A DNA stretch of 64,000 nt from Candidatus Zipacnadum vermilionense (lineage in GTDB: Bacteria > Armatimonadota > Zipacnadia > Zipacnadales > Zipacnadaceae): assembly GCA_029821755.1 (NCBI GenBank), contig JALGSV010000011.1:1-64000 (forward strand). Direction: 5' to 3'. Within the stretch, counting starts at the first letter, position 1. Each line of letters begins with the position of its first letter. The position numbers were made by a program, and so were the translations under genes. Of this stretch, positions 1 to 64,000 are shown one piece after another. The notes under the pieces are model-generated. The model ran no database searches and was not told where the DNA came from. It saw only the letters and a program-made list of their open reading frames with translations.

Positions 1-978
1 AACCCGTATACCGTCGAGAGCCTGGCCGGCCTCACCGCCCGCCTGGGGCGCGACCCGGCGGGGGTGGATCTGGCCACTCGGGAACTGACGGCCACCGGCT
101 TCCTGCGCGCCACCGGCCCTCAGGGCTTCTGCCCCAGCACCGTCTTCTGCCTCAATCGCGACAACCCCCGCACCGACCTGTGGCGCGAGCTGGAGGCGGC
201 CTACTCCGGCGCCGACCGCGCGGAGGTCCGCCGCCTTGTCTCCGAGGCTGATCGCCTCAGCGCCAGCCGCCGCGCCATCGCCGACCGCCGCCTCCACGAC
301 CTGCAGACTCGCTTCCTCTCCATGGTCTCCGACCAGCTCCGCAACCCCGTCAGCACCATCATGGGCCTAGTCGTCTCCCTCCGGACCCAGGCCGGGAATC
401 TGACCGATTCGCAGGTCCACGCCCTGGAGCTGATCGAGCAGCACGGCCAGGTACTCATTCGCCTGGTGGAGGACCTCCTGCTCACCGCCCGCCTGGACGA
501 CGGCGCTGCCCTGCCGCTGAACCTCTCCCTCTTCGACCTGGCGGCCCTGGCCCGGGAGGTCCAGTCCGACTTCGCTGCGGAGAACGCCGACTACCTCTGG
601 TCGCTCGAGGTCCCCGCCGACCCGATCATGGTGGAGGCCGACCGCGACCAGCTGCGGCAGGTCTTCGGCGTGCTGGTCCGCAACGCCCTCAAGTTCACTC
701 CTCTCGGCACCTGCTTGACCCTCCGCGTAGGCGACGACGCGCAACAGGTCTGGGGCGTGGTGGAGGACGACGGCCCCGGCCTGACCGCCACCGACCAGGA
801 GCGCATCTTCAACCTCTTCTACCAGGGCGAGACCGACGCCACCCGCCTTTCCGGCGGCCTGGGCCTGGGCCTGTACCTGGCCCGAGTCATCGTGGAGGCC
901 CACGGTGGGACCCTCGCCGTCGAACCTCAGTCCGGCCCCGGCCTCCGCGTAGTTTTCCGCCTCCCCCACAGCGCCTGA
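1..978 (+). CDS. Sensor histidine-kinase-like protein lacking the phosphoacceptor His (5' partial)
   Basis: The frame is already open at base 1, so the true start lies to the left; the GTG at 64 is only an internal possibility. The visible N-terminus resembles a small winged-helix segment. A dimerisation helix and a HATPase_c domain follow. The place where kinases have S-H-E-L-R-T-P reads SDQLRNP, so the phosphoacceptor His is Asp (codon 331-333). The ATPase part looks intact: an N-box (RNALKFTP), DDGPGL and GGLGLGLYLA. No membrane segment is visible. The gene sits just upstream of a PhoB/PhoR pair but is separated from it by a terminator-like hairpin. It could be an ATP-binding pseudo-kinase that modulates a partner, or a kinase using another residue. 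The family call is firm, the role is unknown. Confidence 0.8.
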   Translation, partial: NPYTVESLAGLTARLGRDPAGVDLATRELTATGFLRATGPQGFCPSTVFCLNRDNPRTDLWRELEAAYSGADRAEVRRLVSEADRLSASRRAIADRRLHDLQTRFLSMVSDQLRNPVSTIMGLVVSLRTQAGNLTDSQVHALELIEQHGQVLIRLVEDLLLTARLDDGAALPLNLSLFDLAALAREVQSDFAAENADYLWSLEVPADPIMVEADRDQLRQVFGVLVRNALKFTPLGTCLTLRVGDDAQQVWGVVEDDGPGLTATDQERIFNLFYQGETDATRLSGGLGLGLYLARVIVEAHGGTLAVEPQSGPGLRVVFRLPHSA

Positions 979-1006
979 CGGGCGGCGCAGCCGCCGCCCG
1001 TTGTTT
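978..1006 (+). terminator. Intrinsic terminator after the kinase-like gene
   Basis: A 9-bp perfect GC stem (CGGGCGGCG / CGCCGCCCG, 979-987 and 992-1000) with a CAGC loop starts at the stop codon and is followed by TTGTTT. The flanking A978-T1001 pair extends it to 10 bp. This looks like a rho-independent terminator separating the first gene from phoB. Confidence 0.7.
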
Positions 1007-1040
1007 ACCGACAAGTACAGGTCAAACCCTACCCTCCCCC

Positions 1041-1069
1041 TTGCACAATCCGCCCCCTCCCGTTAGACT
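1041..1069 (+). promoter_or_regulatory. Candidate sigma-70 promoter for the PhoB-like gene
   Basis: TTGCAC (1041-1046) and TAGACT (1064-1069) are separated by 17 bp. Transcription would start about 10 bases before the ATG at 1086, giving a very short leader. The match to consensus is moderate, so this is tentative. Confidence 0.35.
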
Positions 1070-1085
1070 CTGACCGGCCCATCCC

Positions 1086-1778
1086 ATGCCCTCCCACCTC
1101 CTCCTAGTCGAAGATGAGCCCTCCCTGGCCGAGGCCGTCGCTTATACCCTCGAGCAGGAGGGCTTTGCCGTTGACACCGCGGCGGAGGGCCGCGCGGCTT
1201 TGGCCCTGTTCGAGGCACACCCGCCCGACCTGGTCATCCTCGACCTGATGCTTCCTGGTCTTACTGGCTGGCAACTCCTCCCCGCCTTCCGCCGCCAGCG
1301 GGACGTCCCCATCATTATGCTCACTGCCCGCATCGAAGAGGCCGACCGGGTCGCCGGACTGGAGATGGGCGCCGACGATTACGTCACCAAACCCTTCAGC
1401 ATGCGAGAGCTGGTCGCCCGGGTCCGCGCCGTGCTCCGCCGTCGCCAGCCGGCCGACCCCGCCGCGGAGGAGGTGGTCCTGGAAGCCGGCGGCGTCCGCG
1501 CCGACCTGGAGCGCCACGAGGTCACCGTGGACGGCGCCCCGGTCTCCCTCTCGCCTAAGGAGTACGAGTTGCTGGTCTACCTCCTGCGCCACCGCGGTCG
1601 GGTCCGCTCCCGCGATGACATCCTCCAAGCCGTCTGGGGACAGGAGGCCTACCTGGACGAGCGGACCGTGGACGTCCACATTCGCTGGCTGCGCAAGAAG
1701 ATCGAGACCAACCCCTCCCAGCCCCGCCGGCTGCTAACCGTGCGCGGTGCCGGGTACAAGTTCGCGGAGGCCGCATGA
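1086..1778 (+). CDS. phoB: PhoB/OmpR-family response regulator
   Basis: A 230-aa two-domain regulator. The receiver domain (about 1-120) has the acidic pocket E9-D10, phosphoacceptor D53 in LVILDLMLPG, a Thr in MLTAR and the conserved Lys in YVTKPF. The C-terminal winged helix (about 130-228) has the OmpR-type run LSPKEYELL and RTVDVHIRWLRKKIE. Its stop codon overlaps the ATG of the next gene, a PhoR-like kinase, and the pst-phoU genes follow, so it very likely controls the phosphate regulon. It probably binds the 11-bp repeats found upstream of pstS. The OmpR-family assignment is certain; the PhoB name rests on context. Confidence 0.93.
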   Translation: MPSHLLLVEDEPSLAEAVAYTLEQEGFAVDTAAEGRAALALFEAHPPDLVILDLMLPGLTGWQLLPAFRRQRDVPIIMLTARIEEADRVAGLEMGADDYVTKPFSMRELVARVRAVLRRRQPADPAAEEVVLEAGGVRADLERHEVTVDGAPVSLSPKEYELLVYLLRHRGRVRSRDDILQAVWGQEAYLDERTVDVHIRWLRKKIETNPSQPRRLLTVRGAGYKFAEAA

Positions 1779-3190
1779 CCCTCACCCTTCGCGGCCGCCT
1801 CGCCCTCTCCTTTGTAGCCCTGGCCGCCGTAGTCTTCGCCCTGCTCGGTCTCTACCTCGATCTCCCGCGCGGCCTCCTCGCGGCCCTCCTGGTCGCCGCG
1901 CTCCTCATCTTCGTGGTCAGCATGTGCCTGGCCGATGCCCTCACTCGCCCACTCCAGCGCCTGGTCCATGCCGCTCGCCGCGCGGCCGGCGGCGACCTCT
2001 CCGTTCGGGCGGCGACACCCGCCCCGGGGGAAATCGGGGTGCTCGGTGAGGCCTTCAACTCCGCCCTGCAGCGGCTTTCCGACCTGCTGGCGGCCTCCCA
2101 GCGCGAGGCCCGTCGCTATGCCGCCCTGCTGGAGCAGATGAGCGACGCCGTGGTGGTGGTGGACCTGGAGGGCCGCGTGCAACTGGTCAATCGCGTCTTC
2201 GCTCAGGCCTTCGGCTTGGGCGAAGGCCAGGCCTTCCGGGCGGACCGCGAAGGGACGGCCGAGCGGCACGTACAGGAGGTTACGCTCAACTACGACCTGA
2301 GCGCCCTGCTCACCCGCGCCCTAGCGCAGGGCCTCGCCCAGCATGGCGAGGTGGCCGTGGTCCGCCCCGAACCTCGCACGTTCTATGCGGTGGTCACGCC
2401 CCTGAGCGACGAACAGGGTCGCCTCACCGGCACCATCGGTCTGCTACGCGACCTGACCGAATCTCAGCGTCTCGACCAGGTCCGCCGCGATTTCGTGGCC
2501 AATGCCTCCCACGAACTGCGCACCCCGGCCGCCGCCCTCAAGGCCCTGGCCGAGGCCTTGGCGAGCGGCGCCCTGCGCGACCCAGAGAAGGGCCCGCGCT
2601 TCGTGGACCAGATCGTCCAGGAGGCTGACCGCCTCACCCGGTTGCTCGATGACATGCTCACCCTCACCCGCGTAGAGCGGGGCGCCGAATTGCTACACGT
2701 CCAGCCCCTGGTCGCGGGGCCGGCGCTGGCGAAAGCGGCTACTCGCGTCCAGCCCCTGGCGGCCGCCCGCGGCGTGGCTCTCCGTAGCGAGGCCGGGGAG
2801 GAGGACCGCCTCTGCGCTGACCCCTCCGGCCTGCAGACGGTGCTGCTCAACCTGCTGGACAACGCCATCAAGTACACCTCCGCCGGCGGCCAGGTCGCCC
2901 TGCGCGGCCGCGCCGTGCCCGGAGGGTATGAGATCGCTGTTAGCGACACCGGCCCCGGCATCCCTGCCGAACACCTTCCGCGTCTCTTTGAGCGCTTCTA
3001 CCGCGTCGACAAAGCCCGCGACCGCGCCACCGGCGGCACGGGCCTGGGCCTGTCCATCGTCAAGCACCTCGCCGAAGCCCACGGTGGCCGCGTCTCGGTC
3101 GACAGCACCGTCGGGCGGGGCTCCACCTTCACTGTCTTCTTTCCGGACCGGGACAGCGCCCTCGTCTCTACCTCCCCTGCGTTAACCTGA
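1775..3190 (+). CDS. phoR: PhoR-like sensor histidine kinase
   Basis: A 471-aa membrane kinase translationally coupled to phoB (ATG overlaps the previous TGA). Two hydrophobic stretches at about 9-28 and 33-54 form a hairpin with almost no periplasmic loop, as in PhoR proteins that sense through the Pst/PhoU complex. A HAMP-like region (about 55-108), a PAS domain (about 115-230), HisKA with phosphoacceptor H246 in ASHELRTP and a full HATPase_c domain (NLLDNAIKYT, DTGPGIP, GTGLGLSIV) follow. In contrast to the kinase-like gene at 1-978, all catalytic motifs are present. Its last codons overlap the first Pho box repeat of the pstS promoter. Confidence 0.92.
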   Translation: MTLTLRGRLALSFVALAAVVFALLGLYLDLPRGLLAALLVAALLIFVVSMCLADALTRPLQRLVHAARRAAGGDLSVRAATPAPGEIGVLGEAFNSALQRLSDLLAASQREARRYAALLEQMSDAVVVVDLEGRVQLVNRVFAQAFGLGEGQAFRADREGTAERHVQEVTLNYDLSALLTRALAQGLAQHGEVAVVRPEPRTFYAVVTPLSDEQGRLTGTIGLLRDLTESQRLDQVRRDFVANASHELRTPAAALKALAEALASGALRDPEKGPRFVDQIVQEADRLTRLLDDMLTLTRVERGAELLHVQPLVAGPALAKAATRVQPLAAARGVALRSEAGEEDRLCADPSGLQTVLLNLLDNAIKYTSAGGQVALRGRAVPGGYEIAVSDTGPGIPAEHLPRLFERFYRVDKARDRATGGTGLGLSIVKHLAEAHGGRVSVDSTVGRGSTFTVFFPDRDSALVSTSPALT

Positions 3191-3235
3191 CCTTAACCTG
3201 CACTTAAGGCGTTCTTAAGCTCCAGCAGATATGAT
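3182..3235 (+). promoter_or_regulatory. Pho box (four 11-bp direct repeats) and -10 box of pstS
   Basis: TTAA-starting repeats begin at 3182, 3193, 3204 and 3215, exactly 11 bp apart: TTAACCTGACC, TTAACCTGCAC, TTAAGGCGTTC and TTAAGCTCCAG. A good -10 box TATGAT lies at 3230-3235. No normal -35 is present, so the repeats take its place, as in PhoB/PhoP-activated promoters. The first repeat overlaps the phoR stop codon. An 11-bp period is the known spacing of Pho boxes. Confidence 0.8.
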
Positions 3236-3304
3236 CCTTTCCGACAGGTGCCAGTGACCGCCCCCCCGGACGCCGGTTGCGGCAATCGCGAGAGACCAAA
3301 CACT

Positions 3305-4210
3305 ATGAACCGTACCTGGATAATTGGGGCGGGGGTTGTAGTGGCCACCGGGGCAGTGGCCCTAATGGCCGGCTGCGCCCGTCCCACCGAGGGCGGATCG
3401 GCCTCGGGTCAGTCGATCCAGATCAAGGGCTCCGACACCATGGTCAACCTGGGCCAGGCCTGGGCCGAGACCTTCGGCGCCAAGACCGGCATCCAGGTAA
3501 TGGTCACCGGGGGCGGGTCGGGCACCGGTATCGCCGCCCTGCTCAGCGGCACCTGCGACATCGCCGAATCCTCCCGCAAGATGGAGGACAAGGAGATAAC
3601 CGAGGCCCAGGCGAAGAGCTTCACTCCCAAGGAGTACATGGTGGCCTTGGACGGCATAGCCGTCGTGGTTAACCCCCAGAACCCGGCCAGCAACCTCACC
3701 CTCGACCAACTGGCCGACATCTTCACCGGCAGGATCACCAACTGGCGAGAAGTGGGCGGCCGGGACGCCGTGATCGTGCTGCTTTCCCGCGAGGTCAACT
3801 CGGGAACGCACGTGTACTTCAAGGAGCACGTACTCCGCAAGGGCAAGAAGGACAGCCAGGAGGAGTTTGCCGACTCGGCCTTGTTGTCCCCCTCCTCGCA
3901 GACCATCGCCGACGAGGTGGCCCAGAACGACAAGGCCATCGGTTACTTCGGCATGGGCTACCGCAACGACAGGCTGAAGCTCGTCGCGGTGGCCAAGACG
4001 GCGGCCGGGCCCTACGCAGACCCCACGGCGGCGAATGTCGTCAACGGTACCTATCCGATCTCCCGCCCGCTCATGTTCTACACCAAAGGTGAGCCCTCCG
4101 GAACCGTCAAGGAGTACCTCGACTTCGTCCTAGGGCCTGAGGGCCAGAGACTGGTCGAAGAGCAAGACTTTGTTCCGCGGCCCATGCCCGAAGCCCCGCA
4201 GGGCGGATAG
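3305..4210 (+). CDS. pstS: Phosphate-binding lipoprotein PstS
   Basis: A 301-aa phosphate ABC transporter binding protein. The start at ATG 3305 gives a proper lipoprotein signal: short basic start, hydrophobic core and lipobox LMAGC with the lipidated Cys at 24. An upstream in-frame start would bury that signal. The mature part has the family marks IKGSDTMVNL, GGGSGTGIAALLSGTCDIAESSR and SGTHVYFKEHVL, which line the phosphate pocket. It is the first gene of pstSCAB1B2-phoU and lies directly behind the Pho box promoter. Confidence 0.95.
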   Translation: MNRTWIIGAGVVVATGAVALMAGCARPTEGGSASGQSIQIKGSDTMVNLGQAWAETFGAKTGIQVMVTGGGSGTGIAALLSGTCDIAESSRKMEDKEITEAQAKSFTPKEYMVALDGIAVVVNPQNPASNLTLDQLADIFTGRITNWREVGGRDAVIVLLSREVNSGTHVYFKEHVLRKGKKDSQEEFADSALLSPSSQTIADEVAQNDKAIGYFGMGYRNDRLKLVAVAKTAAGPYADPTAANVVNGTYPISRPLMFYTKGEPSGTVKEYLDFVLGPEGQRLVEEQDFVPRPMPEAPQGG

Positions 4211-4225
4211 ACTAGCCTCCCAACT

Positions 4226-5119
4226 ATGTCCCTGCGCACTCGTCTAACGCGAATCTGGGAATTCCTCATCGAGAAGGCCATCCTGCTGGCTGGACTGGCC
4301 TGCGTGCTCTTTGTGGTTCTCATCTTCGTCTTCCTGCTCCGCGAGGGCCTCAGGACCTTCTCGCATATCTCTCTCGGCGACTTCCTCCTGGGCCGGAAGT
4401 GGTACCCCATTTCCAGCCCGCCGCGCTTCGGCATCCTCTCGATGATCTGCGGCTCGGGCATGGTGACCCTGGGCGCGGCCCTGCTCGGCGTGCCCCTAGG
4501 TCTGGCCAGCGCCATCTACATCTCGGAGGTGGCTCCGCCCCGACTCAAGGAAGTACTCAAGACCGGGATCGAGTTGCTCGCCGCTATTCCCAGCGTGGTC
4601 ATCGGCTTCGTCGGGATCACCGTCGTGGTCCCCTTCCTGCGCGTGGCCTTTGACCTCCCCACCGGCCAGACCGCCCTGGCCGGCGCCATCTTGCTTTCCC
4701 TGATGGCCATGCCCACCACCGTCAGCATCGCCGAGGACGCGATCAGCTCCGTGCCCCGTCGTTACCGGGAGGCGGCTCTGGCCCTGGGCGCCACCCACTG
4801 GGAGTACATCTACCGCGTCGCCCTCAAGGCCGCCGCTCCCGGCATTGTCGCTGCCGTTATGCTCGGCATCGGCCGGGTCATTGGTGAGACCATGGCCGTA
4901 ATGATGGTCACCGGCAACGCGGCCCTTATCCCCCACTCCCTGCTGCAGCCCGTCCGCACCATGACCGCTACCATCGCCGCCGAGATGGGCGAGACCGTCA
5001 AGGGTAGCGACCACTACGCCGCCCTCTTCGCCATCGGCATCGTCCTGTTTGCCATCACCTTCCTAATCAACTTCGTAGCCGATTCTTTCCTGCACCGCTC
5101 CCGGGTGACGCTGCGATGA
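4226..5119 (+). CDS. pstC: Phosphate ABC transporter permease PstC
   Basis: A 297-aa inner-membrane permease with about six membrane spans. The cytoplasmic EAA loop (REAALALGATHWEYIYRVAL, about 188-207), which docks on the ATPase, is clear. The GRVIGETMAVMMVTGN stretch is typical of PstC. It begins 15 bp after pstS and overlaps pstA by 4 bp (ATGA), indicating coupled translation in one operon. Length is normal for the family. Confidence 0.95.
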   Translation: MSLRTRLTRIWEFLIEKAILLAGLACVLFVVLIFVFLLREGLRTFSHISLGDFLLGRKWYPISSPPRFGILSMICGSGMVTLGAALLGVPLGLASAIYISEVAPPRLKEVLKTGIELLAAIPSVVIGFVGITVVVPFLRVAFDLPTGQTALAGAILLSLMAMPTTVSIAEDAISSVPRRYREAALALGATHWEYIYRVALKAAAPGIVAAVMLGIGRVIGETMAVMMVTGNAALIPHSLLQPVRTMTATIAAEMGETVKGSDHYAALFAIGIVLFAITFLINFVADSFLHRSRVTLR

Positions 5120-5961
5120 CCTCCGTGACCAAACAGAAAATCGCCTTCACCATACTCGGCGGGATTACCGTCCTGGTCGCCCTGCCCGTGCTGCTCATCG
5201 TCGGCGTGATCGTCAAGCACGGTCTCGGCGCCATCTCCTGGGAATTCTTGTCCACCGCCCCGAGCGACGGCATGCGTGAGGGCGGCATCTTCCCCGCTAT
5301 CGTCGGCACCTGCTGCCTGGTAGTCACCGCCGTGGTCGTCGCCGTACCCCTGGGCGTCTTCGCTGCCATCTTCCTCAATGAGTACGCCGGGGATAACTGG
5401 CTCACCCGGCTTGTTCGCTTGGCAATTATCAACCTGGCCGGCGTGCCCTCCGTGGTCTACGGCCTGTTCGGCCTGGGATTGTTCGTGGTCGTCCTCAAGT
5501 TCGGCGCCAGCATCCTCGCCGGCGGCCTAACTCTGGCCCTGATGAACCTCCCGGTCATCGTCACTGCCTCCAAGGAAGCCCTGGATGCCGTGCCCCAGAC
5601 CTTCCGCGAGGTCAGCCTCTCCCTGGGGGTCAGCAAGTGGAAGACCATCCGCCATTTGGTCCTGCCCAACGCCATCCCCGGCATCCTGACGGGAATCATC
5701 CTGGAGGTCAGCCGCGCCGCCGGGGAGACCGCGCCAATCCTGTTCACCGCCGCCGCCTTCTACCTACCCGGCCTGCCCCAGTCCATCTTCAGCCAGGTCA
5801 TGGCCCTGCCCTCGCACCTGTACGCCATCTCCACGCAGGTCCCCAACATCAGCCTGGAGACCCGCTACGGCACCGCCCTGGTCCTGCTCGCGCTAGTGTT
5901 TATCGTCAACTCCTTCGCCATCTTTCTGCGCGCCCGCCTGCGGGCGAAGAGGAGGTGGTAG
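5116..5961 (+). CDS. pstA: Phosphate ABC transporter permease PstA
   Basis: A 281-aa permease that pairs with PstC to form the phosphate channel. About six membrane spans are visible. The EAA loop reads REVSLSLGVSKWKTIRHLVL, and SRAAGETAPILFTAAAF is the PstA signature. Its ATG lies in the last codons of pstC. The PstB1 start follows 2 bp after the stop codon, with the ribosome binding site (GAGGAGG) inside pstA. Confidence 0.95.
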   Translation: MTSVTKQKIAFTILGGITVLVALPVLLIVGVIVKHGLGAISWEFLSTAPSDGMREGGIFPAIVGTCCLVVTAVVVAVPLGVFAAIFLNEYAGDNWLTRLVRLAIINLAGVPSVVYGLFGLGLFVVVLKFGASILAGGLTLALMNLPVIVTASKEALDAVPQTFREVSLSLGVSKWKTIRHLVLPNAIPGILTGIILEVSRAAGETAPILFTAAAFYLPGLPQSIFSQVMALPSHLYAISTQVPNISLETRYGTALVLLALVFIVNSFAIFLRARLRAKRRW

Positions 5962-5963
5962 CG

Positions 5964-6734
5964 ATGACCGATCTCGCCACCACGCCCGACCACATCCAGG
6001 TGGCAGACCTCGCGGTCTCCTATGGCCGCCATCCTGCTCTTGGTCCGCTCAGCCTCACCGTCCGCCGCAATGAGATTCTCAGCATCATCGGCCCGGCCAA
6101 TGCCGGCAAAAGCACCTTCCTGCGCACCCTCAACCGCATGATCGACCTCACCCCACACGTGCAGGCCAGCGGCCAAGTGTTGCTGGAGGGGGAGGATGTA
6201 CTGCAGATGCGGGATGTGGCCGCTCTGCGTCGGCGGGTGGGGATCGTCTTCGCCCTGCCCCTAGCCTTGCCGCTGTCCATCTTCGACAACGTCGCCTACG
6301 GCCCGCGCCACCACGGCCTGGTACCGCGCAAGGAGATGCCCGGCTTGGTCGAGCAGTGCTTGCGCCAGGCCTTCCTGTGGGACGAGGTGAAAGACCGTCT
6401 GAAAGAGCCGGCGCTCAACCTCTCCGGTGGCCAGCAGCAGCGCCTGTGCATTGCCCGCACCCTCGCCGTCCGCCCGGAGGTGCTACTATTCGACGAGCCC
6501 TGCTCAGGCCTGGACCCCGTCTCGACCGCTATGGTGGAAGAGACCATGCAGGAGCTGAAGTCGGACTACACGCTGGTGCTGGTGACCAACCTCACCGCGC
6601 AGGCCGCACGGGTCAGCGACCGCACCGCCTTCTTCCTTTCCGGCGAGTTGGTGGAGTTGGATGACACGGCGAAGATCTTCACGGCCCCCTCCGACCAGCG
6701 GACCGAGGACTACATCCGAGGGAGGTTTGGCTAA
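5964..6734 (+). CDS. pstB: Phosphate ABC transporter ATPase PstB1 with altered Q-loop and H-switch
   Basis: A 256-aa ATPase by overall fit to PstB, including the C-terminal DYIRGRFG ending. Walker A is GPANAGKST (43-51), the signature is a perfect LSGGQQQR (153-160) and Walker B with catalytic Glu is VLLFDEP (173-179). Two normally invariant residues are changed: the Q-loop Gln is Ala97 (VFALP instead of VFQRP), and the H-switch His is Asn209 (VTNL instead of VTHN). On its own it should hydrolyse ATP poorly, but it offers a good signature motif to a partner. The ATG at 5964 was chosen because of GAGGAGG upstream; the open frame further upstream lies inside pstA. It is followed at 3 bp by a second pstB. 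Confidence 0.92.
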   Translation: MTDLATTPDHIQVADLAVSYGRHPALGPLSLTVRRNEILSIIGPANAGKSTFLRTLNRMIDLTPHVQASGQVLLEGEDVLQMRDVAALRRRVGIVFALPLALPLSIFDNVAYGPRHHGLVPRKEMPGLVEQCLRQAFLWDEVKDRLKEPALNLSGGQQQRLCIARTLAVRPEVLLFDEPCSGLDPVSTAMVEETMQELKSDYTLVLVTNLTAQAARVSDRTAFFLSGELVELDDTAKIFTAPSDQRTEDYIRGRFG

Positions 6735-6737
6735 CGC

Positions 6738-7547
6738 ATGTCCGACCCCGCCGTCTCTACTATCCCGCCCGGCGACCTCCCCATTCCCTCCGACCAACCC
6801 GCGGTGGAGGTGGACCAGCTCAACTTTTTCTACGGCGACTTCCAGGCGCTCAAGGACATCAGCCTGTCCGTTGAGCCCCGCCGAATCACGGCCCTCATCG
6901 GCCCCTCGGGTTGCGGCAAGTCCACGCTGTTGCGCTCGCTCAATCGCATGAACGACCTCATCCCCGGCGTGCGAGTGGAGGGGACCGTCAAGGTGCTGGG
7001 CTCGGACATCTATGCCCCCGAGGCTGACCTAGTGGCCTTGCGCACTAAGGTCGGCATGGTCTTCCAGCGGCCCAACCCCTTCCCGCTGTCCGTCTACGAG
7101 AACGTGGCTTTCGCCGCCCGCGTACATAAGACGGCGCGGGGCGCGGCTATGGATGAGCTGGTGGAGCGCTGCCTGGCCTCGGTATTCCTGTGGGACGACC
7201 TCAAGCGCAACCTGCGCAAGTCGGCGCTCGACCTGTCCCTGGAGCAGCAGCAGCGGCTGTGCATCGCCCGGCTGCTGGCGGTGGTGCCCGACCTCCTGCT
7301 CATGGACGAGCCCTGCTCCACGCTCGACCCCGCTGCCACCCAGGGCCTCGAGGACCTGATGGGGGAGCTGGCCAAGCAGTATACCATCGTCATCGTTACC
7401 CACAACATGCAGCAGGCCGCTCGCGTTTCGCAGGACTGCGGCTTCATGCTGTTGGGAGAGCTGGTGGAATTTGACAAGACCGAGAATATATTCGAGAATC
7501 CTCAGGACCCGCGTACCGATGACTACATTCGGGGCCGGTACGGATAG
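6738..7547 (+). CDS. pstB: Phosphate ABC transporter ATPase PstB2 with degenerate signature motif
   Basis: A 269-aa second PstB with an extra 20 residues at the N-terminus. Walker A is GPSGCGKST (55-63), the Q-loop VFQRPNPFP has Q110, Walker B is LLMDEP with E191, and the H-switch VTHNMQQ has H222, all canonical. The signature that should read LSGGQQQR reads LSLEQQQR (166-173), so both glycines that contact ATP are replaced. The defects mirror those of PstB1, suggesting that the two form an obligate heterodimer with one consensus and one degenerate ATP site. It also ends in DYIRGRYG like its neighbour, so the pair probably arose by tandem duplication. Confidence 0.92.
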   Translation: MSDPAVSTIPPGDLPIPSDQPAVEVDQLNFFYGDFQALKDISLSVEPRRITALIGPSGCGKSTLLRSLNRMNDLIPGVRVEGTVKVLGSDIYAPEADLVALRTKVGMVFQRPNPFPLSVYENVAFAARVHKTARGAAMDELVERCLASVFLWDDLKRNLRKSALDLSLEQQQRLCIARLLAVVPDLLLMDEPCSTLDPAATQGLEDLMGELAKQYTIVIVTHNMQQAARVSQDCGFMLLGELVEFDKTENIFENPQDPRTDDYIRGRYG

Positions 7548-7558
7548 GAGGTGCCGCC

Positions 7559-8245
7559 ATGCTGCGTACCAGACACGCCTTTGACGAGGAATTGGCCGAC
7601 CTGAAGCAGGAGCTGGTGAAGATGGGCTCCTTCGTGGAATCCATGCTGGATCGCTCCATCCGGGCGCTGGTGCACCACGACGTGAACCTGGCCAAGCAGG
7701 TCATCCTCGCCGACGACATCGCGGATGAGATGGACCTAGGGATCGAGCAGCACTGCATGAGGCTGCTGGCCCTGCAGCAACCCATGTCGCGCGACCTGCG
7801 CACCATCGGCACGGTGATGAAGGTCATCGCCGATGTGGAGCGCGTGGGGGACTACTGCGTGGACATCGCCCGCTCCGCGATCACCCTGGCCGACACCGCC
7901 TACTTCAAGGAACTGGTCGACATCCCCCGCATGGCGACCGCGGTGGCCGACATGCTGCGCCTGGCACTGCAGGCGCTGGTGAGCGAGGACCTGGAGCTGG
8001 TGGACACGGTAGCGGCCCAGGACGACGAGGTGGACGACATGTGGAAGGCGCTGGAGCAGGAGCTGACCCAGATCATGCAGGAGCGGCCGGAGGTAGTGCC
8101 GCAGTCGGTGCAGTTGCTCCTGGTAGCGCGGTACCTGGAACGCATCGCCGACCACGTGGTCAACGTCGCCGAGCGGGTAGCGTACATGGTGACCGGGGAG
8201 ATAACCCAGCTTACCGAGCGGCACAAGGAGACGGTGGTGGACTAA
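7559..8245 (+). CDS. phoU: Phosphate transport regulator PhoU
   Basis: A 228-aa all-helical protein made of two PhoU three-helix repeats (about 10-110 and 115-215). The family runs MSRDLRTIGTVMKVIADVERVGDYCVDIA and, in the second repeat, ARYLERIADHVVNVAERVAYMVTGE are recognisable through their conserved R-I-x-D-x-x-x-N core. PhoU links the Pst transporter to PhoR and limits signalling when phosphate is plentiful. A strong ribosome site (GGAGGTG) precedes the ATG. It is the last gene of the operon. Confidence 0.95.
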   Translation: MLRTRHAFDEELADLKQELVKMGSFVESMLDRSIRALVHHDVNLAKQVILADDIADEMDLGIEQHCMRLLALQQPMSRDLRTIGTVMKVIADVERVGDYCVDIARSAITLADTAYFKELVDIPRMATAVADMLRLALQALVSEDLELVDTVAAQDDEVDDMWKALEQELTQIMQERPEVVPQSVQLLLVARYLERIADHVVNVAERVAYMVTGEITQLTERHKETVVD

Positions 8246-8302
8246 GCAGGGGGGAGAGGTCCCTTCCCGCGTGGGGCGGGGCTCGTTATTCCTGACGAAC
8301 CG

Positions 8303-8351
8303 CGCCCCTACAGCGCGAAGGCCCGTGGCGCAGGCCGCCCCTACAGGGCGG
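8303..8351. repeat. Pair of GCCCCTACAG palindromic repeat copies between phoU and the sigma gene
   Basis: CGCCCCTACAG occurs at 8303-8313 and again at 8336-8346. The second copy is part of a 6-bp hairpin CCGCCC-CTACA-GGGCGG (8335-8351) whose loop contains the stop codon of the sigma gene. Reverse complements of this motif (GTAGGGGCG) bound the element at 47910 and occur at 61519. Lying between convergent genes it may act as a terminator, but it lacks a T run. Confidence 0.5.
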
Positions 8352-9192
8352 TGGTGCCGCAGGCGCGAGACTGGACTGGCCCCATGAGGCCCACGAGGAT
8401 ATCCTCCGGCAGGCGGCGGCGCAGCTTGTCGCGCAACTGGCAGCGGGCGTTGAATAGGCGACTTTTGACTGTCCCCAGCGGGCAGCCGAGGATCCGGGCG
8501 ATCTCCTCGTAGCTCAGGCCCTGCAGATCGTAGAGGACTACGACCGGGCGCAGCTTCTCCGACAACTCGGCGATAGCGGACCATACCTGATCACGCAGGG
8601 AACTGCTCTCCACGACCTCATCGGGGGTGCGGGTGGTGCCGTCGGCCAAGTCCCGCGCCAGGGACGACTCCTCGTCGTCCAGGGGCTCATCCAGCGACAC
8701 CGTCTGCCACTGGCGGCGCTTGCGCCGGCGGGAGGCGTCGATGGCGAGGTTGGAGGCGATGCGGTAGACCCAGGTCTGGAAACTGGCCTCGCCGCGAAAA
8801 TGCGGCAGGGCCTGGTAGGCGCGGACGAAAGCTTCCTGGGCGAGGTCTTCGGCTTCGGCCGGGTCCTGCACCATGCGGGCGACGTGGTTGTAGATGCGGT
8901 TCTGGTAGTGCTTTACGAGCAACTCGAAAGCGGCGTCATCGCCGTGGCGCGCGCGGTTGACCAGACTGCGAATCTGTTCTTCGGTGAGGGTCGTGCTGTG
9001 CGCCTGCGGGAGGTCGGCCGGCAGGTCCCAACTGCTGCCGGAGAAGTCCGAGCAGGCCAGGGAAGAACGAGGGGCGGCCTGGGCGGCGGCGGCACGGCTC
9101 CGAGTGTCCCGGCCGGTGCGAGTCGTCTTCCCACGAACCTCGGGCTTGCGGGCAGTTGGCAGTGAAGTCCGGCTTCCAGCGATGGTTTCCAC
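8341..9192 (-). CDS. ECF-type RNA polymerase sigma factor
   Basis: A 283-aa sigma-70 family protein. Region 2 (about 77-155) has the ECF core AFELLVKHYQNRIYN, EDLAQEAFVRAYQ and FQTWVYRIASNLAIDASRR. Region 4 (about 210-265) has LRPVVVLYDLQGLSYEEIA and the helix-turn-helix LGCPLGTVKSRLFNAR. The start is GTG at 9192, supported by a run of G residues 6 bases upstream. This leaves an unusual 70-residue basic, Ala/Ser/Arg-rich N-terminal extension before region 2. No anti-sigma gene is adjacent on the same strand. The promoter specificity is unknown. Confidence 0.9.
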   Translation of the reverse strand: METIAGSRTSLPTARKPEVRGKTTRTGRDTRSRAAAAQAAPRSSLACSDFSGSSWDLPADLPQAHSTTLTEEQIRSLVNRARHGDDAAFELLVKHYQNRIYNHVARMVQDPAEAEDLAQEAFVRAYQALPHFRGEASFQTWVYRIASNLAIDASRRRKRRQWQTVSLDEPLDDEESSLARDLADGTTRTPDEVVESSSLRDQVWSAIAELSEKLRPVVVLYDLQGLSYEEIARILGCPLGTVKSRLFNARCQLRDKLRRRLPEDILVGLMGPVQSRACGTTAL

Positions 9193-9405
9193 GGCGTTCC
9201 CCCCTTGCCGAGTGAAGGCATGACTGATCCTCTATCGGTGATGGCAAGAGAATACTGGAGGGGGGACTCTCCGACAATCGGGGAAACCCCGATTTATGGG
9301 GTGGGTTTTCCTGAGGGAGCGAGGCGTGAGGAAGCGGCAGGGGGCACGGACAGGTCCTCCGACTCTCGTCGTGCCTACCTCTGTACCTACCCTTTAGCCT
9401 GCCGT

Positions 9406-9684
9406 CTACAGAGCGCGCCACCAGTACGAGAGGAAGCTGGCGAGGATCACCCAGCCAAAGAGGAGCAGCTTCAGGGCGGCATACCAGTGGATAGTGAGGG
9501 CCCAAAGGTCCTTGATCGGTGTTCCTGTCATTAGGGTGATCAGTTCCGGGGCGAAGGTGCACACCGCCACGAACAGGGCCCAGGTCACCATCAGCAGCAG
9601 CACACCGACCAATAAGCCGCTCCAAGCGCCGTGGGCGGCACCGGCGACGATCTTCCGCACGGAAGTAACCGTTGTCTCGGACAT
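9406..9684 (-). CDS. Small membrane protein of unknown function
   Basis: A 92-aa protein with two or three hydrophobic stretches (about 20-43, 66-88). It starts MSETTVTSVRKIVAGAAHG, with AGAGGAC upstream as ribosome site. I do not recognise the family. It lies behind the sigma-factor gene on the same strand, 213 bp upstream of its start in genome terms, so a functional link is possible but unproven. The stretch 9193-9405 between them holds no convincing gene, and neither does 9685-9882. Confidence 0.65.
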   Translation of the reverse strand: MSETTVTSVRKIVAGAAHGAWSGLLVGVLLLMVTWALFVAVCTFAPELITLMTGTPIKDLWALTIHWYAALKLLLFGWVILASFLSYWWRAL

Positions 9685-9882
9685 GGGATAGTCCTCTTGT
9701 CTGTAGGAAGGGTGTCACTTAGCCCGGCTCGGGAGCGCGGCCGTCAGAGATGGTGTGCCGTATGGCGCCGGAGCCGTCGGGCGTCTCGCTCATTGCCCCC
9801 CCCCGGATTGTCTTCCAGCCAATGGCGACACGCCCGCCCGCGATTCGAGTCGCGTCTCGAAGGGCGAAGGCTGGCAGTGTCA

Positions 9883-10662
9883 TCAGCGCCCGTTGATGGC
9901 GTCCCGGATGCCCAGGATGAGCTTGAGGCTTTCCGGAGTCGGCTTGGTCGGCTTGAACTCCAGGCCGACGAACTTCTCGAAGCCGGCCTCGTTGAGAGCC
10001 GCCAAGACGTTGGCGTAGTTGATCTCACCGGTGCCGGGCTCATTGCGACCGGGGTTGTCGGCGGCGTGGAAGTGGCCGATGTCGTCGATGTGCGAGGTGA
10101 TATTCGCGATTAGGTTGCCCTCGGTGATCTGCTGGTGGTAGATGTCATACAGCAGCTTGACGGCGGGGCTGTTCACCTGCTCGACGATCTCGAAGCCCTC
10201 CGCGCTGGTGGAGAGGAAGTAGCCAGCGTGGTCCACCAGGATGTTGAGCGGCTCCAGTACCAGCGTGACGCCGGCGGCCTCGGCCAGCGGTGCGGCGGCT
10301 TTCAGGCAGGCCACGATGCCGGCATGGCCCCAGGCGCGGTCACTGGCGTCCTTCCCCCAGCCGGTGGTGGCAATAAGCGTCTTGCAGTTGATGATCCGGG
10401 CGGCCTCGATCGCGCGCGCGGTGTCCTCGGCGAAGCGGTCGGCCAGGTGCATGTCGAGCATGCCCTCCGGCGCCTCCAAGCAGATGGCGGCGATGGGGAG
10501 GCCGGCCTTCTGGGAGGCGGTGGCGATGGCCTCCAGGTCCTTGCCCGAATAGCTCCAGAACTCGACGGCGTCCAGCCCGGCCTTAGCGGCGGCGGGAATA
10601 CGGTCGACGAAGTTCTCGATCTCAGGGAACAGCATCTCGATGCAGGCGGACAGCTTGATCAT
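9883..10662 (-). CDS. Hydroxypyruvate isomerase-like TIM-barrel protein
   Basis: A 259-aa xylose-isomerase-like TIM barrel closest by eye to hydroxypyruvate isomerase (Hyi). It has EMLFPEI near the N-terminus, the metal-site run LVLEPLN, DIYHQQITEG, GHFHAADNPGRNEPGTGEINY and GLEFKP near the end. The start at 10662 is chosen because AAGGAG lies 7-8 bases upstream; a longer frame to 10701 has no ribosome site. Substrate cannot be told from sequence. Next to thiD, with 49 bp between them, but without obvious pathway link. Confidence 0.85.
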   Translation of the reverse strand: MIKLSACIEMLFPEIENFVDRIPAAAKAGLDAVEFWSYSGKDLEAIATASQKAGLPIAAICLEAPEGMLDMHLADRFAEDTARAIEAARIINCKTLIATTGWGKDASDRAWGHAGIVACLKAAAPLAEAAGVTLVLEPLNILVDHAGYFLSTSAEGFEIVEQVNSPAVKLLYDIYHQQITEGNLIANITSHIDDIGHFHAADNPGRNEPGTGEINYANVLAALNEAGFEKFVGLEFKPTKPTPESLKLILGIRDAINGR

Positions 10663-10711
10663 GGTCAGGTCTCCTTGACGGTAGCAGAAATCACTAATCA
10701 ATCATCGCTTG

Positions 10712-11545
10712 TCAATTCCCAAACAGCCCCCACAGGGGGTTTACCGGGCCGAAGCCGTGGCCGACAGTGAGGCCGTGGCGAATGGCCTCGGTGGTGAACT
10801 CCTTGGCGGCGGTGGCGGCGGCAAAGAGGGAATCCCCGACGGCCAGGCGCGCCGCCAGGGCAGACGAGAAAACGCAGCCGGTCCCGTGGATGGTGTTCAC
10901 GTCCAGGGCCCCGGCGAGCAGGAAGTGGACGCGGTCGGTCTTGCGCTCGTAGAGAACGTCCGCCGCCTCGCCCTTCTCCAGCAGATGGCCGCCGGTGATG
11001 ATGACCGCCGCCGGGCCGACCGGGGAGAGGTGGGCTAGTTCGCGAGCGGCGGCGGGGAGGTCGTCGACGCTCTGCAGGCGGGTTTCGAGCAGGGCCTCGG
11101 CCTCCTGGACGTTGGGGGTAATGACGTGGGCCACGGGCATGAGCGTGTCCCGGTAGATCTGCTTGGCCCCGGACTCTAGCAGCACGCCGCCGCTAGAGGC
11201 GACCATTACCGGGTCCACCACCACGTTTTTCAGGCGATGGTCGACGATGGCCTGATAGACGGCTTCGAGGTTCTCGCGGGTACCGAGCATGCCGGTCTTG
11301 ACGGCGGCCACAGGCAGGTCGGCGAGCACGGCCTCAATCTGGGCGGTGAGCGCCTGCGGCGACATGGAGAAGGACTCCCGGACCGTCTGGGTATTCTGGG
11401 CGGTGAGGGCGGCGATGGCGCAGGCGCCGTGCATGCCGAGGGCCGCGAAGGTTTTCAGGTCGGCCGCCACCCCCGCCCCGCCGCCGGAGTCGACGCCGGC
11501 GATGGTGAGGATGGTGGGAGGGTTGGTGGTGAAAGGTTTGAGCAT
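10712..11545 (-). CDS. thiD: Hydroxymethylpyrimidine/phosphomethylpyrimidine kinase ThiD
   Basis: A 277-aa ribokinase-fold kinase that phosphorylates HMP and HMP-P in thiamine synthesis. Family marks are TIAGVDSGGGAGVAADLKTF at the N-terminus, VKTGMLG, VVDPVMVASSG, ITPNVQEAE and the anion hole with catalytic Asp in HGTGCVFSSALAA. The extra Gly in SGGGAG compared with the common SGGAG is within family variation. No TPP riboswitch is visible in the 87 bases upstream, and no other thi gene is near, so this may be a salvage gene. Confidence 0.93.
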   Translation of the reverse strand: MLKPFTTNPPTILTIAGVDSGGGAGVAADLKTFAALGMHGACAIAALTAQNTQTVRESFSMSPQALTAQIEAVLADLPVAAVKTGMLGTRENLEAVYQAIVDHRLKNVVVDPVMVASSGGVLLESGAKQIYRDTLMPVAHVITPNVQEAEALLETRLQSVDDLPAAARELAHLSPVGPAAVIITGGHLLEKGEAADVLYERKTDRVHFLLAGALDVNTIHGTGCVFSSALAARLAVGDSLFAAATAAKEFTTEAIRHGLTVGHGFGPVNPLWGLFGN

Positions 11546-11632
11546 GATAGGGCAATCCTCTCCTGGGTCCGTCGTGGTGGAGGTATTCGTCGGAGGAAGT
11601 GCGAGGTCCTGCCCAGCGCGGCGAGGCCGTTT

Positions 11633-12496
11633 CTACGCGGAGCCTGGGGCCACGCTGTCCACTATCTTCAGGGCGATAGGCTCGAACTTGTCGTAGACCT
11701 TGGCGGGAGCGGTGAGGCGGAGGTCGTAGGAGAAGTCGCCGCCGCCAGTGGCGGTTATGCGCAGGCCCCGCATCTTTATGGAGAAGGGCCCCACCAACTT
11801 GCGAGTGGTGAAGTGGGAGCGGACGGCGGGCAGGCCGGCGAACTTGCACTTCTCTAGATCGCCCTCGTCCCGGAAGGCGGGGTCGTTATGGGCCGCCGCA
11901 TCACCCAGCCTCGCGTGCAGGCGGCTCTCGGCGCGCTCCTCGAGGGTCAAGGGGCGGGTCCCCTCCGGGCCGGTCGCCAGACGCGCCGCCGAGCTGGCCA
12001 TGTCGCCCATGACGCCCTTGATCTGACTTCCCTCGATGCTGACACGGCAGGTCCCGCTGGTCACGCGTGTCCACTCAAAGTTACCGGTGGAGCCGGCGGC
12101 GAAGTACTTCCAGTTGGCGGGAACCTGGAGCGTGAAGAGCTTGGTCTCGGTGGTGACGGAGGTCCACTCGGTAGGTTCGGCGGGCGGGCGCAGGGCGCGG
12201 AGGTAGGCGAAGAGGAAGCCGCCGATCACCAGGACGAGGAGAATGCCGGCGCCCAGCGCGTAGTAGCGCCAGACGGGCGCCGCGCGACGCTCGCGTTCGG
12301 CGGCGAGCAGGGCCCGGGCGGCGCCGGCATGGCGGCCGCGGTCGGGAGGACCGGCGGGCCGGGAAGCGGCCTTGTCGGAAGCGGGAGGCGGCGCATCGGC
12401 GGCGGGAGGCGCACCGGTCTCGATCGGCTTGCCGCACCAGGAGCAGACGCGGTCAGTGTCCGACTCCATGCCACAGTGCTTGCAGAGAGGAGGCAT
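11633..12496 (-). CDS. Zinc-ribbon membrane protein of unknown function
   Basis: A 287-aa protein with an N-terminal zinc ribbon (C5-x2-C8 ... C18-x2-C21), a Pro/Ala-rich linker, one transmembrane helix (about 78-100) and an external domain of about 185 residues. That domain begins TKLFTLQVPANWKYF, similar in style to PsbP/DUF-type domains that start with F-x-V-P-x-W. The topology suggests a cytoplasmic ribbon and an extracytoplasmic sensing or binding part. Function unknown; neighbours do not help. Confidence 0.75.
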   Translation of the reverse strand: MPPLCKHCGMESDTDRVCSWCGKPIETGAPPAADAPPPASDKAASRPAGPPDRGRHAGAARALLAAERERRAAPVWRYYALGAGILLVLVIGGFLFAYLRALRPPAEPTEWTSVTTETKLFTLQVPANWKYFAAGSTGNFEWTRVTSGTCRVSIEGSQIKGVMGDMASSAARLATGPEGTRPLTLEERAESRLHARLGDAAAHNDPAFRDEGDLEKCKFAGLPAVRSHFTTRKLVGPFSIKMRGLRITATGGGDFSYDLRLTAPAKVYDKFEPIALKIVDSVAPGSA

Positions 12497-12565
12497 CGTT
12501 TACCACTCCTTGTTCCGGGGGCTCGTCACGAGTCGGGAAGGAAGGCTTCACGTGAAACATGTGCT

Positions 12566-12967
12566 TCATGTGAAGCAATGCAGTTCGCTGCCGCTCAGAG
12601 GCGGCCGGCGCTGTGGATCATTGCCGACCCTACGGTATTCGACAATATTCCGCTTCCGCCGGCACGTGTCCAGGTACTGCGCCGCCTGTCGGTGGTTGTC
12701 ACCCAGCGCCAGAGGTAGGGCCAGGAAGGTGGTCGCGTGGTGAGCAACGCCGGTAGTACGATACCCGCTGGCAGCGAGGGCGATGGTGGCCAGGCTGAGC
12801 GCCGCATTGTAAACGGCGGTAAAGCGCAGATCCAGGGAGATGGAGTCGGACTCCGCGTCCTTCAGACCACGGTCGGCTACCTGGAGCAGGTCAAGCACTT
12901 CGCTGATCGAGGTCTCATGCGGCTGCAACTTCGCTTCTTCGATCAAGCCTGCCCAACTCATGCTCAT
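12566..12967 (-). CDS. HEPN-domain protein, putative toxin of an MNT/HEPN pair
   Basis: A 133-aa helical protein with the HEPN arrangement: helices ending in a late motif RKRNIVEY in which R106-N107 and Y111 fit the RNxxxY variant of the HEPN RNase motif. It overlaps the 3' end of the upstream nucleotidyltransferase gene by 53 bp, so the pair is translationally coupled. HEPN/MNT pairs are known toxin-antitoxin or defence modules in which the MNT partner adenylylates or nucleotidylates the HEPN protein. The C-terminus lies 69 bp from the zinc-ribbon gene start. Function is inferred from pairing. Confidence 0.75.
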   Translation of the reverse strand: MSMSWAGLIEEAKLQPHETSISEVLDLLQVADRGLKDAESDSISLDLRFTAVYNAALSLATIALAASGYRTTGVAHHATTFLALPLALGDNHRQAAQYLDTCRRKRNIVEYRRVGNDPQRRPPLSGSELHCFT

Positions 12968-13541
12968 CTCCGATCAGGAACACCTTGGGTCGCGCCAGGA
13001 CCGTCGTCAGGAAATGCTCGCCCGCCTCCACCCGCTCGGCGAACTCTTGTGGGCGCATGGTCACGGCGTTGATCTCTCGCCCCAGGCGCGCTTCGGCCTC
13101 CCGCAGCGCTGAAGTCAACTCGAACAGCCCCGCTTCTCCGACCACGATCAGGTCTACGTCGCTCCCCGCGCTGGGCGTCCCGCTCGCCGTCGAGCCGAAG
13201 ACGAAGGCGACCCCTATCTGGCTGAGGAAGGGCGCCAAGGCCTCACGCAGTACATCGGCGATGCCGAAGGTCTTGATAGCGATGCCCCGCAACTCCGGGA
13301 AGATAGGGCACTGTCGGTTCGCCCGGTAGTAGACCTGGTTCCCTTCACGCTCCCGCAGCAGGATTCCTGCCTCGGCCAGCGCGGTAACCTCCCGCTGCAC
13401 CGTAGCCGGCGCTAGCCCCACACGGCGGACTATCTCCCGCAGATGCCGGCGTTGGTCCGGGTCGGGCAACAACAGCCCCAGCACCTTGAGGCGGGCCTGA
13501 GGGAATAGAACGTCGGTTAGGCCGGTACGCTTCGTTCGCAT
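12915..13541 (-). CDS. Winged-helix/MNT nucleotidyltransferase fusion, putative antitoxin
   Basis: A 208-aa protein with a winged helix-turn-helix (about 8-75; ATVQREVTALAEAGIL recognition region) joined to a minimal nucleotidyltransferase domain (about 100-200). The catalytic run is FGSTASGTPSAGSDVDLIVV, that is G116-S117 and D128-x-D130. It is the first gene of the MNT/HEPN pair. The N-terminal DNA-binding domain suggests autoregulation, supported by a palindrome over its start codon. A strong promoter places the transcript start only 3-4 bases before the ATG, so the mRNA is probably leaderless. Confidence 0.85.
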   Translation of the reverse strand: MRTKRTGLTDVLFPQARLKVLGLLLPDPDQRRHLREIVRRVGLAPATVQREVTALAEAGILLREREGNQVYYRANRQCPIFPELRGIAIKTFGIADVLREALAPFLSQIGVAFVFGSTASGTPSAGSDVDLIVVGEAGLFELTSALREAEARLGREINAVTMRPQEFAERVEAGEHFLTTVLARPKVFLIGDEHELGRLDRRSEVAAA

Positions 13542-13551
13542 ATTGCGAACG
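13533..13551. promoter_or_regulatory. Palindromic operator over the MNT start codon
   Basis: A perfect inverted repeat with 8-bp arms and a 3-bp centre: CGTTCGCA-TAT-TGCGAACG. The ATG of the winged-helix/MNT gene (13541-13539) lies within it and the predicted transcription start falls inside its right arm, so a bound protein would block initiation. The obvious candidate binder is the winged helix encoded here. Confidence 0.65.
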
Positions 13552-13580
13552 ATTGTATGCTAAACAGGAACAAAGGTCAA
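13552..13580 (-). promoter_or_regulatory. Strong sigma-70 promoter of the MNT/HEPN operon
   Basis: On the minus strand TTGACC (13580-13575) and TACAAT (13557-13552) are separated by 17 bp. The -35 box overlaps the stop codon of the OLD-nuclease gene. The start point should fall at about 13545, giving a leaderless message. Confidence 0.65.
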
Positions 13581-15436
13581 GCGTGTCCAGCGTAGTGACG
13601 GGCCCGTTCGAACAGAGCGCGTAGCATACCGGGCACCGCGTCCTCAGAGCAATAGGCGCCTATCCCTCTGCCGAGCATTCGTCTGGAAAGGGGGGCCAGC
13701 AGTGTCTCGCTGAAGAAGCACTTTATAGCCTTCCCGAGCTTCTGATCGGTCGGTTCAACCTGGGACCGAAGCGCGGTGAGTTCGGCCTGAGAAACCGCAC
13801 GGGGCAAGTCGGGGAGGGCCTTGATGGCATCCTGGAGGACGTCTACGGGAAACTGGTACTCCAGGTCGCCTTGGTCGAACTTGAACACGTTCGCTCGCTC
13901 GATTATGCCGCGAGCGACCATTTCCGAGGGACGGAACGCTCTGCTCGTCTCAAGTTCGTCAGCGTCTGCGTCGGCCAGAAGCAGCACTGGGATGCCTATC
14001 TTGTGAGCCGCCTCGACAAAGGGCCTGCCCTTTGTCTTCCCCTTTAGGTTGACCGGCTGAATGCCCATTTCGTCAAGTGACTTGTGCAGTACGGTGTGTG
14101 CGAGTTGAGGCAGGGCCTCATCTTCGGTCTCGCCCTCGTAGCACAGGAGACAGTTGGCGAAGAAGTAATCGCTGTTACGCAGCCCAAGTTCCAGTCTAAC
14201 CGCCTCGGTGATGTCTTCCTCTGTGACTTGGCGCGCTGTAGCGACGCCCTTATCGTCTCGGGTCAAGAGGGCCACCTCGCATGGGTTCATGCGGTCAACA
14301 AACACGGTGGAGTGCGTCGTGACAATGACCTGGTACCGCCGTGCGCCTGCTGTGTCAGCGAGACCCTTGAGGTCGTAGAAGAAGTCCCTTTGGGCGGCGG
14401 GGTGCAGGTAAGTCTCGGGTTCCTCGATAGCGTATATAGTACTCCGGAAGGGCTTGTCGGGGTCCTCTTCCTCGCCCTTGGCGTGTGCTTCTTCGGCCGC
14501 GCGCTGCTGCCGCCGCTTCAAGAACGCGACCACGACTAGCCGCTGCGTTCCCATGCCACGCAAGGTCAACTCGTTCCGCACGCCGGCGTGGTCGGTGACG
14601 TGCAGGACAACGGTCGCCGACTCCTGCGGCTGAAAGTCGATCTCGCTGTCGAGGGCGCTCACCTGCGAGGTCTGCCGGAGAAGTATCTGTTCGATGGCTG
14701 CGACCTCTTCAGAAACGGCATCTCGACCGCGCGTCCTTATTGCCTCAGTCTCCTCCATGTCCGAGAGCGCCTCCACGAGAAGGGTCTTGAAGTCCTTCTG
14801 GAACGGGCTGGCGGTAGTGTCCAAGGGTTGCTGACTTGGGAAAGGATGATACGCAGGCAAATGCTTGCCGATGAGCGTCTGGGTATCCTTGTGCGGAAGT
14901 CGGAGGGACCCGTCACGCTGCTCGAGGCCTTGGCCTTCCGCGTATCGCCATAGCACAAGCCATCGTTGTTCGTTGGTCCGCCCGGCGCCGGACTTTCCCA
15001 CGGGCGGCAGACCATACTGCGAGATGAAGTCGTTCAGTTCCCTCTCCGAGCGCGCGGGGAGGTTCCTGAAATCGTCATCGACGTAGTCGCGGCAGACGAT
15101 GTGTAGAGCGGACTTAGATTCGGCGCCGAGGCGAAAGCTGCGTCGCAACGTGAGGTGACCTTGCGCGTCCAATGCGTGCTCCGCTGTCAACTGTTCGGTT
15201 ACCTCCAGCGGCAGCTCCGCGAACGTGCACTGAACCCAGAATTCTTGAGCGCACTGCCCGATGGTGCAGAAATCAGCGGGGTCCGCCTTCCCCTCGATGA
15301 ACCGCTGCACTGCCAGCAGGACGCTTGACTTGCCGCAATCATTCTTCCCCACCAGGCTTGAGAAGCTATGCAGCCGCAGTCCCTCCAAGTCCCGGATCGC
15401 TCGGAAGTTCTTGATGCTGACCTCGCATAGTTGCAT
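13577..15436 (-). CDS. OLD-family ATP-dependent endonuclease
   Basis: A 619-aa protein with an N-terminal ABC/AAA-type ATPase (about 1-400) and a C-terminal TOPRIM nuclease domain (about 415-560). Walker A is GKNDCGKSS (30-38). The ABC Walker B region reads IYAIEEPETYLHP, followed by TTHSTVFVDRM. The TOPRIM domain shows CYEGETEDEALPQL and LLLADADADE, the Glu and DxD metal ligands. OLD proteins act in DNA degradation and phage defence. No UvrD-like helicase (GajB) is next to it, so it fits a stand-alone class 1 OLD protein. The start at 15436 has GGGAGG nearby upstream. Codons look more A/T-rich than in the flanking housekeeping genes, consistent with transfer. Confidence 0.88.
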   Translation of the reverse strand: MQLCEVSIKNFRAIRDLEGLRLHSFSSLVGKNDCGKSSVLLAVQRFIEGKADPADFCTIGQCAQEFWVQCTFAELPLEVTEQLTAEHALDAQGHLTLRRSFRLGAESKSALHIVCRDYVDDDFRNLPARSERELNDFISQYGLPPVGKSGAGRTNEQRWLVLWRYAEGQGLEQRDGSLRLPHKDTQTLIGKHLPAYHPFPSQQPLDTTASPFQKDFKTLLVEALSDMEETEAIRTRGRDAVSEEVAAIEQILLRQTSQVSALDSEIDFQPQESATVVLHVTDHAGVRNELTLRGMGTQRLVVVAFLKRRQQRAAEEAHAKGEEEDPDKPFRSTIYAIEEPETYLHPAAQRDFFYDLKGLADTAGARRYQVIVTTHSTVFVDRMNPCEVALLTRDDKGVATARQVTEEDITEAVRLELGLRNSDYFFANCLLCYEGETEDEALPQLAHTVLHKSLDEMGIQPVNLKGKTKGRPFVEAAHKIGIPVLLLADADADELETSRAFRPSEMVARGIIERANVFKFDQGDLEYQFPVDVLQDAIKALPDLPRAVSQAELTALRSQVEPTDQKLGKAIKCFFSETLLAPLSRRMLGRGIGAYCSEDAVPGMLRALFERARHYAGHA

Positions 15437-15490
15437 GGCTTTTCCTCCCTGATTGTCTCGACCCGGCGTCCTCGTTGTGTCTCCGCCCCG

Positions 15491-16096
15491 CTACCCTTCC
15501 GTCAACCCCTTGAAGTTCTCCAGCACCTTTAGGCCTACGTCCTGGCTCTTTTCGGGGTGGTACTGGCAGGCGAACACGTTGTCCTTCCAGATGGCGGAGC
15601 AGAACTCGTAGCCGTAGTCGGTGGTGGTGGCCACGATACCCGGATCGTCGGGGACCACGTAGTAGCTGTGGACGAAGTAGAACCACGAGCCGTCCGGGAC
15701 GCCCGCGAAGTGGGGGACGTCCGGCCGGAGGCTGACCTGGTTCCAGCCGATCTGGGGGATCTTGAGGTCGTGGCGGAAGCGCTCGACGCGGCCGGGGAAG
15801 AGGCTCAGGCCGGGGCGGACGCCCTCCTCGGAGCTGTCGAAGAGCATCTGCAGACCGAGGCAGATACCCAGGAAAGGCTTCCCCGCAGCAATCAGGTCCT
15901 GGAGCGGGCCGATCAGGTCGTGCTCCTCCAAGCCGCCAATGCAATCGTCCCAGGCGCCGACGCCGGGCAGGACCAGGCCGGCGGCTTCCCCCAGAACGCG
16001 GGGCTGGTCGGTAATGGTCACCTCGCAGCCTCCCGCGCGGAGGGCTTTCTCCACGCTGCCCAGGTTGCCCATGCCATAGTCAATCAATGCGATCAC
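15491..16096 (-). CDS. hisH: Imidazole glycerol phosphate synthase glutaminase subunit HisH
   Basis: A 201-aa class I glutamine amidotransferase of histidine synthesis. The nucleophile C79 is in GICLGLQMLF, and the catalytic His-Glu pair is in YQYHPEKSQ near the C-terminus. The N-terminus MIALIDYGMGNLGSV is typical. It supplies ammonia to HisF, which is not in the window. It stands alone next to unrelated genes, and hisB lies about 14 kb away, so the his pathway is dispersed. Confidence 0.95.
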   Translation of the reverse strand: MIALIDYGMGNLGSVEKALRAGGCEVTITDQPRVLGEAAGLVLPGVGAWDDCIGGLEEHDLIGPLQDLIAAGKPFLGICLGLQMLFDSSEEGVRPGLSLFPGRVERFRHDLKIPQIGWNQVSLRPDVPHFAGVPDGSWFYFVHSYYVVPDDPGIVATTTDYGYEFCSAIWKDNVFACQYHPEKSQDVGLKVLENFKGLTEG

Positions 16097-16147
16097 AGGA
16101 AAGTCACCTCAAAGCGTCCGGCGGCGCGGGAATGCAGTGTCGGGAAT

Positions 16148-16176
16148 AGTATAGCACATGCGGGAGAGCAGGTCAG
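16148..16176 (-). promoter_or_regulatory. Promoter upstream of hisH
   Basis: On the minus strand an extended -10 (TGC-TATACT, 16156-16148) is preceded 17 bp upstream of the hexamer by CTGACC (16176-16171). Transcription would start near 16141, about 45 bases before the hisH ATG. Confidence 0.5.
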
Positions 16177-16250
16177 GGGGGAGAAACGGGCAGGGCCAGA
16201 GGAGCCGCGTACCAGGTGCGTGGCTCCTCCGGCCCCTCGTGGGGAGGCAT

Positions 16251-17132
16251 CTAGCGCATCTGCAGGTCCACTCGCAACGTTCTCCCGCGGGCGATGCTGA
16301 CGCGGGCGAGGTTGGCGTAGTTACTGCCGTTGAGGCTGAACTGCAGCGAGTCGCCTACCGGATTCCAATCCTGGTCAGCGTAATACAGGCGCAGGGCGTG
16401 GTTGCCGGCAAGAACACTGGGGATGGCGAAGGCGCCATCGTACGTGGAGACCTCCCCCAGCGCGAGCGGTCCCAGTGGGCCCAGCAAGAAGACGCCCAGG
16501 ACGGTGTCCTCCGGCGGGATCACCGGCCGGCCGCGGCGGTTCAATACCCGCCCCGACAGGGAGCCGGGGACGGGGTTGCGGCTCGGGGAGACCGCGGCAA
16601 AGATCACGGGCCGCATGGCCCAGGTGCCACCGCTCCGGCGGATCGAGGCCGCCGCCATGAAGTCGAGCAGCACCGTGGTGGTCTGGCCCTGCTCCACCAC
16701 CACGGCGCCGTGGGCCAGGCGGGCGGTGACCGTGGGCCCGCGCGGGAGGGTGAGATTGTGTTGAGCGCCGCCGACCATGCGTATCCAGTTGTCGCCCCGG
16801 TAGTTGGAAAGCGTCAGGCGGATGGTGTTGTAGTTACCCACCGGCACCTTCAGTTCGCCCAAAAGGAGGGGCCGGCGGGCCAGGGCGGGGAGGTCAATGT
16901 CCACCGGCAGGTCAGCGCCGCGCACCAGGGCCACGGAGCGGCCGGAGTCGTTGAACACTTCCACGGAGTCCAAGCGCACATGCACCTCGGCGATGTCTGG
17001 CGCGGGGATGTCGGTGAGCATCAGGCGCAGGCGGGTCTCGTTTCCTCCGCCGAAATCACAACCACTGAGAACAGGCAGCAGCAGCGCCATCAGGGCGAGC
17101 AGGGCCAGAGCAAGGAGCAGGTTGCGGGTCAT
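16251..17132 (-). CDS. DUF4382-like lipoprotein
   Basis: A 293-aa exported lipoprotein. The start at 17132 is set by AGGAGGT seven bases upstream and gives a clean lipoprotein signal ending LPVLSGC. The mature part begins with RLRLMLTDIPAPDIAEVHVRLDSVEVF, the pattern of DUF4382 domains, then a second domain (about 190-290) rich in beta-strand patterns with PGSLSGRVLNRRG, like a carboxypeptidase-regulatory or Ig-like fold. Function unknown, probably a surface protein of the outer membrane or cell wall. Confidence 0.75.
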   Translation of the reverse strand: MTRNLLLALALLALMALLLPVLSGCDFGGGNETRLRLMLTDIPAPDIAEVHVRLDSVEVFNDSGRSVALVRGADLPVDIDLPALARRPLLLGELKVPVGNYNTIRLTLSNYRGDNWIRMVGGAQHNLTLPRGPTVTARLAHGAVVVEQGQTTTVLLDFMAAASIRRSGGTWAMRPVIFAAVSPSRNPVPGSLSGRVLNRRGRPVIPPEDTVLGVFLLGPLGPLALGEVSTYDGAFAIPSVLAGNHALRLYYADQDWNPVGDSLQFSLNGSNYANLARVSIARGRTLRVDLQMR

Positions 17133-17192
17133 GCAGGTACCTCCTGAACAGATGATAGGTCGTCCCGGCCGCACCGCGGGCCCGGGGCGAGC

Positions 17193-18080
17193 TCAGACCC
17201 GATCTTGCAGGTACTCCAGAAACTGCGCCGCGCAGTGATCAAGGTTCTCCAGGCTGCCGCCGCCCTGGAGCGGCGAGCACATCTCGTAGGCGACGTAGCC
17301 GTCGTAGCCGCCCTCACGCAAGGTCCCGAGAAAGGCCTCGTAGTCCACCAACCCCTCGCCCATCGGCACGGCCTGCACGGCGGGAGTCTGGGGGTCGTAG
17401 TTGACCAGTTGGGGCCGGTAGACAAACCGGGGGCGGTAGAGGTAGTCGGCGCAGGTGGTCCAGACGGTCAGCGGAGCCAGCTTGGCGGCGGCGGTCGCCA
17501 GATCGTCGCCGTGGAGCGTGGGCGTCCAGGCGTCGAAGGCGGCGCGGCAGTTGGGCTCGTCGATCTCGACCAGCAGGTTGTAGAGGGCTTCGTAGTGGCA
17601 AGCGAAGTCATGGTGGTTCTGGACGGCTAGAGTGCAGCCATAGTCGGCGGCGCGGCGGGCACATTCGCGTAGGGCAGTAACGCAGCGCTCACGGGTCTGG
17701 TCCAGGGTGAGCGCCGGGTCCTGGTAGCCGGTGAAGAGGCGGAGGATCGAGCCCCCCAGGGCCTGGGCGAGGCGGGCGAGTTCGGTGACGTAAGCGACCT
17801 GCATTTCGACGAGAGGGATATCGGGATGGGTCGCGTCCGCGGTGAAGTTGGTGTAGCCGGCCAGGCAGCCGACACTGACGCCGCTCTCCTCCAGCACGCC
17901 CCGCAGGGCCGCCAGCGTATCGGGGGAGGTGTCCAGCACCGACAGATGCGGGCGCTTGGCCATGATCATGACGGCGTCATAGCCGAGCTTACCGGCGCGG
18001 CGGATGACCTCCGGCAGGTCCAGCCGGGCCTGGCCGGGCCAGACGCCGGCGTAGGAGACGGTGTGGAGAGCGGTCTGCAT
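17193..18080 (-). CDS. Sugar phosphate isomerase/epimerase-like TIM barrel
   Basis: A 295-aa xylose-isomerase-like TIM-barrel protein. Metal-site candidates are the His/Asp/Glu residues in LAVQNHHDF, AAFDAWTPTLHG and YVAYEMCSPLQGGGS. The start at 18080 follows GGGGTG and removes an unconserved 24-residue extension. The gene begins 25 bp after the stop of the small antitoxin-like gene and may be cotranscribed with it by chance. Substrate unknown. Confidence 0.82.
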   Translation of the reverse strand: MQTALHTVSYAGVWPGQARLDLPEVIRRAGKLGYDAVMIMAKRPHLSVLDTSPDTLAALRGVLEESGVSVGCLAGYTNFTADATHPDIPLVEMQVAYVTELARLAQALGGSILRLFTGYQDPALTLDQTRERCVTALRECARRAADYGCTLAVQNHHDFACHYEALYNLLVEIDEPNCRAAFDAWTPTLHGDDLATAAAKLAPLTVWTTCADYLYRPRFVYRPQLVNYDPQTPAVQAVPMGEGLVDYEAFLGTLREGGYDGYVAYEMCSPLQGGGSLENLDHCAAQFLEYLQDRV

Positions 18081-18105
18081 TTCTGGCACCCCGTGGCAAA
18101 GGCGG

Positions 18106-18276
18106 TCAGGCGGTATTGCGCTTAGCGCGCAGCTTGCGGACGCGTTCCCCAAAGGCCCGATTGGCTTCCTGCCAGTAGGCCAGTCGCTCCTCGAAGGTCA
18201 TGTTCCTCGTCTCTTCGTAGATGCGCCTCCCAGCCTCGTGTTGCATCTCCACGCAGTCAAACTTCTTCTTCCTCAT
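18106..18276 (-). CDS. 56-aa putative antitoxin partner of the PIN-domain protein
   Basis: A short gene below common length cut-offs. It encodes 56 residues starting MRKKKFDCVEMQHEAG, followed by RRIYEETRNMTFEERLAYWQ and a basic tail, predicted as one long helical stretch. Its ATG overlaps the 3' end of the PIN-domain gene by 20 bp. Small proteins beginning with a K-rich FDCVxMxxxA pattern are, to my knowledge, common next to toxin genes; I infer an antitoxin role from this and from the overlap. The order toxin-then-antitoxin is the reverse of most VapBC pairs. Confidence 0.65.
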   Translation of the reverse strand: MRKKKFDCVEMQHEAGRRIYEETRNMTFEERLAYWQEANRAFGERVRKLRAKRNTA

Positions 18277-18733
18277 ATCGTACCACCTCTGCCGGCGAAT
18301 GGATTGCCAGAGGGCCGAAGCCCTCCAGCGCGTTCACCGCGTTGTACAGGGGCATCTTCTCCGCATGCACGATGTGCTTGAAGTTCCAGTTGACGATCAT
18401 GTCACACCGCCCGGCTGTGGCTAGAGCGACGTGCATCGCGTCATCGGTCCATCTCTCACTCAGGATCCCCGCGCGTAGGTACGCGTCGTGCAGCCGCAAC
18501 ACCTGATCGTCAAGGTACAGGGTCTCAACCACCTGCACAAAGCCGTCTAGCCAATCCCGCACGTGTTCCGGACTTCGGTCTATCTCCCTAGCGTCCACTG
18601 GAGAGCTGACCAAAACGAACCTCCCCTCCCGTACCTGCTCGAAGAAGAGGCGACTAATGAGATCAAATCCGTCGTCGAACACGCCGCCGTATACCGATGA
18701 ATCGGCGTGTACTCGTTTGGGCTGGCTGGTCAC
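18257..18733 (-). CDS. PIN-domain ribonuclease, VapC-like toxin
   Basis: A 158-aa PIN-domain protein. The first catalytic Asp is D11 in RVHADSSVYGG, later acidic residues are in WTDDAMHVALA and CDMIVNWNFKHI, the standard PIN finish. The start is GTG 18733, chosen because GAGAAGG lies 9 bases upstream and a clear promoter is found at 18813-18841; the open frame extends farther upstream but through the promoter. It overlaps the 56-aa partner gene. Likely a type II toxin that cleaves RNA. Confidence 0.8.
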   Translation of the reverse strand: MTSQPKRVHADSSVYGGVFDDGFDLISRLFFEQVREGRFVLVSSPVDAREIDRSPEHVRDWLDGFVQVVETLYLDDQVLRLHDAYLRAGILSERWTDDAMHVALATAGRCDMIVNWNFKHIVHAEKMPLYNAVNALEGFGPLAIHSPAEVVRYEEEEV

Positions 18734-18812
18734 AGTTGTTGCCCTTCTCAGCCTGCTGATGAGTGTCAGGCGACGGCGGTGCTCGGCATCAAGGAGTGCT
18801 GTTCCCGTATCT

Positions 18813-18841
18813 ATTATAGAACCACCGGCCCCGAGCGGCAA
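18813..18841 (-). promoter_or_regulatory. Promoter of the PIN toxin pair
   Basis: On the minus strand TTGCCG (18841-18836) and a perfect TATAAT (18818-18813) are 17 bp apart. The transcript would start near 18806, 73 bases before the GTG start of the PIN gene. Confidence 0.6.
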
Positions 18842-18916
18842 GGCGGCGGAGGAGGCGCAAGGAGGGAACTGCCGACCCGATGGCGCATTCACGTGAGAAC
18901 ATCCAAGGAGGCGCTG

Positions 18917-19987
18917 ATGACCGCACGCGAGATCTTCCTGCGTACGATGAGATACGAGCCGGTGGAGCGGCCGCTGGTGATTGCTCTGGAGCCCTATGAG
19001 CAGTACGGCGTGGACCGCTGGCGGGAGCAGGGGCTGCCGGCGGGGCAGTCGCCTGAGCGGGCGCTGGGGATGGACCGGCTGGAGCTGGTGCCGGTTTCCT
19101 TCAGCTCGCTACCGGACTGGGAGACGCGAGTGATCGCCGAGGACGACGAGTACATCACCGAGGTGGGGTGGCTGGGAGCGACCATCAAGCGCCGCAAGGA
19201 CGCGCCGGGGATGTACTACGGCCATGTGGACCACGCGGTCAAGACGCGGCAGGACTGGGAAGAGTGCAAGTGGCGCTTCCGAGCCGAGACCGAGGGGCGG
19301 TTGCCGGCGGATCTGGACGCCCTGGCCGCCCAACTGGAGGCCTCCGACCAACCGGTGGGGCTGCACGTTTTCCCCTTCTTCATGCGGCTGGGGTTCTACC
19401 TGATGGGGATGGAGCGGTTCCTGACCGCCTTCCATGAGGAGCCGGACCTGATGCATGACATGTTCGGCTTCTGGGGCGAATTCGTGCTGGAGACGCTGCG
19501 GCCGCTACTGGGGAAAGTGCGGCTGGACTTTGTGACCTTCGCCGAGGACCTGGCCTATACGAAAGCGCCGCACATTTCGCCGCGAGTCTACGAGGAGTTC
19601 TGGCTGCCGTACCAGGACCCGATCGTGGAGGCGCTGCACGGGGCGGGGGTGCCGATGGTGTGTGAGTGGTCGGCGGGGAACCTGGAGCCGCTGCTGCCGC
19701 TGATGTTGGACCACGGGATTAACTGCACCTGGCCGCTGGAACGCCAAGCAGGGATGGACGCGTATGCGGTGCGGAGCAAGTACGGCCGGGATCTGCGCCT
19801 GGGCGGGGGCTTCCCCAAGGAGGCGCTAATCGCCGGGCCGGAGGCGGTGGACCGGGAGATTGAGCGGCTGCGGCCGCTGATGGAGGAGGGCGGGTTCGTC
19901 CCGGCGTTGGACGACATGGTCCCGCCGGAGGTGCCGTGGGCGACGTATCGGCATTATGTGGAGAGGATGAAGAGCTTGCGGTGGTAG
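18917..19987 (+). CDS. URO-D-like (uroporphyrinogen decarboxylase family) protein 1
   Basis: A 356-aa TIM-barrel protein of the URO-D/methyltransferase superfamily. It opens TAREIFLRTMRYEPVERPLV, the usual family start, and has the late run LRLGGGFPKEALIAG, matching the GGI/GGF-xx-xxL ending of the barrel. The HemE substrate-binding start motif is absent, so it is not the haem enzyme. Such proteins often act as corrinoid-dependent methyltransferases, but no clear Cys/His zinc site is obvious here. ATG 18917 has AAGGAG upstream. First gene of a cluster with a glycyl radical enzyme and two more URO-D paralogues. Confidence 0.82.
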   Translation: MTAREIFLRTMRYEPVERPLVIALEPYEQYGVDRWREQGLPAGQSPERALGMDRLELVPVSFSSLPDWETRVIAEDDEYITEVGWLGATIKRRKDAPGMYYGHVDHAVKTRQDWEECKWRFRAETEGRLPADLDALAAQLEASDQPVGLHVFPFFMRLGFYLMGMERFLTAFHEEPDLMHDMFGFWGEFVLETLRPLLGKVRLDFVTFAEDLAYTKAPHISPRVYEEFWLPYQDPIVEALHGAGVPMVCEWSAGNLEPLLPLMLDHGINCTWPLERQAGMDAYAVRSKYGRDLRLGGGFPKEALIAGPEAVDREIERLRPLMEEGGFVPALDDMVPPEVPWATYRHYVERMKSLRW

Positions 19988-20031
19988 TCGAGAGTCGAAT
20001 GTCGGGAGTGGGGAGAGTTGAGGGATTGAAG

Positions 20032-22311
20032 ATGTCGTTTGAGGACGAGCGGGCAGGATTCGAGAAGGAGCTGGAGGAGTATTACGCCACCTACCCCAGC
20101 GACTTGAGCGCGCTGGAGGCGGAGCTGCACGCGCTTAGCGCGGGGCATCCGGAGTGGCGGCCGGCGCAACGGAAAGCTGCCGCGTATGGGGTGCTGGCGG
20201 AGCGCTGTCGGGTGCGGGTGTTCCGGCACTTCCCCTTCTACTTCGAGATGGATACGGGCCGGAGAAGGACGGACCTGGGGGAGGGCGGGGTCGGCGGGTG
20301 GATGAAGCGCGAGCCGTTCGGGCAAGCGTTGGGGGCGCAGGGCGTGGCCTGGTGGAAGCCGTGCGAGGAGAGCGGGCTGTCCATCGGCTGGCCGGTGCTG
20401 GATGATAACCACCATTGTATCGGTAACGACAACGTCTTCCGGGGCGGGCTGAACGGGCTAGTTCGGGAGGCGGAGAAGCGGCTGCGAACGGTGCAGCCTC
20501 ACCCCCTTCCCCCTCTCTTGGCAGGAGAGGGGGAAGCAGGACGGGAGCGGGCGTTCCTGGAGGCGGCTATCGCCGGGAATCAGGCGTTGATCAGGATCGC
20601 CGAGCGCTTCGCGGAGGAGGCGGAGCGGCGGCGGACGGAGGAGACCGACCCGGCGGTGCGAAGGAGGCTGGAGAGGATAGTCGCCGCGGCGCGGCGGGTA
20701 CCGGGTGAGCCGCCCGCCACTTTCTACGAAGCCCTCAATACGCTGCTGTTCATGCGCGAAGTCACCCAGGAGTTGGAGAGTAACGGCAATAGCATCCTGG
20801 GGCACCTGGACCGAATTTTGTGGCCCTACTATGAGCGGGACCGGGCGGAGGGGCGGATCACCCGCGAGGAGGCCCAGGACCTGCTGCGCTTCTTCCTGGC
20901 CTTCCACGATGTACGCTTCGGGATGCGCGAACAGCGGTCGCATTACGGGACGAATACCACAGTGGTGATCGGCGGCTGCGACACGAGTGGGACGCCGCTA
21001 TTCAACGATCTGACCCAGATGATCGTGGAGGTATACCGCGAGCTGCGGTTGGTAGACCCCAAGCTCAATGCGCGGGTGTCGCGGGAGCATCCCGCCGAGT
21101 ACCTCGACCTGTTGGCCGACCTCATCGCCTCCGGCAATAAGGCCCTGGCCCTCTTCAACGACGAGGTGATCATTGAGGCTAACGTGAAGGTGGGCAAGGC
21201 GCGGGAGGACGCGCGGCTGTACGTGGGCGGGGGCTGCCAGGAGAACCTGCTGGAGAACACGGAGATAAACAGCCGGGCCACGATCTACCTAAACCTGGCG
21301 CACGTGCTGCTGATGGGCTTCTTCCCGGAGCAGTGGGCGTGGTTCGCCGAGCGGGAGGGGCTGGTCCTGGAGAGGTACGAGGGGACGCGGAGCTTCGCGG
21401 ACCTCTACGGAGCGTTCCTGCACAATCTCGCGACGGTGGTGGGGACGCACATTGATCAGCGCAACCGGACGGAGGCGGAGGGCGGGCAGTACAACCCCTG
21501 CCCACTGCATTCCTCCACGATCAGCGACTGCCTGGCGAAGGCGCGGGACATGATGGCGGGAGGGGCGCGCTACAGCTTTGGGAGCGTCGCTCTGACCGGC
21601 GTAGGGACGCTGGTGGACTCGCTGTTCGCGCTGAAGGAGGTCGTCTGGGAGCGAGGGGAGGCCTCCCTGGAGCGCTTCCGGGAGAGACTCGCCGCCGACT
21701 TCGCGGGGGAGGAGACCTTCCGGCAGTACCTGGTGAATCGCGTGGCGAAGTTCGGGCAGGAGGACGAGGCCATCCGCACCTTCTCCACGCGGGTCTTTGC
21801 CGACCTGGCGCGGGTTTGCTCAGGGCAGTCCAATACGCGAGGCGGAGTTTACGAGGCCAGCCTCTTCTCCTTTCGCACCTTCGCGGGGATGGGCGTGCGT
21901 ACGGGGGCGACTCCCGACGGGCGACGCGCCGGCGACCACCTCTCCCCCGGCATGAGCCCCAGCCTGCTGGCCCTGGGGGAGCGCTGCGGGGTGGCGCAGG
22001 TGCTGCGGGCACTGGAGCCGCTGGCCTTGACGCTGTACCCGGTGGTGGCGGTGCTGGATGTGAAGATCCCGGCGGTCCCGGGAGGGTGCCGGGCGGAACT
22101 GCTGACGCCGGTGATCCGGCGCTTCCTGGAGATCGGCGGCTCGGTGCTGCAGATTAACTGCGTGGACCCGGCATTGCTGATCGAGGCCAAGGCGCATCCG
22201 GAGCGGCATCGGGATCTGGTGGTGCGAGTGAGCGGATATAGCTCGTACTTCAACACGCTGCCGGCGGAAGTGCAGGATGAGGTGATTGAGAGGACGCTGG
22301 TGGAGGTGTAG
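20032..22311 (+). CDS. Glycyl radical enzyme of the pyruvate formate-lyase family
   Basis: A 759-aa member by length and ending. The thiyl Cys is C402 in GGGCQEN, a single Cys rather than the Cys-Cys pair of true pyruvate formate-lyase. The radical Gly is G735 in RVSGYSSYF. In other families the residue after Cys and Glu helps set the reaction; here the C-Q-E-N context does not match the choline, glycerol or 4-hydroxyphenylacetate enzymes that I know, so the substrate is unknown. No radical-SAM activase gene is nearby. Residues about 156-168 are encoded by a dispersed repeat (20497-20534) inserted in frame. The ATG at 20032 was chosen by homology of the start; the ribosome site is weak. Confidence 0.85.
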   Translation: MSFEDERAGFEKELEEYYATYPSDLSALEAELHALSAGHPEWRPAQRKAAAYGVLAERCRVRVFRHFPFYFEMDTGRRRTDLGEGGVGGWMKREPFGQALGAQGVAWWKPCEESGLSIGWPVLDDNHHCIGNDNVFRGGLNGLVREAEKRLRTVQPHPLPPLLAGEGEAGRERAFLEAAIAGNQALIRIAERFAEEAERRRTEETDPAVRRRLERIVAAARRVPGEPPATFYEALNTLLFMREVTQELESNGNSILGHLDRILWPYYERDRAEGRITREEAQDLLRFFLAFHDVRFGMREQRSHYGTNTTVVIGGCDTSGTPLFNDLTQMIVEVYRELRLVDPKLNARVSREHPAEYLDLLADLIASGNKALALFNDEVIIEANVKVGKAREDARLYVGGGCQENLLENTEINSRATIYLNLAHVLLMGFFPEQWAWFAEREGLVLERYEGTRSFADLYGAFLHNLATVVGTHIDQRNRTEAEGGQYNPCPLHSSTISDCLAKARDMMAGGARYSFGSVALTGVGTLVDSLFALKEVVWERGEASLERFRERLAADFAGEETFRQYLVNRVAKFGQEDEAIRTFSTRVFADLARVCSGQSNTRGGVYEASLFSFRTFAGMGVRTGATPDGRRAGDHLSPGMSPSLLALGERCGVAQVLRALEPLALTLYPVVAVLDVKIPAVPGGCRAELLTPVIRRFLEIGGSVLQINCVDPALLIEAKAHPERHRDLVVRVSGYSSYFNTLPAEVQDEVIERTLVEV
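20497..20534 (+). repeat. Intragenic copy of the CCTCACCCC repeat within the glycyl radical enzyme gene
   Basis: CCTCACCCCCTTCCCCCT, CTCTTGGCAGGAGAGGGGGA: this is the same palindromic unit found between genes at 22369, 23550, 26182 and 30265 and in the lipoprotein gene at 43266. Here it is translated as PHPLPPLLAGEGEAG without breaking the frame. Confidence 0.8.
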
Positions 22312-22368
22312 GGAGGGAATTACCCCGATGTGCTACGTTGGTTGCCGGGCGAGGCGCGGTAGATAGCG

Positions 22369-22463
22369 CCTCACCCCCCTGCTCCCCTGCCCCCTCTCCC
22401 TCGCTTGGCTCGGGAGCAGGGGGGGTCTGAGGCCAGCGCGGGCTAGCAAGCCCGCGCCACGCG
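22369..22463 (+). repeat. Composite palindromic repeat, copy 1
   Basis: A CCTCACCCCCCTGC unit whose outer arms CCCCCCTGCTCCC and GGGAGCAGGGGGG can form a 13-bp stem is followed by the second unit GCGCGGGCT-AGCA-AGCCCGCGC and CACGCG. The same two-unit order recurs at 23550-23628 and 26182-26257. It fills most of the gap before the second URO-D gene. Confidence 0.75.
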
Positions 22464-22482
22464 TATCGACAGAGGTTTGCCG

Positions 22483-23544
22483 ATGCATCAACAGATGGCG
22501 GAGATTCTGCTGAACGCCTATGCCCATCCCGAGCGGAGGGCGTTCTTCTATACGTTCATGGGGCGGACGGAGACGGGGAGCGAGCGGCTCAACGCGATGC
22601 CGTACTGGGACTGGAATCCCCAGCCACCGGTGCAGCTGCCGGAGGGGGCGCCGCCGTGTGGGACGCAGTCCATGGCGCTGGACTTTGGGTGTCCGCCGCT
22701 CATCACCAGCGACGGGCGGGAATGGTGCGAGCCGCTCATTCACGATCCGGCCCAAGTGAAAGATATCGAGGTCCCGGACGTGGCGCAGGGACGCATCGGG
22801 GCGCAGGTGAAGTATCTACGGCGGGTGGCCGAGGCGCTGCCAGAGGGACACACCCACCACCTGTGGGCCCCGCTGGCGCCGCTGGGTATAGCGGAGTTGA
22901 TGTGGGACAACTCCTTCTACACAGCGCTGATCGAGCGCCCGGACGCCGTACACGAACTGCTGGACAAGATCACACAGTACATCATCCGCGGCAACCAGGC
23001 CGCTCATGAGGCGCTCGGCCGGGAGCACGTCAACCCCACCGCCTGCCCGCCTCTATGGTGCCGCACACCAGGGTACTACATCTCCGACGATACGATGTGT
23101 CTGCTCTCGCCGGAGATGCACCGGGAGTTCAGCGTCCCCTACATCAACCGCATCACCGCGGCCACCGGGCCGATGCACTACCATTCTTGTACCTGGAGGC
23201 CGCAGTACTTCGATAACCTCCACCAACTGGAGAACGTGATAGTTTTCAACTGGAATCCGGGCAACTCCGAGGACCCGGCGGTGATTATGCGGGAGTTCGC
23301 CGGGAAGGCGGTGCTCGCGCCACATATCGTGCACCGGATGCACCGGGATGGGGATGTGCTGAAGTGGAAGCCGGACTTCGCCGACGAGTATGAGTTCTTC
23401 AAGTACTTCCTGGACAACCGGCCGGACAACGGTACGGTATTCGTGTGGTTCAGCAACATCGTGGAGAATGGGCCGGTGATGGACCGCATCTATGACCTGC
23501 TGCATGCGGAAGGGCTGACACCACAGGCGCAGGGGCTGGCGTGA
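22483..23544 (+). CDS. URO-D-like protein 2
   Basis: A 353-aa URO-D superfamily protein. The centre has THHLWAPLAPLGIAELMWDN and the barrel end has HYHSCTWRPQYFDN, where URO-D proteins have their conserved H-(S/C)-D/C segment; this His/Cys combination could bind a metal. The start is ATG 22483 with AGAGG upstream; a TTG two codons earlier is possible. It lies between two composite repeats and before a third URO-D gene. Substrate unknown. Confidence 0.8.
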   Translation: MHQQMAEILLNAYAHPERRAFFYTFMGRTETGSERLNAMPYWDWNPQPPVQLPEGAPPCGTQSMALDFGCPPLITSDGREWCEPLIHDPAQVKDIEVPDVAQGRIGAQVKYLRRVAEALPEGHTHHLWAPLAPLGIAELMWDNSFYTALIERPDAVHELLDKITQYIIRGNQAAHEALGREHVNPTACPPLWCRTPGYYISDDTMCLLSPEMHREFSVPYINRITAATGPMHYHSCTWRPQYFDNLHQLENVIVFNWNPGNSEDPAVIMREFAGKAVLAPHIVHRMHRDGDVLKWKPDFADEYEFFKYFLDNRPDNGTVFVWFSNIVENGPVMDRIYDLLHAEGLTPQAQGLA

Positions 23545-23549
23545 GGGGG

Positions 23550-23628
23550 CCTCACCCCCCTGCCCCCTCCCCTGGCAAGAGAGGGCGTAGCAGAGGAGAG
23601 GGCGGGCTGGAAGGCCCGCCCCACGCGG
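23550..23628 (+). repeat. Composite palindromic repeat, copy 2
   Basis: The CCTCACCCCCCTGCCCCC unit is followed by GGCGGGCTGGAAGGCCCGCC and CCACGCGG. It lies between the stop of URO-D 2 and the start of URO-D 3, and ends 9 bases before the start codon. Confidence 0.75.
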
Positions 23629-23637
23629 AGGACATCC

Positions 23638-24708
23638 ATGGCCGCGACAATGACCAAACGCGAACGGGTGGAGGCGGCGCTGGAGCGGCAGGAAACTGAC
23701 CGGGTGCCGGTATATGACCTGCTGCTGAGCGACGCGGTAATCACCCACTTCACCGGGCAGCTCGCACCGGTGGGTGATGAGGGCAGGCGGCTGCGGCTGC
23801 GGGCGATCGCCCAATGCCTGGACATGACCCGCGCGGCGGCGTATGGCCCGGCGGAGCCGGGGGACTGGACCGATGAGGACGGATTCGTGCACAACCGGGA
23901 GCGCTGGACCGGCGGTGGCCTGCGGAGTCGGCCCTTCCACGACGAGGCGGGGGCGCGGGAATGGCTGGGGAAGGCGATCGCGCGGCTGCGGGAGCCGTTC
24001 GAGGCGCGGGCGCATGGCGAGGCCTTCCGGGAGCACTGGGACCTGATGCGGAAAGAGCTCGGGGATGATACGGTGGTGTTGAATGGGGAGACGGGAACGG
24101 GGCTGGATGACGTGCGGTACATGCTGGGGCTGGAGCTATTCTCCTACCTGGCGGTGGATGCGCCGGAGATGATCTCGGAGTACCTGGAGTTGGCCACCGA
24201 CCGGGAGGTGGCCAAGATTCATGCGATTGCGAACCGGGAGCTGTCGCCGTGCGCGATGACCTTTGGGGATATCGCCTGTAAGGGGCGGCTGCTACACTCG
24301 CCGGCGTGGCTGCAGCGGGAATTCTTCCCGCGCCTGCGCCGACTGAATGACGCCTGGCATGAGCATGGGATCAAGTGCCTGTTTCACTCCGACGGCTACC
24401 TGATGGAGATCATGCCCGAGCTGATAGAGACGGGGATAGACGGGCTGAACCCGATTGAGACGGTGGCGGGAATGGACCTGGGGGAGGTCAAGCGGCTCTA
24501 CGGGGACCGGCTGTTTTTGACCGGGGGGATAGACATCAGCCAGCTCATGGCGCTGGGGACAGTCGAGCAGGTGCGGGAAGCGTGTCGGGAGGCGATAACG
24601 GTGGCTTCGCCGGGGTACTTCCTGGGATCCACCACCGAGATAGACGACGGGGCGAAGCTGGAGAACGTGCTGGCGATGTGGGAAGTGAGCCGGGAGGCCA
24701 TATGCTGA
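23638..24708 (+). CDS. URO-D-like protein 3 (MtaA/CmuA-type methyltransferase family)
   Basis: A 356-aa URO-D superfamily protein starting TMTKRERVEAALERQETDRVP, the standard opening of this family. Later landmarks are DIACKGRLLHSPAWLQREFFPRLR, CLFHSDGYLMEIMPELIETGIDGLNPIE, and FLTGGIDISQLMALGT. The HSDG run replaces the H-x-C zinc motif of MtaA, so a zinc methyltransferase role is doubtful. Its stop overlaps the ATG of the MttB-family gene, so the two are coupled and probably act together. Confidence 0.85.
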   Translation: MAATMTKRERVEAALERQETDRVPVYDLLLSDAVITHFTGQLAPVGDEGRRLRLRAIAQCLDMTRAAAYGPAEPGDWTDEDGFVHNRERWTGGGLRSRPFHDEAGAREWLGKAIARLREPFEARAHGEAFREHWDLMRKELGDDTVVLNGETGTGLDDVRYMLGLELFSYLAVDAPEMISEYLELATDREVAKIHAIANRELSPCAMTFGDIACKGRLLHSPAWLQREFFPRLRRLNDAWHEHGIKCLFHSDGYLMEIMPELIETGIDGLNPIETVAGMDLGEVKRLYGDRLFLTGGIDISQLMALGTVEQVREACREAITVASPGYFLGSTTEIDDGAKLENVLAMWEVSREAIC

Positions 24709-26162
24709 TAAGAGGCTGCGCCAACGTGCTAACCAGCGACGAGAGGGAGCGCATCCATGCGCAGGCGGTGCGCATCCTGGCGGAGATTGGGGCCGAGGTC
24801 CAGAACGCAGATCTGGTAGAGGCCTTGCAGGGGCAGGGCGCGGTACTGGACGGCCGCACCGGGCGGGTGCTGCTGCCGGAGGCGGCGATCGCGCAGTTCA
24901 TCGACGAGTCGGACACGGTGGCGGACATGGCGAGCGGGGCGGCGCCGGGAAGCGGGTTGAATCCGTCGAGCTCGGCGCGGGCCACTGTGCAATGCGCGGT
25001 GGGCGGGTATGGGCTGCACTACCTGCCGCTGGGCGGGCAGCCACCGCACCAGATAACGATCCCGGACATTGAGAGCTTCACGCGGCTGGCGGACGCCGCC
25101 GAGGGCGTGGACGAGATCGGCTTCATAGGTTTCCCCAGCGACGTCCCCAAACAAACGGCCACGCTGCATGTGTGCTTGGCGATGTGGAAGAACCTGGGAC
25201 GGAACCAGAACTCCTGGAGCCAGGGGAATCTACTGAACGAGGAGATGCTTCCCTACCGGGTGGAGATGGCGGAGATCATGGCCGCGGAGAAGGGTGGGAG
25301 CGTCAACGACTACTTCAACGCGGGCGTATTCATGGTGCCGCCGCTAAAGGTGCCCCGCGTGGAGGCGGAACTATTCCTGCGCTGCCAGGCGCTGGGGCTG
25401 AACTCGGGCTTTAGCCACATGCACAGCATCGGCGGCAATGCGCCAGTGACCATCGCGGGGACCGCAAGTCTGCTGTTGGCCCACACCTTCCTGACGCTGA
25501 TCCTCAACCGCGTCTACTATGGGGGGCGGTATTTCGAGGTGGGAGCGTCGGTGGGGCTCATGGACATGAAGAACTGCATCTTCGCGCCCTCGCGGCCCGA
25601 GGTGGCCCTTACATACCTGGCGCTGGCCGACATGGCGCGGGAGCTGTACCACGTGCCCTTCAATGGCTACACATCGCTGATGAGTAACGCGGCGTATCCG
25701 GGGGAGACGGCGGGGATGGAGAAGCTGATGGTGGCGCTGCCGAATGTGCTAGCGGGCTCAGCGGTCCTGGCGGGAATGGGCAGCTTGTCACTGGACGAGA
25801 TCATCTCGCCCGTGCAACTCATGCTCGATTGCGACCTGGCCCAGGCGCTCAAGCGACTGGCGCAGGGGTTTGAGGTGAACGAGGAGGCGCTGGCCTTTGA
25901 GGTGATCCGGGAGACGGTGCTGGGGAACGGGGTCTTCACGGCGACGGAGCACACGGCACGGCGCTTCCGGCAGGAGCAGTGGATTCCCGACCTGTGGGCG
26001 CGGGAGATGTACCACACTTGGAAGGCGCACGGTGGACGCAAAGACGTGGAGGTGGCCGAGGAGCAGGCGCGAGGGATCCTGGACAGCCACTTCCCGAGAG
26101 GGATCAGCGAGGAGACGGAGCGGGAGTTGGGCAGGGTCATAGAGAGGGCGGAGGGGCGTTGA
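24702..26162 (+). CDS. MttB-family (trimethylamine methyltransferase superfamily) protein, non-pyrrolysine
   Basis: A 486-aa protein of the MttB superfamily, with the typical opening TSDERERIHAQAVRILAEIG and an interior of GG-rich TIM-barrel runs (GFSHMHSIGGNAPVT, GGRYFEVGASVG). The frame is uninterrupted, so no amber codon is read as pyrrolysine; non-pyrrolysine members (MtgB, MtpB, MtcB) demethylate betaines and related quaternary amines. No corrinoid protein gene is visible in the window. It overlaps URO-D 3 by 7 bp (ATG 24702). Confidence 0.85.
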   Translation: MLIRGCANVLTSDERERIHAQAVRILAEIGAEVQNADLVEALQGQGAVLDGRTGRVLLPEAAIAQFIDESDTVADMASGAAPGSGLNPSSSARATVQCAVGGYGLHYLPLGGQPPHQITIPDIESFTRLADAAEGVDEIGFIGFPSDVPKQTATLHVCLAMWKNLGRNQNSWSQGNLLNEEMLPYRVEMAEIMAAEKGGSVNDYFNAGVFMVPPLKVPRVEAELFLRCQALGLNSGFSHMHSIGGNAPVTIAGTASLLLAHTFLTLILNRVYYGGRYFEVGASVGLMDMKNCIFAPSRPEVALTYLALADMARELYHVPFNGYTSLMSNAAYPGETAGMEKLMVALPNVLAGSAVLAGMGSLSLDEIISPVQLMLDCDLAQALKRLAQGFEVNEEALAFEVIRETVLGNGVFTATEHTARRFRQEQWIPDLWAREMYHTWKAHGGRKDVEVAEEQARGILDSHFPRGISEETERELGRVIERAEGR

Positions 26163-26181
26163 GGAGATAGGGGCGGGGGAG

Positions 26182-26257
26182 CCTCACCCCCCAGCCCCCT
26201 CTCCTGGCAGGAGAGGGGGAGTTGCGAGGGCGGGCTGGGAAGCCCACGCCACGCGGG
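26182..26257 (+). repeat. Composite palindromic repeat, copy 3
   Basis: CCTCACCCCCCAGCCCCC and CTCCTGGCAGGAGAGGGGGA (an 8-bp hairpin around GGCA) are followed by GGCGGGCTGGGAAGCCCACG and CCACGCGG. It lies between the MttB-family gene and the GH20-like gene. Confidence 0.75.
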
Positions 26258-26280
26258 ATTCTAGTTCAGGAGGATTCTCA

Positions 26281-28239
26281 ATGAGCAGCGGTAAGCAATG
26301 GCCCTTCCGAGGCGTGCAGTTGGATTTGGCGCGGCAAATGGAGACGGTGGAGTACATCGAAGAATTCATGGACTTCATGCCCCAGTGGGGCCTGAATACG
26401 CTGGTGCTGTACCTGGAGGGACGCATTCGGACGGCGTCCTTCCCTTATCCGGCGGCGGAGGAGAGCTACACGCCGGAGGAGATGAAGCGGGTGGTGGCCC
26501 ACGCGGCCGAGCGGGGGATAGAGGTGATACCGGTTGCGTCCTGCCTGGGCCACGCCGAGCAGTTCCTACGCTACGCGGAGCTGGAGCACCTCGGCGAGTT
26601 GCGCGGCGGGCGCCTGGGGCGATTCGGCTCGCACCAGCACTGCTTCTGCCCCTCGCAGCCAGAGCTGTATGAGTTCCTGGGGAAGTACCTGGGCGAGCTG
26701 GCGGAGATCTTCCCTGCCCCGTACATGCACCTGGGGTGCGATGAGGCGTGGGACTTTGGGTACTGCGACCTGTGCCGGCCGCGGGCGGAGGGGGAGGGGG
26801 GACCCAGCCGCATCTTCGCGCAGCACTTGCGGGACCTGCACGCAATCGTCACCGGGAAGCTGGGCAAGCGCATCATCATCTGGGACGACATGTTCGAACA
26901 GTACGAGGAGGCGATGGAGGAAATCCCCCGCGATATCGTGATGTGCTGCTGGCAGTATGACTATGTCGACAAGCCGCGGGCGCACTTCAAGAACATCCAG
27001 CGGTGGGACGCGCTGGGCGACTATCAGCGACTGGGATTCGATTCCATCGTCGGCTCGCGGGAGCTGGTGGCAGACAACATCCTGACGCTGACTAAGTATG
27101 CGGCGGGGCAGGAGCCCCTGGGGGCGTTCGTGACCACCTGGGAGCACTCGTCCGACTTCCTCCATGCCTACTACCCGAATCTCGCTTTCGCCGGGCGGCT
27201 GTGGGCGGACCTGGCGGGGCTGGACCAGGCTGAAGCGCTCAAGCAGGAGACGGTGGCGGAGATGTTCCCGGAGGCGGACGGGCCGACGCGGGCGGCGCTG
27301 CGGGCGTTTATGGACACGTCCGGGATGGCCCAGAGCTTCTCGGTGGACCCCTTCCTGCGCCGGTTCTCCCCTTCGCGGATGGCGGAGCGGCGCCTGACCA
27401 ACGGCTGGCTGCTCCACACTCTCCAGGCGTATGGGGAGCAGGCCACCGGCGTGGCGGCGGACGTGGTGGAGGATATGGTGACGCTGCTACGCAGCTATGC
27501 CGTTCAGTTTGACTTGCGGGAGATCGTGCCGGAGGTGTTCGAGAAGGCGCAGGCCGAGGACGCGGGCTTGGAGGCCTGCGCCGCCCGTGACGAGCTCGGC
27601 GCGAGGCTGGACGCGGTGGTCACCGAGATCGACTCGGTGGCAGCAGTGCGGCGGGCGCAGTGGAACAAGCACCGGCCGGGCGTGCTGTCCACGCATGACG
27701 CCCTCAACCGGACCTGGACTGCCTTCCGCCAGAATATCGCCGACTTCGCCGCGGCGGTCAAATCGGGGACGCTGGAGCAGACCGGGCTGCTCACACTCGA
27801 GTTATTCCTCCCCGATGCCTACTCCGCGGCGCAGTTGAGCGTAGCGGTGCGCTACGCCGGGTCGGAGGAGTGGACACCGGTGGCGCAGGGGAGCTACAAG
27901 CCAATGTTCTTCGGCATGGACACCGAGTACGACCACAGCGCCTACTACCGGGTGCCACTGCGGATGGACGCCCACCAAGCGGTGGAGGCCTGCCGTCTGG
28001 AGGTCTGGAGCTACGGCGGGCAGGGAATCCGCTATCTGGAGATCAACAACCGCGCCGGACGCTACGTGCCGGGGAGCCTCAGCGAGGTGTACGGGCGCGT
28101 CGAGCATCCGCAGGCCCTGCTGGTGGACAACTCCACCTGGTGCTACCTCGGCGACCCCGATACACACACGGCGGTGCTCCACCCGGAGATCGCGAGGGTG
28201 CGGCACGGAATGACGGTGAGGATGAGGAGGGACGGGTAG
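26281..28239 (+). CDS. GH20-like beta-N-acetylhexosaminidase (cytoplasmic)
   Basis: A 652-aa protein whose first 330 residues match the GH20 TIM barrel. The catalytic Asp-Glu pair is in MHLGCDEAWDFG. Other landmarks are RGVQLDLARQ at the start, EVIPVASCLGHAEQFLRY and IIIWDDMFEQY. No signal peptide is visible, so the substrate must be intracellular amino-sugar material. A C-terminal half of about 300 residues, helical then beta-rich, is not assigned. AGGAGG precedes the ATG. Confidence 0.8.
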   Translation: MSSGKQWPFRGVQLDLARQMETVEYIEEFMDFMPQWGLNTLVLYLEGRIRTASFPYPAAEESYTPEEMKRVVAHAAERGIEVIPVASCLGHAEQFLRYAELEHLGELRGGRLGRFGSHQHCFCPSQPELYEFLGKYLGELAEIFPAPYMHLGCDEAWDFGYCDLCRPRAEGEGGPSRIFAQHLRDLHAIVTGKLGKRIIIWDDMFEQYEEAMEEIPRDIVMCCWQYDYVDKPRAHFKNIQRWDALGDYQRLGFDSIVGSRELVADNILTLTKYAAGQEPLGAFVTTWEHSSDFLHAYYPNLAFAGRLWADLAGLDQAEALKQETVAEMFPEADGPTRAALRAFMDTSGMAQSFSVDPFLRRFSPSRMAERRLTNGWLLHTLQAYGEQATGVAADVVEDMVTLLRSYAVQFDLREIVPEVFEKAQAEDAGLEACAARDELGARLDAVVTEIDSVAAVRRAQWNKHRPGVLSTHDALNRTWTAFRQNIADFAAAVKSGTLEQTGLLTLELFLPDAYSAAQLSVAVRYAGSEEWTPVAQGSYKPMFFGMDTEYDHSAYYRVPLRMDAHQAVEACRLEVWSYGGQGIRYLEINNRAGRYVPGSLSEVYGRVEHPQALLVDNSTWCYLGDPDTHTAVLHPEIARVRHGMTVRMRRDG

Positions 28240-28242
28240 GGA

Positions 28243-28324
28243 GTCGGAAGTCGAAAGTCGTAGGAGGAAGTCGAAAGTCGAAAGTCGAAAGTCGGAAGTC
28301 GGAAGTCGAAAGTCCTAGGAGGAA
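28243..28324 (+). repeat. Heptamer tandem repeat that carries two ribosome-binding-like sites
   Basis: About nine copies of a 7-bp unit GTCGAAA (with GTCGGAA variants) fill the space between two genes. The string TAGGAGGAA occurs twice in the block, at 28261-28269 and 28316-28324, the second serving the next gene. Related heptamers (GTCGAGA, GTCGAAT, GTCGGGA) are seen at 19987-20008 before the glycyl radical enzyme. This is not a CRISPR array: the units abut without spacers. Confidence 0.7.
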
Positions 28325-28331
28325 CTCACTC

Positions 28332-30209
28332 ATGCCTCAATCTACCGGGCGCACACAGCGCCAGATCATCTGGAATCCGGGAAGCATCCCGGGCAATCCC
28401 ATCGGGATTGACGCCTTTCGGGAGTTCGCGGACAGAGCCGCCGCGGCAGGGGCCACACACGTCATGATCGGGGATGTGCCCGACGCCATCTGGCAACTGC
28501 GCAACCGGCACGATCCGCACCCGGAGTGGGCCTCGTGGCCGGTGTGGTCAGCGCCCAATCCGGGGCTGTTCAAGCTGGCGGTGCCGCCGGCGCTAGAGCC
28601 TTGGCTGCCGAAGGAGGAGGCCGAGCGCAACCTGGAGATCATCCGGGAGCGCTGCGAAGTACTGCGGGGTCTGGGTCTGCGCTCTACCCTGTACGGGAAT
28701 GACCCGATGTGGCTGCCGGAGGAGGTCTTCGAGGCGCACCCCGAGTGGCGTGGGGCCCAGGGGGAAGCGATGAGCCTGGCCCACATGCCCCACTATAGCC
28801 CCTGTATCGACCACCCCGAGGTCCTGGCCATGTACCGCTGGGCGATGGGCGAGCTGTGCCGCACGGCACCGGAGTTGGACGACTATACCTTCCACTCCAA
28901 CGACTCCGCAGGCGGTGTGTGCTGGGCGGGGTCGTATCCCGGCAGCAACGGACCGGAGGCCTGCCGCCATCGCACCCTGACCGAGCGGCTGGTGGGCTTC
29001 TACGACGCCCTGCAGGAGGGGGCGCGCGACGCCGGGTGCGAGATCTCCGTCAACCTGGTACTGCTCAGCACCCCACCGCCCTTTGACATGGCGGCGCTGC
29101 AGCCGGGGCAGTACTACCGCGGCAAGGACGCACAGGGCCGCCCGTGGGCGGCGGCGACGCACAGCAACGGGTACTTCGGGCCGGTGTACCCGCTACTGGG
29201 GATTCCACGGGTGGAGTCGTTTGCGGAGGAGATGGAGAAGGTCGTGGCATCGGCCGCCTCGCGCTGGCATATCACCTTCGGGCCGGGCGTGGAGCCGCTG
29301 CTGCAGGAGGTGTACCAGGAGCTGGTCGCCCACCGGACGAAAGGCCCCGCCTCGCGGATGGTGGCGCTGCGGCGGGTAGCGGAGACCCGCGTGGGCAAGG
29401 CCCGGGCCGAGGACCTGCTGAGCGTGTGGGTGCAGATCGAGCGGGCGGTGACCGAGATCTGGCACCTGCGCGTGCCGGGCTCGGCGGGACTGCTGATGCT
29501 GATCGCGCCGCTGATGACGCGCTGGCTCATCACGCCGCTGGTGCCGGACCGCACGCAACTGAGCGCGGAGGACAAGGCGCTCTTCCAGCGCCATCGGGTG
29601 GCCTCGACTCAGCAGGAAGCCGACAGCTATGAGATTGTCCTGGGGAGGCCGGGCTTCGTGGGCGACTCGGGGGTGTGGGTGGCGCGCAATGCGCTCAACT
29701 CCGCCATGACCCTCTTCGAGGGCGCCCGGCAGGAGGCCGAGAAGCTGGTGGAGGCAGCGGTGAGCGACGCGACGCGGCAGGAGCTGGTGAACCTGACCGG
29801 CAGCCTGCGCGCCTTCTTCCTGGTCTGCCGGAGTTGCCGCAACATCATTGACTACGCGCACACCCTGGCTACGGCGGGCACGTGTGACGAGGAGGTAACC
29901 TGGCGTGACGAATCAGGGCGCTACGGGATGAACCGCACGGGGTTCGAGTTGCGGGGGTTCGCGCGGTCGGAGATGGACACCGCGCGGGAGCTAGCGGACC
30001 TGATCGAGCAGGCCCCGGCGCCGGTCCTGGCCATGACCGCTCGCGTCGAGGACGAGCACGCCCTAGTCTTCGGGCCGCACCTGCCGGCGGAGCTGCGCCG
30101 CAAGGCGCAGATCATGCAGGAGCACATGGGGGAGTACAACGAGCTGTACCCGCCACCCAACCGCAAGCTGGCGCGGGGAGAGGTAGGGACGATGGAGGAG
30201 GGGGAGTAG
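28332..30209 (+). CDS. Large protein of unknown function, possibly glycosidase-like
   Basis: A 625-aa protein not recognised by family. The N-terminal 330 residues have an alternating beta-alpha pattern like a TIM barrel, with FADRAAAAGATHVMIGD, TLYGNDPMWLPEEVFEAHP and a Ser/Asp-rich HSNDSAGGVCW segment. The C-terminal half is largely helical. No signal peptide. The start at ATG 28332 has TAGGAGGA 8 bases upstream. It follows the GH20-like gene across the heptamer repeat and may share its carbohydrate substrate. Confidence 0.7.
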   Translation: MPQSTGRTQRQIIWNPGSIPGNPIGIDAFREFADRAAAAGATHVMIGDVPDAIWQLRNRHDPHPEWASWPVWSAPNPGLFKLAVPPALEPWLPKEEAERNLEIIRERCEVLRGLGLRSTLYGNDPMWLPEEVFEAHPEWRGAQGEAMSLAHMPHYSPCIDHPEVLAMYRWAMGELCRTAPELDDYTFHSNDSAGGVCWAGSYPGSNGPEACRHRTLTERLVGFYDALQEGARDAGCEISVNLVLLSTPPPFDMAALQPGQYYRGKDAQGRPWAAATHSNGYFGPVYPLLGIPRVESFAEEMEKVVASAASRWHITFGPGVEPLLQEVYQELVAHRTKGPASRMVALRRVAETRVGKARAEDLLSVWVQIERAVTEIWHLRVPGSAGLLMLIAPLMTRWLITPLVPDRTQLSAEDKALFQRHRVASTQQEADSYEIVLGRPGFVGDSGVWVARNALNSAMTLFEGARQEAEKLVEAAVSDATRQELVNLTGSLRAFFLVCRSCRNIIDYAHTLATAGTCDEEVTWRDESGRYGMNRTGFELRGFARSEMDTARELADLIEQAPAPVLAMTARVEDEHALVFGPHLPAELRRKAQIMQEHMGEYNELYPPPNRKLARGEVGTMEEGE

Positions 30210-30264
30210 CGGCCGCAGAGCGGCAACTCGCCGTCGAGACGATCTGTTCGCGTCAGCCGCAGAG

Positions 30265-30304
30265 CCTCACCCCCTGCCGCCTCTCCTGGCAGGAGAGGGG
30301 GGAG
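30265..30304 (+). repeat. CCTCACCCC palindromic repeat copy
   Basis: CCTCACCCCCTGCCGCCT and CTCCTGGCAGGAGAGGGGGG, a single unit between two convergent genes. A CGCCCCTAC motif follows at about 30330. No other gene is seen in the interval 30210-30332. Confidence 0.65.
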
Positions 30305-30332
30305 CAAGGCAGCCTGCGGGCGCGTGCCGCCC

Positions 30333-30923
30333 CTACAACGTCCCCTTTGTGGACGGCACGCCGGCCTCCCGCTCGTCCCGCCCGGTGGCCTGGTCCAGAG
30401 CTCGGGCGAAGGCTTTGAAGGTGGCCTCGATTATGTGGTGGGAGTTGATCCCGGCTTGCTGGCGCAGGTGCAGATTCATGCCGGCCTGATTGCAGACCGC
30501 CAGGAAGAACTCACGCGTTAGCTCGGTGTCGAAGTCGCCCACCTTCTCCGTAGGGATGTCCAGGCCGAACTCCAGGTAGGGGCGGCCGCCGAGGTCGATC
30601 ACCGCCGTGACCAGGGCCTCGTCCATGGGGGCGGTGGCCTCACCGAAGCGGCGGATCCCCCGCTTGTCCCCCAGCGCCTGGGCCAGCGCCTGCCCGAGCA
30701 CGATCCCGACGTCCTCCACCGTGTGGTGCTGGTCCACCTCCAGATCGCCCTGCGCTTGCACCGTGAGGTCGAACTTGCCGTGCTTGGCTAGGTGGGTGAG
30801 CATGTGGTCAAAGAACCCGACCCCGGTGGCGATCTCATACTGCCCGACGCCCTCGAGGCTGAGGGTCAGGTGGACGTCGGTTTCCTTCGTCTGGCGCTGC
30901 AGGTCGGCGCGGCGGTCTGGCAT
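30333..30923 (-). CDS. hisB: Imidazoleglycerol-phosphate dehydratase HisB
   Basis: A 196-aa enzyme that converts IGP to imidazole acetol phosphate in histidine synthesis. The metal-binding His-rich motifs are intact: GFFDHMLTHLAKHG, EVDQHHTVEDVGI and INSHHIIEATFKAFARAL. It is the single-domain type, without a phosphatase domain. AGGAGG precedes the ATG, and a clear promoter lies upstream. Isolated from hisH (15491). Confidence 0.96.
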   Translation of the reverse strand: MPDRRADLQRQTKETDVHLTLSLEGVGQYEIATGVGFFDHMLTHLAKHGKFDLTVQAQGDLEVDQHHTVEDVGIVLGQALAQALGDKRGIRRFGEATAPMDEALVTAVIDLGGRPYLEFGLDIPTEKVGDFDTELTREFFLAVCNQAGMNLHLRQQAGINSHHIIEATFKAFARALDQATGRDEREAGVPSTKGTL

Positions 30924-30962
30924 GAGCGGTCCTCCTACGGCTACGTGGCTGCGGCTGGGGGC

Positions 30963-30992
30963 ATTATACGTTCAAGCGAAGGCGCGGAGCAA
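30963..30992 (-). promoter_or_regulatory. Promoter of hisB
   Basis: On the minus strand TTGCTC (30992-30987) and a perfect TATAAT (30968-30963) are separated by 18 bp. The leader before the ATG is about 30 bases. Confidence 0.55.
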
Positions 30993-31093
30993 GCGCAGGA
31001 AGGGCCGGGGCAGGAGAATGCGCCCCTCCTGTTCAATATACACGATGTTTAGCCGCTGGATCGTTACCGCCTCCCCGGAAGGAGCGATACGCA

Positions 31094-32833
31094 ATGCGAG
31101 GCCGAGGTTGGTGGTTGGCGATACTGGTGGCTGTCCTCGTGGCAGCGGGTTGCGAGCGGCAGAGGTCGCCATCTGCCCCGACGACTACGATGGCCGATTC
31201 CGGCCAGCTCCCCGCCGCGCCCACCCAGATCGCCCCCGCCGGCGCCGCTGCCCAGATCCTCAACTACGACCTGCGCGTGGAGATTATTCCCGCCAAGCAC
31301 TACCTCCAGGCGACCGCCCGCGTGGACTGGGAAGTGCTGCAGCCTACCAGCCGGCTGGAATTCCACCTGCGCCCCAACCTGGAGATCAAGAGCCTGACCG
31401 ACTCCGAGGGGCAGGCACTGCGGTATGATCGCGACAAGGACGGGGCCGTGTCGGTACGTCTGCCGGAAGCGCTCCAGGCAGGGACCAGGCCGAGCCTAAC
31501 CTTACAGTACGAGGGCGAGATCTACGGCCCGCGCGGAGGATATCGCAATCGGCGGCTGTGGGACTACATCGGCAAGGAGGGCACCTACGTGCGCTCCGAG
31601 TCGGAGTGGTACCCCCAGGTTTCCGGCGACACTGCCACCGCGGACCTGAAGATAACCGCCCCCGCCGACTGGCTGGTAGTGTCCTCCGGCCAACTAGTAG
31701 ACGTAGGGGAGCGGCACTTCCACTGGCGCACAGACACCCCCGCGGCCGGCCTGTCCTTTGCCGCGGCGGAGTACGTCCTGACCGAGTCGCGGGCCGGCAA
31801 GGTGCCCCTGCGCTGCTACACCTTTCCCCAACATGCCTCCCGCGCCCGGGAGTTCCTGGACAAGGCCGGGCAGATAATCGCCTTCTTCGAAAAGCTCTAC
31901 GGGCCCTACCCCTTCCCCAAGTTCTCCCTGGCCGAGATCCCGGACCTATCCGGTGGCGGGCATGGCGACCAGTCCTTGGTCATGCTCCAGGCGAAGACCT
32001 TCCGGGACTCGCTCGACGAGGAATTTCTGGCCCGTGAGTTGGCTTACAACTGGTGGGGCGGGCAGATCATCTGCACCGAAAGCAAGTTCCCCGTCGAGGG
32101 CTTCGCCACTTACTCCCAGGCCCTGTGGCGCGAGCACACCGGCAGGAAGGCGGCGCTGCAGAAGGCGATGAAGCAGCAAGCCGAGCCGGTGCTGAGGGCC
32201 TCGCTGGATTCCGAGGGGCAGAAGTCTTGCTACGCCTCCGAAACCGGCCCCCTCCTGTACCAGAAGGGCTCGTGGATCCTGCACATGTCGCGGCAGCTGC
32301 TGGGTGACGAAGCCTGGTTCCGGGCCGTACGCAAGTTCGCCACGGAGCACGCCGGCCAGGTCATCACTGTCGCCCAGTTGCGCGAGGCCCTGGAGGCGGG
32401 GCACGGGCAAAGCCTGGAGAAGTTCTTCCAGCAGTGGGTGTATGGGACCGGAGTGCCGTGGATCAAGGGGGCGGTAGTCGCCGGGCCGGGCGGGAAGGCG
32501 CGGGTGCGCCTCAGCCAGGTCTTCGTGGCCGGGAAGAGCAAGGGGGAGGCGGGGGCGGCGTGGAGGACTGCCCCCAGCAGCTTCGATCTGCTGGTGGACG
32601 TGGTGGTCAAACACGAGGGCGGCGAGACCCGCAGGACGGTCCGACTTACCGAGCCCAGCGCGGACTACGAGATTGCCGTGCCGGGGAAGGTCACCAGTCT
32701 GGTCATCGATCCGGCGGAGTGGCTCCTGGACCACTCGAAGGGCCTGACCGGGGAGTTGGACCAAGAGATGGAAGCCCTACAGAAGGACCTGGAGCGGGAA
32801 CTGGGGGAGGACGTGAAGGGGCCGCCGCGGTAG
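31094..32833 (+). CDS. M1 aminopeptidase-fold lipoprotein with lost zinc ligands
   Basis: A 579-aa exported lipoprotein (lipobox LVAAGC, Cys at 20). The N-terminal beta domain (about 55-225) and the central domain fit the M1 peptidase layout. Where active members have H-E-x-x-H and a downstream Glu, this protein has LARELAYNWWGGQI (the ligand Hiss are Arg/Tyr) with VEGFATYSQALW still keeping the downstream Glu. The exopeptidase GAMEN loop is replaced by GGGHGDQSLV. It is therefore probably not a zinc peptidase. The C-terminal 150 residues resemble an ERAP1-like or IG-like tail. AAGGAG precedes the ATG. Confidence 0.8.
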   Translation: MRGRGWWLAILVAVLVAAGCERQRSPSAPTTTMADSGQLPAAPTQIAPAGAAAQILNYDLRVEIIPAKHYLQATARVDWEVLQPTSRLEFHLRPNLEIKSLTDSEGQALRYDRDKDGAVSVRLPEALQAGTRPSLTLQYEGEIYGPRGGYRNRRLWDYIGKEGTYVRSESEWYPQVSGDTATADLKITAPADWLVVSSGQLVDVGERHFHWRTDTPAAGLSFAAAEYVLTESRAGKVPLRCYTFPQHASRAREFLDKAGQIIAFFEKLYGPYPFPKFSLAEIPDLSGGGHGDQSLVMLQAKTFRDSLDEEFLARELAYNWWGGQIICTESKFPVEGFATYSQALWREHTGRKAALQKAMKQQAEPVLRASLDSEGQKSCYASETGPLLYQKGSWILHMSRQLLGDEAWFRAVRKFATEHAGQVITVAQLREALEAGHGQSLEKFFQQWVYGTGVPWIKGAVVAGPGGKARVRLSQVFVAGKSKGEAGAAWRTAPSSFDLLVDVVVKHEGGETRRTVRLTEPSADYEIAVPGKVTSLVIDPAEWLLDHSKGLTGELDQEMEALQKDLERELGEDVKGPPR

Positions 32834-32899
32834 GATACCGCCCTTCCCACGCCGAATCTCCGCCTCTGTAGCGCGCAAACCTCCCCAAGGAGTCTCCTC

Positions 32900-34582
32900 A
32901 TGCCCCCTACCCCCTGGACCCCCGACTGGCTGGATCACTGGGACCCGGAGGTTGGTTTGTGGTGGAGCGACGGGCCGGGGCATACCGTCTCCGTGCGCGG
33001 GTTGACGCGGCTGCATCCGGGGCGTGAGGCCTCTCTGCGGCTGGTGCAGGCTGCACAGGTGGGGGAACTGGAGCGGCTGGAGGTCGCCCGCGTCCTGGGG
33101 GCCTTGCGGCAGATGCAGGTCACCGCGCCGGGACGACACCAGGGCTGCTTTCGCTGGTACTGGGAAGAGCCGGAACCCCTCGACACCAACGCTGCCTTCT
33201 TCACCATCATCAACCTCCTGGCGCTGCACCTGTGCTTCCGCGAGGCCCTCGACGCCGAGAGCCAGGGCCTCCTGGACACCATGTTCGCCGACGCTCGGAT
33301 CTGGTTCACCCACGCCGTCGAGGAGCGGCAGGCGTACTACCCCAACAAGTACCTGGGCGACCTGGTCTGCGCTTGGCTGCTGCTGGAGGTGACCGGGGCG
33401 GAGGATACCAGCGGAGCGTTGGCGGCGGCGATGCTGGAGGCCGCCGCCTACTGGCAGGAGAACGGCTGGGGCTGGGGCGAGCACATGAGCGACGGCTATG
33501 GCGCGGTGTGTCTGCAGGAGCTGTCACTGCTCCTGCTCTTCGCGCGGCGCCTGCCGGAGACCGTGGCAAAGCGCTACCGGGAGCTGCTGGGAGAGTTGCT
33601 GGCGATTGAAGACGCTTTTGAGGGCGGGCCGCGGGTGCCGGCGATCCGGTCGTATGCCTTCGCCAAGAGCCCGACCCATATCAACTACCGCGACCGGGTG
33701 AAACCCCGGGAGCCGGGCGAGGCCCCGGCCCTGGCGAACCTCTTCGCCGCGCACGGCTGGCCTGACCTGGCCCCGCCGCGGGGAGAAGCCCGGCGCGACA
33801 CTGCCATCCCCTGCTTCGGCGGCGCGGTCGCGGTGGGGCGGCAGGAGGCGGACATCCGGCTGGGAAGCATGACCCGCTACCCCATCATGCCCGGCGCCGA
33901 GCATGACACCTGGGGGCTGGGCTGGCAGTCCTTCCCCGTCTGCTACTGGCGGCCGGAGGGCGATTGGGGCTTCCTGCAGTGGGAGATCCAATCCGGCGAC
34001 CGGGTGGGGGCGCATCCCTCCTCGGGCAGCTTCTTCACCAGCTACGGCAATGCCGCCCTGGCTACCGACCTCAATCCGCCGGTAATCGGGCGGACCTGGG
34101 CGGTGCAGCGCGGGGGGAAGGTGGTGGTGCTGAGGATCATGCCGGCGATTCAGGCGGGCTGGGAGTACCTCTGCGACCGCTTCCGGCTGATCGAGGGCCA
34201 CGCGCAGGTGACGGAGCAGCCCGGTGAGAGCGGCTGGCGACAACTGCTGCTGGCCTACCCGGAGCGGACGGTGGCCTTGGCCTGCCGGCCCCTGGGCGGG
34301 GAACCCGAGGTGGCCTTGCATCAGGCGGAGGGACAGCCGCTCGACTGGGAGGTGCGCTACCCGGCGGAACTGCTGCAGGAGCGGCGCGCGGTGGTGACGT
34401 TGTGGGGGATCAGCCTGGAGGGGCCGATGACTCCGCCGAGGATAGAGCCGGACCCCACTGCGCCGGTGGTGCCACGGGACGTCGAGGAGCGCGCCTGGGC
34501 CGTGACCTGGCGCTGGGGCGAGGAGGAGTGGAGCTTGCGGGTGGACCCGCTGGCGGAGGAGGCGGTGGTCTTGGTGAAGTAG
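32900..34582 (+). CDS. Unknown protein with an alpha/alpha-barrel-like N-terminus
   Basis: A 560-aa protein without signal peptide. Residues 80-270 are helical with regular Leu/Ala spacing and a YYPNKYLGDLVCAWLLLE run, like heparinase- or hyaluronate-lyase-type (alpha/alpha) barrels. The C-terminal half is beta-rich (DTWGLGWQSFPVCYWRP, GAHPSSGSFFTSYG), as in the second domain of such polysaccharide lyases. The assignment is an impression only. CAAGGAG lies upstream of the ATG. A stem-loop follows the stop codon. Confidence 0.6.
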   Translation: MPPTPWTPDWLDHWDPEVGLWWSDGPGHTVSVRGLTRLHPGREASLRLVQAAQVGELERLEVARVLGALRQMQVTAPGRHQGCFRWYWEEPEPLDTNAAFFTIINLLALHLCFREALDAESQGLLDTMFADARIWFTHAVEERQAYYPNKYLGDLVCAWLLLEVTGAEDTSGALAAAMLEAAAYWQENGWGWGEHMSDGYGAVCLQELSLLLLFARRLPETVAKRYRELLGELLAIEDAFEGGPRVPAIRSYAFAKSPTHINYRDRVKPREPGEAPALANLFAAHGWPDLAPPRGEARRDTAIPCFGGAVAVGRQEADIRLGSMTRYPIMPGAEHDTWGLGWQSFPVCYWRPEGDWGFLQWEIQSGDRVGAHPSSGSFFTSYGNAALATDLNPPVIGRTWAVQRGGKVVVLRIMPAIQAGWEYLCDRFRLIEGHAQVTEQPGESGWRQLLLAYPERTVALACRPLGGEPEVALHQAEGQPLDWEVRYPAELLQERRAVVTLWGISLEGPMTPPRIEPDPTAPVVPRDVEERAWAVTWRWGEEEWSLRVDPLAEEAVVLVK

Positions 34583-34587
34583 CAAAC

Positions 34588-34616
34588 ACCGGGGGCACGT
34601 ACAGCCTGCCCCCGGT
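34588..34616. terminator. 10-bp GC stem-loop between convergent genes
   Basis: A perfect stem ACCGGGGGCA / TGCCCCCGGT with a 9-base loop lies 5 bases after the stop codon. No T run follows on the plus strand and no strong T run on the other. It may act as a bidirectional terminator. A second smaller hairpin CCGCTCT-CC-AGAGCGG follows at 34655-34670. Confidence 0.5.
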
Positions 34617-34685
34617 ATCTGGTAGTCCTTGCGGCCCTAGAGCTGCTAGTGGCACCGCTCTCCAGAGCGGCGTCCGCCCTCCGCC

Positions 34686-35519
34686 CTACTGCAGGAACGG
34701 CTCCACCATCGCCTGGAGCATCTCGGCGTTGCAGTAGCCCACGTGCTGCGCTACCTGCTTGCCGTCCTGGAAGACCATGACCGTCGGGATCGCCTCGATC
34801 TGGTACTTGCGCGCGATGTTGGGGCTGGCGTCGGTGTCCACCGCCCCAAACTTCACGCGGTCCTGGTACTGCGCCGCGAACTGGTGGAAGATAGGCTTCA
34901 TGGCCTGGCACGGCCCGCACCAGGTCGCAGAAAAGTCTACCATCACCAGGCCTTGCGCCTGCTCCACCTTAGTCACGAAGCTGGAGTCGGTGAGTTCCAT
35001 CACCGGGTCGACGGCCGGGATCTCGGCGGGGGTCGTCTTCGCGGCAGCCGGGGCCTCCGCCGGGGCCGAAAACAGCGCTGGGAGCAGCAGCGAGGCGTTC
35101 TTGCGTGCCGCGAACGGCATCCCCTGCAGCGTCTTCTCCAGGTCCACCTGCCACTTGCCGTCTTTGAGCACGAGGGCCAGCTCCAGCGGCTGGGCCTGCA
35201 GCTTCACAGTAGCGGTGTCACCCTCCACGGTCGCCTCAGTCGGTTTGTCTGCATACAGAGCGTAGGACAGCAGCACGCCAGCGGCCGCGGCCAGCTTGGA
35301 CTGGTCCCCCTGCGACGCGGCGTTGACCTGCTGCACTACGGCGTTGAGGGCGTCGGCGGTGAAGGGTCCACCCACCGTGAGCCCTAACAGCCCCTGCGCT
35401 TGCGCCACCACATCGGAGGCCATGGCCTCGGGGCCAGGTCCATCCATAGCCCAACCCACGGCCAGACCCACTATCAAAAGAGCCGTGCCCAACAGCACAG
35501 CTTTGGTTATACTAGACAT
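34686..35519 (-). CDS. Membrane-anchored thioredoxin-fold protein with an extra N-terminal domain
   Basis: A 277-aa protein: an N-terminal signal anchor (about 5-24), a 120-residue helical/beta domain, a Pro/Ala-rich linker, and a C-terminal thioredoxin domain (about 175-277) with active site FSATWCGPCQAMK and the cis-Pro loop EAIPTVMVF. It should act in the periplasm as a disulfide oxidoreductase. The N-terminal domain ends in LVLKDGKWQVDLEKTLQGMP, which resembles a segment of the neighbouring gene's product. The start is ATG 35519. Confidence 0.85.
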   Translation of the reverse strand: MSSITKAVLLGTALLIVGLAVGWAMDGPGPEAMASDVVAQAQGLLGLTVGGPFTADALNAVVQQVNAASQGDQSKLAAAAGVLLSYALYADKPTEATVEGDTATVKLQAQPLELALVLKDGKWQVDLEKTLQGMPFAARKNASLLLPALFSAPAEAPAAAKTTPAEIPAVDPVMELTDSSFVTKVEQAQGLVMVDFSATWCGPCQAMKPIFHQFAAQYQDRVKFGAVDTDASPNIARKYQIEAIPTVMVFQDGKQVAQHVGYCNAEMLQAMVEPFLQ

Positions 35520-35589
35520 ACTGAATAGCCTTTCACGAACAGGATGCTCTTTAGACGGTTTAGCGGGCAAGAATGTTTCGAGGTGAGGG

Positions 35590-36489
35590 TCATTCCTCCG
35601 GCGGCGGGCCGCCGGCGCCGGGGGCGGGGCCGAGGGGCGGCGCGGCCCCCGGTGGCTCGCCCATCCATTTGCAGTGCGCGTCGGCGAAGGCGTAGTTGTT
35701 CCCGCCATTGTGCCGGCCGGGGACGGCGGCATCTCGCAGCGTCCCCGTAGCGTTGCGCTTGCCCAGGTTGGACTCGAAGAAGAGCACCCCCTCCGCCGGG
35801 TTGGCGACAAAATTGACGTTCTTCCCAGCCAGCTCCCGGTTGAGCGCATAGCCGCACTCCAACTCCGGCGCGGCCGGGCAGCGGAGGATTGCCTCGTTCT
35901 TGAGGTACGGCATGATCTCGTCGGTCCACTTGTCCGCCGAGGGCAGCGTATCGTCGTGGTCCTGGGCGAACATGAGCGCGGCCAGGGCCAGTTGCTTGAG
36001 GTTGGACAGGCAGGCCTCCTGCTCCGCCCGCGCCCGGGCGGGGCCCTCGGCGACGGCGCGGACGGCCTCGGGCATCAGCGCCCAGGTGGCCTCCAGGTCC
36101 ACTTTCCACTTGCCCTCGACCGGAACTAGCACCAGCTTGAGCGGCGGGGCCTGGACGGGGAGGATCATTCGCCCGTCGGGGCCGATCTCCCCCGCCGCGG
36201 GCTGGGCACCGGTCATGGAGAGCAGACCCATGATCACGTAGATCATCTCTCCTGCCCCTGGACCCCTCTCGCCGCCCTCGGGCTCATTGCCCGGCAGGAC
36301 CAGAGGAGCTAGAGCCTCCCTCGTCTTCCCTTCATCCATGAACAGGCCGGGCAGCAGTCTGAGAAACTCCTGCGTCACGGCCTGGGGGTCGTTAGGGACA
36401 GGGGCGGGCGCCGGGGCGGGAGGCTGGGCATAGGCAGGGGCGAGGGCGAGAAAGATCAGGGTGAGCACAACAAGCGGCAGAGAACGCAT
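35590..36489 (-). CDS. Secreted protein with a prepilin-type H-X9-DG C-terminal domain
   Basis: A 299-aa protein with a cleavable signal peptide (to about residue 22, APAYAQ) and a Pro-rich linker. The C-terminal half has CLSNLKQLALAALMFAQDHDD, YLKNEAILRCPAAP and RHNGGNNYAFADAHCKWM, the H-x9-DG-type module common in Armatimonadota and Planctomycetes. The usual prepilin N-methylation helix is absent. Its central segment LVPVEGKWKVDLEATWALMP resembles the neighbouring thioredoxin fusion, suggesting a shared domain. Function unknown. Confidence 0.8.
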   Translation of the reverse strand: MRSLPLVVLTLIFLALAPAYAQPPAPAPAPVPNDPQAVTQEFLRLLPGLFMDEGKTREALAPLVLPGNEPEGGERGPGAGEMIYVIMGLLSMTGAQPAAGEIGPDGRMILPVQAPPLKLVLVPVEGKWKVDLEATWALMPEAVRAVAEGPARARAEQEACLSNLKQLALAALMFAQDHDDTLPSADKWTDEIMPYLKNEAILRCPAAPELECGYALNRELAGKNVNFVANPAEGVLFFESNLGKRNATGTLRDAAVPGRHNGGNNYAFADAHCKWMGEPPGAAPPLGPAPGAGGPPPEE

Positions 36490-36559
36490 AGCGGTCGTCT
36501 CCGGGGAAGGGGGTGTCTATGAGGGTAAACAACCATTCGAGTGGCGAAGTTCCCGCGCC

Positions 36560-36586
36560 GCGGGCTGGGAAGCCTGCCCCACGCGG
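36560..36586 (+). repeat. GCGGGCT palindromic repeat copy
   Basis: GCGGGCTGGGAAGCCTGC followed by CCCACGCGG. Same family as the second half of the composite repeats. The interval 36490-36674 also contains a 21-bp string (36626-36646) identical to one at 61650-61670, containing GGACGTAGCCCCCG. Confidence 0.65.
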
Positions 36587-36674
36587 AGGGGAGCACCGGC
36601 GAGACGCGGCGCCACCGGGAGGGCAGGGGACGTAGCCCCCGCCCTACAGGGAGAAGCAGGCATCGGCAAGGAGA

Positions 36675-38825
36675 ATGTCGAATAGTTGGCGCATGAGTGT
36701 AGGAATGCCTGCTACTCGGGCACAGCTCCGACCGCGCCAGAAGCGGCGGCTGCGACTACAGCGACAGCAGTTGCGCTGCTGCGGTTGCCTGGTGCTCGCG
36801 GGCCTCGCCGTGGTGGCGTTCGTGGTGATGGCGGGGCGCATGCGCGGCTGGCTGGAAACCCGACGGCAGGCCCGCTTGCAGGCCGAGGCCTACCATTTCC
36901 CGCTGGAGCTGGAGGTGGAGGGCAGGCAGTTCCTCCGCTACCAGTTGGTCCCCATCACCTTACGGCTGCAGGACCCGCAGGGCAGGCCCTTGGTCACCGA
37001 CCAGCCCCCCGTGATGACGGTGTGGTTCAACGGTGAGCCGGTCACCACCGTCGGCAACCTGCAGAAGTTGCAGCCGCGCTACCGCCGGGACAAGCAGGAC
37101 TACGTCTGCAACTGGCCGGTGCCGTGGATGGCCAAGCCAGGGACTTACCTGGTGCAGGCGCGGACGGAGCTGAAGAACCCGGCCGAGTGGCGCTGGGCCG
37201 AGGAGCCAACGGAAAGCCGCGCCATCACCAAGCCCAAGCCGCCACCCGAGCCGGAGGGGGAAGTGCTGTGCACGGCCCAGGCAATGATCGAGGTGGTCCA
37301 GCGCACGCCGCCGCCCTTCCCGGTGGGGACGTGTTTTGCCACCTGGGAAATGGATTTCCCCAACGGCCCGGTAACTAAGCCGCGCGGGGGCAAGGGCGAC
37401 TGGCGGGCGATAGTGGACTGGTGCGAGTACATGGGCGCCGATACGCTGCTGTTCCGGGGCGCCTACACCTCCACCGCGGCCGGGGCGCTTAGCCGGAAGC
37501 AATCCTTCATCCAGGCTAACCTGAACGCGGTACCGGCGCTGGCGGCGGAGGCGCACCACCGGGGCCTGCGCTTCGGAGCGTGGGCGATTGCCTACGAGAC
37601 GCTGCCCTTCGGCACCAATGCGGGCAAGCCACCTTACCAGTATGCGCAGGATATTTCGCGCTCCACCGGACAGACCAAGGAGCTGGAATTCATCTCGCTG
37701 CTGGACCAACAGCGCCCGCAGGACCTGGCGGCCTTTGCGGCGCAGATGCAGGCAGATCCCAACGTGGACTTCATCGGTCTGGACTACATGCGCTCCGACC
37801 GGGGCGGCTACGAGATGACGGATGCTTTCACCGGCGACATGCCGGTCGAGCTCCCGCTCAACTGGCCGAGGTTCACCCAGAAGCAGCGCTGGCAGTTCAT
37901 GGCGACCAAGATCGAGAAGGAATGGCAGACCGACCGCAACTTCTACGATCAGTGGAACTGGTGGCGCGCGCACAAGGGGGCCGAGATCGTCCAGGGGATC
38001 ATCCAACAAGCGCAGTTGCGCAAGCCCCTGTTCATCTTCGTGCTGTCCTGGCGGCACGGAGAACAACACGGGCAGGATCCGGCGATGTTCAACGACGCGG
38101 GAGCGGCAGCGCTGCTGCCGATGCTCTACCAGATGCCCTCCAAGCAGCACTTTGAGTGGACGATGAAGTCGTGGGCGGACTACATGACGCCGGGGCAGGC
38201 GAACCTGGCGCCGGGTGACCAGGTGGACTACTTCTGGCACCAGAAGAGCCTCAACCCGGCCGGCCCGGAGTTGATGTACCAGCGACTCATGGAGGCCCAG
38301 AAGCGGATGATCTACCAGGACAAGCCGGTGGGCCTCTTCTGGCACGACATCTCGCGGGCGGCGGTCAAGGGGCGGCTGGGGCCGTATCCGGGCTCCGAGT
38401 GGGCGCTGGCCGGGGCGGCGGCGTTCAGCCAGCTACGGCAGGCGTGGGCAGTGTACCCGCTGCGGGTGACGCTGGCGCCGCTACCGGCGAAGGCGCGGTT
38501 CGGGATCCCGCTGCGGGCGCGAGTGACGGTGGAGAATCTCTCGAAGGCGCGGATAGACGACGTGTCTCTGCGCTTGGAGCAGACGGCGGGTGTCAAGCCC
38601 TCGGGGCCGGGGCGCAAGACCATCCCCTCACTGGGGCCGGGGGAGAAGATCGAGGTGCCCCTGGACGCGGTAATCACCATGCCGAACGGCGCCCGGGCCA
38701 ACCGCTTCATGGTCTGCCTGCGCCTGGACTGGCCACCGAAGGACTATGGCAAGGCCTTCCGGAATGACCTGCCGACGACGTTCTTGCTGATGCAGTATGT
38801 GCAAGTGTCGGCGTCGGGGAGGTAG
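36675..38825 (+). CDS. Membrane-anchored TIM-barrel-like protein, possibly a glycoside hydrolase
   Basis: A 716-aa protein with a basic N-terminus and one transmembrane helix (about 36-55). Residues 60-210 look like an Ig-type or beta-sandwich domain. The part from about 235 to 590 shows TIM-barrel features: DWCEYMGADTLLFRG, AEAHHRGLRFGAWAIAYE, VDFIGLDYMRSDRGGYE and PLFIFVLSWRHGEQHG; the Asp/Tyr after each strand fits a hydrolase. A beta-rich tail of about 110 residues follows. I cannot name the family. The ATG at 36675 is only one base after AAGGAG, so an internal Met (36693) may be the start. Confidence 0.6.
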   Translation: MSNSWRMSVGMPATRAQLRPRQKRRLRLQRQQLRCCGCLVLAGLAVVAFVVMAGRMRGWLETRRQARLQAEAYHFPLELEVEGRQFLRYQLVPITLRLQDPQGRPLVTDQPPVMTVWFNGEPVTTVGNLQKLQPRYRRDKQDYVCNWPVPWMAKPGTYLVQARTELKNPAEWRWAEEPTESRAITKPKPPPEPEGEVLCTAQAMIEVVQRTPPPFPVGTCFATWEMDFPNGPVTKPRGGKGDWRAIVDWCEYMGADTLLFRGAYTSTAAGALSRKQSFIQANLNAVPALAAEAHHRGLRFGAWAIAYETLPFGTNAGKPPYQYAQDISRSTGQTKELEFISLLDQQRPQDLAAFAAQMQADPNVDFIGLDYMRSDRGGYEMTDAFTGDMPVELPLNWPRFTQKQRWQFMATKIEKEWQTDRNFYDQWNWWRAHKGAEIVQGIIQQAQLRKPLFIFVLSWRHGEQHGQDPAMFNDAGAAALLPMLYQMPSKQHFEWTMKSWADYMTPGQANLAPGDQVDYFWHQKSLNPAGPELMYQRLMEAQKRMIYQDKPVGLFWHDISRAAVKGRLGPYPGSEWALAGAAAFSQLRQAWAVYPLRVTLAPLPAKARFGIPLRARVTVENLSKARIDDVSLRLEQTAGVKPSGPGRKTIPSLGPGEKIEVPLDAVITMPNGARANRFMVCLRLDWPPKDYGKAFRNDLPTTFLLMQYVQVSASGR

Positions 38826-38933
38826 CCAGCGGGAGTGCCCGACCTCCCCTGGTTGCGCCGAAGTGTACGGATATGTCCGAGCCGTTCTCAACGGTTTCTC
38901 GTCTCACCTGACCCCCCTGTAGAGGTGATTTGC

Positions 38934-39611
38934 ATGGTTTTCTCTTGTGCCGTGACGTACCCCCGTCCCTTCCGTCAGCCGCCGGCGGCGCCGCTGCGCT
39001 GGTCGGGGCTGAGCGTATGTCTGAGCAAGTGGGGACAGTCCCAGTCACTCTGGGCCCAGCGATGTTTCTCCGATGGCCAGCGACTGGGGCTTGACCCTTC
39101 CCTGCTGCGCTTTTCCACCCGCAAGCCTGACCTCTCCTCGGAGGACGAGGGCGAGCGTCGGGAGGCCATAGGCATGTTCAGCGAGGCCTTCGGCCTGGCC
39201 GAGGAACTGGGGGTCCCGCAGGTCTGCGTCACCCCCGGCGGGGAGGTCTGGGATGACGAGGACGACCGGCAGGCGCGGCTGACAGCGCTGCTGCGTAGCC
39301 TCAACGAGCTGTGGAAGCGGGCCTCGCAGAAGGGCCGGGACCTGCTGCTGGAGGTGCCGATTCCCGGCCACCTGGGCGAAACGCCGGAGGAGCTGGAGAC
39401 CATCCTGCGCCTGGTCGACGCGGACCTGGGTCTGTGCTACGACGTGACGGCGGTGGAGGTGCCCGAAAGCCTGCGCCATGCGGTGCGGCACGTGAGGGTG
39501 GGCGTAGCCGATGAGAGCGAGATGAACCGGCTGGAGCCGGACCTGGAGCATGTTGTCGCCGGATGGTACAGTGGAGTGGTGACGGTGGAGAGCATGCTGG
39601 CCAGGGGATAA
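38934..39611 (+). CDS. Sugar isomerase-like TIM barrel (AP endonuclease family 2)
   Basis: A 225-aa protein of the xylose-isomerase/AP-endonuclease-2 TIM barrel superfamily, visible in LAEELGVPQVCVTPGG, LLLEVPIPGHLGETPEE, VDADLGLCYDVTAVEV and HVRVGVAD. It is shorter than typical members. ATG 38934 was chosen because AGAGGTGA lies just upstream. This is the third such isomerase-like gene in the window. Substrate unknown. Confidence 0.68.
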   Translation: MVFSCAVTYPRPFRQPPAAPLRWSGLSVCLSKWGQSQSLWAQRCFSDGQRLGLDPSLLRFSTRKPDLSSEDEGERREAIGMFSEAFGLAEELGVPQVCVTPGGEVWDDEDDRQARLTALLRSLNELWKRASQKGRDLLLEVPIPGHLGETPEELETILRLVDADLGLCYDVTAVEVPESLRHAVRHVRVGVADESEMNRLEPDLEHVVAGWYSGVVTVESMLARG

Positions 39612-39754
39612 AGAGAACGACAGTTGGGGGGCAGGGGAGCGGCCGCGGCTCAGGAGTTCGTGTGGGATGCGGGGGGCACTTGAGTGCTCGACAGGGGAGG
39701 GCGGGAGTGGTTGAATGACGGGTGCTCGCCCGGCAGGCGAGGGTTGGTTGGCCT

Positions 39755-40684
39755 ATGACTACCGCCGCTATCCAGATCGAGTCTCTCAGCAAACATTACG
39801 GGCGGGTGCGGGCGGTGGACGGCGTCTCGCTGACCGTAGCGCCGGGACAGGTATACGGGTTCCTGGGGCCCAACGGGGCGGGGAAGTCCACCACCATGCG
39901 CATGCTGCTGGGGCTGGTGCGGCCGACCAAGGGACGGGCTTTCCTGCTGGGGAGGCCGTGCGGGTCGGTGCGGGCGCGGGCGGCAGGGGTGGTGGGAGCG
40001 CTGGTGGAGGACCCAGCCTTCTACGGCTACCTAACGGCGCGGCGCAACCTGGCGCTGTTGGCGCGGCTGTCGGGGGGCGTGCCCGCGCTGGAGATCGACC
40101 GGGTACTGCACCTCGTCGGTCTGCGCGATTATGGCCGGCGCCGGGTGAGCGCCTTCTCGCACGGAATGAAGCAGCGATTAGCGCTGGCCCAGGCGCTGCT
40201 ACCGCGTCCCCGCGTGTTGCTTCTGGACGAGCCCACCAACGGTCTGGACCCCCGCGGCCGGGTGGAGATGCGAGCCCTACTGCAGCGGCTGAGCCAGGAG
40301 GGCGTCACCATCTTTCTCTCCAGCCACCTGCTTGAGGAGGTGGAGCGGCTCTGTACGCACTTGGCCTTCCTCTCGCGCGGGCGGCTGCTGGTGGCGGGGA
40401 AGACGGCAGACCTGCTGGCCTCCGAGATGGTGCGCGTGGAGTTGAGGGCACGTCCGGACTGGCAGGCGCGCCGTTTGCTGACTAATCGGCCCGAGGTCCA
40501 GGGGCTGCGACGGCAGGAAGACGCCCTGACTTTCTCCTGTCCTCGTCCGGCGTTGGCCGAGATCAACGCCGCGCTCGTAGGCGAGGGCGTAGCTGTGCTG
40601 GCTTTGGTACCGCAGGAGGAGAGCCTGGAGGAGCTGTACCTACGACTTACCGAGGAGGCGCCGACCGGTGCTGCGGACGTTTAG
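39755..40684 (+). CDS. ABC transporter ATP-binding protein (ABC-2 type exporter)
   Basis: A 309-aa ATPase with Walker A GPNGAGKST (38-46), signature FSHGMKQR and Walker B VLLLDEPTNGLDPRG followed by an H-switch FLSSHLLEE. The SHGM signature variant is usual for ABC-2 exporters. The C-terminal 90 residues form the regulatory tail of such subunits. The stop codon overlaps the permease start, so the two form one transporter. Substrate unknown. Confidence 0.93.
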   Translation: MTTAAIQIESLSKHYGRVRAVDGVSLTVAPGQVYGFLGPNGAGKSTTMRMLLGLVRPTKGRAFLLGRPCGSVRARAAGVVGALVEDPAFYGYLTARRNLALLARLSGGVPALEIDRVLHLVGLRDYGRRRVSAFSHGMKQRLALAQALLPRPRVLLLDEPTNGLDPRGRVEMRALLQRLSQEGVTIFLSSHLLEEVERLCTHLAFLSRGRLLVAGKTADLLASEMVRVELRARPDWQARRLLTNRPEVQGLRRQEDALTFSCPRPALAEINAALVGEGVAVLALVPQEESLEELYLRLTEEAPTGAADV

Positions 40685-41519
40685 GGTGGAACTCAGCAAG
40701 TCCTTTCGCCAGCGCCTGCTGCTGGCAGGGCTGGCGGCAATCGCGGCGCTGATCGTGCTGTTCGCCTGGGGCCTGTGGCGGCACCCCTTCCCTCTGCGCC
40801 CGCCGGGGACGGGCGGGGGAGAGTTCGTGATGGGCGGCAAGAGCAACACTGCGCCGATGCTGGCCTACCTGCTCCTGCGCGTGCCGGTGGCTACTACGTT
40901 GCTGCTGCCCATGCTGCTGGCGGTTTTCGCCGGGGGTCTGCTGGCGGGGGAGCGGCAGACGGGGACGCTGCGGGTGCTGCTGGTGCGGCCGGTGACGCGG
41001 CCGGGATTGCTGGCCGCCAAGCTGCTGACGGCCTGGGTGTATGCGCTGGCGCTGACCGCCTTCCTGGGGGCCTTCTCGCTGCTGGTGGGGTACCTCCTGT
41101 TCGGGCCGGGGGATCTGGTACCGCTGCCGGAGGGCGAGGGCCTGGTGATCTTCCCGCATCTGCAGGCCCTGGGCCGCCTGGCTATCGGCTATGCGCTGGC
41201 TGCCGGGGCCTTGACCGCCGTGGCCTCACTGGGGCTGTTCTTCTCTTCTCTTTGTGACAATCCGCTGACAGCCGCCGGCCTGACTATCGCCTTCCTCTTC
41301 ATCTCCGGCGCCCTGCAAGTCCTCCGCGACATCCTCCCTCACTTCGAGTCGTGGAAGCCTTACCTGCTCACCACCTACCTTGGTGTAGGCACCCACGCCT
41401 TCGCGAGGGCGATTCCCTGGGGGGAGGTGGGAACAGCCTTCTGCTACCTGGGAGGCTATACGGTGCTGGCGGCGGTGCTGGCAGGGGTGGTGTTCTGGAG
41501 GAGGGATGTGCTATGTTGA
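40668..41519 (+). CDS. ABC-2 family transporter permease
   Basis: A 283-aa membrane protein with about six spans, starting from GTG 40668 and overlapping the ATPase gene by 17 bp. The N-terminal region LRTFRVELSKSFRQR, the first span, and GGLLAGERQTGTLRVLLVRPVTR are characteristic of ABC-2 permeases. The pair should export an unknown compound or lipid. Confidence 0.9.
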   Translation: MLRTFRVELSKSFRQRLLLAGLAAIAALIVLFAWGLWRHPFPLRPPGTGGGEFVMGGKSNTAPMLAYLLLRVPVATTLLLPMLLAVFAGGLLAGERQTGTLRVLLVRPVTRPGLLAAKLLTAWVYALALTAFLGAFSLLVGYLLFGPGDLVPLPEGEGLVIFPHLQALGRLAIGYALAAGALTAVASLGLFFSSLCDNPLTAAGLTIAFLFISGALQVLRDILPHFESWKPYLLTTYLGVGTHAFARAIPWGEVGTAFCYLGGYTVLAAVLAGVVFWRRDVLC

Positions 41520-41590
41520 GAGGACTCCCGACTTCAGACTGAGGGAACGGCGGGTAGCCAGGGGAACTGCCGACGCCAGGGGGCGTCTAT

Positions 41591-42244
41591 ATGAACATGC
41601 GACACCACCTGGGACCTCTGCTCGTGGTGGCTGGCCTGCTCGCGGCCGGCGCGGCGGGGGCCGAGCTTACTGCGCAGCAAGTGCTAGACAAGACCTTGGC
41701 CCTGCAGGACCAGGTGCAGGACTATACGGCCAAGTGTACGCTCCGGGCTAACGTCCCCGGCCAGGACCTTCCTGAGCGCCATTTCACCGTCTACTACAAG
41801 CAGCCGGACAACGTGAGGATCGTCTCCAACGAGGTGGTCTTCGTCCCGCGGGAGGCGCTGACGCTCGGGAGCCTGCGGCGGCACCTGACCGACAATGCCG
41901 AGGTGAGCATGGCGGGGGTTGGCAGTATTGGCCAATACCCTCTATACTGTATCAAGTTCAAGCCCAAAGAGGATAGCGCCAACCGGGTGCTGGTGTGGAT
42001 CCGGGGCGACTACTTGTTCCCCACCAAGACGGAGATCTGGCGCGGCATTACCAGGCTGGTGTCCATCGAGTGGACCTTCGCCTGGATAGACGGGAAGTAC
42101 TGGATGCCGACCAGTATCGTCGCCACCATTCCCAGCGGGATCCTCAGTGACGAGGGGCCGGCGACTATCTCTCTGTCGTGGCGAGACTACAAGGTCAACA
42201 CGGGTCTGAGCGACGAGATGTTCAGGGACAAGGGGCGGGGATGA
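41591..42244 (+). CDS. LolA-like periplasmic protein
   Basis: A 217-aa exported protein with a cleavable signal peptide ending AAGA at residue 24. The mature part has VQDYTAKCTLRANVPGQDLPERHFTVYYKQPDNVRI, like the LolA/LolB or sigma-regulatory RseB/MucB-like beta-barrel half that binds lipids, and later LVWIRGDYLFPTKTEIWR. It lies between the ABC exporter and a sigma-like membrane protein. A lipid-binding or envelope-sensing role is an inference. Confidence 0.72.
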   Translation: MNMRHHLGPLLVVAGLLAAGAAGAELTAQQVLDKTLALQDQVQDYTAKCTLRANVPGQDLPERHFTVYYKQPDNVRIVSNEVVFVPREALTLGSLRRHLTDNAEVSMAGVGSIGQYPLYCIKFKPKEDSANRVLVWIRGDYLFPTKTEIWRGITRLVSIEWTFAWIDGKYWMPTSIVATIPSGILSDEGPATISLSWRDYKVNTGLSDEMFRDKGRG

Positions 42245-42254
42245 GAGGATGCCT

Positions 42255-42373
42255 CCGCGTGGCGCGGGCTTTCCAGCCCGCGCTTCCCGGAGTACGGGCG
42301 AGTTGGACCCAGGCACGGAGGGGCTGGAAGACCTGTCCTTCTGAGGGCGGGCTAGAAAGCCCGCCCCACGCGG
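42255..42373. mobile_element. 119-bp MITE-like element with 19-bp terminal inverted repeats
   Basis: Left end CCGCGTGGCGCGGGCTTTC (42255-42273). Right end GAAAGCCCGCCCCACGCGG (42355-42373), whose reverse complement differs from the left end at one base of 19. The centre (about 81 bp) holds no open gene. The ends are the same GGCGGGCT/CCACGCGG unit as in the dispersed repeats. It occupies most of the 177-bp gap between two genes. No obvious target-site duplication was confirmed. Confidence 0.55.
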
Positions 42374-42421
42374 AAATCGGCCCGCCTCATGTGGTCGGCC
42401 GTCTCCCCAGTTCGCACCACC

Positions 42422-43258
42422 ATGCAGAGCCAACCTGCCATACGATCCATCGAGCGGCGCTCGTACCGGGGTGACCCGGAGGCCTTGCGGGCGCTGCTCT
42501 ACAATGTGGCCGACGGGCTGTGGGCGGCGGCGCTGGCAGCCAGTGAGAACGAGGCGGGCGCCGAGGTCCTGGCCGAGGCGGCTTGGCTGCGCTGGCTGGA
42601 GAATCTCGGGCGCTGGCGCTTTCGCGCCGACCTGGTGGGCTGGCTGCGTCTGGCGCTGTGGGATGAGATCGCCCACCGGGCCGACCCGGCGCTGGGCGAG
42701 GTGGCCCTGGAGCTGTGGGACGGTGACGAGGAGGGCGGGGTGGGACCCGCTCCCCCCGCGCTGATAGAGCGCCTGGAGCAGGACCTGACCGCGGCGCTGC
42801 CCCTGGTCGAGCGGCGGGCCCGGGCGCGGCGGCGGATGGTTTGGGGCGCCTTCCTGGCGGCCTGCGTGCTGCTGGGAGCGCTGACTGCGGGGGCGGCCAG
42901 CCTGGCTCTGCACGTAGCGGACCAGCAGGCGCGGCAGGTGGCCTGGGAGTCGCTGCAGCAGCGCGTGCGCACCCGCCACCTGAACTGGGAGGTGCGTGAC
43001 CTGCTCTTCGACCTGGCCGACCCCCGCGGCGCGGACAAGAGCTCCGCGCAGACCCTCTCGCAGGTGGTACTCATCCTCGAAGAGATCACCGAAAGTGGCA
43101 CCCGTCCGGGCCAGCAGAGCCTGGTGTACATCCGGTCCCGACTGGAAGAAGGCAGTCTCGTGGCGCAAGTGCGCGACATGGCGCTAGACGGCCCACCCCC
43201 CGCGGCCCCGTTGCTGGCACAGACGGCGCTGGTGCTAGAGGAGGCGGCGACGCTGTGA
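42422..43258 (+). CDS. Sigma-70 region-2-like domain fused to a transmembrane helix
   Basis: A 278-aa protein. Residues about 14-85 follow the spacing of an ECF region 2 (YRGDPEALRALLYNVADGLW, ALAASENEAGAEVLAEAAWL, RWLENLGRWR, LVGWLRLALWDEIA), but the DNA-melting and core-binding residues are degraded, and no region 4 is visible. One transmembrane helix (about 139-163) and an outer domain of 110 residues follow. It could be a pseudo-sigma that acts as a membrane regulator. The start is ATG 42422; GTG of the next gene overlaps its stop codon. Confidence 0.62.
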   Translation: MQSQPAIRSIERRSYRGDPEALRALLYNVADGLWAAALAASENEAGAEVLAEAAWLRWLENLGRWRFRADLVGWLRLALWDEIAHRADPALGEVALELWDGDEEGGVGPAPPALIERLEQDLTAALPLVERRARARRRMVWGAFLAACVLLGALTAGAASLALHVADQQARQVAWESLQQRVRTRHLNWEVRDLLFDLADPRGADKSSAQTLSQVVLILEEITESGTRPGQQSLVYIRSRLEEGSLVAQVRDMALDGPPPAAPLLAQTALVLEEAATL

Positions 43259-45102
43259 GTGAGAGCCTCACCCCCTGCCCCCTCCCCTTGCAGGGGAGGG
43301 AGTTCCGAACCGAGGCAGTCCCTGCACCCTCTGAACTCCCCCTCCCCTGCTCAGCGCACGGAACGCGCGCAGGGAGGGGGCCGGCGGGTGAGGCTCCGTG
43401 CCGCTATCTGCTCCTGCTGTTGGTTCTGCCTCTTCTCCTGACTGGCTGCTCGACCCGCGCCCAGCGCATCTACCGCCGCGCCGAGGCCTCCTTCGCCCAA
43501 CAGAAGTACGATCTGGCGGCTTACGACTATGCCGTCATCGTGCGCGACATGCCTAAGGACCCGCTGGCGGATATGGCGCTGTACAAGCTGGCCTACCTGT
43601 ACCGCGAGCACTACAGCGACCCGGCCATGGCGGCGCGGCTGTACCAACGTTTGGTGCAGGAGTACCCACAGAGCCAGTTGGTGGGTGATGCGCTGTCGTA
43701 CACCGTCTATCTGCAGGCGCGGGAGCTGCAGAACCCGGTGGCAGTGTTGCAGACCTGCCAGCAGATGGAACAGCTGGTGCCCGACAAGCCGGGCCTGCTG
43801 GCTCGCGCGCGGCTGGAGCTGGCCGGCGCCTACCAGCGCAGCAATCAGATCAACTTGGCCGTCCAAACCCTCGAGCAGGTGAGGAAGGATTACGCCGGGG
43901 AGGCGGACAGCTCCACAGAAGCGTATTATCGTTTAGCGCTGCTCCATCGCGACTACCTGGACAAACAGCAGGACGCTGCTCGGATGCTGGAGACCCTGAT
44001 CAAGAGCCACCCGGACTCCGCGGCGGCCGCCAAGGCGCGGCAGGCGCTGGGGTGGCAGTATTACACGCTCAAGAACGTGGAGGAGAAGCAGCGACAGGAG
44101 GAGTTGAAGAAGCTGGCGCGAGTGCTGCCCAATGTACCGGCGATCAACGCCCAGTCGCATCCGTCGCTGGAACTGCTCAGCGGCTTGCAGTCGCTGCTGG
44201 CCCAAGCCGGGACGCAGACGAGCTTCGCGGACCTGATGGTGGTAACCGGCTTGGCCTTCCAGACGGTGGTGAGCTGGGAGCACCCCGGCCAGGCGCTGTT
44301 CTTCGGGCGCAACCCCATGCCGCAGGTGGCGGAGGCCTGGGGATTCGGCTACAATGCGTGGACTTTCGCCTCGGCCCAGGAGGGGATGCTGGCCCTGGCC
44401 AACTCGCTGGCGCAAGGACGGCCAGTGCTGATGCTCTACGGCCGTAGCACGCCGCACTGGTGCCTGTTCGTGGGCTACCAGCCGCTCGAGCAGCAGACGT
44501 ACGTGCTCAAGCCGGGGCAGCGCAAGTATAGCGTGGTCGCCGCGACCGCTTTCACTGCCGCCTGGCCGCAGAAGGCCGGAGCGCAGATCTTCACGCCCCT
44601 GCCGGCCACCGGCTACCAGTTTGCCTTGACCCAGCGGGCCGGGGAGCCCGCTCACGCGCAGATGTTGCGCACGGCGCTGCTCCGAGCGGTGATGGCGCTG
44701 GACCAGACGGAGTTGCTGGGCGCCCCGGCAGGCAAGGCGGGGTATGCGGAGATCGGCCGGCGCCTGGAGGCCTGCGCCCAGGACGCGGAAGCCGCCGAGC
44801 AGACGGGCAAATGGGCAACGGCAGTGACGCCGATGCTGGTCAGGGCGCGCCAGGCCGCAGCCGCCAGTCTGCAGGCCGCCACGCCGGAGTTCCCCGCAGA
44901 GCAGCAGCCGGCGCTGCAGGAGGCGGCGGATCGCTACAGGCAATTCGCCGACCGCTGGCAAGCGCTGGGGACCAAGATTAGCGCAGCGGCTGCCGCCACC
45001 GGTCCGACCGGGGACTGGAAGACGCTGCGGGAGGAGGCCGAGGCCCTGGGCACGGAGGAGCAGCAGACGCTGAGGTCCCTGAGCGCGACAGTGGGAGGCT
45101 GA
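43255..45102 (+). CDS. TPR lipoprotein with a cysteine-peptidase-like C-terminal region
   Basis: A 615-aa exported lipoprotein. The lipidated Cys is residue 65 (LLLTGC). An N-terminal stretch of 50 residues before the signal core comes from a dispersed palindromic repeat (43266-43301) translated in frame. Residues 70-300 are TPR-like helices similar to BamD/YfiO or YbgF (YDLAAYDYAVIVRDMP, AARLYQRLVQEYPQS, AARMLETLIKSHPDS). Residues 345-440 have WGFGYNAWTFASAQ and LMLYGRSTPHWCLFVGYQ, similar in shape to C39-type peptidase domains, with His-Trp-Cys-Leu-Phe-Val-Gly-Tyr. The C-terminus is a helical coiled-coil. The GTG start overlaps the previous stop. Confidence 0.72.
   Translation: MSESLTPCPLPLQGREFRTEAVPAPSELPLPCSAHGTRAGRGPAGEAPCRYLLLLLVLPLLLTGCSTRAQRIYRRAEASFAQQKYDLAAYDYAVIVRDMPKDPLADMALYKLAYLYREHYSDPAMAARLYQRLVQEYPQSQLVGDALSYTVYLQARELQNPVAVLQTCQQMEQLVPDKPGLLARARLELAGAYQRSNQINLAVQTLEQVRKDYAGEADSSTEAYYRLALLHRDYLDKQQDAARMLETLIKSHPDSAAAAKARQALGWQYYTLKNVEEKQRQEELKKLARVLPNVPAINAQSHPSLELLSGLQSLLAQAGTQTSFADLMVVTGLAFQTVVSWEHPGQALFFGRNPMPQVAEAWGFGYNAWTFASAQEGMLALANSLAQGRPVLMLYGRSTPHWCLFVGYQPLEQQTYVLKPGQRKYSVVAATAFTAAWPQKAGAQIFTPLPATGYQFALTQRAGEPAHAQMLRTALLRAVMALDQTELLGAPAGKAGYAEIGRRLEACAQDAEAAEQTGKWATAVTPMLVRARQAAAASLQAATPEFPAEQQPALQEAADRYRQFADRWQALGTKISAAAAATGPTGDWKTLREEAEALGTEEQQTLRSLSATVGG
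43266..43301 (+). repeat. Intragenic copy of the CCTCACCCC palindromic repeat
   Basis: CCTCACCCCCTGCCCCCT and CCCCTTGCAGGGGAGGGAGT form a hairpin. The unit lies inside the N-terminal extension of the TPR lipoprotein gene and is read in frame as SLTPCPLPLQGREF. No in-frame start codon is seen between it and the signal peptide, so the extension must be translated. Confidence 0.7.
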
Positions 45103-45178
45103 GCGCCGACCGCGCCGGGCGAGGACGCCCGTCGTACCGGGAAGAGGCAGGCGGGTGTGAGAGGGGTAGGTAAGGCAT

Positions 45179-46003
45179 ATGACCGAACTCATCCCGCGGC
45201 ATGTGCGGAGGCAACTGTCGGCGCTACGGCGCGAAGCGGGCGGGGAGGATCGCCCACCCGAGGCAGAGAGCCCCCCGCGTCCGGCTACCCCGGCCGTGCC
45301 CGTGTGTCGGCTGTTGGTGCAGGCGCCCGAGGAATTGCCGCCAGCGCTGGAGGTGGGAGGCGAGGCCGGGCCGTGCTGGAGCTTCCGCCTTGGGCCGGAA
45401 CAGGCGCACCCGGAGTTGCGGGAGTGGCTGCGACGCGCGGCGGAGGAGATGGGCGAGGCGATGACGGGAGTCGCGCGGCGGCACGGCGCGCTGTACCTGG
45501 ACCTGGAGACGTTGGGTTTCGCCGGGGTGCAGCTGTTCCTGGTGGGGATGCTGCACGCGGGGGCGGAGGGCTTCCACGTGCACCAGTTCCTGGCGCGGGA
45601 CTACTCGGAGGAGGCGGCAGTGCTGGAGGTCTGCCGGCCGCTGCTGGAACAGGCGGAGTGCCTGGTCACCTACAACGGCCGGACCTTCGACTGGCCCTTC
45701 CTGACCGGGCGGTACCAGTACCACCTGCGGCCGCCGCCGGCGCTGCCGCAGCATCTGGATCTGCTGCCGATTGCGCGCCGGCTGTACCGGGGGCGACTGC
45801 CCAACTGCGCCCTGGGGACGGTGGAGACGCACGTGCTGGGGATCGAGCGCGAGGGCGACGTCCCCGGCAGCGCCATTCCGGACCTGTACCACCGGGCCGT
45901 GGCCGAAGAGGACCCGCAGGTCCTGGCCCCGGTGCTGTACCACAATCAAGTGGACCTGCTGAGCCTGGCGTGCCTGGCGGGGCGGTGGAGAGAGTATCTG
46001 TGA
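45179..46003 (+). CDS. YprB-like ribonuclease H-fold 3'-5' exonuclease
   Basis: A 274-aa protein whose C-terminal 170 residues match the RNase_H_2/YprB exonuclease family: metal ligands in ALYLDLETLGFAG, LVTYNGRTFDWPFL and YHNQVDLLSLA. The N-terminal 100 residues are Pro/Ala-rich with a short helix. A nucleic-acid-processing role is likely; the substrate is unknown. The ATG follows GGTAAGGCAT, a weak ribosome site. Confidence 0.8.
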   Translation: MTELIPRHVRRQLSALRREAGGEDRPPEAESPPRPATPAVPVCRLLVQAPEELPPALEVGGEAGPCWSFRLGPEQAHPELREWLRRAAEEMGEAMTGVARRHGALYLDLETLGFAGVQLFLVGMLHAGAEGFHVHQFLARDYSEEAAVLEVCRPLLEQAECLVTYNGRTFDWPFLTGRYQYHLRPPPALPQHLDLLPIARRLYRGRLPNCALGTVETHVLGIEREGDVPGSAIPDLYHRAVAEEDPQVLAPVLYHNQVDLLSLACLAGRWREYL

Positions 46004-46097
46004 CGGGAACTTGGAGGGGCCGAAGGCGAACACGGCTTGCACAGGGGGCTGCGCGCAAACCTCCGGCTCACCTCGCTGGAAACAAGGTGAACCCTAC

Positions 46098-47882
46098 GTG
46101 AACGACGATCTGCATCCCGCTATGCCACCGGAGGAGGAGCCCCCGGACGCGGCTGCTGTGCCGGAGGAGCCCGAAGTGGCGCCGCCTGCCTTCCTGGCTC
46201 AGGACTGGGAGGGCCTGGCCGAGGAGGAAGAGCCGCCGGAGTCCGAGGCCTACTATTACGCGCCGGTCGAGGAACCAGTAGCGGCCGTCCCGGCGGCGCG
46301 CCGGTCGCGCACCTGGCTGTGGGCGGTGCCGGTGGCGCTGCTGGTGGCGGCCTGCGCGTACCTGGTGGTACAGAACCGAGCAGCGGCGGCTACCGTGGAG
46401 ACGCTGACCACGCGGGTGCCGCAGCTGCTGTTGCCGACGGGAACGCAGAACCCGCTGGCCGCACAACTCAGTTCCGTCAGTCAGGATGCGGGGTCGTGGA
46501 ACTTCCTGCGGGCACAGAAGAAAGCGGCGTCCATCGAGCTGCCGCTGGGGCTGCAGGGCCAGATGCCGGGATTGGGTCCCCGTGGACCGGCGGAGACGGG
46601 ACCCGCGCCCGGCGCCACCCCGCAAGCCGAGGCGTTCTTCATGGAGCACCCCGACCTGAACCAACGTTTCACCATGTACGCCGATCAGGCGCGGGCCCTG
46701 CGCGATCAGGGCCAGGATGTGCAGCCCTTGCGGGACGTGCGCACGCAGATCTTCAACGCGGCCACCCAGGGAGACGTGCGGCAGGTAACCTCTCTGCTCG
46801 ATCAGTTCGCCCAGGGCCTGCGGCAACTGGGCGGTAACCCTGAGGCGGGGGACATGCAGCAGGTCGTGGGCGACTTCCAGAAGGCTTTCGAGAAGGCGCA
46901 GAAGGAGAACCGCGATCCCCGGGCGGCAGTGGCGCTGATGCACCAGGCCGAGGCCGCCGTCCAGGCGGGCAAGCGCGCCGAGGCGGTAGAGATCGCCCGC
47001 AAGGCACTGGCAGCGCTGCAGCGGGCGCCGCGAGTGAGTGGCGGCGGCACAGGGCGGCGGCCCGGCGGGCTGGGCGGACCAGCTCCCGGTCAGCCCGAAC
47101 AGGTGCTGCAGGCTACCTTCCAGATGCTGGATCAGGAGGAGCGGGACCTGGCGGCCACCCACCAGGCAGTGGACCAGGCGCTGAGCGCGCAATTGCAGGA
47201 CAATCCGGCGAAGGTGCGCGAGGTGCTGGCGACGGCGCGGGAGTCGCTCATCCGCATCCACGACCGGCGTGCGGAATTCAGCGTCCGCCTGGCCGGCAAG
47301 CAGCCCCCGCAAGAGAGTTCCCCGCCCGGCGGGGAGGGACCGGGCACTGGCCTGGGGCCGCGACCCCAACTGGGGCCGCTTAAGGTGCCGGAGGAGGCCC
47401 TCGAGCAGTTCAGCCAACTGATAGACACCGCTCGCGGCCTGACCCCAGAGGAGTACCACAGCATCCGCCTCGTCATCGCGCGGCGGATGATCGGGATGAT
47501 CCTGGGCGAGCCCGGACCGGGCGAAGGGTGGCGGAACCTGCCACCGCAAGAGCGCATCCGACAGAAGCTGCGGGCAGCGCAAGAGCCTTACATGCTGCGA
47601 CGCGAGTACGGCGAGGATATCTCGGCGCTCACGGACCTACTGCGCGAGGCGCGGGAGGACCTGGCGGCGAACCGACTGATCGCGGCGGAGAAGAAGGCTG
47701 ACGCGGTCCTGCGGGAGCTCGGACTGCTGCCTAAGGAGAAGCCCCCGACCGCCCCCCTGCCGCCACCGCTGACCCTCGAGCGCCAGCCACAGCCACTGCT
47801 ACCCCTGGTCCTGCCCAAGGAGCAACCGGCGCCCACCCCGCCGGCCCCGGCGGAAGAGAACCCGGAGGCCGAGGGAGGGTAG
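46098..47882 (+). CDS. Membrane protein with long helical external region and Pro-rich tail
   Basis: A 594-aa protein starting from GTG 46098, supported by AAGGTG eight bases upstream. An acidic, Pro/Glu-rich cytoplasmic start (1-65), one transmembrane helix (about 72-91) and a 400-residue region of charged, Ala/Gln-rich helices (DMQQVVGDFQKAFEKAQKEN, YADQARALRDQGQD) follow; the C-terminus is a Pro-rich low-complexity tail. It looks like an envelope-spanning structural or regulatory protein. No family recognised. Confidence 0.65.
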   Translation: MNDDLHPAMPPEEEPPDAAAVPEEPEVAPPAFLAQDWEGLAEEEEPPESEAYYYAPVEEPVAAVPAARRSRTWLWAVPVALLVAACAYLVVQNRAAAATVETLTTRVPQLLLPTGTQNPLAAQLSSVSQDAGSWNFLRAQKKAASIELPLGLQGQMPGLGPRGPAETGPAPGATPQAEAFFMEHPDLNQRFTMYADQARALRDQGQDVQPLRDVRTQIFNAATQGDVRQVTSLLDQFAQGLRQLGGNPEAGDMQQVVGDFQKAFEKAQKENRDPRAAVALMHQAEAAVQAGKRAEAVEIARKALAALQRAPRVSGGGTGRRPGGLGGPAPGQPEQVLQATFQMLDQEERDLAATHQAVDQALSAQLQDNPAKVREVLATARESLIRIHDRRAEFSVRLAGKQPPQESSPPGGEGPGTGLGPRPQLGPLKVPEEALEQFSQLIDTARGLTPEEYHSIRLVIARRMIGMILGEPGPGEGWRNLPPQERIRQKLRAAQEPYMLRREYGEDISALTDLLREAREDLAANRLIAAEKKADAVLRELGLLPKEKPPTAPLPPPLTLERQPQPLLPLVLPKEQPAPTPPAPAEENPEAEGG

Positions 47883-47909
47883 GGAGACCGCGTGGCGCAC
47901 AGTCAGCTC

Positions 47910-48069
47910 CGTAGGGGCGAATGCTTCGCGGAGTCGCACCCCGCGAAACATCCGCCTGCGCGGGGGGTGAACCATCCGGGAAGCCGGGATTCGGCACCCC
48001 CGGTGCCTTGTTCGCGGCAGCCGCGGGCGGAGGTTGGGCACTCAGAAGTGCCCAACCTCCGCCCCTACG
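47910..48069. mobile_element. 160-bp element with 10-bp terminal inverted repeats and an internal 18-bp stem-loop
   Basis: Ends CGTAGGGGCG (47910-47919) and CGCCCCTACG (48060-48069) are perfect reverse complements. Inside the right part a perfect 18-bp stem (48025-48042 and 48047-48064) with loop CAGA is formed by GGGCGGAGGTTGGGCACT and its complement. The end motif recurs at 61519-61528 and, inverted, at 8303 and 8336. Nothing resembling a transposase lies inside, so this could be a non-autonomous element. It fills most of the gap before the Gfo/Idh-family gene. Confidence 0.6.
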
Positions 48070-48085
48070 AGAGGGAGCACGTATC

Positions 48086-49072
48086 ATGCGTGTTGGAATC
48101 CTCGGCGCCAGTCACTGGCATGTTGGTATCTACTATCTGCCCACACTAAAGAGCATGGACGTGGAGATCGTGGGGCTGGCCGACCCTGATCCGGCGGCCT
48201 CCCAGCGGCTCGATCCGGAGGGGAGATACCGGCACTACACCGACTACCGGACGCTCCTGGAGGAGGAGCGGCCAGACCTAGTCTTCGCCCACGCGCCGCA
48301 CTGCCAAATGACGGAACTAGCCGCGGACCTGGTGCAGCGCGGCCTGCCCTTCCATATCGAGAAGCCGGCAGGCGTAAACTGGCAAGCCCTGGCTCCGGTG
48401 GCGCAGATGGCACGGGAGCAGGGGGTCTTCAATTCGGTGGCGCTGGTGAATCACTACATGCCGCTGGTGAAGAAGCTGGTGGAGTTGCGGCAGGGCGGCA
48501 AGCTGGGCACGCCCGCGCATTTCTACTACCGGCTCTTCGCCGGGCCGGCGAACCGCTACCGGGATTGGGGCGTCGGTTGGATGCTGGACCCGGAACAGGC
48601 CGGGGCGGGGCCGCTGTTCAACTTCGGCTGCCACGGGATTGACCTGTTCCGCACCATGACCGGCGAGGAGGTTGTGGAGGTTTCTTGCTGGGGGACTCAT
48701 GCCTTGCACGAGGAAGCCATCGAGGACCTGGCCTCAGTAAGGATGATCACCACCTCGGGAGCGCTGGGGACGGTGGAGGTGGGGTACGTGCTGCCGGGAG
48801 CGTACGAGCGATACTTCAGCCTGACCACTACCGCCCTCCACGTAGGTGGGGAACTGGAGCAAGGCGAAGTCGTCCTGCGTGACGGCGATCCGCTGCCCTA
48901 CGGCGGGCTGACCGCGGATGAGTCATACGCCGTCTACACCCGAGACGTCGTGGCCCGCGCGGCCGCGGGGCGCCCGGCGCGGGTGGACCTGACGGAGATG
49001 GTCGGGACGCTGCGGGTAATGGACGCCGCCCGCGAGGCGATGGCGAGCGGGGCAACGGTGCGTCTGGCCTAG
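48086..49072 (+). CDS. Gfo/Idh/MocA-family NAD(P)-dependent oxidoreductase
   Basis: A 328-aa two-domain oxidoreductase. The Rossmann start is MRVGILGASHWHVGIYYLPT, where the usual GxGxxG is GASHWH. The family marker EKP in HIEKPAGVNW and the substrate-side run LFNFGCHGIDLFRTMTGEEV are present. Such enzymes oxidise sugars or cyclitols. AGGGAG lies 8 bases upstream of the ATG at 48086. Confidence 0.88.
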   Translation: MRVGILGASHWHVGIYYLPTLKSMDVEIVGLADPDPAASQRLDPEGRYRHYTDYRTLLEEERPDLVFAHAPHCQMTELAADLVQRGLPFHIEKPAGVNWQALAPVAQMAREQGVFNSVALVNHYMPLVKKLVELRQGGKLGTPAHFYYRLFAGPANRYRDWGVGWMLDPEQAGAGPLFNFGCHGIDLFRTMTGEEVVEVSCWGTHALHEEAIEDLASVRMITTSGALGTVEVGYVLPGAYERYFSLTTTALHVGGELEQGEVVLRDGDPLPYGGLTADESYAVYTRDVVARAAAGRPARVDLTEMVGTLRVMDAAREAMASGATVRLA

Positions 49073-49123
49073 TCCGGTCCGTGTGGTCGTGAGCAAGGGG
49101 ACTATTATTCGGAGGTGACGGCC

Positions 49124-49981
49124 GTGGTCAGAACGTCATATTGCTTGCTGATGGGGTTGGTTTTACTCGGTCTCCTGGCCGGATGTGTGCCGATATGGAT
49201 GGTGCCGAAGGACCAGCGCCCGACGATCATCACCCCGGCTCCCGCCCCGGCCCCGGCGGCGGAACCGACCGCGACGACTCCCCCCACGGAGGCTACCGTG
49301 CCCCAGCAGCCGGGGGAGATGGCGGCGCTGCAAACGACCAAGGCTTTCAAGCCCGGCTGGCAGGCGATGGTCAACTCACACACCGGCGACTGGAGCGAAG
49401 TGGTGGTCCTGACGGGGCCCGCGTGGCAGCAGTGGTCGAGCCGCCTGCGGCTGCGCTGGACGGAAACCGACTACCAAGTCACACGCGACGAACCGCTGGC
49501 GGCGACCGCGGCGAGCCAGCCGGGGGAGCAGGCGGCGCTGGCCACGGCTAAGGCCCGCCGCTCGGACTGGGCGGCGACGGTCAACTCCCACACCAACGAC
49601 TGGCTGGAGGTAGTGGTGAAGATGGGGCCGTCGTGGGGCGACTGGCGCACCGGCCTGCGCCTGCGCTGGACCGGCAGCGGTTACCAGGTAGTGACGGAGG
49701 GGCCGATCCCCCAGCCGAGCGCCCAGCCAAGACCCAAACCAAAACCCAAACCCGCCGCAACCAGTTCCGGCAAGACCACGTCCGCGGCGCGCCGGATAGT
49801 CCAGGGACGCCATCCCGGCTGGGTGACTAAGGTGGTGGACGTGGAGGGCAACAACGACGTGGTGGTAGTCTGGACCGGCCCGCCCCGCAGCGAGTTCGCC
49901 TTCTGGTACCGGATAGCCTGGTCAGGCGGGCGCTATGTGATCCAGGACGAAGGCGCCATTCAGGGACCAGATTCCATGTAG
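49124..49981 (+). CDS. Lipoprotein with three repeats of a small domain
   Basis: A 285-aa lipoprotein starting from GTG 49124, chosen because GGAGG lies 8 bases upstream; the signal ends LLGLLAGC. After a Pro/Ala/Thr linker come three related units of about 55-60 residues, at about 60-120, 125-187 and 220-280. Shared marks are a start like AARxVQGRHPGW or ALATAKARRSDWAATVNSHT, then DWLEVVVKMGP and LRLRWTGSGYQVVTEGPI. A Lys-Pro-rich linker precedes the third. Function unknown; a surface or peptidoglycan-binding role is possible. Confidence 0.75.
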   Translation: MVRTSYCLLMGLVLLGLLAGCVPIWMVPKDQRPTIITPAPAPAPAAEPTATTPPTEATVPQQPGEMAALQTTKAFKPGWQAMVNSHTGDWSEVVVLTGPAWQQWSSRLRLRWTETDYQVTRDEPLAATAASQPGEQAALATAKARRSDWAATVNSHTNDWLEVVVKMGPSWGDWRTGLRLRWTGSGYQVVTEGPIPQPSAQPRPKPKPKPAATSSGKTTSAARRIVQGRHPGWVTKVVDVEGNNDVVVVWTGPPRSEFAFWYRIAWSGGRYVIQDEGAIQGPDSM

Positions 49982-50047
49982 ACGGGCCGAAGCAAGCGTA
50001 GCAGCCCTGGAGAGCCTCCTCCGGGGCTGTTTCGTTTCCGGGGAAGG

Positions 50048-50073
50048 CCGGGCCGGAGGCCCGCCCCACGCGG
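50048..50073 (+). repeat. GGGCCGG palindromic repeat copy
   Basis: CCGGGCCGGAGGCCCG followed by CCCCACGCGG, same family as the second half of the composite repeats, in the gap before the 1025-aa gene. Confidence 0.6.
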
Positions 50074-50140
50074 AGCGGGAGGATTCTCCGCCGCCGGGGA
50101 GGAAAGCCCACCCGATTCCACCTCAGGGAGGTCACCCACC

Positions 50141-53100
50141 ATGCCAAGTCGCCGCTTCGCTTCCTCCACGCCCGCTACCGTTGCCCTGGCCGGGGCTACC
50201 ATTGTCCTGCCGCGCCGGGCCCATGAGACCGTCCGGCTGGCCGCCGGGGAGTTGGCCCGCTATCTGTATCTGCTCACTGGCGAGGTGAGCCCGCTGGCCG
50301 ACAAGCTGCCGGAGAGCGGCGTCGCCGTGGTGCTGCACCGCAAGCTGGCCGCGACGTGTGGCGTCAAGGCGTCTAAGGCAGACCAGAGCTACCGGTTGGC
50401 GGTAGCGCATGAGGGAAAGCTGACCTGCCTGTGTATCGCCGCGCCACAGCCGGCCGGGATGCTCTATGGGGTGTATGGTCTGCTGGAGGACCTGGGGATG
50501 GGCTTCTACGCGGGCGGGGATACCTTCCCAGAGTTGCCCGCGCCGGCGCGCGTACCCGCCGACCTGGATCGCACCGAGGCCCCGGCCTTCAAGATGCGGG
50601 GGAACATGCTGCACTATAACTTCCTGTGTGGCCCGACCGACTGGGGCCTGGGGGACTACAAGTTCTACTTCGATCAACTAGCCCGGATGCGCGGCAATGT
50701 GCTGCTGATGCACTGGTATGACGGCGAGCCGGGGGCGGCGTATGAGGTGGACGGGGAGTACCTGGCCGGCGGGGTGACGCCCAATTCGCTTACCCGCCCC
50801 TGGGGCGCGCTGAAATCGCTGCGGACCTCGCAGTTCTACTTCGACACCGGGCGGTTCTTCGGCGAGGAGATCTTCTCCAGCCCGGCGGGGGCAGGTCTGC
50901 CGGACCTGCTGACGGAGGTCAAGCGATCGGAAGAGATGTGGGCCGAGGCGACGCGGTATGCACGGACGGCAGGGATCCATGTGGCGGCGGGGTTTGAGGC
51001 GCCGCGGGGGGACCCGACCGAGGCGAAGACGGTCGAGAACTTCCGGGCACGGGTCCGGCAGTTCCTGGGACGCAACCCGCATATCTCGCACTTCGCGCTG
51101 TGGCAGCACGAGTCGGGGAGCTGTACCGGCAGCCAGCCGCCGGCGAAGGGGACCTCTGCGGCGAAGCTGCACGCGGAGCAGCACGAGCTGTTCGCGTACC
51201 TGGGGACCGAGCGGCGCGTGTGGGAGGCCATCCGGTACGGACGGTTCGCGGCAATTGCGGCGGAGGCGTTGGCGGAGGAGCGGCCGGGAATGCCGATGGT
51301 GGTGGTCGGCTGGGGTGGCGACCGCTGGATGCGGTTCGCCGACTTCTGCCTGGCCTACGACAAGTTGCTCCCGTCCAACGTGATCTTCACCTGCCACGAC
51401 AACATCGACGCCTCGTTCGGGCCGAACGTGAGTACGCCCTGGGGAGAACTGCCGCCGGAGCGTGAGCGCTGGGCCATGCCGTGGGTGGAGGGGGATATCG
51501 ACGACTGCTGGGTGCGCCAGCCGCACGTGGAGTCGCTGGGCAAGCTAGCGCCGGACGCCCTGCAGAAGGGCTGCCAAGGCTTGCTCACGCTGCAGTGGCG
51601 GACCCGGGACGTGGAGGAGGAGACGGGGTACATCGCCCGCTTCGCCTGGGACACCTCACTAACCCCGGACCAGTTCTACCGCACCAAGGCGCGGCATGAG
51701 TTCGGGCCCGACCAGGAAGAAGCGATGGGGAAGGCACTGGGGACGCTGCAACGCCTGGGAGCGCGCTGGACCGGGGTGCGGGGCACGGCGGAGTGCACGG
51801 GGATGCGCTGGAGCGGCTGGGTGCCGCATCTGCCCTTTGAGGTGGAAGACGCGGTCGAGCACCTACTGCCCAAAGCCGCGCAGGTGGTGGAGATGCTGTC
51901 CGAGGTGCCGCCGGAGAACGAGGACGCCGAGGCGGGGGCCTTCCACCTGCGGGGGCTGGGCGAGAAGCTCAAGAGGGTCAAGCATGACTCGAGCCGCTTC
52001 GGCGTGGCGGAGATGAAGGAGCAGGTCAAGCGCCTGCGGGCCCTGGCTGACGAGAAAGATCGCAAGCGCCTGCGGCGGGGTCTGTGGGAGATCGAAGAAG
52101 CGGTATACGCCCTGCGTGCCCCGCTGGTGGCGGCAGGTATGAGCAGCCGCTCCTTCCAGGCGATTGACGGCTTCCTCATCGGCATCCACCACCTGCAGCG
52201 CAACGCAGGCGCCAGTTGGCACGTGCCAGTGGTCCGCAGGCTACGCAAGCAACTGACGCGGCTGCGGGAGCGGTACTTGGAGGAGGGCCGCCTGGCGCGT
52301 CTGGAGCGGCTGGACTTCCTGGCTGCGACCATGGATTTCGCCCTGGGGTATGACTCGACGGTGAAGTTGGTGGCGGACGGGGAACTGGCGGATAAGGCGA
52401 TCGCCGCCGCGGCCCAGGCGCGGGACAAAGGCAACGCGAAGAAGGCGGCCCAGATCGCGGCGGAGGCATACGAGGCGGTGCGCGAGGCCGGCATGCAGGG
52501 GGCCCTCGAAGCCTATACGAACAAGCTGACCACGCGCTGCGACTTTGGGGTGCTGTGTACGCTGAATGTCAAGCCGATGCCGCTGTACTGGCAGAGCCTA
52601 GCGGCCTTGGAGGAGTTCTTCCCCGCCGTCCCCCCACGGCAGGTGCAGGCGCGCGGCCAAGCCGAGGAAGCGTGGATCTCGTGGCAGCCCTCGGGCAAAG
52701 GGGTGGCCCAGAACCTGTACCGGCGCAAGTCGGGCCGGCCGTGGCAGCGAGTGAACGCGGCGCCGCTGGCGAGGGACTGCGGTATGTTCGTGGACCGGCC
52801 CAAGGCGGGAGAATGGCAGTATGCGGTGACGGCGCTGGATGAGAAGGGCTGGGAGAGCCCGCGGTCGCACGTGGGCCACGCCACCGTCGGGCTGGTCACG
52901 CCGCCCCGGATTGTGGCCTGCCAGCCCTACAGCCACGCGGCTGCCGGGGAGGACCTGGTGGTGCGGGTGAATGTGGTGAGCGACCGGGAGGTGGAGACGG
53001 TAGCAGTGGTGTTCCGCAAGGCGGGCGAAGAGGCGTGGCAGTGGACGCCGATGCTGCCGCGGTTCCGGGAGTCGTGGCAGGGGGCCATCCCCGGTGAGGA

Positions 53101-53218
53101 AATACGGGAGGGGACGCTGGAGTTCTTCGTGGTAGCCGCCGAGGCCGAGGGCGCCACGAGCGCCTGGCCGGTGACGGCGGAGGACCTGCCCTGGAGCGTG
53201 ACGGTGATGGGGAAATGA
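50141..53218 (+). CDS. 1025-aa glycosidase-like multi-domain protein
   Basis: A large cytoplasmic protein. Residues 20-130 fit a GH20b/alpha-glucuronidase-type N-terminal domain (HETVRLAAGELARYLYLLTG, YGVYGLLEDLGMGFYAGGDTF). Residues 145-500 look like a TIM barrel (YFDQLARMRGNVLLMHWYD, GIHVAAGFEAPRGDP, PMVVVGWGGDRWMRFADF, VIFTCHDNIDASFGPN). A long helical region (about 560-790) and two beta-rich Ig/fibronectin-like domains at the C-terminus follow. It resembles GH115/GH67-style proteins, but I cannot assign the family. No signal peptide. The ATG at 50141 has AGGGAGG upstream. Confidence 0.65.
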   Translation: MPSRRFASSTPATVALAGATIVLPRRAHETVRLAAGELARYLYLLTGEVSPLADKLPESGVAVVLHRKLAATCGVKASKADQSYRLAVAHEGKLTCLCIAAPQPAGMLYGVYGLLEDLGMGFYAGGDTFPELPAPARVPADLDRTEAPAFKMRGNMLHYNFLCGPTDWGLGDYKFYFDQLARMRGNVLLMHWYDGEPGAAYEVDGEYLAGGVTPNSLTRPWGALKSLRTSQFYFDTGRFFGEEIFSSPAGAGLPDLLTEVKRSEEMWAEATRYARTAGIHVAAGFEAPRGDPTEAKTVENFRARVRQFLGRNPHISHFALWQHESGSCTGSQPPAKGTSAAKLHAEQHELFAYLGTERRVWEAIRYGRFAAIAAEALAEERPGMPMVVVGWGGDRWMRFADFCLAYDKLLPSNVIFTCHDNIDASFGPNVSTPWGELPPERERWAMPWVEGDIDDCWVRQPHVESLGKLAPDALQKGCQGLLTLQWRTRDVEEETGYIARFAWDTSLTPDQFYRTKARHEFGPDQEEAMGKALGTLQRLGARWTGVRGTAECTGMRWSGWVPHLPFEVEDAVEHLLPKAAQVVEMLSEVPPENEDAEAGAFHLRGLGEKLKRVKHDSSRFGVAEMKEQVKRLRALADEKDRKRLRRGLWEIEEAVYALRAPLVAAGMSSRSFQAIDGFLIGIHHLQRNAGASWHVPVVRRLRKQLTRLRERYLEEGRLARLERLDFLAATMDFALGYDSTVKLVADGELADKAIAAAAQARDKGNAKKAAQIAAEAYEAVREAGMQGALEAYTNKLTTRCDFGVLCTLNVKPMPLYWQSLAALEEFFPAVPPRQVQARGQAEEAWISWQPSGKGVAQNLYRRKSGRPWQRVNAAPLARDCGMFVDRPKAGEWQYAVTALDEKGWESPRSHVGHATVGLVTPPRIVACQPYSHAAAGEDLVVRVNVVSDREVETVAVVFRKAGEEAWQWTPMLPRFRESWQGAIPGEEIREGTLEFFVVAAEAEGATSAWPVTAEDLPWSVTVMGK

Positions 53219-53375
53219 TGAATGATGAATGTGGGGGGGAGCGGAGGAAGTACTTGGATGTGCCGGAGGAGCAGGTGAGGTTGCAGCGAGAGAGGTGCGA
53301 GGGGTGCGCGGCACGGCTTCGTACCTGCTGACGGAAGCGCATAGTGCTCACCGAATACGCTGCGAGGAGGCCATC

Positions 53376-54290
53376 ATGGAGAACCTGATCTGGAAGAACA
53401 AGGCCGGAGCCAGAACCCTGACTTCGACCCCCTTCAAGACGGAAGAAACCTTCGAGACGACCGTCTTCAATACTCCGGACATACTGGGCGAGGTGTTTCT
53501 GCTCAAACGACAGGTACGCGGAGGTGGTAAATCAGAAATCCCGGACATCATCGGCATTGACAAGGACGGGAACGTCTGCATCATTGAGATGAAGAACGTC
53601 GCCGTAGACGCGTCCATTATCTCTCAAGTTCTGCGGTATGCCATCTGGGCCGAAACAAATCCGGATTCCATCAAAGCGCTGTGGCTGGAGTGTAACAGCA
53701 AACCTGATGACATTGAGGTGGCGTGGGAGGGCCTACAAGTCCGGATCCTGGTGGTGGCGCCGAGTATCTCGCATTCCACGCTGGACGTCGTTGACAAGAT
53801 TAACTACCCCGTCGACCTCATCGAGGTCCGACGGTGGGCGGAAGACGAGAATGAGTTCATGCTGGTGCAGCGCCTGGAACCTCCAAAGCCCAGACACGTC
53901 ACGCCCGTGACAGGCCTGGGGGTTTACGACGACGACTTTTACCTGACTAACCGCAATCGCCAGTCTGCGAAGGTGTTTCTCCGCTATGTGCGCGAGGTCG
54001 AGGCCGTCGTCAAGAAGCACGGATGGGCGCTTGAGACCAAGCGCAACAAGGCCTATGTCGCATTCAAGGCCGGCTTCTTCATTGCGTTCCAGGTCGAATG
54101 GATTGGCACCAAGACGTTCGCGTTTGGTGTCAAACTGCCCGAGGATGAGGCGAAGCAACTACCTCCAGAGATGACCAAGTACGTCAAGGAATGGAAGTAC
54201 GCCTCGTACTACATCGAGCCAGGGAAGACGAGGACGGGTGACTTCATCCCCTTGTTCGAGGCCGCCTACAAGCGGCTCGTTGGTGAGTAG
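53376..54290 (+). CDS. NucS/DUF91-like PD-(D/E)xK nuclease
   Basis: A 304-aa protein. The N-terminal part has the order expected of NucS/RecB-like nucleases: TPFKTEETFETTVFNTPDILG, then IPDIIGIDKDGNVCIIEMKN, with the catalytic D57, E71 and K73 of the PD-(D/E)xK motif, then SIISQVLRYA. The C-terminal half (about 200-304) is similar to the DUF5655-type helical/beta tail. The start ATG 53376 has GAGGAGG 5 bases upstream. A role in DNA repair or restriction is inferred. The codons look less GC-biased than flanking genes. Confidence 0.75.
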   Translation: MENLIWKNKAGARTLTSTPFKTEETFETTVFNTPDILGEVFLLKRQVRGGGKSEIPDIIGIDKDGNVCIIEMKNVAVDASIISQVLRYAIWAETNPDSIKALWLECNSKPDDIEVAWEGLQVRILVVAPSISHSTLDVVDKINYPVDLIEVRRWAEDENEFMLVQRLEPPKPRHVTPVTGLGVYDDDFYLTNRNRQSAKVFLRYVREVEAVVKKHGWALETKRNKAYVAFKAGFFIAFQVEWIGTKTFAFGVKLPEDEAKQLPPEMTKYVKEWKYASYYIEPGKTRTGDFIPLFEAAYKRLVGE

Positions 54291-54338
54291 GCGGGGGAAC
54301 AAGCCATCAATCTGCCTCCGAGTCGCAGGAGATACCCT

Positions 54339-55253
54339 ATGAGCAATGACATCGCCGCCCGCCGGGCCGAACTCTACTCCCTGCTTGGGGAGCTCCCCGA
54401 GCGCGACTACCCGATCTCCTGCGAGAAGGTCCTGGAGGAAGAGCGCGAGGGGTACGTCCTGGAGAAACTGTCGTTGGACCTGAATGGGGTCGAGCCGGTG
54501 CCGGCCTTCTTCGTACGACCGAAGGGGCTGACGGGACCGGCCCCGACGATCCTGTACAACCACTTCCACGGGGGGCAGTACCCCTACGGCAAGCTGGAGC
54601 TCTTGGAGGGCTCGCGGCTAGGGTGGCAGGACCCGCCCTGGGCCGTCGAGCTGACCCGGCGCGGGTGGTGCGCCTTCTGCGCCGATACCTGGGCCTTCGG
54701 TGAGCGCCGCGGGCGGACGGAGAGCGAGATCTTCAAGCACATGCTCTGGTACGGCCGGGTGATGTGGGGGATGATGGTCTACGACAGCTTGCGGGCGGTG
54801 GACTATCTGGTGTCACGGCCGGAGGTGGACGCGGGGCGGCTGGGGACCATGGGCCTGTCCATGGGCAGCACCATGGCCTGGTGGACAGCGGCCCTGGACG
54901 AGCGGATCAAGGTGTGCGTGGATGTGTGCTGCCTGACCGATTTCCAAGCGCTGATCGAGAGCCGGGGCCTGGACGGCCACGGGCTGTACTACTATGTCCC
55001 CAGCCTGCTCAAGCACTTCACCGCCGCCCAGATCAACGCCCTCATCGCCCCCCGCCCGCACCTGAGCCTGAACGGCAACTACGACCGGCTGACCCCGCCC
55101 GCGGGGCTGGATCGGGTAGACGCGGAACTCAAGCAGGTCTACGCCGAGGCTGGGGTGCCGGAGGCCTGGAAACTGCTGCGGTATGAGACGGGCCATTTCG
55201 AGACGGCGGATATGAGGAAGAGGATTGTGGAGTGGCTGGAGAGGTGGATGTAG
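54339..55253 (+). CDS. Alpha/beta-hydrolase esterase A (dienelactone hydrolase-like)
   Basis: A 304-aa alpha/beta-hydrolase. The nucleophile elbow is GLSMGST, the catalytic His is in ETGHFE near the end, and an Asp is in NYDRLTP or thereabouts. No signal peptide. A paralogue (57723-58634) is alike over the full length, about three quarters identical by eye. The ATG has CAGGAG upstream. An acyl- or acetyl-esterase acting on sugars is likely from context, not proved. Confidence 0.85.
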
Positions 55254-55315
55254 GAGACGCGGCTTGGGTAAGATTGCGGAGGGATCGTCGCCCTAGACCG
55301 ACGCGAGCGGGCGCC

Positions 55316-55768
55316 TCACACTCCGGCCCCCCTTCCTCGCGGCAGCGTCCCTGTCCGAGACGTGGCAGAGGCGGCGGGAACAGAGCACTCGCACGCCTTC
55401 TTGATGTACCCGTCGTATACTGTTTCCCCAAGGTACTTGCGCAGCCAGTCGGAAGCCTCCCTCAGATATGCCAGCCCCAGGTCGGTCGTCCTGTAAGTCA
55501 ACTCCGAGTTCTCGGCTTCCAGCCGCCCCAGTGCAGAGAGGGCTCCCAACTGCTCGCCGACGTTGTTTGCATACCCAGTGTCAAAATAGAACTCGTCTGA
55601 TTGAACATCGTCGAGTACGGCGTCTACCTCCCTGAGAATCTCGAGTACCGTGCGCGCCTCACATGCCGCTACAAGTAGCAGGTACTCAGTGGCACGCACG
55701 CGCCTCGCCTGCATTAAGGCGTCGGCTAACTCAAGATCGAACAAGTTGATCTTCTCCGTTTGCGCCAT
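55316..55768 (-). CDS. Small hypothetical protein next to the HD gene
   Basis: A 150-aa, mostly helical protein (LFDLELADALMQARRVRATE, LLLVAACEARTVLEILREVD) with a basic, low-complexity tail. Not recognised. It starts 22 bp after the stop of the upstream HD-domain gene, so the two are likely cotranscribed. It may be the regulator or partner of the HD enzyme. Confidence 0.6.
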   Translation of the reverse strand: MAQTEKINLFDLELADALMQARRVRATEYLLLVAACEARTVLEILREVDAVLDDVQSDEFYFDTGYANNVGEQLGALSALGRLEAENSELTYRTTDLGLAYLREASDWLRKYLGETVYDGYIKKACECSVPAASATSRTGTLPRGRGAGV

Positions 55769-55790
55769 CGTCGTTTTCTCCTTCTAAGGG

Positions 55791-57551
55791 CTAAGACGGA
55801 GTTGCCGCAGAGTAGGTCCGGGCAAACCATGTCTTGATCGCCGAGACCATTGCATTCTTGGCCGTCTCCCTCAGCGCGACGCGCTCGGCACGTTCGGTAG
55901 GCAGGCCGTCCCGAAGGGTCACGTAGGCCTGGAAGAACTGAAGCTTCTTATTGACATCCCGCAGGCTCAAGATGAGAGGGGACGCCTCCGGCAGAGGTGT
56001 CACCGTACCGTCTTCGTCGTTGTAGAGGTCGTAGGACTCGCGGGCGCCATAGTTGAACGGCCTGAAGAACGTTACGTTGACTAGGAAGAACCCAGCAACG
56101 TCGTCGGACTGCAGAGCTAGATTGGCTTCTCTCTCCAGTTCCATACGGCTGTGGCGTTCGCGAAGGTATTTGGTCGCGAGCCAGTTGAGGGCGTAACCGT
56201 CCTCCTCGATCATGCCCCTAATCATGTCTTCTTCATGCTTGACGTTGCCCTTCAGCACGTCACCTTCCTTGATCGTACCGGTGAAGGACTCAAGCAACGT
56301 GCCGTTCGACTGTCCGTATTCGCTGGCGTCTTTCCACAAGGAGAGCCCGCTTCGCCGACGGAAGAGAATCTCCTCCAGAAGCAACTTCATGTCCAGGAGA
56401 CTATCTTCGTCAAGCGACGTCTCCTCTGGCTCGTCCAGCGCACTGAGGGTCGCAACGTACGCTGCCTTCAACCGCTCGATCACGTAGTGATCATCAAAGA
56501 AATGCTGATGGAGTGCCGGCGGGATGAAGTCGGAACGACTGTGGTGCATCGACAAATCCAGACCGGAATACGGATGTGACGTTGCGCAGGTCTTCTTTAA
56601 CACTATGATTCGTCGGAGTACTTCCTGCAGGATCGTGTTGGTTGCTACCACCCTGCGATGGTACCCTTGCCACCGATAGAGCTTGTACCGCTCCACCACG
56701 ACCCCTTCGACCGCGCTGAGGGCTTTGCGCGTCGGGCAAAAACGGTAAGAGCCGTCACTATGCGCCAGGCGCATGCCGTCCATAACCCGATCGAGGTCAA
56801 ACCCACCGAAACCGGAGCCGCTGGTTCTCCCATCCCTTGCCAGGTAGTCCGCCCGGTCGGCGTCGATGTCCCCAGCCAGGATGCCTCGGAGGGCTCGAGT
56901 AGCGGTGCCGCTGTCTGGCGGCTCCGTCAGAATGGCCTCCGCAATGTCGACCCAGAGGCCTCCGGCATCGCGCAACTCCTGGTCTGCTCGCATAATCAGC
57001 ACGCCCAGGACCTCATGGAAGGCCATGTCGCTTTCTCTGCGGAGCTCCACTATGGTCTTCTGCTCCTGCTCTCCGTAGATGTGGGGAAGCAGGTCGTCCA
57101 TCACTTGCTCTGACGTATGGGAGAAGGGCGGAGAACCGACATCATGGAGCAGCCCCGCAGCCCTGAGTGCTTGCTGGACGGCATTCTCCAATTGTTCGGC
57201 AGAACCGTTAGGATCAAAGTGATCCTTGACGCCTGCGTCCACACCCTTCTCCGTCAACAAGGCGGTCACCTCTTGCGCGCAACGGCCCAAGAAGTATTGC
57301 CGCATTTGGGTAGAGACGGCGCTGTTGTGGAGCGCCCCGGCCAACATCCGCGACGCCAAGTGCATGGTGCCCAACGAGTGCTCGAACCGAGTGCCGGAAG
57401 CGCAGGGAAAAGTCAGATAGGTAGTGGCATTCTGCTTGATGTGTCGGAGCCGCTGGAAAGCAGCCGTGTCGATGACTCGGAGCTCCACAGGAGTGACGCC
57501 GATGTAGCCGTGCAAGGTGTCCCTGAATGAGGCGGCTACATGTGGGTACAT
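55791..57551 (-). CDS. HD-domain phosphohydrolase (dGTPase/SAMHD1-like)
   Basis: A 586-aa HD protein. The metal-binding residues are H58 in RFEHSLGTMHLASRM, the His-Asp in GLLHDVGSPPFSHTSEQVM, and the later Asp in DADRADYLARDG, as in dNTP triphosphohydrolases and SAMHD1-like proteins. The start at 57551 was chosen because GAAGG precedes it; a longer form to 57581 lacks one. A strong promoter and a leader hairpin lie upstream. dNTPases of this type can act in phage defence; the flanking unrelated esterases and the different codon use suggest an inserted module. The exact reaction is not certain. Confidence 0.8.
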   Translation of the reverse strand: MYPHVAASFRDTLHGYIGVTPVELRVIDTAAFQRLRHIKQNATTYLTFPCASGTRFEHSLGTMHLASRMLAGALHNSAVSTQMRQYFLGRCAQEVTALLTEKGVDAGVKDHFDPNGSAEQLENAVQQALRAAGLLHDVGSPPFSHTSEQVMDDLLPHIYGEQEQKTIVELRRESDMAFHEVLGVLIMRADQELRDAGGLWVDIAEAILTEPPDSGTATRALRGILAGDIDADRADYLARDGRTSGSGFGGFDLDRVMDGMRLAHSDGSYRFCPTRKALSAVEGVVVERYKLYRWQGYHRRVVATNTILQEVLRRIIVLKKTCATSHPYSGLDLSMHHSRSDFIPPALHQHFFDDHYVIERLKAAYVATLSALDEPEETSLDEDSLLDMKLLLEEILFRRRSGLSLWKDASEYGQSNGTLLESFTGTIKEGDVLKGNVKHEEDMIRGMIEEDGYALNWLATKYLRERHSRMELEREANLALQSDDVAGFFLVNVTFFRPFNYGARESYDLYNDEDGTVTPLPEASPLILSLRDVNKKLQFFQAYVTLRDGLPTERAERVALRETAKNAMVSAIKTWFARTYSAATPS

Positions 57552-57597
57552 TTTGCCTTCGCCGAGGGGAGGAATCGGCACGGGAGGTACTGACCTG

Positions 57598-57628
57598 GAC
57601 CCCGCAATGCCAGAACCGCTTGCGGGTC
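57598..57628 (-). other. Leader hairpin of the HD gene
   Basis: GACCCGCAA and TTGCGGGGTC (with one bulged G) form a stem in the 5' untranslated region between the promoter and the HD start codon. Role unknown; could be a regulatory RNA structure or a fragment of a repeat. Confidence 0.4.
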
Positions 57629-57646
57629 ACTGCAAGAACGGTTGCG

Positions 57647-57675
57647 ATATTACGCGCCTCGTGGTACTTCGTCAA
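57647..57675 (-). promoter_or_regulatory. Strong promoter of the HD gene
   Basis: On the minus strand TTGACG (57675-57670) and TAATAT (57652-57647) lie 17 bp apart. The transcript would start near 57640 and have a leader of about 90 bases. It lies back to back with the second esterase gene. Confidence 0.6.
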
Positions 57676-57722
57676 GGCTTTCCCTCAATTAAATGGAACA
57701 AAGTTTCCTAAGGTGACAACCA

Positions 57723-58634
57723 ATGTTCGACCATGCATCAGCCCGCACCGAGCTCTGGTCCCTGCTGGGGGACTTGCCCGACCGGGACCGGCCCATATCC
57801 TGCGAAACGGTGCTCATCGAGGAACGCGAGGACTATATCCTCGAGAAGCTGGCGCTGGACCTGAACGGGATCGAGTCGGTGCCGGCTTTCTTCGTCAAGC
57901 CCAAGGGAACGGCCGCCCAGCCCCGCCCCGCGATCCTCTACAATCACTGGCACGCCGGGCAGTACGACCTGGGCAAGCGGGAGCTGCTGGAGGGGAACAT
58001 GGGTCTGCAGGACCCGCCCTATGCGGTGGAACTGGCCCGGCGGGGGTACTGCGCGCTGGCCATTGACGACTGGAACTTCGGCGAGCGGCGCGGGCGGACG
58101 GAGTCGGAACTATTCAAGGCCATGCTCTGGCAGGGGCAGGTCCTGTGGGGGATGATGGCCTACGACAGCGTGCGGGCGGTGGACTACCTGGTGAGCCGCC
58201 CGGACGTGGACGCGGCGCGCTTGGGGACCCTCGGCATCTCCCTGGGCAGCACCATGGCCTGGTGGGTGGCGGCGCTGGACGAGCGTATCAAGGTCTGCGT
58301 GGATATCTGCTGCCTGACCGACTTCCACACGCTCATCGAGGTGCAGGGCCTCGACGGTCACGGCATTTTCTACTTCGTGCCCAAGCTGCTCCAGCACTTC
58401 AGCACGGGGAAGATCAACGCGCTGATCGCCCCCCGGCCGCATTTGGCGCTGGCGGGCAACTACGACCGCCTCACCCCGCCGGCGGGCCTGGACCGGATCG
58501 ACCTGGAGCTGCGCGAGACCTACGCCGAGAGGGGCCACGCCGACGCCTGGAAGCTGCTACGCTACGATACCGGCCACTTCGAGACGGCGCATGGGCGAGC
58601 GGAGATCGTCAAGTGGTTGGAGAAGTGGCTGTAG
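57723..58634 (+). CDS. Alpha/beta-hydrolase esterase B, paralogue of esterase A
   Basis: A 303-aa alpha/beta-hydrolase collinear with the product of 54339-55253: the same start pattern ([19 protein letters not shown] against [19 protein letters not shown]), the same elbow G-x-S-x-GST (here GISLGST) and the same ending (DTGHFETA). The two genes lie in the same orientation on either side of the HD-domain module. It may have arisen by tandem duplication, with later insertion of the HD module between the copies. Confidence 0.85.
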
Positions 58635-58670
58635 GGAGGTCGTCGGTCACTGGTCGATGGCGCTGAGGGG

Positions 58671-59456
58671 CTAAACGGCCGGTGCGAGTGGTTGGTTGGT
58701 TAGGGCTGCCCCGATCCCGCCGTCCTCCAAGGACCGAATCTCCGTCAGCACCGGCGCGGTCTGGTACACATCCACCCGCGCCGCCCAGCGGACGTCCGCC
58801 TCGCAACCGACCTCCACCAAGCGGCGGCCGTGGTCCGTGCGCAGGAAGGCGCGGGGCAGACGCTTCTCGCCGACGCGGACGAACAGGGCGCGCGCGGCAC
58901 GGGCGGCGTCGTTGGCTACGCGCGCGGTGGGGAAGTACTCTTCCAGCTTGCGGATCAGGGCCCCGCAGGCCAGGTGGTCCTCCATATTGAAGCGGGTCTC
59001 ATCCTCCACACTGCCCGCGGGGACGAGAAGGAGGTCGGCGTCCAATTCCTGCACGGCCTGGCCGGCGGCACGGGCGACGGCGGTGGCGTTGACAGTAGTA
59101 CCGACGAAGAGGCGAGGGGCCGAAGCCGCCGCCACGCAGCACCGCGAGCAGTTGGACGACGTGAACACCACCGGCCCCGGCAGCCCCGGACAGCCGCAGC
59201 GCAGCGGCGCATTGCCATAGTCGCATCCCTCCACCCGCAGGCACTTCCTCTCCCCCACCAGGATCGTCTCCGGCCGCCGGCGCTTCTCGGCCAGGGCCTG
59301 CTCCACGTGCTCGACGACCATCACCTCCGTCGCCCCGAACTCCAGGAAGGAGGCGATAGTGGCGCTGGCCCGCAGGGCGTCCACCACCACGGTGACCAAC
59401 CCTTCCCGCGCTCCGCGTTCGGCACCAACGCGACCGGAATGAACCAGTATCCTCAT
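58671..59456 (-). CDS. comB: ComB-family 2-phosphosulfolactate phosphatase
   Basis: A 261-aa member of the ComB family. The magnesium/substrate region is VVVDALRASATIASFLEFGA near the N-terminus, followed by LVGERKCLRVEGCDYGNAP and VVFTSSNCSRCC. The family removes phosphate from 2-phosphosulfolactate in coenzyme M synthesis; in bacteria the true substrate is often unknown. No other coenzyme M gene is near. An alternative GTG start at 59462 exists. Confidence 0.85.
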   Translation of the reverse strand: MRILVHSGRVGAERGAREGLVTVVVDALRASATIASFLEFGATEVMVVEHVEQALAEKRRRPETILVGERKCLRVEGCDYGNAPLRCGCPGLPGPVVFTSSNCSRCCVAAASAPRLFVGTTVNATAVARAAGQAVQELDADLLLVPAGSVEDETRFNMEDHLACGALIRKLEEYFPTARVANDAARAARALFVRVGEKRLPRAFLRTDHGRRLVEVGCEADVRWAARVDVYQTAPVLTEIRSLEDGGIGAALTNQPLAPAV

Positions 59457-59628
59457 GGGCACACGTCGGTAGCGACGTCCTCCTGTCCGGCTGCTAGCCC
59501 TCGATCACCCTCTCCACGCGCCAGCTGGTTCCCCATCTTCCGTCACTCTCCCTCCCCCGCGGTGAACTTTCGCGCGCCTCGTCAGTCATAAGCTAGCGAA
59601 GCACTACCCGGACCGAGGACCTGATCTT

Positions 59629-59964
59629 GTGGACGAGAGCGCCGTCCGCGAACTGACCGACGAAACCTTTGAGAGCGAAGCCAGAGAGAAGCCCGGCTGG
59701 TGTGTAGTGGACTTCTACGCCATCTGGTGCCCGCACTGCAAGGCCTTCCGACCGATCTTCGAGGAGGCTGCCAGTGAATACGCCGGTCCGCTGCGCTTCT
59801 TCGCGGCCGATGTGGAGAAGTGCGAGGAGGCTGCTGCTGAAAGCGATATTCGCTCCATCCCCACCGTCATCATCTTCCACAATGGCGAGAAGGTGGACAC
59901 GCACACCGGCGGCATGACCCGCCCGGATCTGTGCGCCTGGCTGGAGGAGAAGACGGCGGAGTAG
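59629..59964 (+). CDS. Thioredoxin-like protein with CPHC active site
   Basis: A 111-aa cytoplasmic thioredoxin-fold protein. The active site is W33-C34-P35-H36-C37, a CPHC rather than the CGPC of thioredoxin 1; this resembles DsbA-like sites and raises the redox potential in other proteins. The cis-Pro loop RSIPTVIIF and an ending WLEEKTAE are present. GTG start at 59629 with GAGGA upstream. Confidence 0.88.
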   Translation: MDESAVRELTDETFESEAREKPGWCVVDFYAIWCPHCKAFRPIFEEAASEYAGPLRFFAADVEKCEEAAAESDIRSIPTVIIFHNGEKVDTHTGGMTRPDLCAWLEEKTAE

Positions 59965-60034
59965 GGACGAGCGGCGATGGTTGACGGGAGAGGAGAGCGG
60001 GTGAGGGGAGCGCAGTATGCGGGTCCCCCCCGCC

Positions 60035-61342
60035 TTAGTTCTCCCTGCCCTCCCGCATCACCGTCGCGTCACTTTGGTCGGGCACGACCTCCATCGCGGC
60101 CGCCCGGCGGGGGAGAATCCGGTCCCGCAGCACCAGCGCGGGCGTCTCGATCAGCCTCCCCAGCACGATCCCCATCCCGATGGCAAAGCCCGCGTAGAGC
60201 GTCACCGCCGGTATGGTGAACAGCAGCAGGCTGACGTCGTTGCCCACCTGGTCCCGGAACCACGCCCCGTAGCGGGTGATGACCTTGATCGCCCCCAGAC
60301 CCAGGTCCCAGTGCCACAGGTAGATGCTGTAGCTGAAGAACCCCACGAAAGCCACCGTCCGGAAGACCCACTTGTGCAGCAGCCGCTGCAGGAAGGGCGA
60401 AGTCTCCCCCCCGGCGATGAAGCTCCCCAAGAGCAGCGCGAAGCTCAGATAGGTAATGGTGGGGCCGTAGGTCCAGGTGTACGCCGTCTCCAGGCGCGGG
60501 TGCGGCTGCGGGAACAGGAGCAGCAACACCACCCCCGCCGCCAGGGTGGCCGGCCAGTAGCGGAAGAGGGCGAAGAACCACTCGCGGCGGAAGTGGTAGA
60601 CGTAGGCCATCATCACCCCGAAGAACAGCCCATCCATGCGGAAGTGCGTGGGGTAGCGGAAGTAGTTGCCCGAGACGCCCGGGTGGGCATTCCAGAGCTG
60701 CAGCCGCGCCAGGAAGCTGATGGCCATGATCCCCACGCCGATCGGCAGAATCAGCCCCAGATTCCCCCGGCGGCCCTTCCAGAGGCGGGTGAGCAGGACG
60801 ATGAGGAAGGTCAGCCCCAGGTAGAAGTGCTCCTCCACCGCCAGGCTCCAGGTATGCGGGCGGGGGCTGATGTACGTCCCCCGGCCGGGCAGGAACTCCG
60901 CTCCCTCCCGCCAGTAGTTCTGTAGGTGGAAGAGGTTGGCCTTGGCGCCCCAAAGGAAGGGGAACAGCTCCCCGCCATGCTGGACGAAGATGAAGGCGGG
61001 CAGGACTAGCAGGTAGACGTAGTAGGCGGGCCAGATCTTGAAGCCACGGCGCAGCAGGAAGCGCTTCCAGTCCACCGCGCCGTACTTCCGCGCCTCGCGC
61101 ACCAGCAGCCCCCCGACCAGGAAGCCGCTGAGCACGAAGAAGAGGGGCACGCCGCGGGGGCCGTTCTCGCGGATCCAGTGGAGCGGGTAGCCCAGAGCGG
61201 TGTCGCGCGCGGGCAGCCAGAAGGGGGAGACGTGCGCCGCGAGGACCATAAGAATGGCCACGCCGCGCAGCACGTCGAGCGACAACATCCGCCCCTTGAC
61301 CTGCGAGGCGGGCCAGACCCAGTTCCAGAACCTGCGCACCAT
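60035..61342 (-). CDS. Acyltransferase 3 family membrane protein
   Basis: A 435-aa protein with about ten membrane spans. The N-terminal motif is SLDVLRGVAILMVLAAHV, and the conserved Arg/His run near GYPLHWIRENGPRGVPLFFVLSGFLVGG follows; the ending is a hydrophilic tail. Family members transfer acetyl or other acyl groups to sugars, lipopolysaccharide or peptidoglycan. The gene stands alone on the minus strand between thioredoxin and purL. Confidence 0.9.
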   Translation of the reverse strand: MVRRFWNWVWPASQVKGRMLSLDVLRGVAILMVLAAHVSPFWLPARDTALGYPLHWIRENGPRGVPLFFVLSGFLVGGLLVREARKYGAVDWKRFLLRRGFKIWPAYYVYLLVLPAFIFVQHGGELFPFLWGAKANLFHLQNYWREGAEFLPGRGTYISPRPHTWSLAVEEHFYLGLTFLIVLLTRLWKGRRGNLGLILPIGVGIMAISFLARLQLWNAHPGVSGNYFRYPTHFRMDGLFFGVMMAYVYHFRREWFFALFRYWPATLAAGVVLLLLFPQPHPRLETAYTWTYGPTITYLSFALLLGSFIAGGETSPFLQRLLHKWVFRTVAFVGFFSYSIYLWHWDLGLGAIKVITRYGAWFRDQVGNDVSLLLFTIPAVTLYAGFAIGMGIVLGRLIETPALVLRDRILPRRAAAMEVVPDQSDATVMREGREN

Positions 61343-61691
61343 GCGAATCTCCCTAGCAGAGCCTCCCGACGGAAACCGCCCGCAGCCGCCCGCCTGAGGG
61401 CATGGCGACGATAAGGGAGATGGGGGGATTTGTCAAATCTGGGGGGAGGGGGAGGCGCTACTCCCGCTGGCACCCGAGCCCAAGCCGACGGCCAGTTCCA
61501 CGGCCCTCCGCCGGACCTCGTAGGGGCGACCTCCGGCACCGCCTGCTGTTCGCCCAGGTGCGTCGGCCGAAACAGCAGGGGGAGGCGGTTTCGGCCTGCG
61601 CCGGGAATTGCTATAATGGACAGGTCCGCCTCGGGCCCAACCCTCGGCGGGGGACGTAGCCCCCGCCCTAATTACCGGAGCACACCTAACC
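61343..61691. other. 349-bp intergenic region with promoter and repeat units
   Basis: This stretch holds no gene. It contains a CGTAGGGGCG unit (61519-61528) identical to the end of the element at 47910, an imperfect inverted repeat (61538-61589; TGCTGTTCG against CGAAACAGCA) and a 21-bp string (61650-61670) shared exactly with 36626-36646. The purL promoter lies at 61609-61617. Confidence 0.65.
61609..61617 (+). promoter_or_regulatory. Extended -10 promoter of purL
   Basis: TGCTATAAT is a perfect extended -10 element (TGN-TATAAT). The -35 region (61589-61594, TTTCGG) is poor, as expected for extended -10 promoters. Transcription would start near 61624, giving a leader of about 68 bases that contains the GGGGACGTAGCCCCC hairpin. 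Confidence 0.65.
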
Positions 61692-64000
61692 ATGGACCTC
61701 GATGAACGCATCCTCCCTATCTCTACCCTCTCCGACGAGGAACTCCAGGAGCAGCTTACCGCCCTGGGCGCCGGACTTACTCCCTTTGAGGCGCGGCGCG
61801 TGGCGGAGTTGATCGGGCGCGACCCTACCGTCTGCGAGATCAGCATCTTCAACGTCGAGTGGTCGGAGCACTGCTCCTATAAGTCCAGCCGCGCCACCCT
61901 CAAGGAGTTCCTCCCTACCGACGCCCCCAACGTCATGCTGGGGCCGCAGGAGGACGCGGGAATCGTCTTCTTCACGGAATTCGAGGGCAAGCGCTATGGG
62001 ATCGTCATGGCCCATGAGAGCCATAACCATCCCTCGCAGGTGCTGCCCAACGAGGGCGCCGCTACCGGCATTGGCGGGATCGTGCGGGATGTGGACTGCA
62101 TGGGGGCGCGGGTGATCGCCACCGGCGACCCGCTGCGCTTCGGCGACCCCACCGGAACCAACGGCGAACACTGCAAGTGGATCGTCCGCGGCGTGGTGGA
62201 CGGCATCTGGCAGTACGGCAACGCCCTGGGGGTGCCGAATCTGGCCGGGGATGTCTACTTCCACGACTCCTTCGACGACAACTGCCTGGTCAACGTCGTG
62301 GCCCTGGGCCTGGTGGCCGAGGAGGACATCATCCACTCGGCGGTGCCCTGCGAGGCCTTCGACGAGCCCTACGACATGATCCTGGTGGGCAAGCCCACCG
62401 ACGACAGCGGCTATGGCGGGTCGGCCTTCGCCTCCAAGATCATTGGCTCGGAGGAGGAGAAGGCCGAGGACCGGGGCGCGGTCCAGGTGCCCGACCCCTT
62501 CCTCAAGAACGTGCTGGCCATGCGCAAGGCCAACGAGGCGGTGCGCCGGCGGGCCAAGGAACTCGGCCTGAAGATCGGCATCAAGGACATCGGCGGGGGC
62601 GGCTTCGCCTGCGGCTCCTCGGAGATCACCGACGCCGGGGACATGGGCGTGGAGATAGACCTCGACGAGGTCCACGTGGGGCTGGAGCACCTGCTGCCCG
62701 AGGTCGTCACCTGCGCCGAGACCCAGGAGCGGTACGTCCTGGCCGTTCCCGCGACCTTCACGCCCGAGGTCCTGCGCATCTATAACGAGGACTGGGACCT
62801 GCCCAACGTCTACGAGAACGCCCAGGCACGCGTGGTCGGGCGCTACATTCCCGAGCAGATCTACCGGATCACCTACCAGGACAAGATCGTCTGCGAGGCC
62901 CCGGTGAAGGCCGTGACCTCCGGCATCGCCTACGACCGCACCGAGCAGCCGCGGGAGTACGCGGGCACTGAGCCCCAGTTCTACCAACCCGGGGACCTCG
63001 GCGAGACGCTGCTCCGGGTGCTGGGGCACATGAACGTCTGCTCGCGGGCCTACATCTACCGCGACTACGATACCGAGGTGCAGGGCTTTGCGGTCATCCG
63101 CCCCGGCGAGGCGGGGGCCGGCGTCATGGCCCCCCTGGAGGGCAGCCCCGCCGCTGTGGCCCTGGCGGTGGACGGCAACCCGCTCTACGGCCTGATCGAC
63201 CCCTACTGGGGCGGGGCCACGGCGGTCGCCGAGGCCATGCGCAACGTCTCGGCGGTGGGCGCCACTCCTGCGGCCCTCACAGACTGCCTCAACTACGGCA
63301 ACCCGGAGAGCCCGGAGTCCTTCTGGGAGTTCCGCCAGGGCGTCCGCGGAATCGCCGACGCGGCGCGGAACCTCCCGCTCAAGGACTATGAGGGCGCGCC
63401 GACGCCGGTCATCTCCGGGAACGTCTCGCTCTACAACGAATCGGCGGCGGGCAAGGCGGTAGCGCCTTCTCCCATCATCGCCTGCACCGGGGTGATGCTG
63501 GACTTCTCCAAGGCGGTGACCATGGCGCTCAAGCGGCCCGGCGCCGCGCTCTTCATGGTCGGTCCCCGCAAGGACGAACTGGGGGGGTCGGCGTACTATC
63601 AGGCGATGAGCCTGGGGCTGGGCCGCAACGTGCCGCAAGTGGAGTGGGAGCTGGAGTCCAATATGATGTTCGCGGTCATCGATGCCATCCAGGTGGGCCA
63701 CGTGGCCGCCTGCCAGGATATCAGCGACGGCGGTTTGGCGGTGGCGATCAGCGAGATGGCGCTGGGGGGCTTTGCGCAGGGGAAGCTGGGGGCGACGCTG
63801 GCCCTGACGGCGGGGCAGATGACCCTCCCCGGCCCGGAGAGCGAGGAGCAGTTCCTCCGCCCCGACAAGTGGCTCTTCACCGAATCCAGCGGGTTCGTGA
63901 TGGAGGCCACCCCCGGCCACGAACCGGCGCTGACGGAGCTATTCGACCGCTACAACCTGCAGTTGGTCAAGCTGGGCGAAGTGACCGCCGACCCCTCTGT
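61692..64000 (+). CDS. purL: Phosphoribosylformylglycinamidine synthase PurL (3' partial)
   Basis: At least 769 residues are visible, and the frame runs off the right edge. It is the synthetase subunit of FGAM synthase in purine synthesis. Signature segments are FNVEWSEHCSYKSSR, MAHESHNHPSQVLPNEGAATG, GDPTGTNG, IGIKDIGGGGFACGSSEITD, CQDISDGGLAVAISEM and LFTESSGF near the C-terminus. The first residues MDLDERILPISTLSDEELQE fit the N-terminal linker domain of the stand-alone type. PurS and PurQ are not in the window. A minus-strand open frame covering nearly all of it is a shadow. Confidence 0.96.
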   Translation, partial: MDLDERILPISTLSDEELQEQLTALGAGLTPFEARRVAELIGRDPTVCEISIFNVEWSEHCSYKSSRATLKEFLPTDAPNVMLGPQEDAGIVFFTEFEGKRYGIVMAHESHNHPSQVLPNEGAATGIGGIVRDVDCMGARVIATGDPLRFGDPTGTNGEHCKWIVRGVVDGIWQYGNALGVPNLAGDVYFHDSFDDNCLVNVVALGLVAEEDIIHSAVPCEAFDEPYDMILVGKPTDDSGYGGSAFASKIIGSEEEKAEDRGAVQVPDPFLKNVLAMRKANEAVRRRAKELGLKIGIKDIGGGGFACGSSEITDAGDMGVEIDLDEVHVGLEHLLPEVVTCAETQERYVLAVPATFTPEVLRIYNEDWDLPNVYENAQARVVGRYIPEQIYRITYQDKIVCEAPVKAVTSGIAYDRTEQPREYAGTEPQFYQPGDLGETLLRVLGHMNVCSRAYIYRDYDTEVQGFAVIRPGEAGAGVMAPLEGSPAAVALAVDGNPLYGLIDPYWGGATAVAEAMRNVSAVGATPAALTDCLNYGNPESPESFWEFRQGVRGIADAARNLPLKDYEGAPTPVISGNVSLYNESAAGKAVAPSPIIACTGVMLDFSKAVTMALKRPGAALFMVGPRKDELGGSAYYQAMSLGLGRNVPQVEWELESNMMFAVIDAIQVGHVAACQDISDGGLAVAISEMALGGFAQGKLGATLALTAGQMTLPGPESEEQFLRPDKWLFTESSGFVMEATPGHEPALTELFDRYNLQLVKLGEVTADPS

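Follow-up and report, generated by a model that had tools for sequence, protein, structure and literature searches.

Three described systems bear on the repeat analyzed here. The triplex motifs TM and PIT, G/C-rich sequences of the intrastrand type, are recorded in over 260 bacterial genomes (Holder et al. 2015, PMC4666352), and the rule for TM given in that source comprises three blocks of 6-15 nt and loops of 1-6 nt, with at most one faulty triad. In Escherichia coli MG1655, the motif is described there as "always located intergenically" and as lacking promoter or terminator activity, and a link to transposons was not found, so far as that account goes. The Rickettsia palindromic elements (RPE) are, according to PMC10969869, palindromic repeats of about 150 bp that lie in frame in unrelated genes, the added segment seemingly being tolerated. 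The REP, BIME and REPIN repeats (see PMC3733652) are palindromes of 20-40 bp that occur in high copy number in genomes with RAYT (REP-associated tyrosine transposase) genes, and carry a GTAG or CGTC tag. The triplex motif being reported as strictly intergenic in E. coli, with no mobilizer named in the account cited above (PMC4666352), copies within genes matter: each is an insertion event in a known frame, open to comparison with homologs, so that the spread of the element can be tested, as can the question of whether it supplies usable protein segments.

The window, i.e., the whole stretch of 64,000 nucleotides of Candidatus Zipacnadum vermilionense that was analyzed, contains a gene for a glycyl radical enzyme into which a dispersed TM-like repeat has very probably been inserted in frame (Table 1). 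The repeat resembles the TM/PIT motif in that it combines a hairpin with a mirror-image third segment (stem of 10, loops of 5 and 2, no more than one faulty triad in 54 of the 70 copies) and, like the motif of PMC4666352, is dispersed, present in many copies and mostly extragenic. By inspection, it departs from the E. coli TMECO consensus at the stem tip, in the second loop (2 nt vs 3) and at the foot. Given that the repeat follows the TM rule but does not match the literal TMECO consensus, we refer to it as TM-like and not as TMECO. Unlike the E. coli motif, which is described as always intergenic, 9 of the 70 copies detected here are located in frame within genes. As with RPE, one palindromic unit is thus found in frame in several unrelated genes (those for GH95, SpoU-type and PIG-L proteins, among others), and RPE are the closest precedent for the effect. 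Unlike RPE, however, the unit is only about 41 bases long and most of its copies are intergenic. The likeness is one of effect, and membership in RPE is not claimed.

Table 1. Coordinates of the glycyl radical enzyme gene, the parts of its repeat copy and the other repeat copies in the window
Feature	Position	Strand	Basis
PFL-like glycyl radical enzyme gene, 759 aa, carries the insert	20032..22311	+	Pfam, motifs
Core 38-nt repeat copy, in frame, encodes PHPLPPLLAGEG and part of the next codon	20496..20533	+	
Leader CCTCACCCCC, mirrors the stem arm save in one place, possible third strand	20497..20506	+	
Pyrimidine-rich stem arm CCCCCTCTCT; in this copy the final pair is T-G (wobble)	20509..20518	+	
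Hairpin loop TGGCA	20519..20523	+	
Purine-rich stem arm GGAGAGGGGG	20524..20533	+	
Loose tail AAGCAGGACGGGAG, its AGCAG common to many other copies	20534..20547	+	
More diverged repeat copy between two URO-D genes	23551..23588	+	
Repeat copy with perfect palindrome, downstream of the MTTB-like gene	26183..26220	+	
Repeat copy, flanks not coding in frame	30264..30301	+	
Repeat copy with compensated stem pair C-G at position 20/30	43265..43302	+	

The host gene starts with ATG, and its frame of 759 codons (20032-22311) is open throughout. A Pfam search identifies a PFL-like domain at residues 126-616 (E 5.2e-99) and a Gly_radical domain at residues 691-741 (E 6.4e-12), so that both domains expected of such an enzyme are present, together with the Cys and Gly motifs. 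The latter, which we take to be the conserved Cys in GGGCQE (399-404) and the glycyl-radical motif RVSGY (732-736), are both intact. The enzyme falls under every cut-off of the NCBIfam equivalogs, and the nearest solved sequences are trans-4-hydroxyproline dehydratase (6vxc) and the Archaeoglobus GRE (2f3o). The gene belongs to a run (18920-26159) in which an MTTB-like methyltransferase and three URO-D-like proteins are encoded alongside the enzyme; the neighbors also include a gene whose product has a xylose-isomerase-like barrel. An Rfam search with 20300-20700 returns only three miRNA matches, far under their gathering scores and attributable to chance (E 0.36-0.67).

The first-pass annotation placed an in-frame repeat at 20497-20534, and the sequence is present there, within the open 759-aa frame. 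The peptide quoted for it needs trimming: 20497-20534 encodes PHPLPPLLAGEGE less part of the last codon, and the 15-residue PHPLPPLLAGEGEAG that was given ends about seven bases further on. The core pattern CCCCCTCTC-N6-GGAGAGGGGG is matched without mismatch at 20509-20533, and the copy as a whole differs from the 38-mer consensus in only three bases. These departures are confined to two codons, both of which still encode Leu; this fits a tolerated peptide, the number of differences being too small for a test.

A search of the 4.39-Mb genome with the oriented 38-mer, at up to 3 mismatches, detects 70 copies, compared to 0 control matches. With the core pattern at up to 2 mismatches, the whole genome yields 108 forward and 109 reverse matches, and the reversed pattern, used as a control, yields 6 and 4. 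When up to 3 mismatches are allowed, there are 10 matches in the window (five sites, both strands), with 0.15 expected from shuffles. The consensus of the 70 copies, about 41 nt in length, is (GGA)GCCTCACCCCCTGCCCCCTCTCCTTGCAGGAGAGGGGG followed by a loose tail. Each stem pair is of the Watson-Crick type in 63 to 69 of the 70 copies, and pair 20/30 is altered on both sides in 13. An outer stem formed from the upstream and downstream flanks was considered and rejected (mean 4.09 vs 4.06 for shuffled partners). An inverted relative of the repeat is located about 120 bases downstream of the copy at 43265. A diverged relative with 18-nt arms that are 89% complementary lies at 22371-22424, directly downstream of the glycyl radical enzyme gene.

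Read backwards, the leader CCTCACCCCC matches the arm CCCCCTCTCC at every position but one, where the leader has A and the arm T; this exception corresponds to a T.A-T triad on the purine strand. When class II triads are scored, 54 of the 70 copies attain 9 or 10 out of 10, the one in the glycyl radical enzyme attaining 9. Two triplex-type sites are found in the window, compared to none in five mononucleotide shuffles. The term "palindromic repeat", used in the initial description, is therefore correct with respect to the hairpin but incomplete, the whole being a triplex-type motif with at least 9 triads in 54 of 70 copies. Among the 13 copies in which pair 20/30 is changed on both sides, the leader follows the change in the stem in 2; what is conserved may be something other than the triplex itself. 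In the genome designated G016, the core pattern has 79 matches that mostly lack the leader, and thus class-wide counts mix core-only and leader-bearing families. Judging by these matches, the hairpin and the leader can be uncoupled.

Comparison with homologs is possible for eight relatives that are readable at the site of the insert (L051, L018, L133, L134, L135, L136, L019 and L020); sequences L022 to L046 were left out of this comparison, and L052 and L053 were used for structure alignment alone. The best sequence spanning the site is the full-length ortholog L051, which is 58% identical. Seven of the eight lack 13 residues (39 nt) and L135 lacks 12, in agreement with the original estimate of about 13 residues added without a frameshift. 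The closest relative at the site reads ...GSDP-ERDFLQAAIAGNQALI, and the enzyme of the window reads ...TVQPHPLPPLLAGEGEAGRERAFLEAAIAGNQALI. The same residues in orthologs had been named as the observation that would speak against an insertion; they occur in none of the eight. More distant GREs differ in the length of this loop: L021 has just one residue fewer and an unrelated sequence, and 6vxc and 2f3o are shorter by 7 and 8, respectively, so that length varies at this site. The letters of the repeat are absent at this site from all the enzymes read, near and distant. The nearest relative, from G101 (68% identity), is split between one contig that begins at residue 184 and another that covers residues 1-41, leaving the site uncovered. 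A close relative in which the site is empty was looked for without success among these sequences. The insertion is poorly dated because the nearest ortholog that covers the site is only 58% identical, and it does not show, as stated in the first-pass annotation, that the repeat is still moving. Where exactly the insertion begins and ends is left ambiguous by the downstream AGCAG, a sequence present after many other copies as well; more than 39 nt may have entered, at the expense of some native codons. The two GCAG tetramers that lie 43 bp apart were dismissed as a target duplication of 4 bp, given that AGCAG is part of the tail in many copies.

It had been proposed that the insert be checked for location in a surface loop. 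An AlphaFold model derived from four sequences places residues 156-166, at pLDDT below 50, between helices 130-153 and 168-203, but its mean pLDDT of 55.8 is poor, too poor for claims on the fold. Such a model is consistent, but weakly so, with an insert in a flexible linker or loop between two predicted helices, and falls short of proving a location at the surface. A Foldseek search with it detects GREs at TM of about 0.4 and was set aside.

For the analysis of genic copies, a codon model was trained on the open reading frames of the window, the 70 copies were classed by their 150-nt flanks, and 1,613 positions from the same loci served as controls. Both flanks are coding in the same frame for nine copies (L081, L083, L087, L094, L098, L104, L112, L118 and L119), of which L087 is the one in the glycyl radical enzyme. 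The remaining copies have flanks coding on the same strand in another frame (3), on opposite strands (1), on one side only (19) or on neither side (38). Same-frame genic copies are strongly depleted, at 9 of 70 (13%) compared to 67.6% of the control positions (p 3e-21), and of the 12 same-strand genic cases 9 keep the frame (p 0.004 relative to one third), a figure that could be altered if the 3 frame-shifted cases are gene junctions. The depletion together with the bias towards the reading frame is the pattern expected if selection removes other insertions. The codon model missed three further copies in open frames: L067 in the gene of a SpoU-type methyltransferase, L079 in that of a protein whose CBM match is below threshold, and L130 in that of a Hel308-like helicase. 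Thus, the claim of the first-pass annotation that genic insertion is uncommon is not supported in this genome, where such genic copies number about a dozen, including the one in the glycyl radical enzyme.

Support from outside homologs differs among these cases. It is good for the GH95 protein L083, with about 26 extra residues relative to 7kmq, for L067, with about 30 extra residues, and for the PIG-L protein L119, in which the alignment is continuous with few extra residues; it is fair for L081, L098 and L104, weak for L094 and L118, and absent for L112. Seven of the nine in-frame copies use two frames: four read PHPLPPLLAGEGE on the leader strand, and three read PPLLxGEGAGGE, or a sequence close to it, on the opposite one. 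The repeat core is free of stops in five of the six frames, and the peptides in the most-used frames are rich in Pro, Gly and Glu. For annotation, a peptide similar to PHPLPPLLAGEGE in a protein is to be taken as the signal of a DNA repeat and not as a domain.

Other readings of the 13 residues have to be weighed against insertion. A native loop of this lineage that resembles the repeat by chance or composition would be in line with the variable length of the site in distant GREs and with the G+C-rich genome, but it is hardly tenable for a segment in which all but three bases match the 38-mer consensus, in a genome with 70 copies of that sequence compared to none in the control, and with no triplex-type unit in the five shuffles. 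An insert retained for a function in the protein, e.g., as a binding or regulatory loop, appears improbable: the frame is intact and the differences from the consensus are all synonymous, as such a role would have it, but only two codons differ, and the occurrence of the same peptide in unrelated proteins points to a DNA unit and not to a protein function. Repeat insertions in enzyme genes are often inactivating, and the gene might then be in decay as a pseudogene, with no selection against the insertion. This is very unlikely for a gene with 759 open codons, intact catalytic Cys and glycyl-radical motifs, a strong codon signal on both sides of the insert and a Pfam match of the significance given above.

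The insertion of a TM-like repeat, the preferred reading, very probably took the following course. A copy of the dispersed element, with its 10-bp hairpin and a leader that mirrors one arm, entered the gene at some time, for a net gain of 39 nt. With a core that is free of stops in all but one frame and encodes Pro/Gly/Glu-rich peptides in its most-used frames, such a copy would survive an in-frame arrival wherever the protein tolerates it, which in this enzyme would be the segment between two predicted N-terminal helices, distant in sequence from the catalytic motifs. We infer that the element was copied in and did not arise in place, and that the insert serves as an exposed linker, which the enzyme tolerates and which has no separate function.

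As to the copying enzyme, the best guess is a RAYT transposase, and it is tentatively possible, as an addition to the above and not as an exclusive alternative, that the repeat is a non-autonomous unit copied by the RAYT-type transposases of the genome via a single-stranded hairpin. The Y1 transposases of the genome match the RAYT model NF047646, with two of the four scanned exceeding the cut-off. Across 101 genomes, with relatedness unmodelled, NF047646 matches are found in each of the 31 genomes that contain 3 or more core copies, compared to 49 of 70 others (Fisher 2.9e-4), and within the class in 21 of 21 compared to 15 of 25 (p 8.9e-4); the control family DDE_Tnp_1 displays no such link in 46 genomes (15/21 vs 16/25, p 0.75). 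However, the link is weaker on genus means (rho 0.37, p 0.07) and non-significant outside the class (10/10 vs 34/45, p 0.18), and it was counted with the core pattern, whose copies in G016 mostly lack the leader, some of the matches being weak. No repeat copy is present in or near the five fetched Y1_Tnp loci of the genome, the sixth NF047646 match (C63) being outside this comparison. Like the REP, BIME and REPIN repeats, the element is a short, high-copy palindrome in a genome with RAYT genes, but it carries the leader CCTCACCCCC instead of a GTAG or CGTC tag, and, unlike in BIMEs or REPINs, inverted neighbors are not in excess. A further leader site accompanies 6 of the 70 copies at a distance of up to about 250 bp, inverted in 4 cases and direct in 2, which does not exceed the frequency in the far flanks; pairing of the BIME or REPIN type was rejected. 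The presence of RAYT genes in repeat-rich genomes is suggestive only.

Genic copies of related motifs might not be limited to this genome. A loose search of plasmid records yields nine records at E of 1 or lower, two of them, both from other phyla, with the motif within annotated genes; viral loci, at least 120 stretches, lay outside the analysis. In a DNA methyltransferase gene of a Pseudanabaena plasmid, the motif is in frame and encodes SLTPQPPLPRGEGEQENLLLLPSPSGRGAGGEG before CDPACGSGHF; in wecB of a Mitsuaria plasmid, it is also in frame and encodes PSPLPSPASGRGGGRSSGGLPLPLAGEGGGEG, with the Pfam match ending at residue 346, just ahead. The DNA matches of these two genes are individually weak (E 0.07 and 0.8, respectively). 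No report of the triplex motif in frame in genes was found in a search of the open-access literature, with most subscription journals outside its scope. It is a rather doubtful proposition that RAYT-copied repeats of the triplex type are a recurrent source of new in-frame protein segments across several bacterial phyla, being almost stop-free units that, in the frames they usually adopt, encode Pro/Gly-rich loops and pass selection when in frame.

Other dispersed repeats are found alongside the one described here. A second palindrome, GCGGGCTGGAAAGCCCGC, and its relatives, often followed by CCACGCGG, occur in the window at 23602, 42264, 42347 and 44634, and in the GH95 gene a palindrome of the GCGGGCTGGAAAGCCCGC type directly adjoins the triplex-type repeat, both lying inside one insertion. 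A third palindrome, of the type ACCGGCGAGACGCCGGT, is located in the flanks of copies L104, L105 and L118 and encodes TGETPVPP or similar peptides in open frames. In the genome designated G055, the reversed (uncomplemented) core pattern has 73 and 69 matches, whereas the unreversed pattern has 5 and 5; a different repeat family with the mirrored sequence thus appears to be common in that genome.
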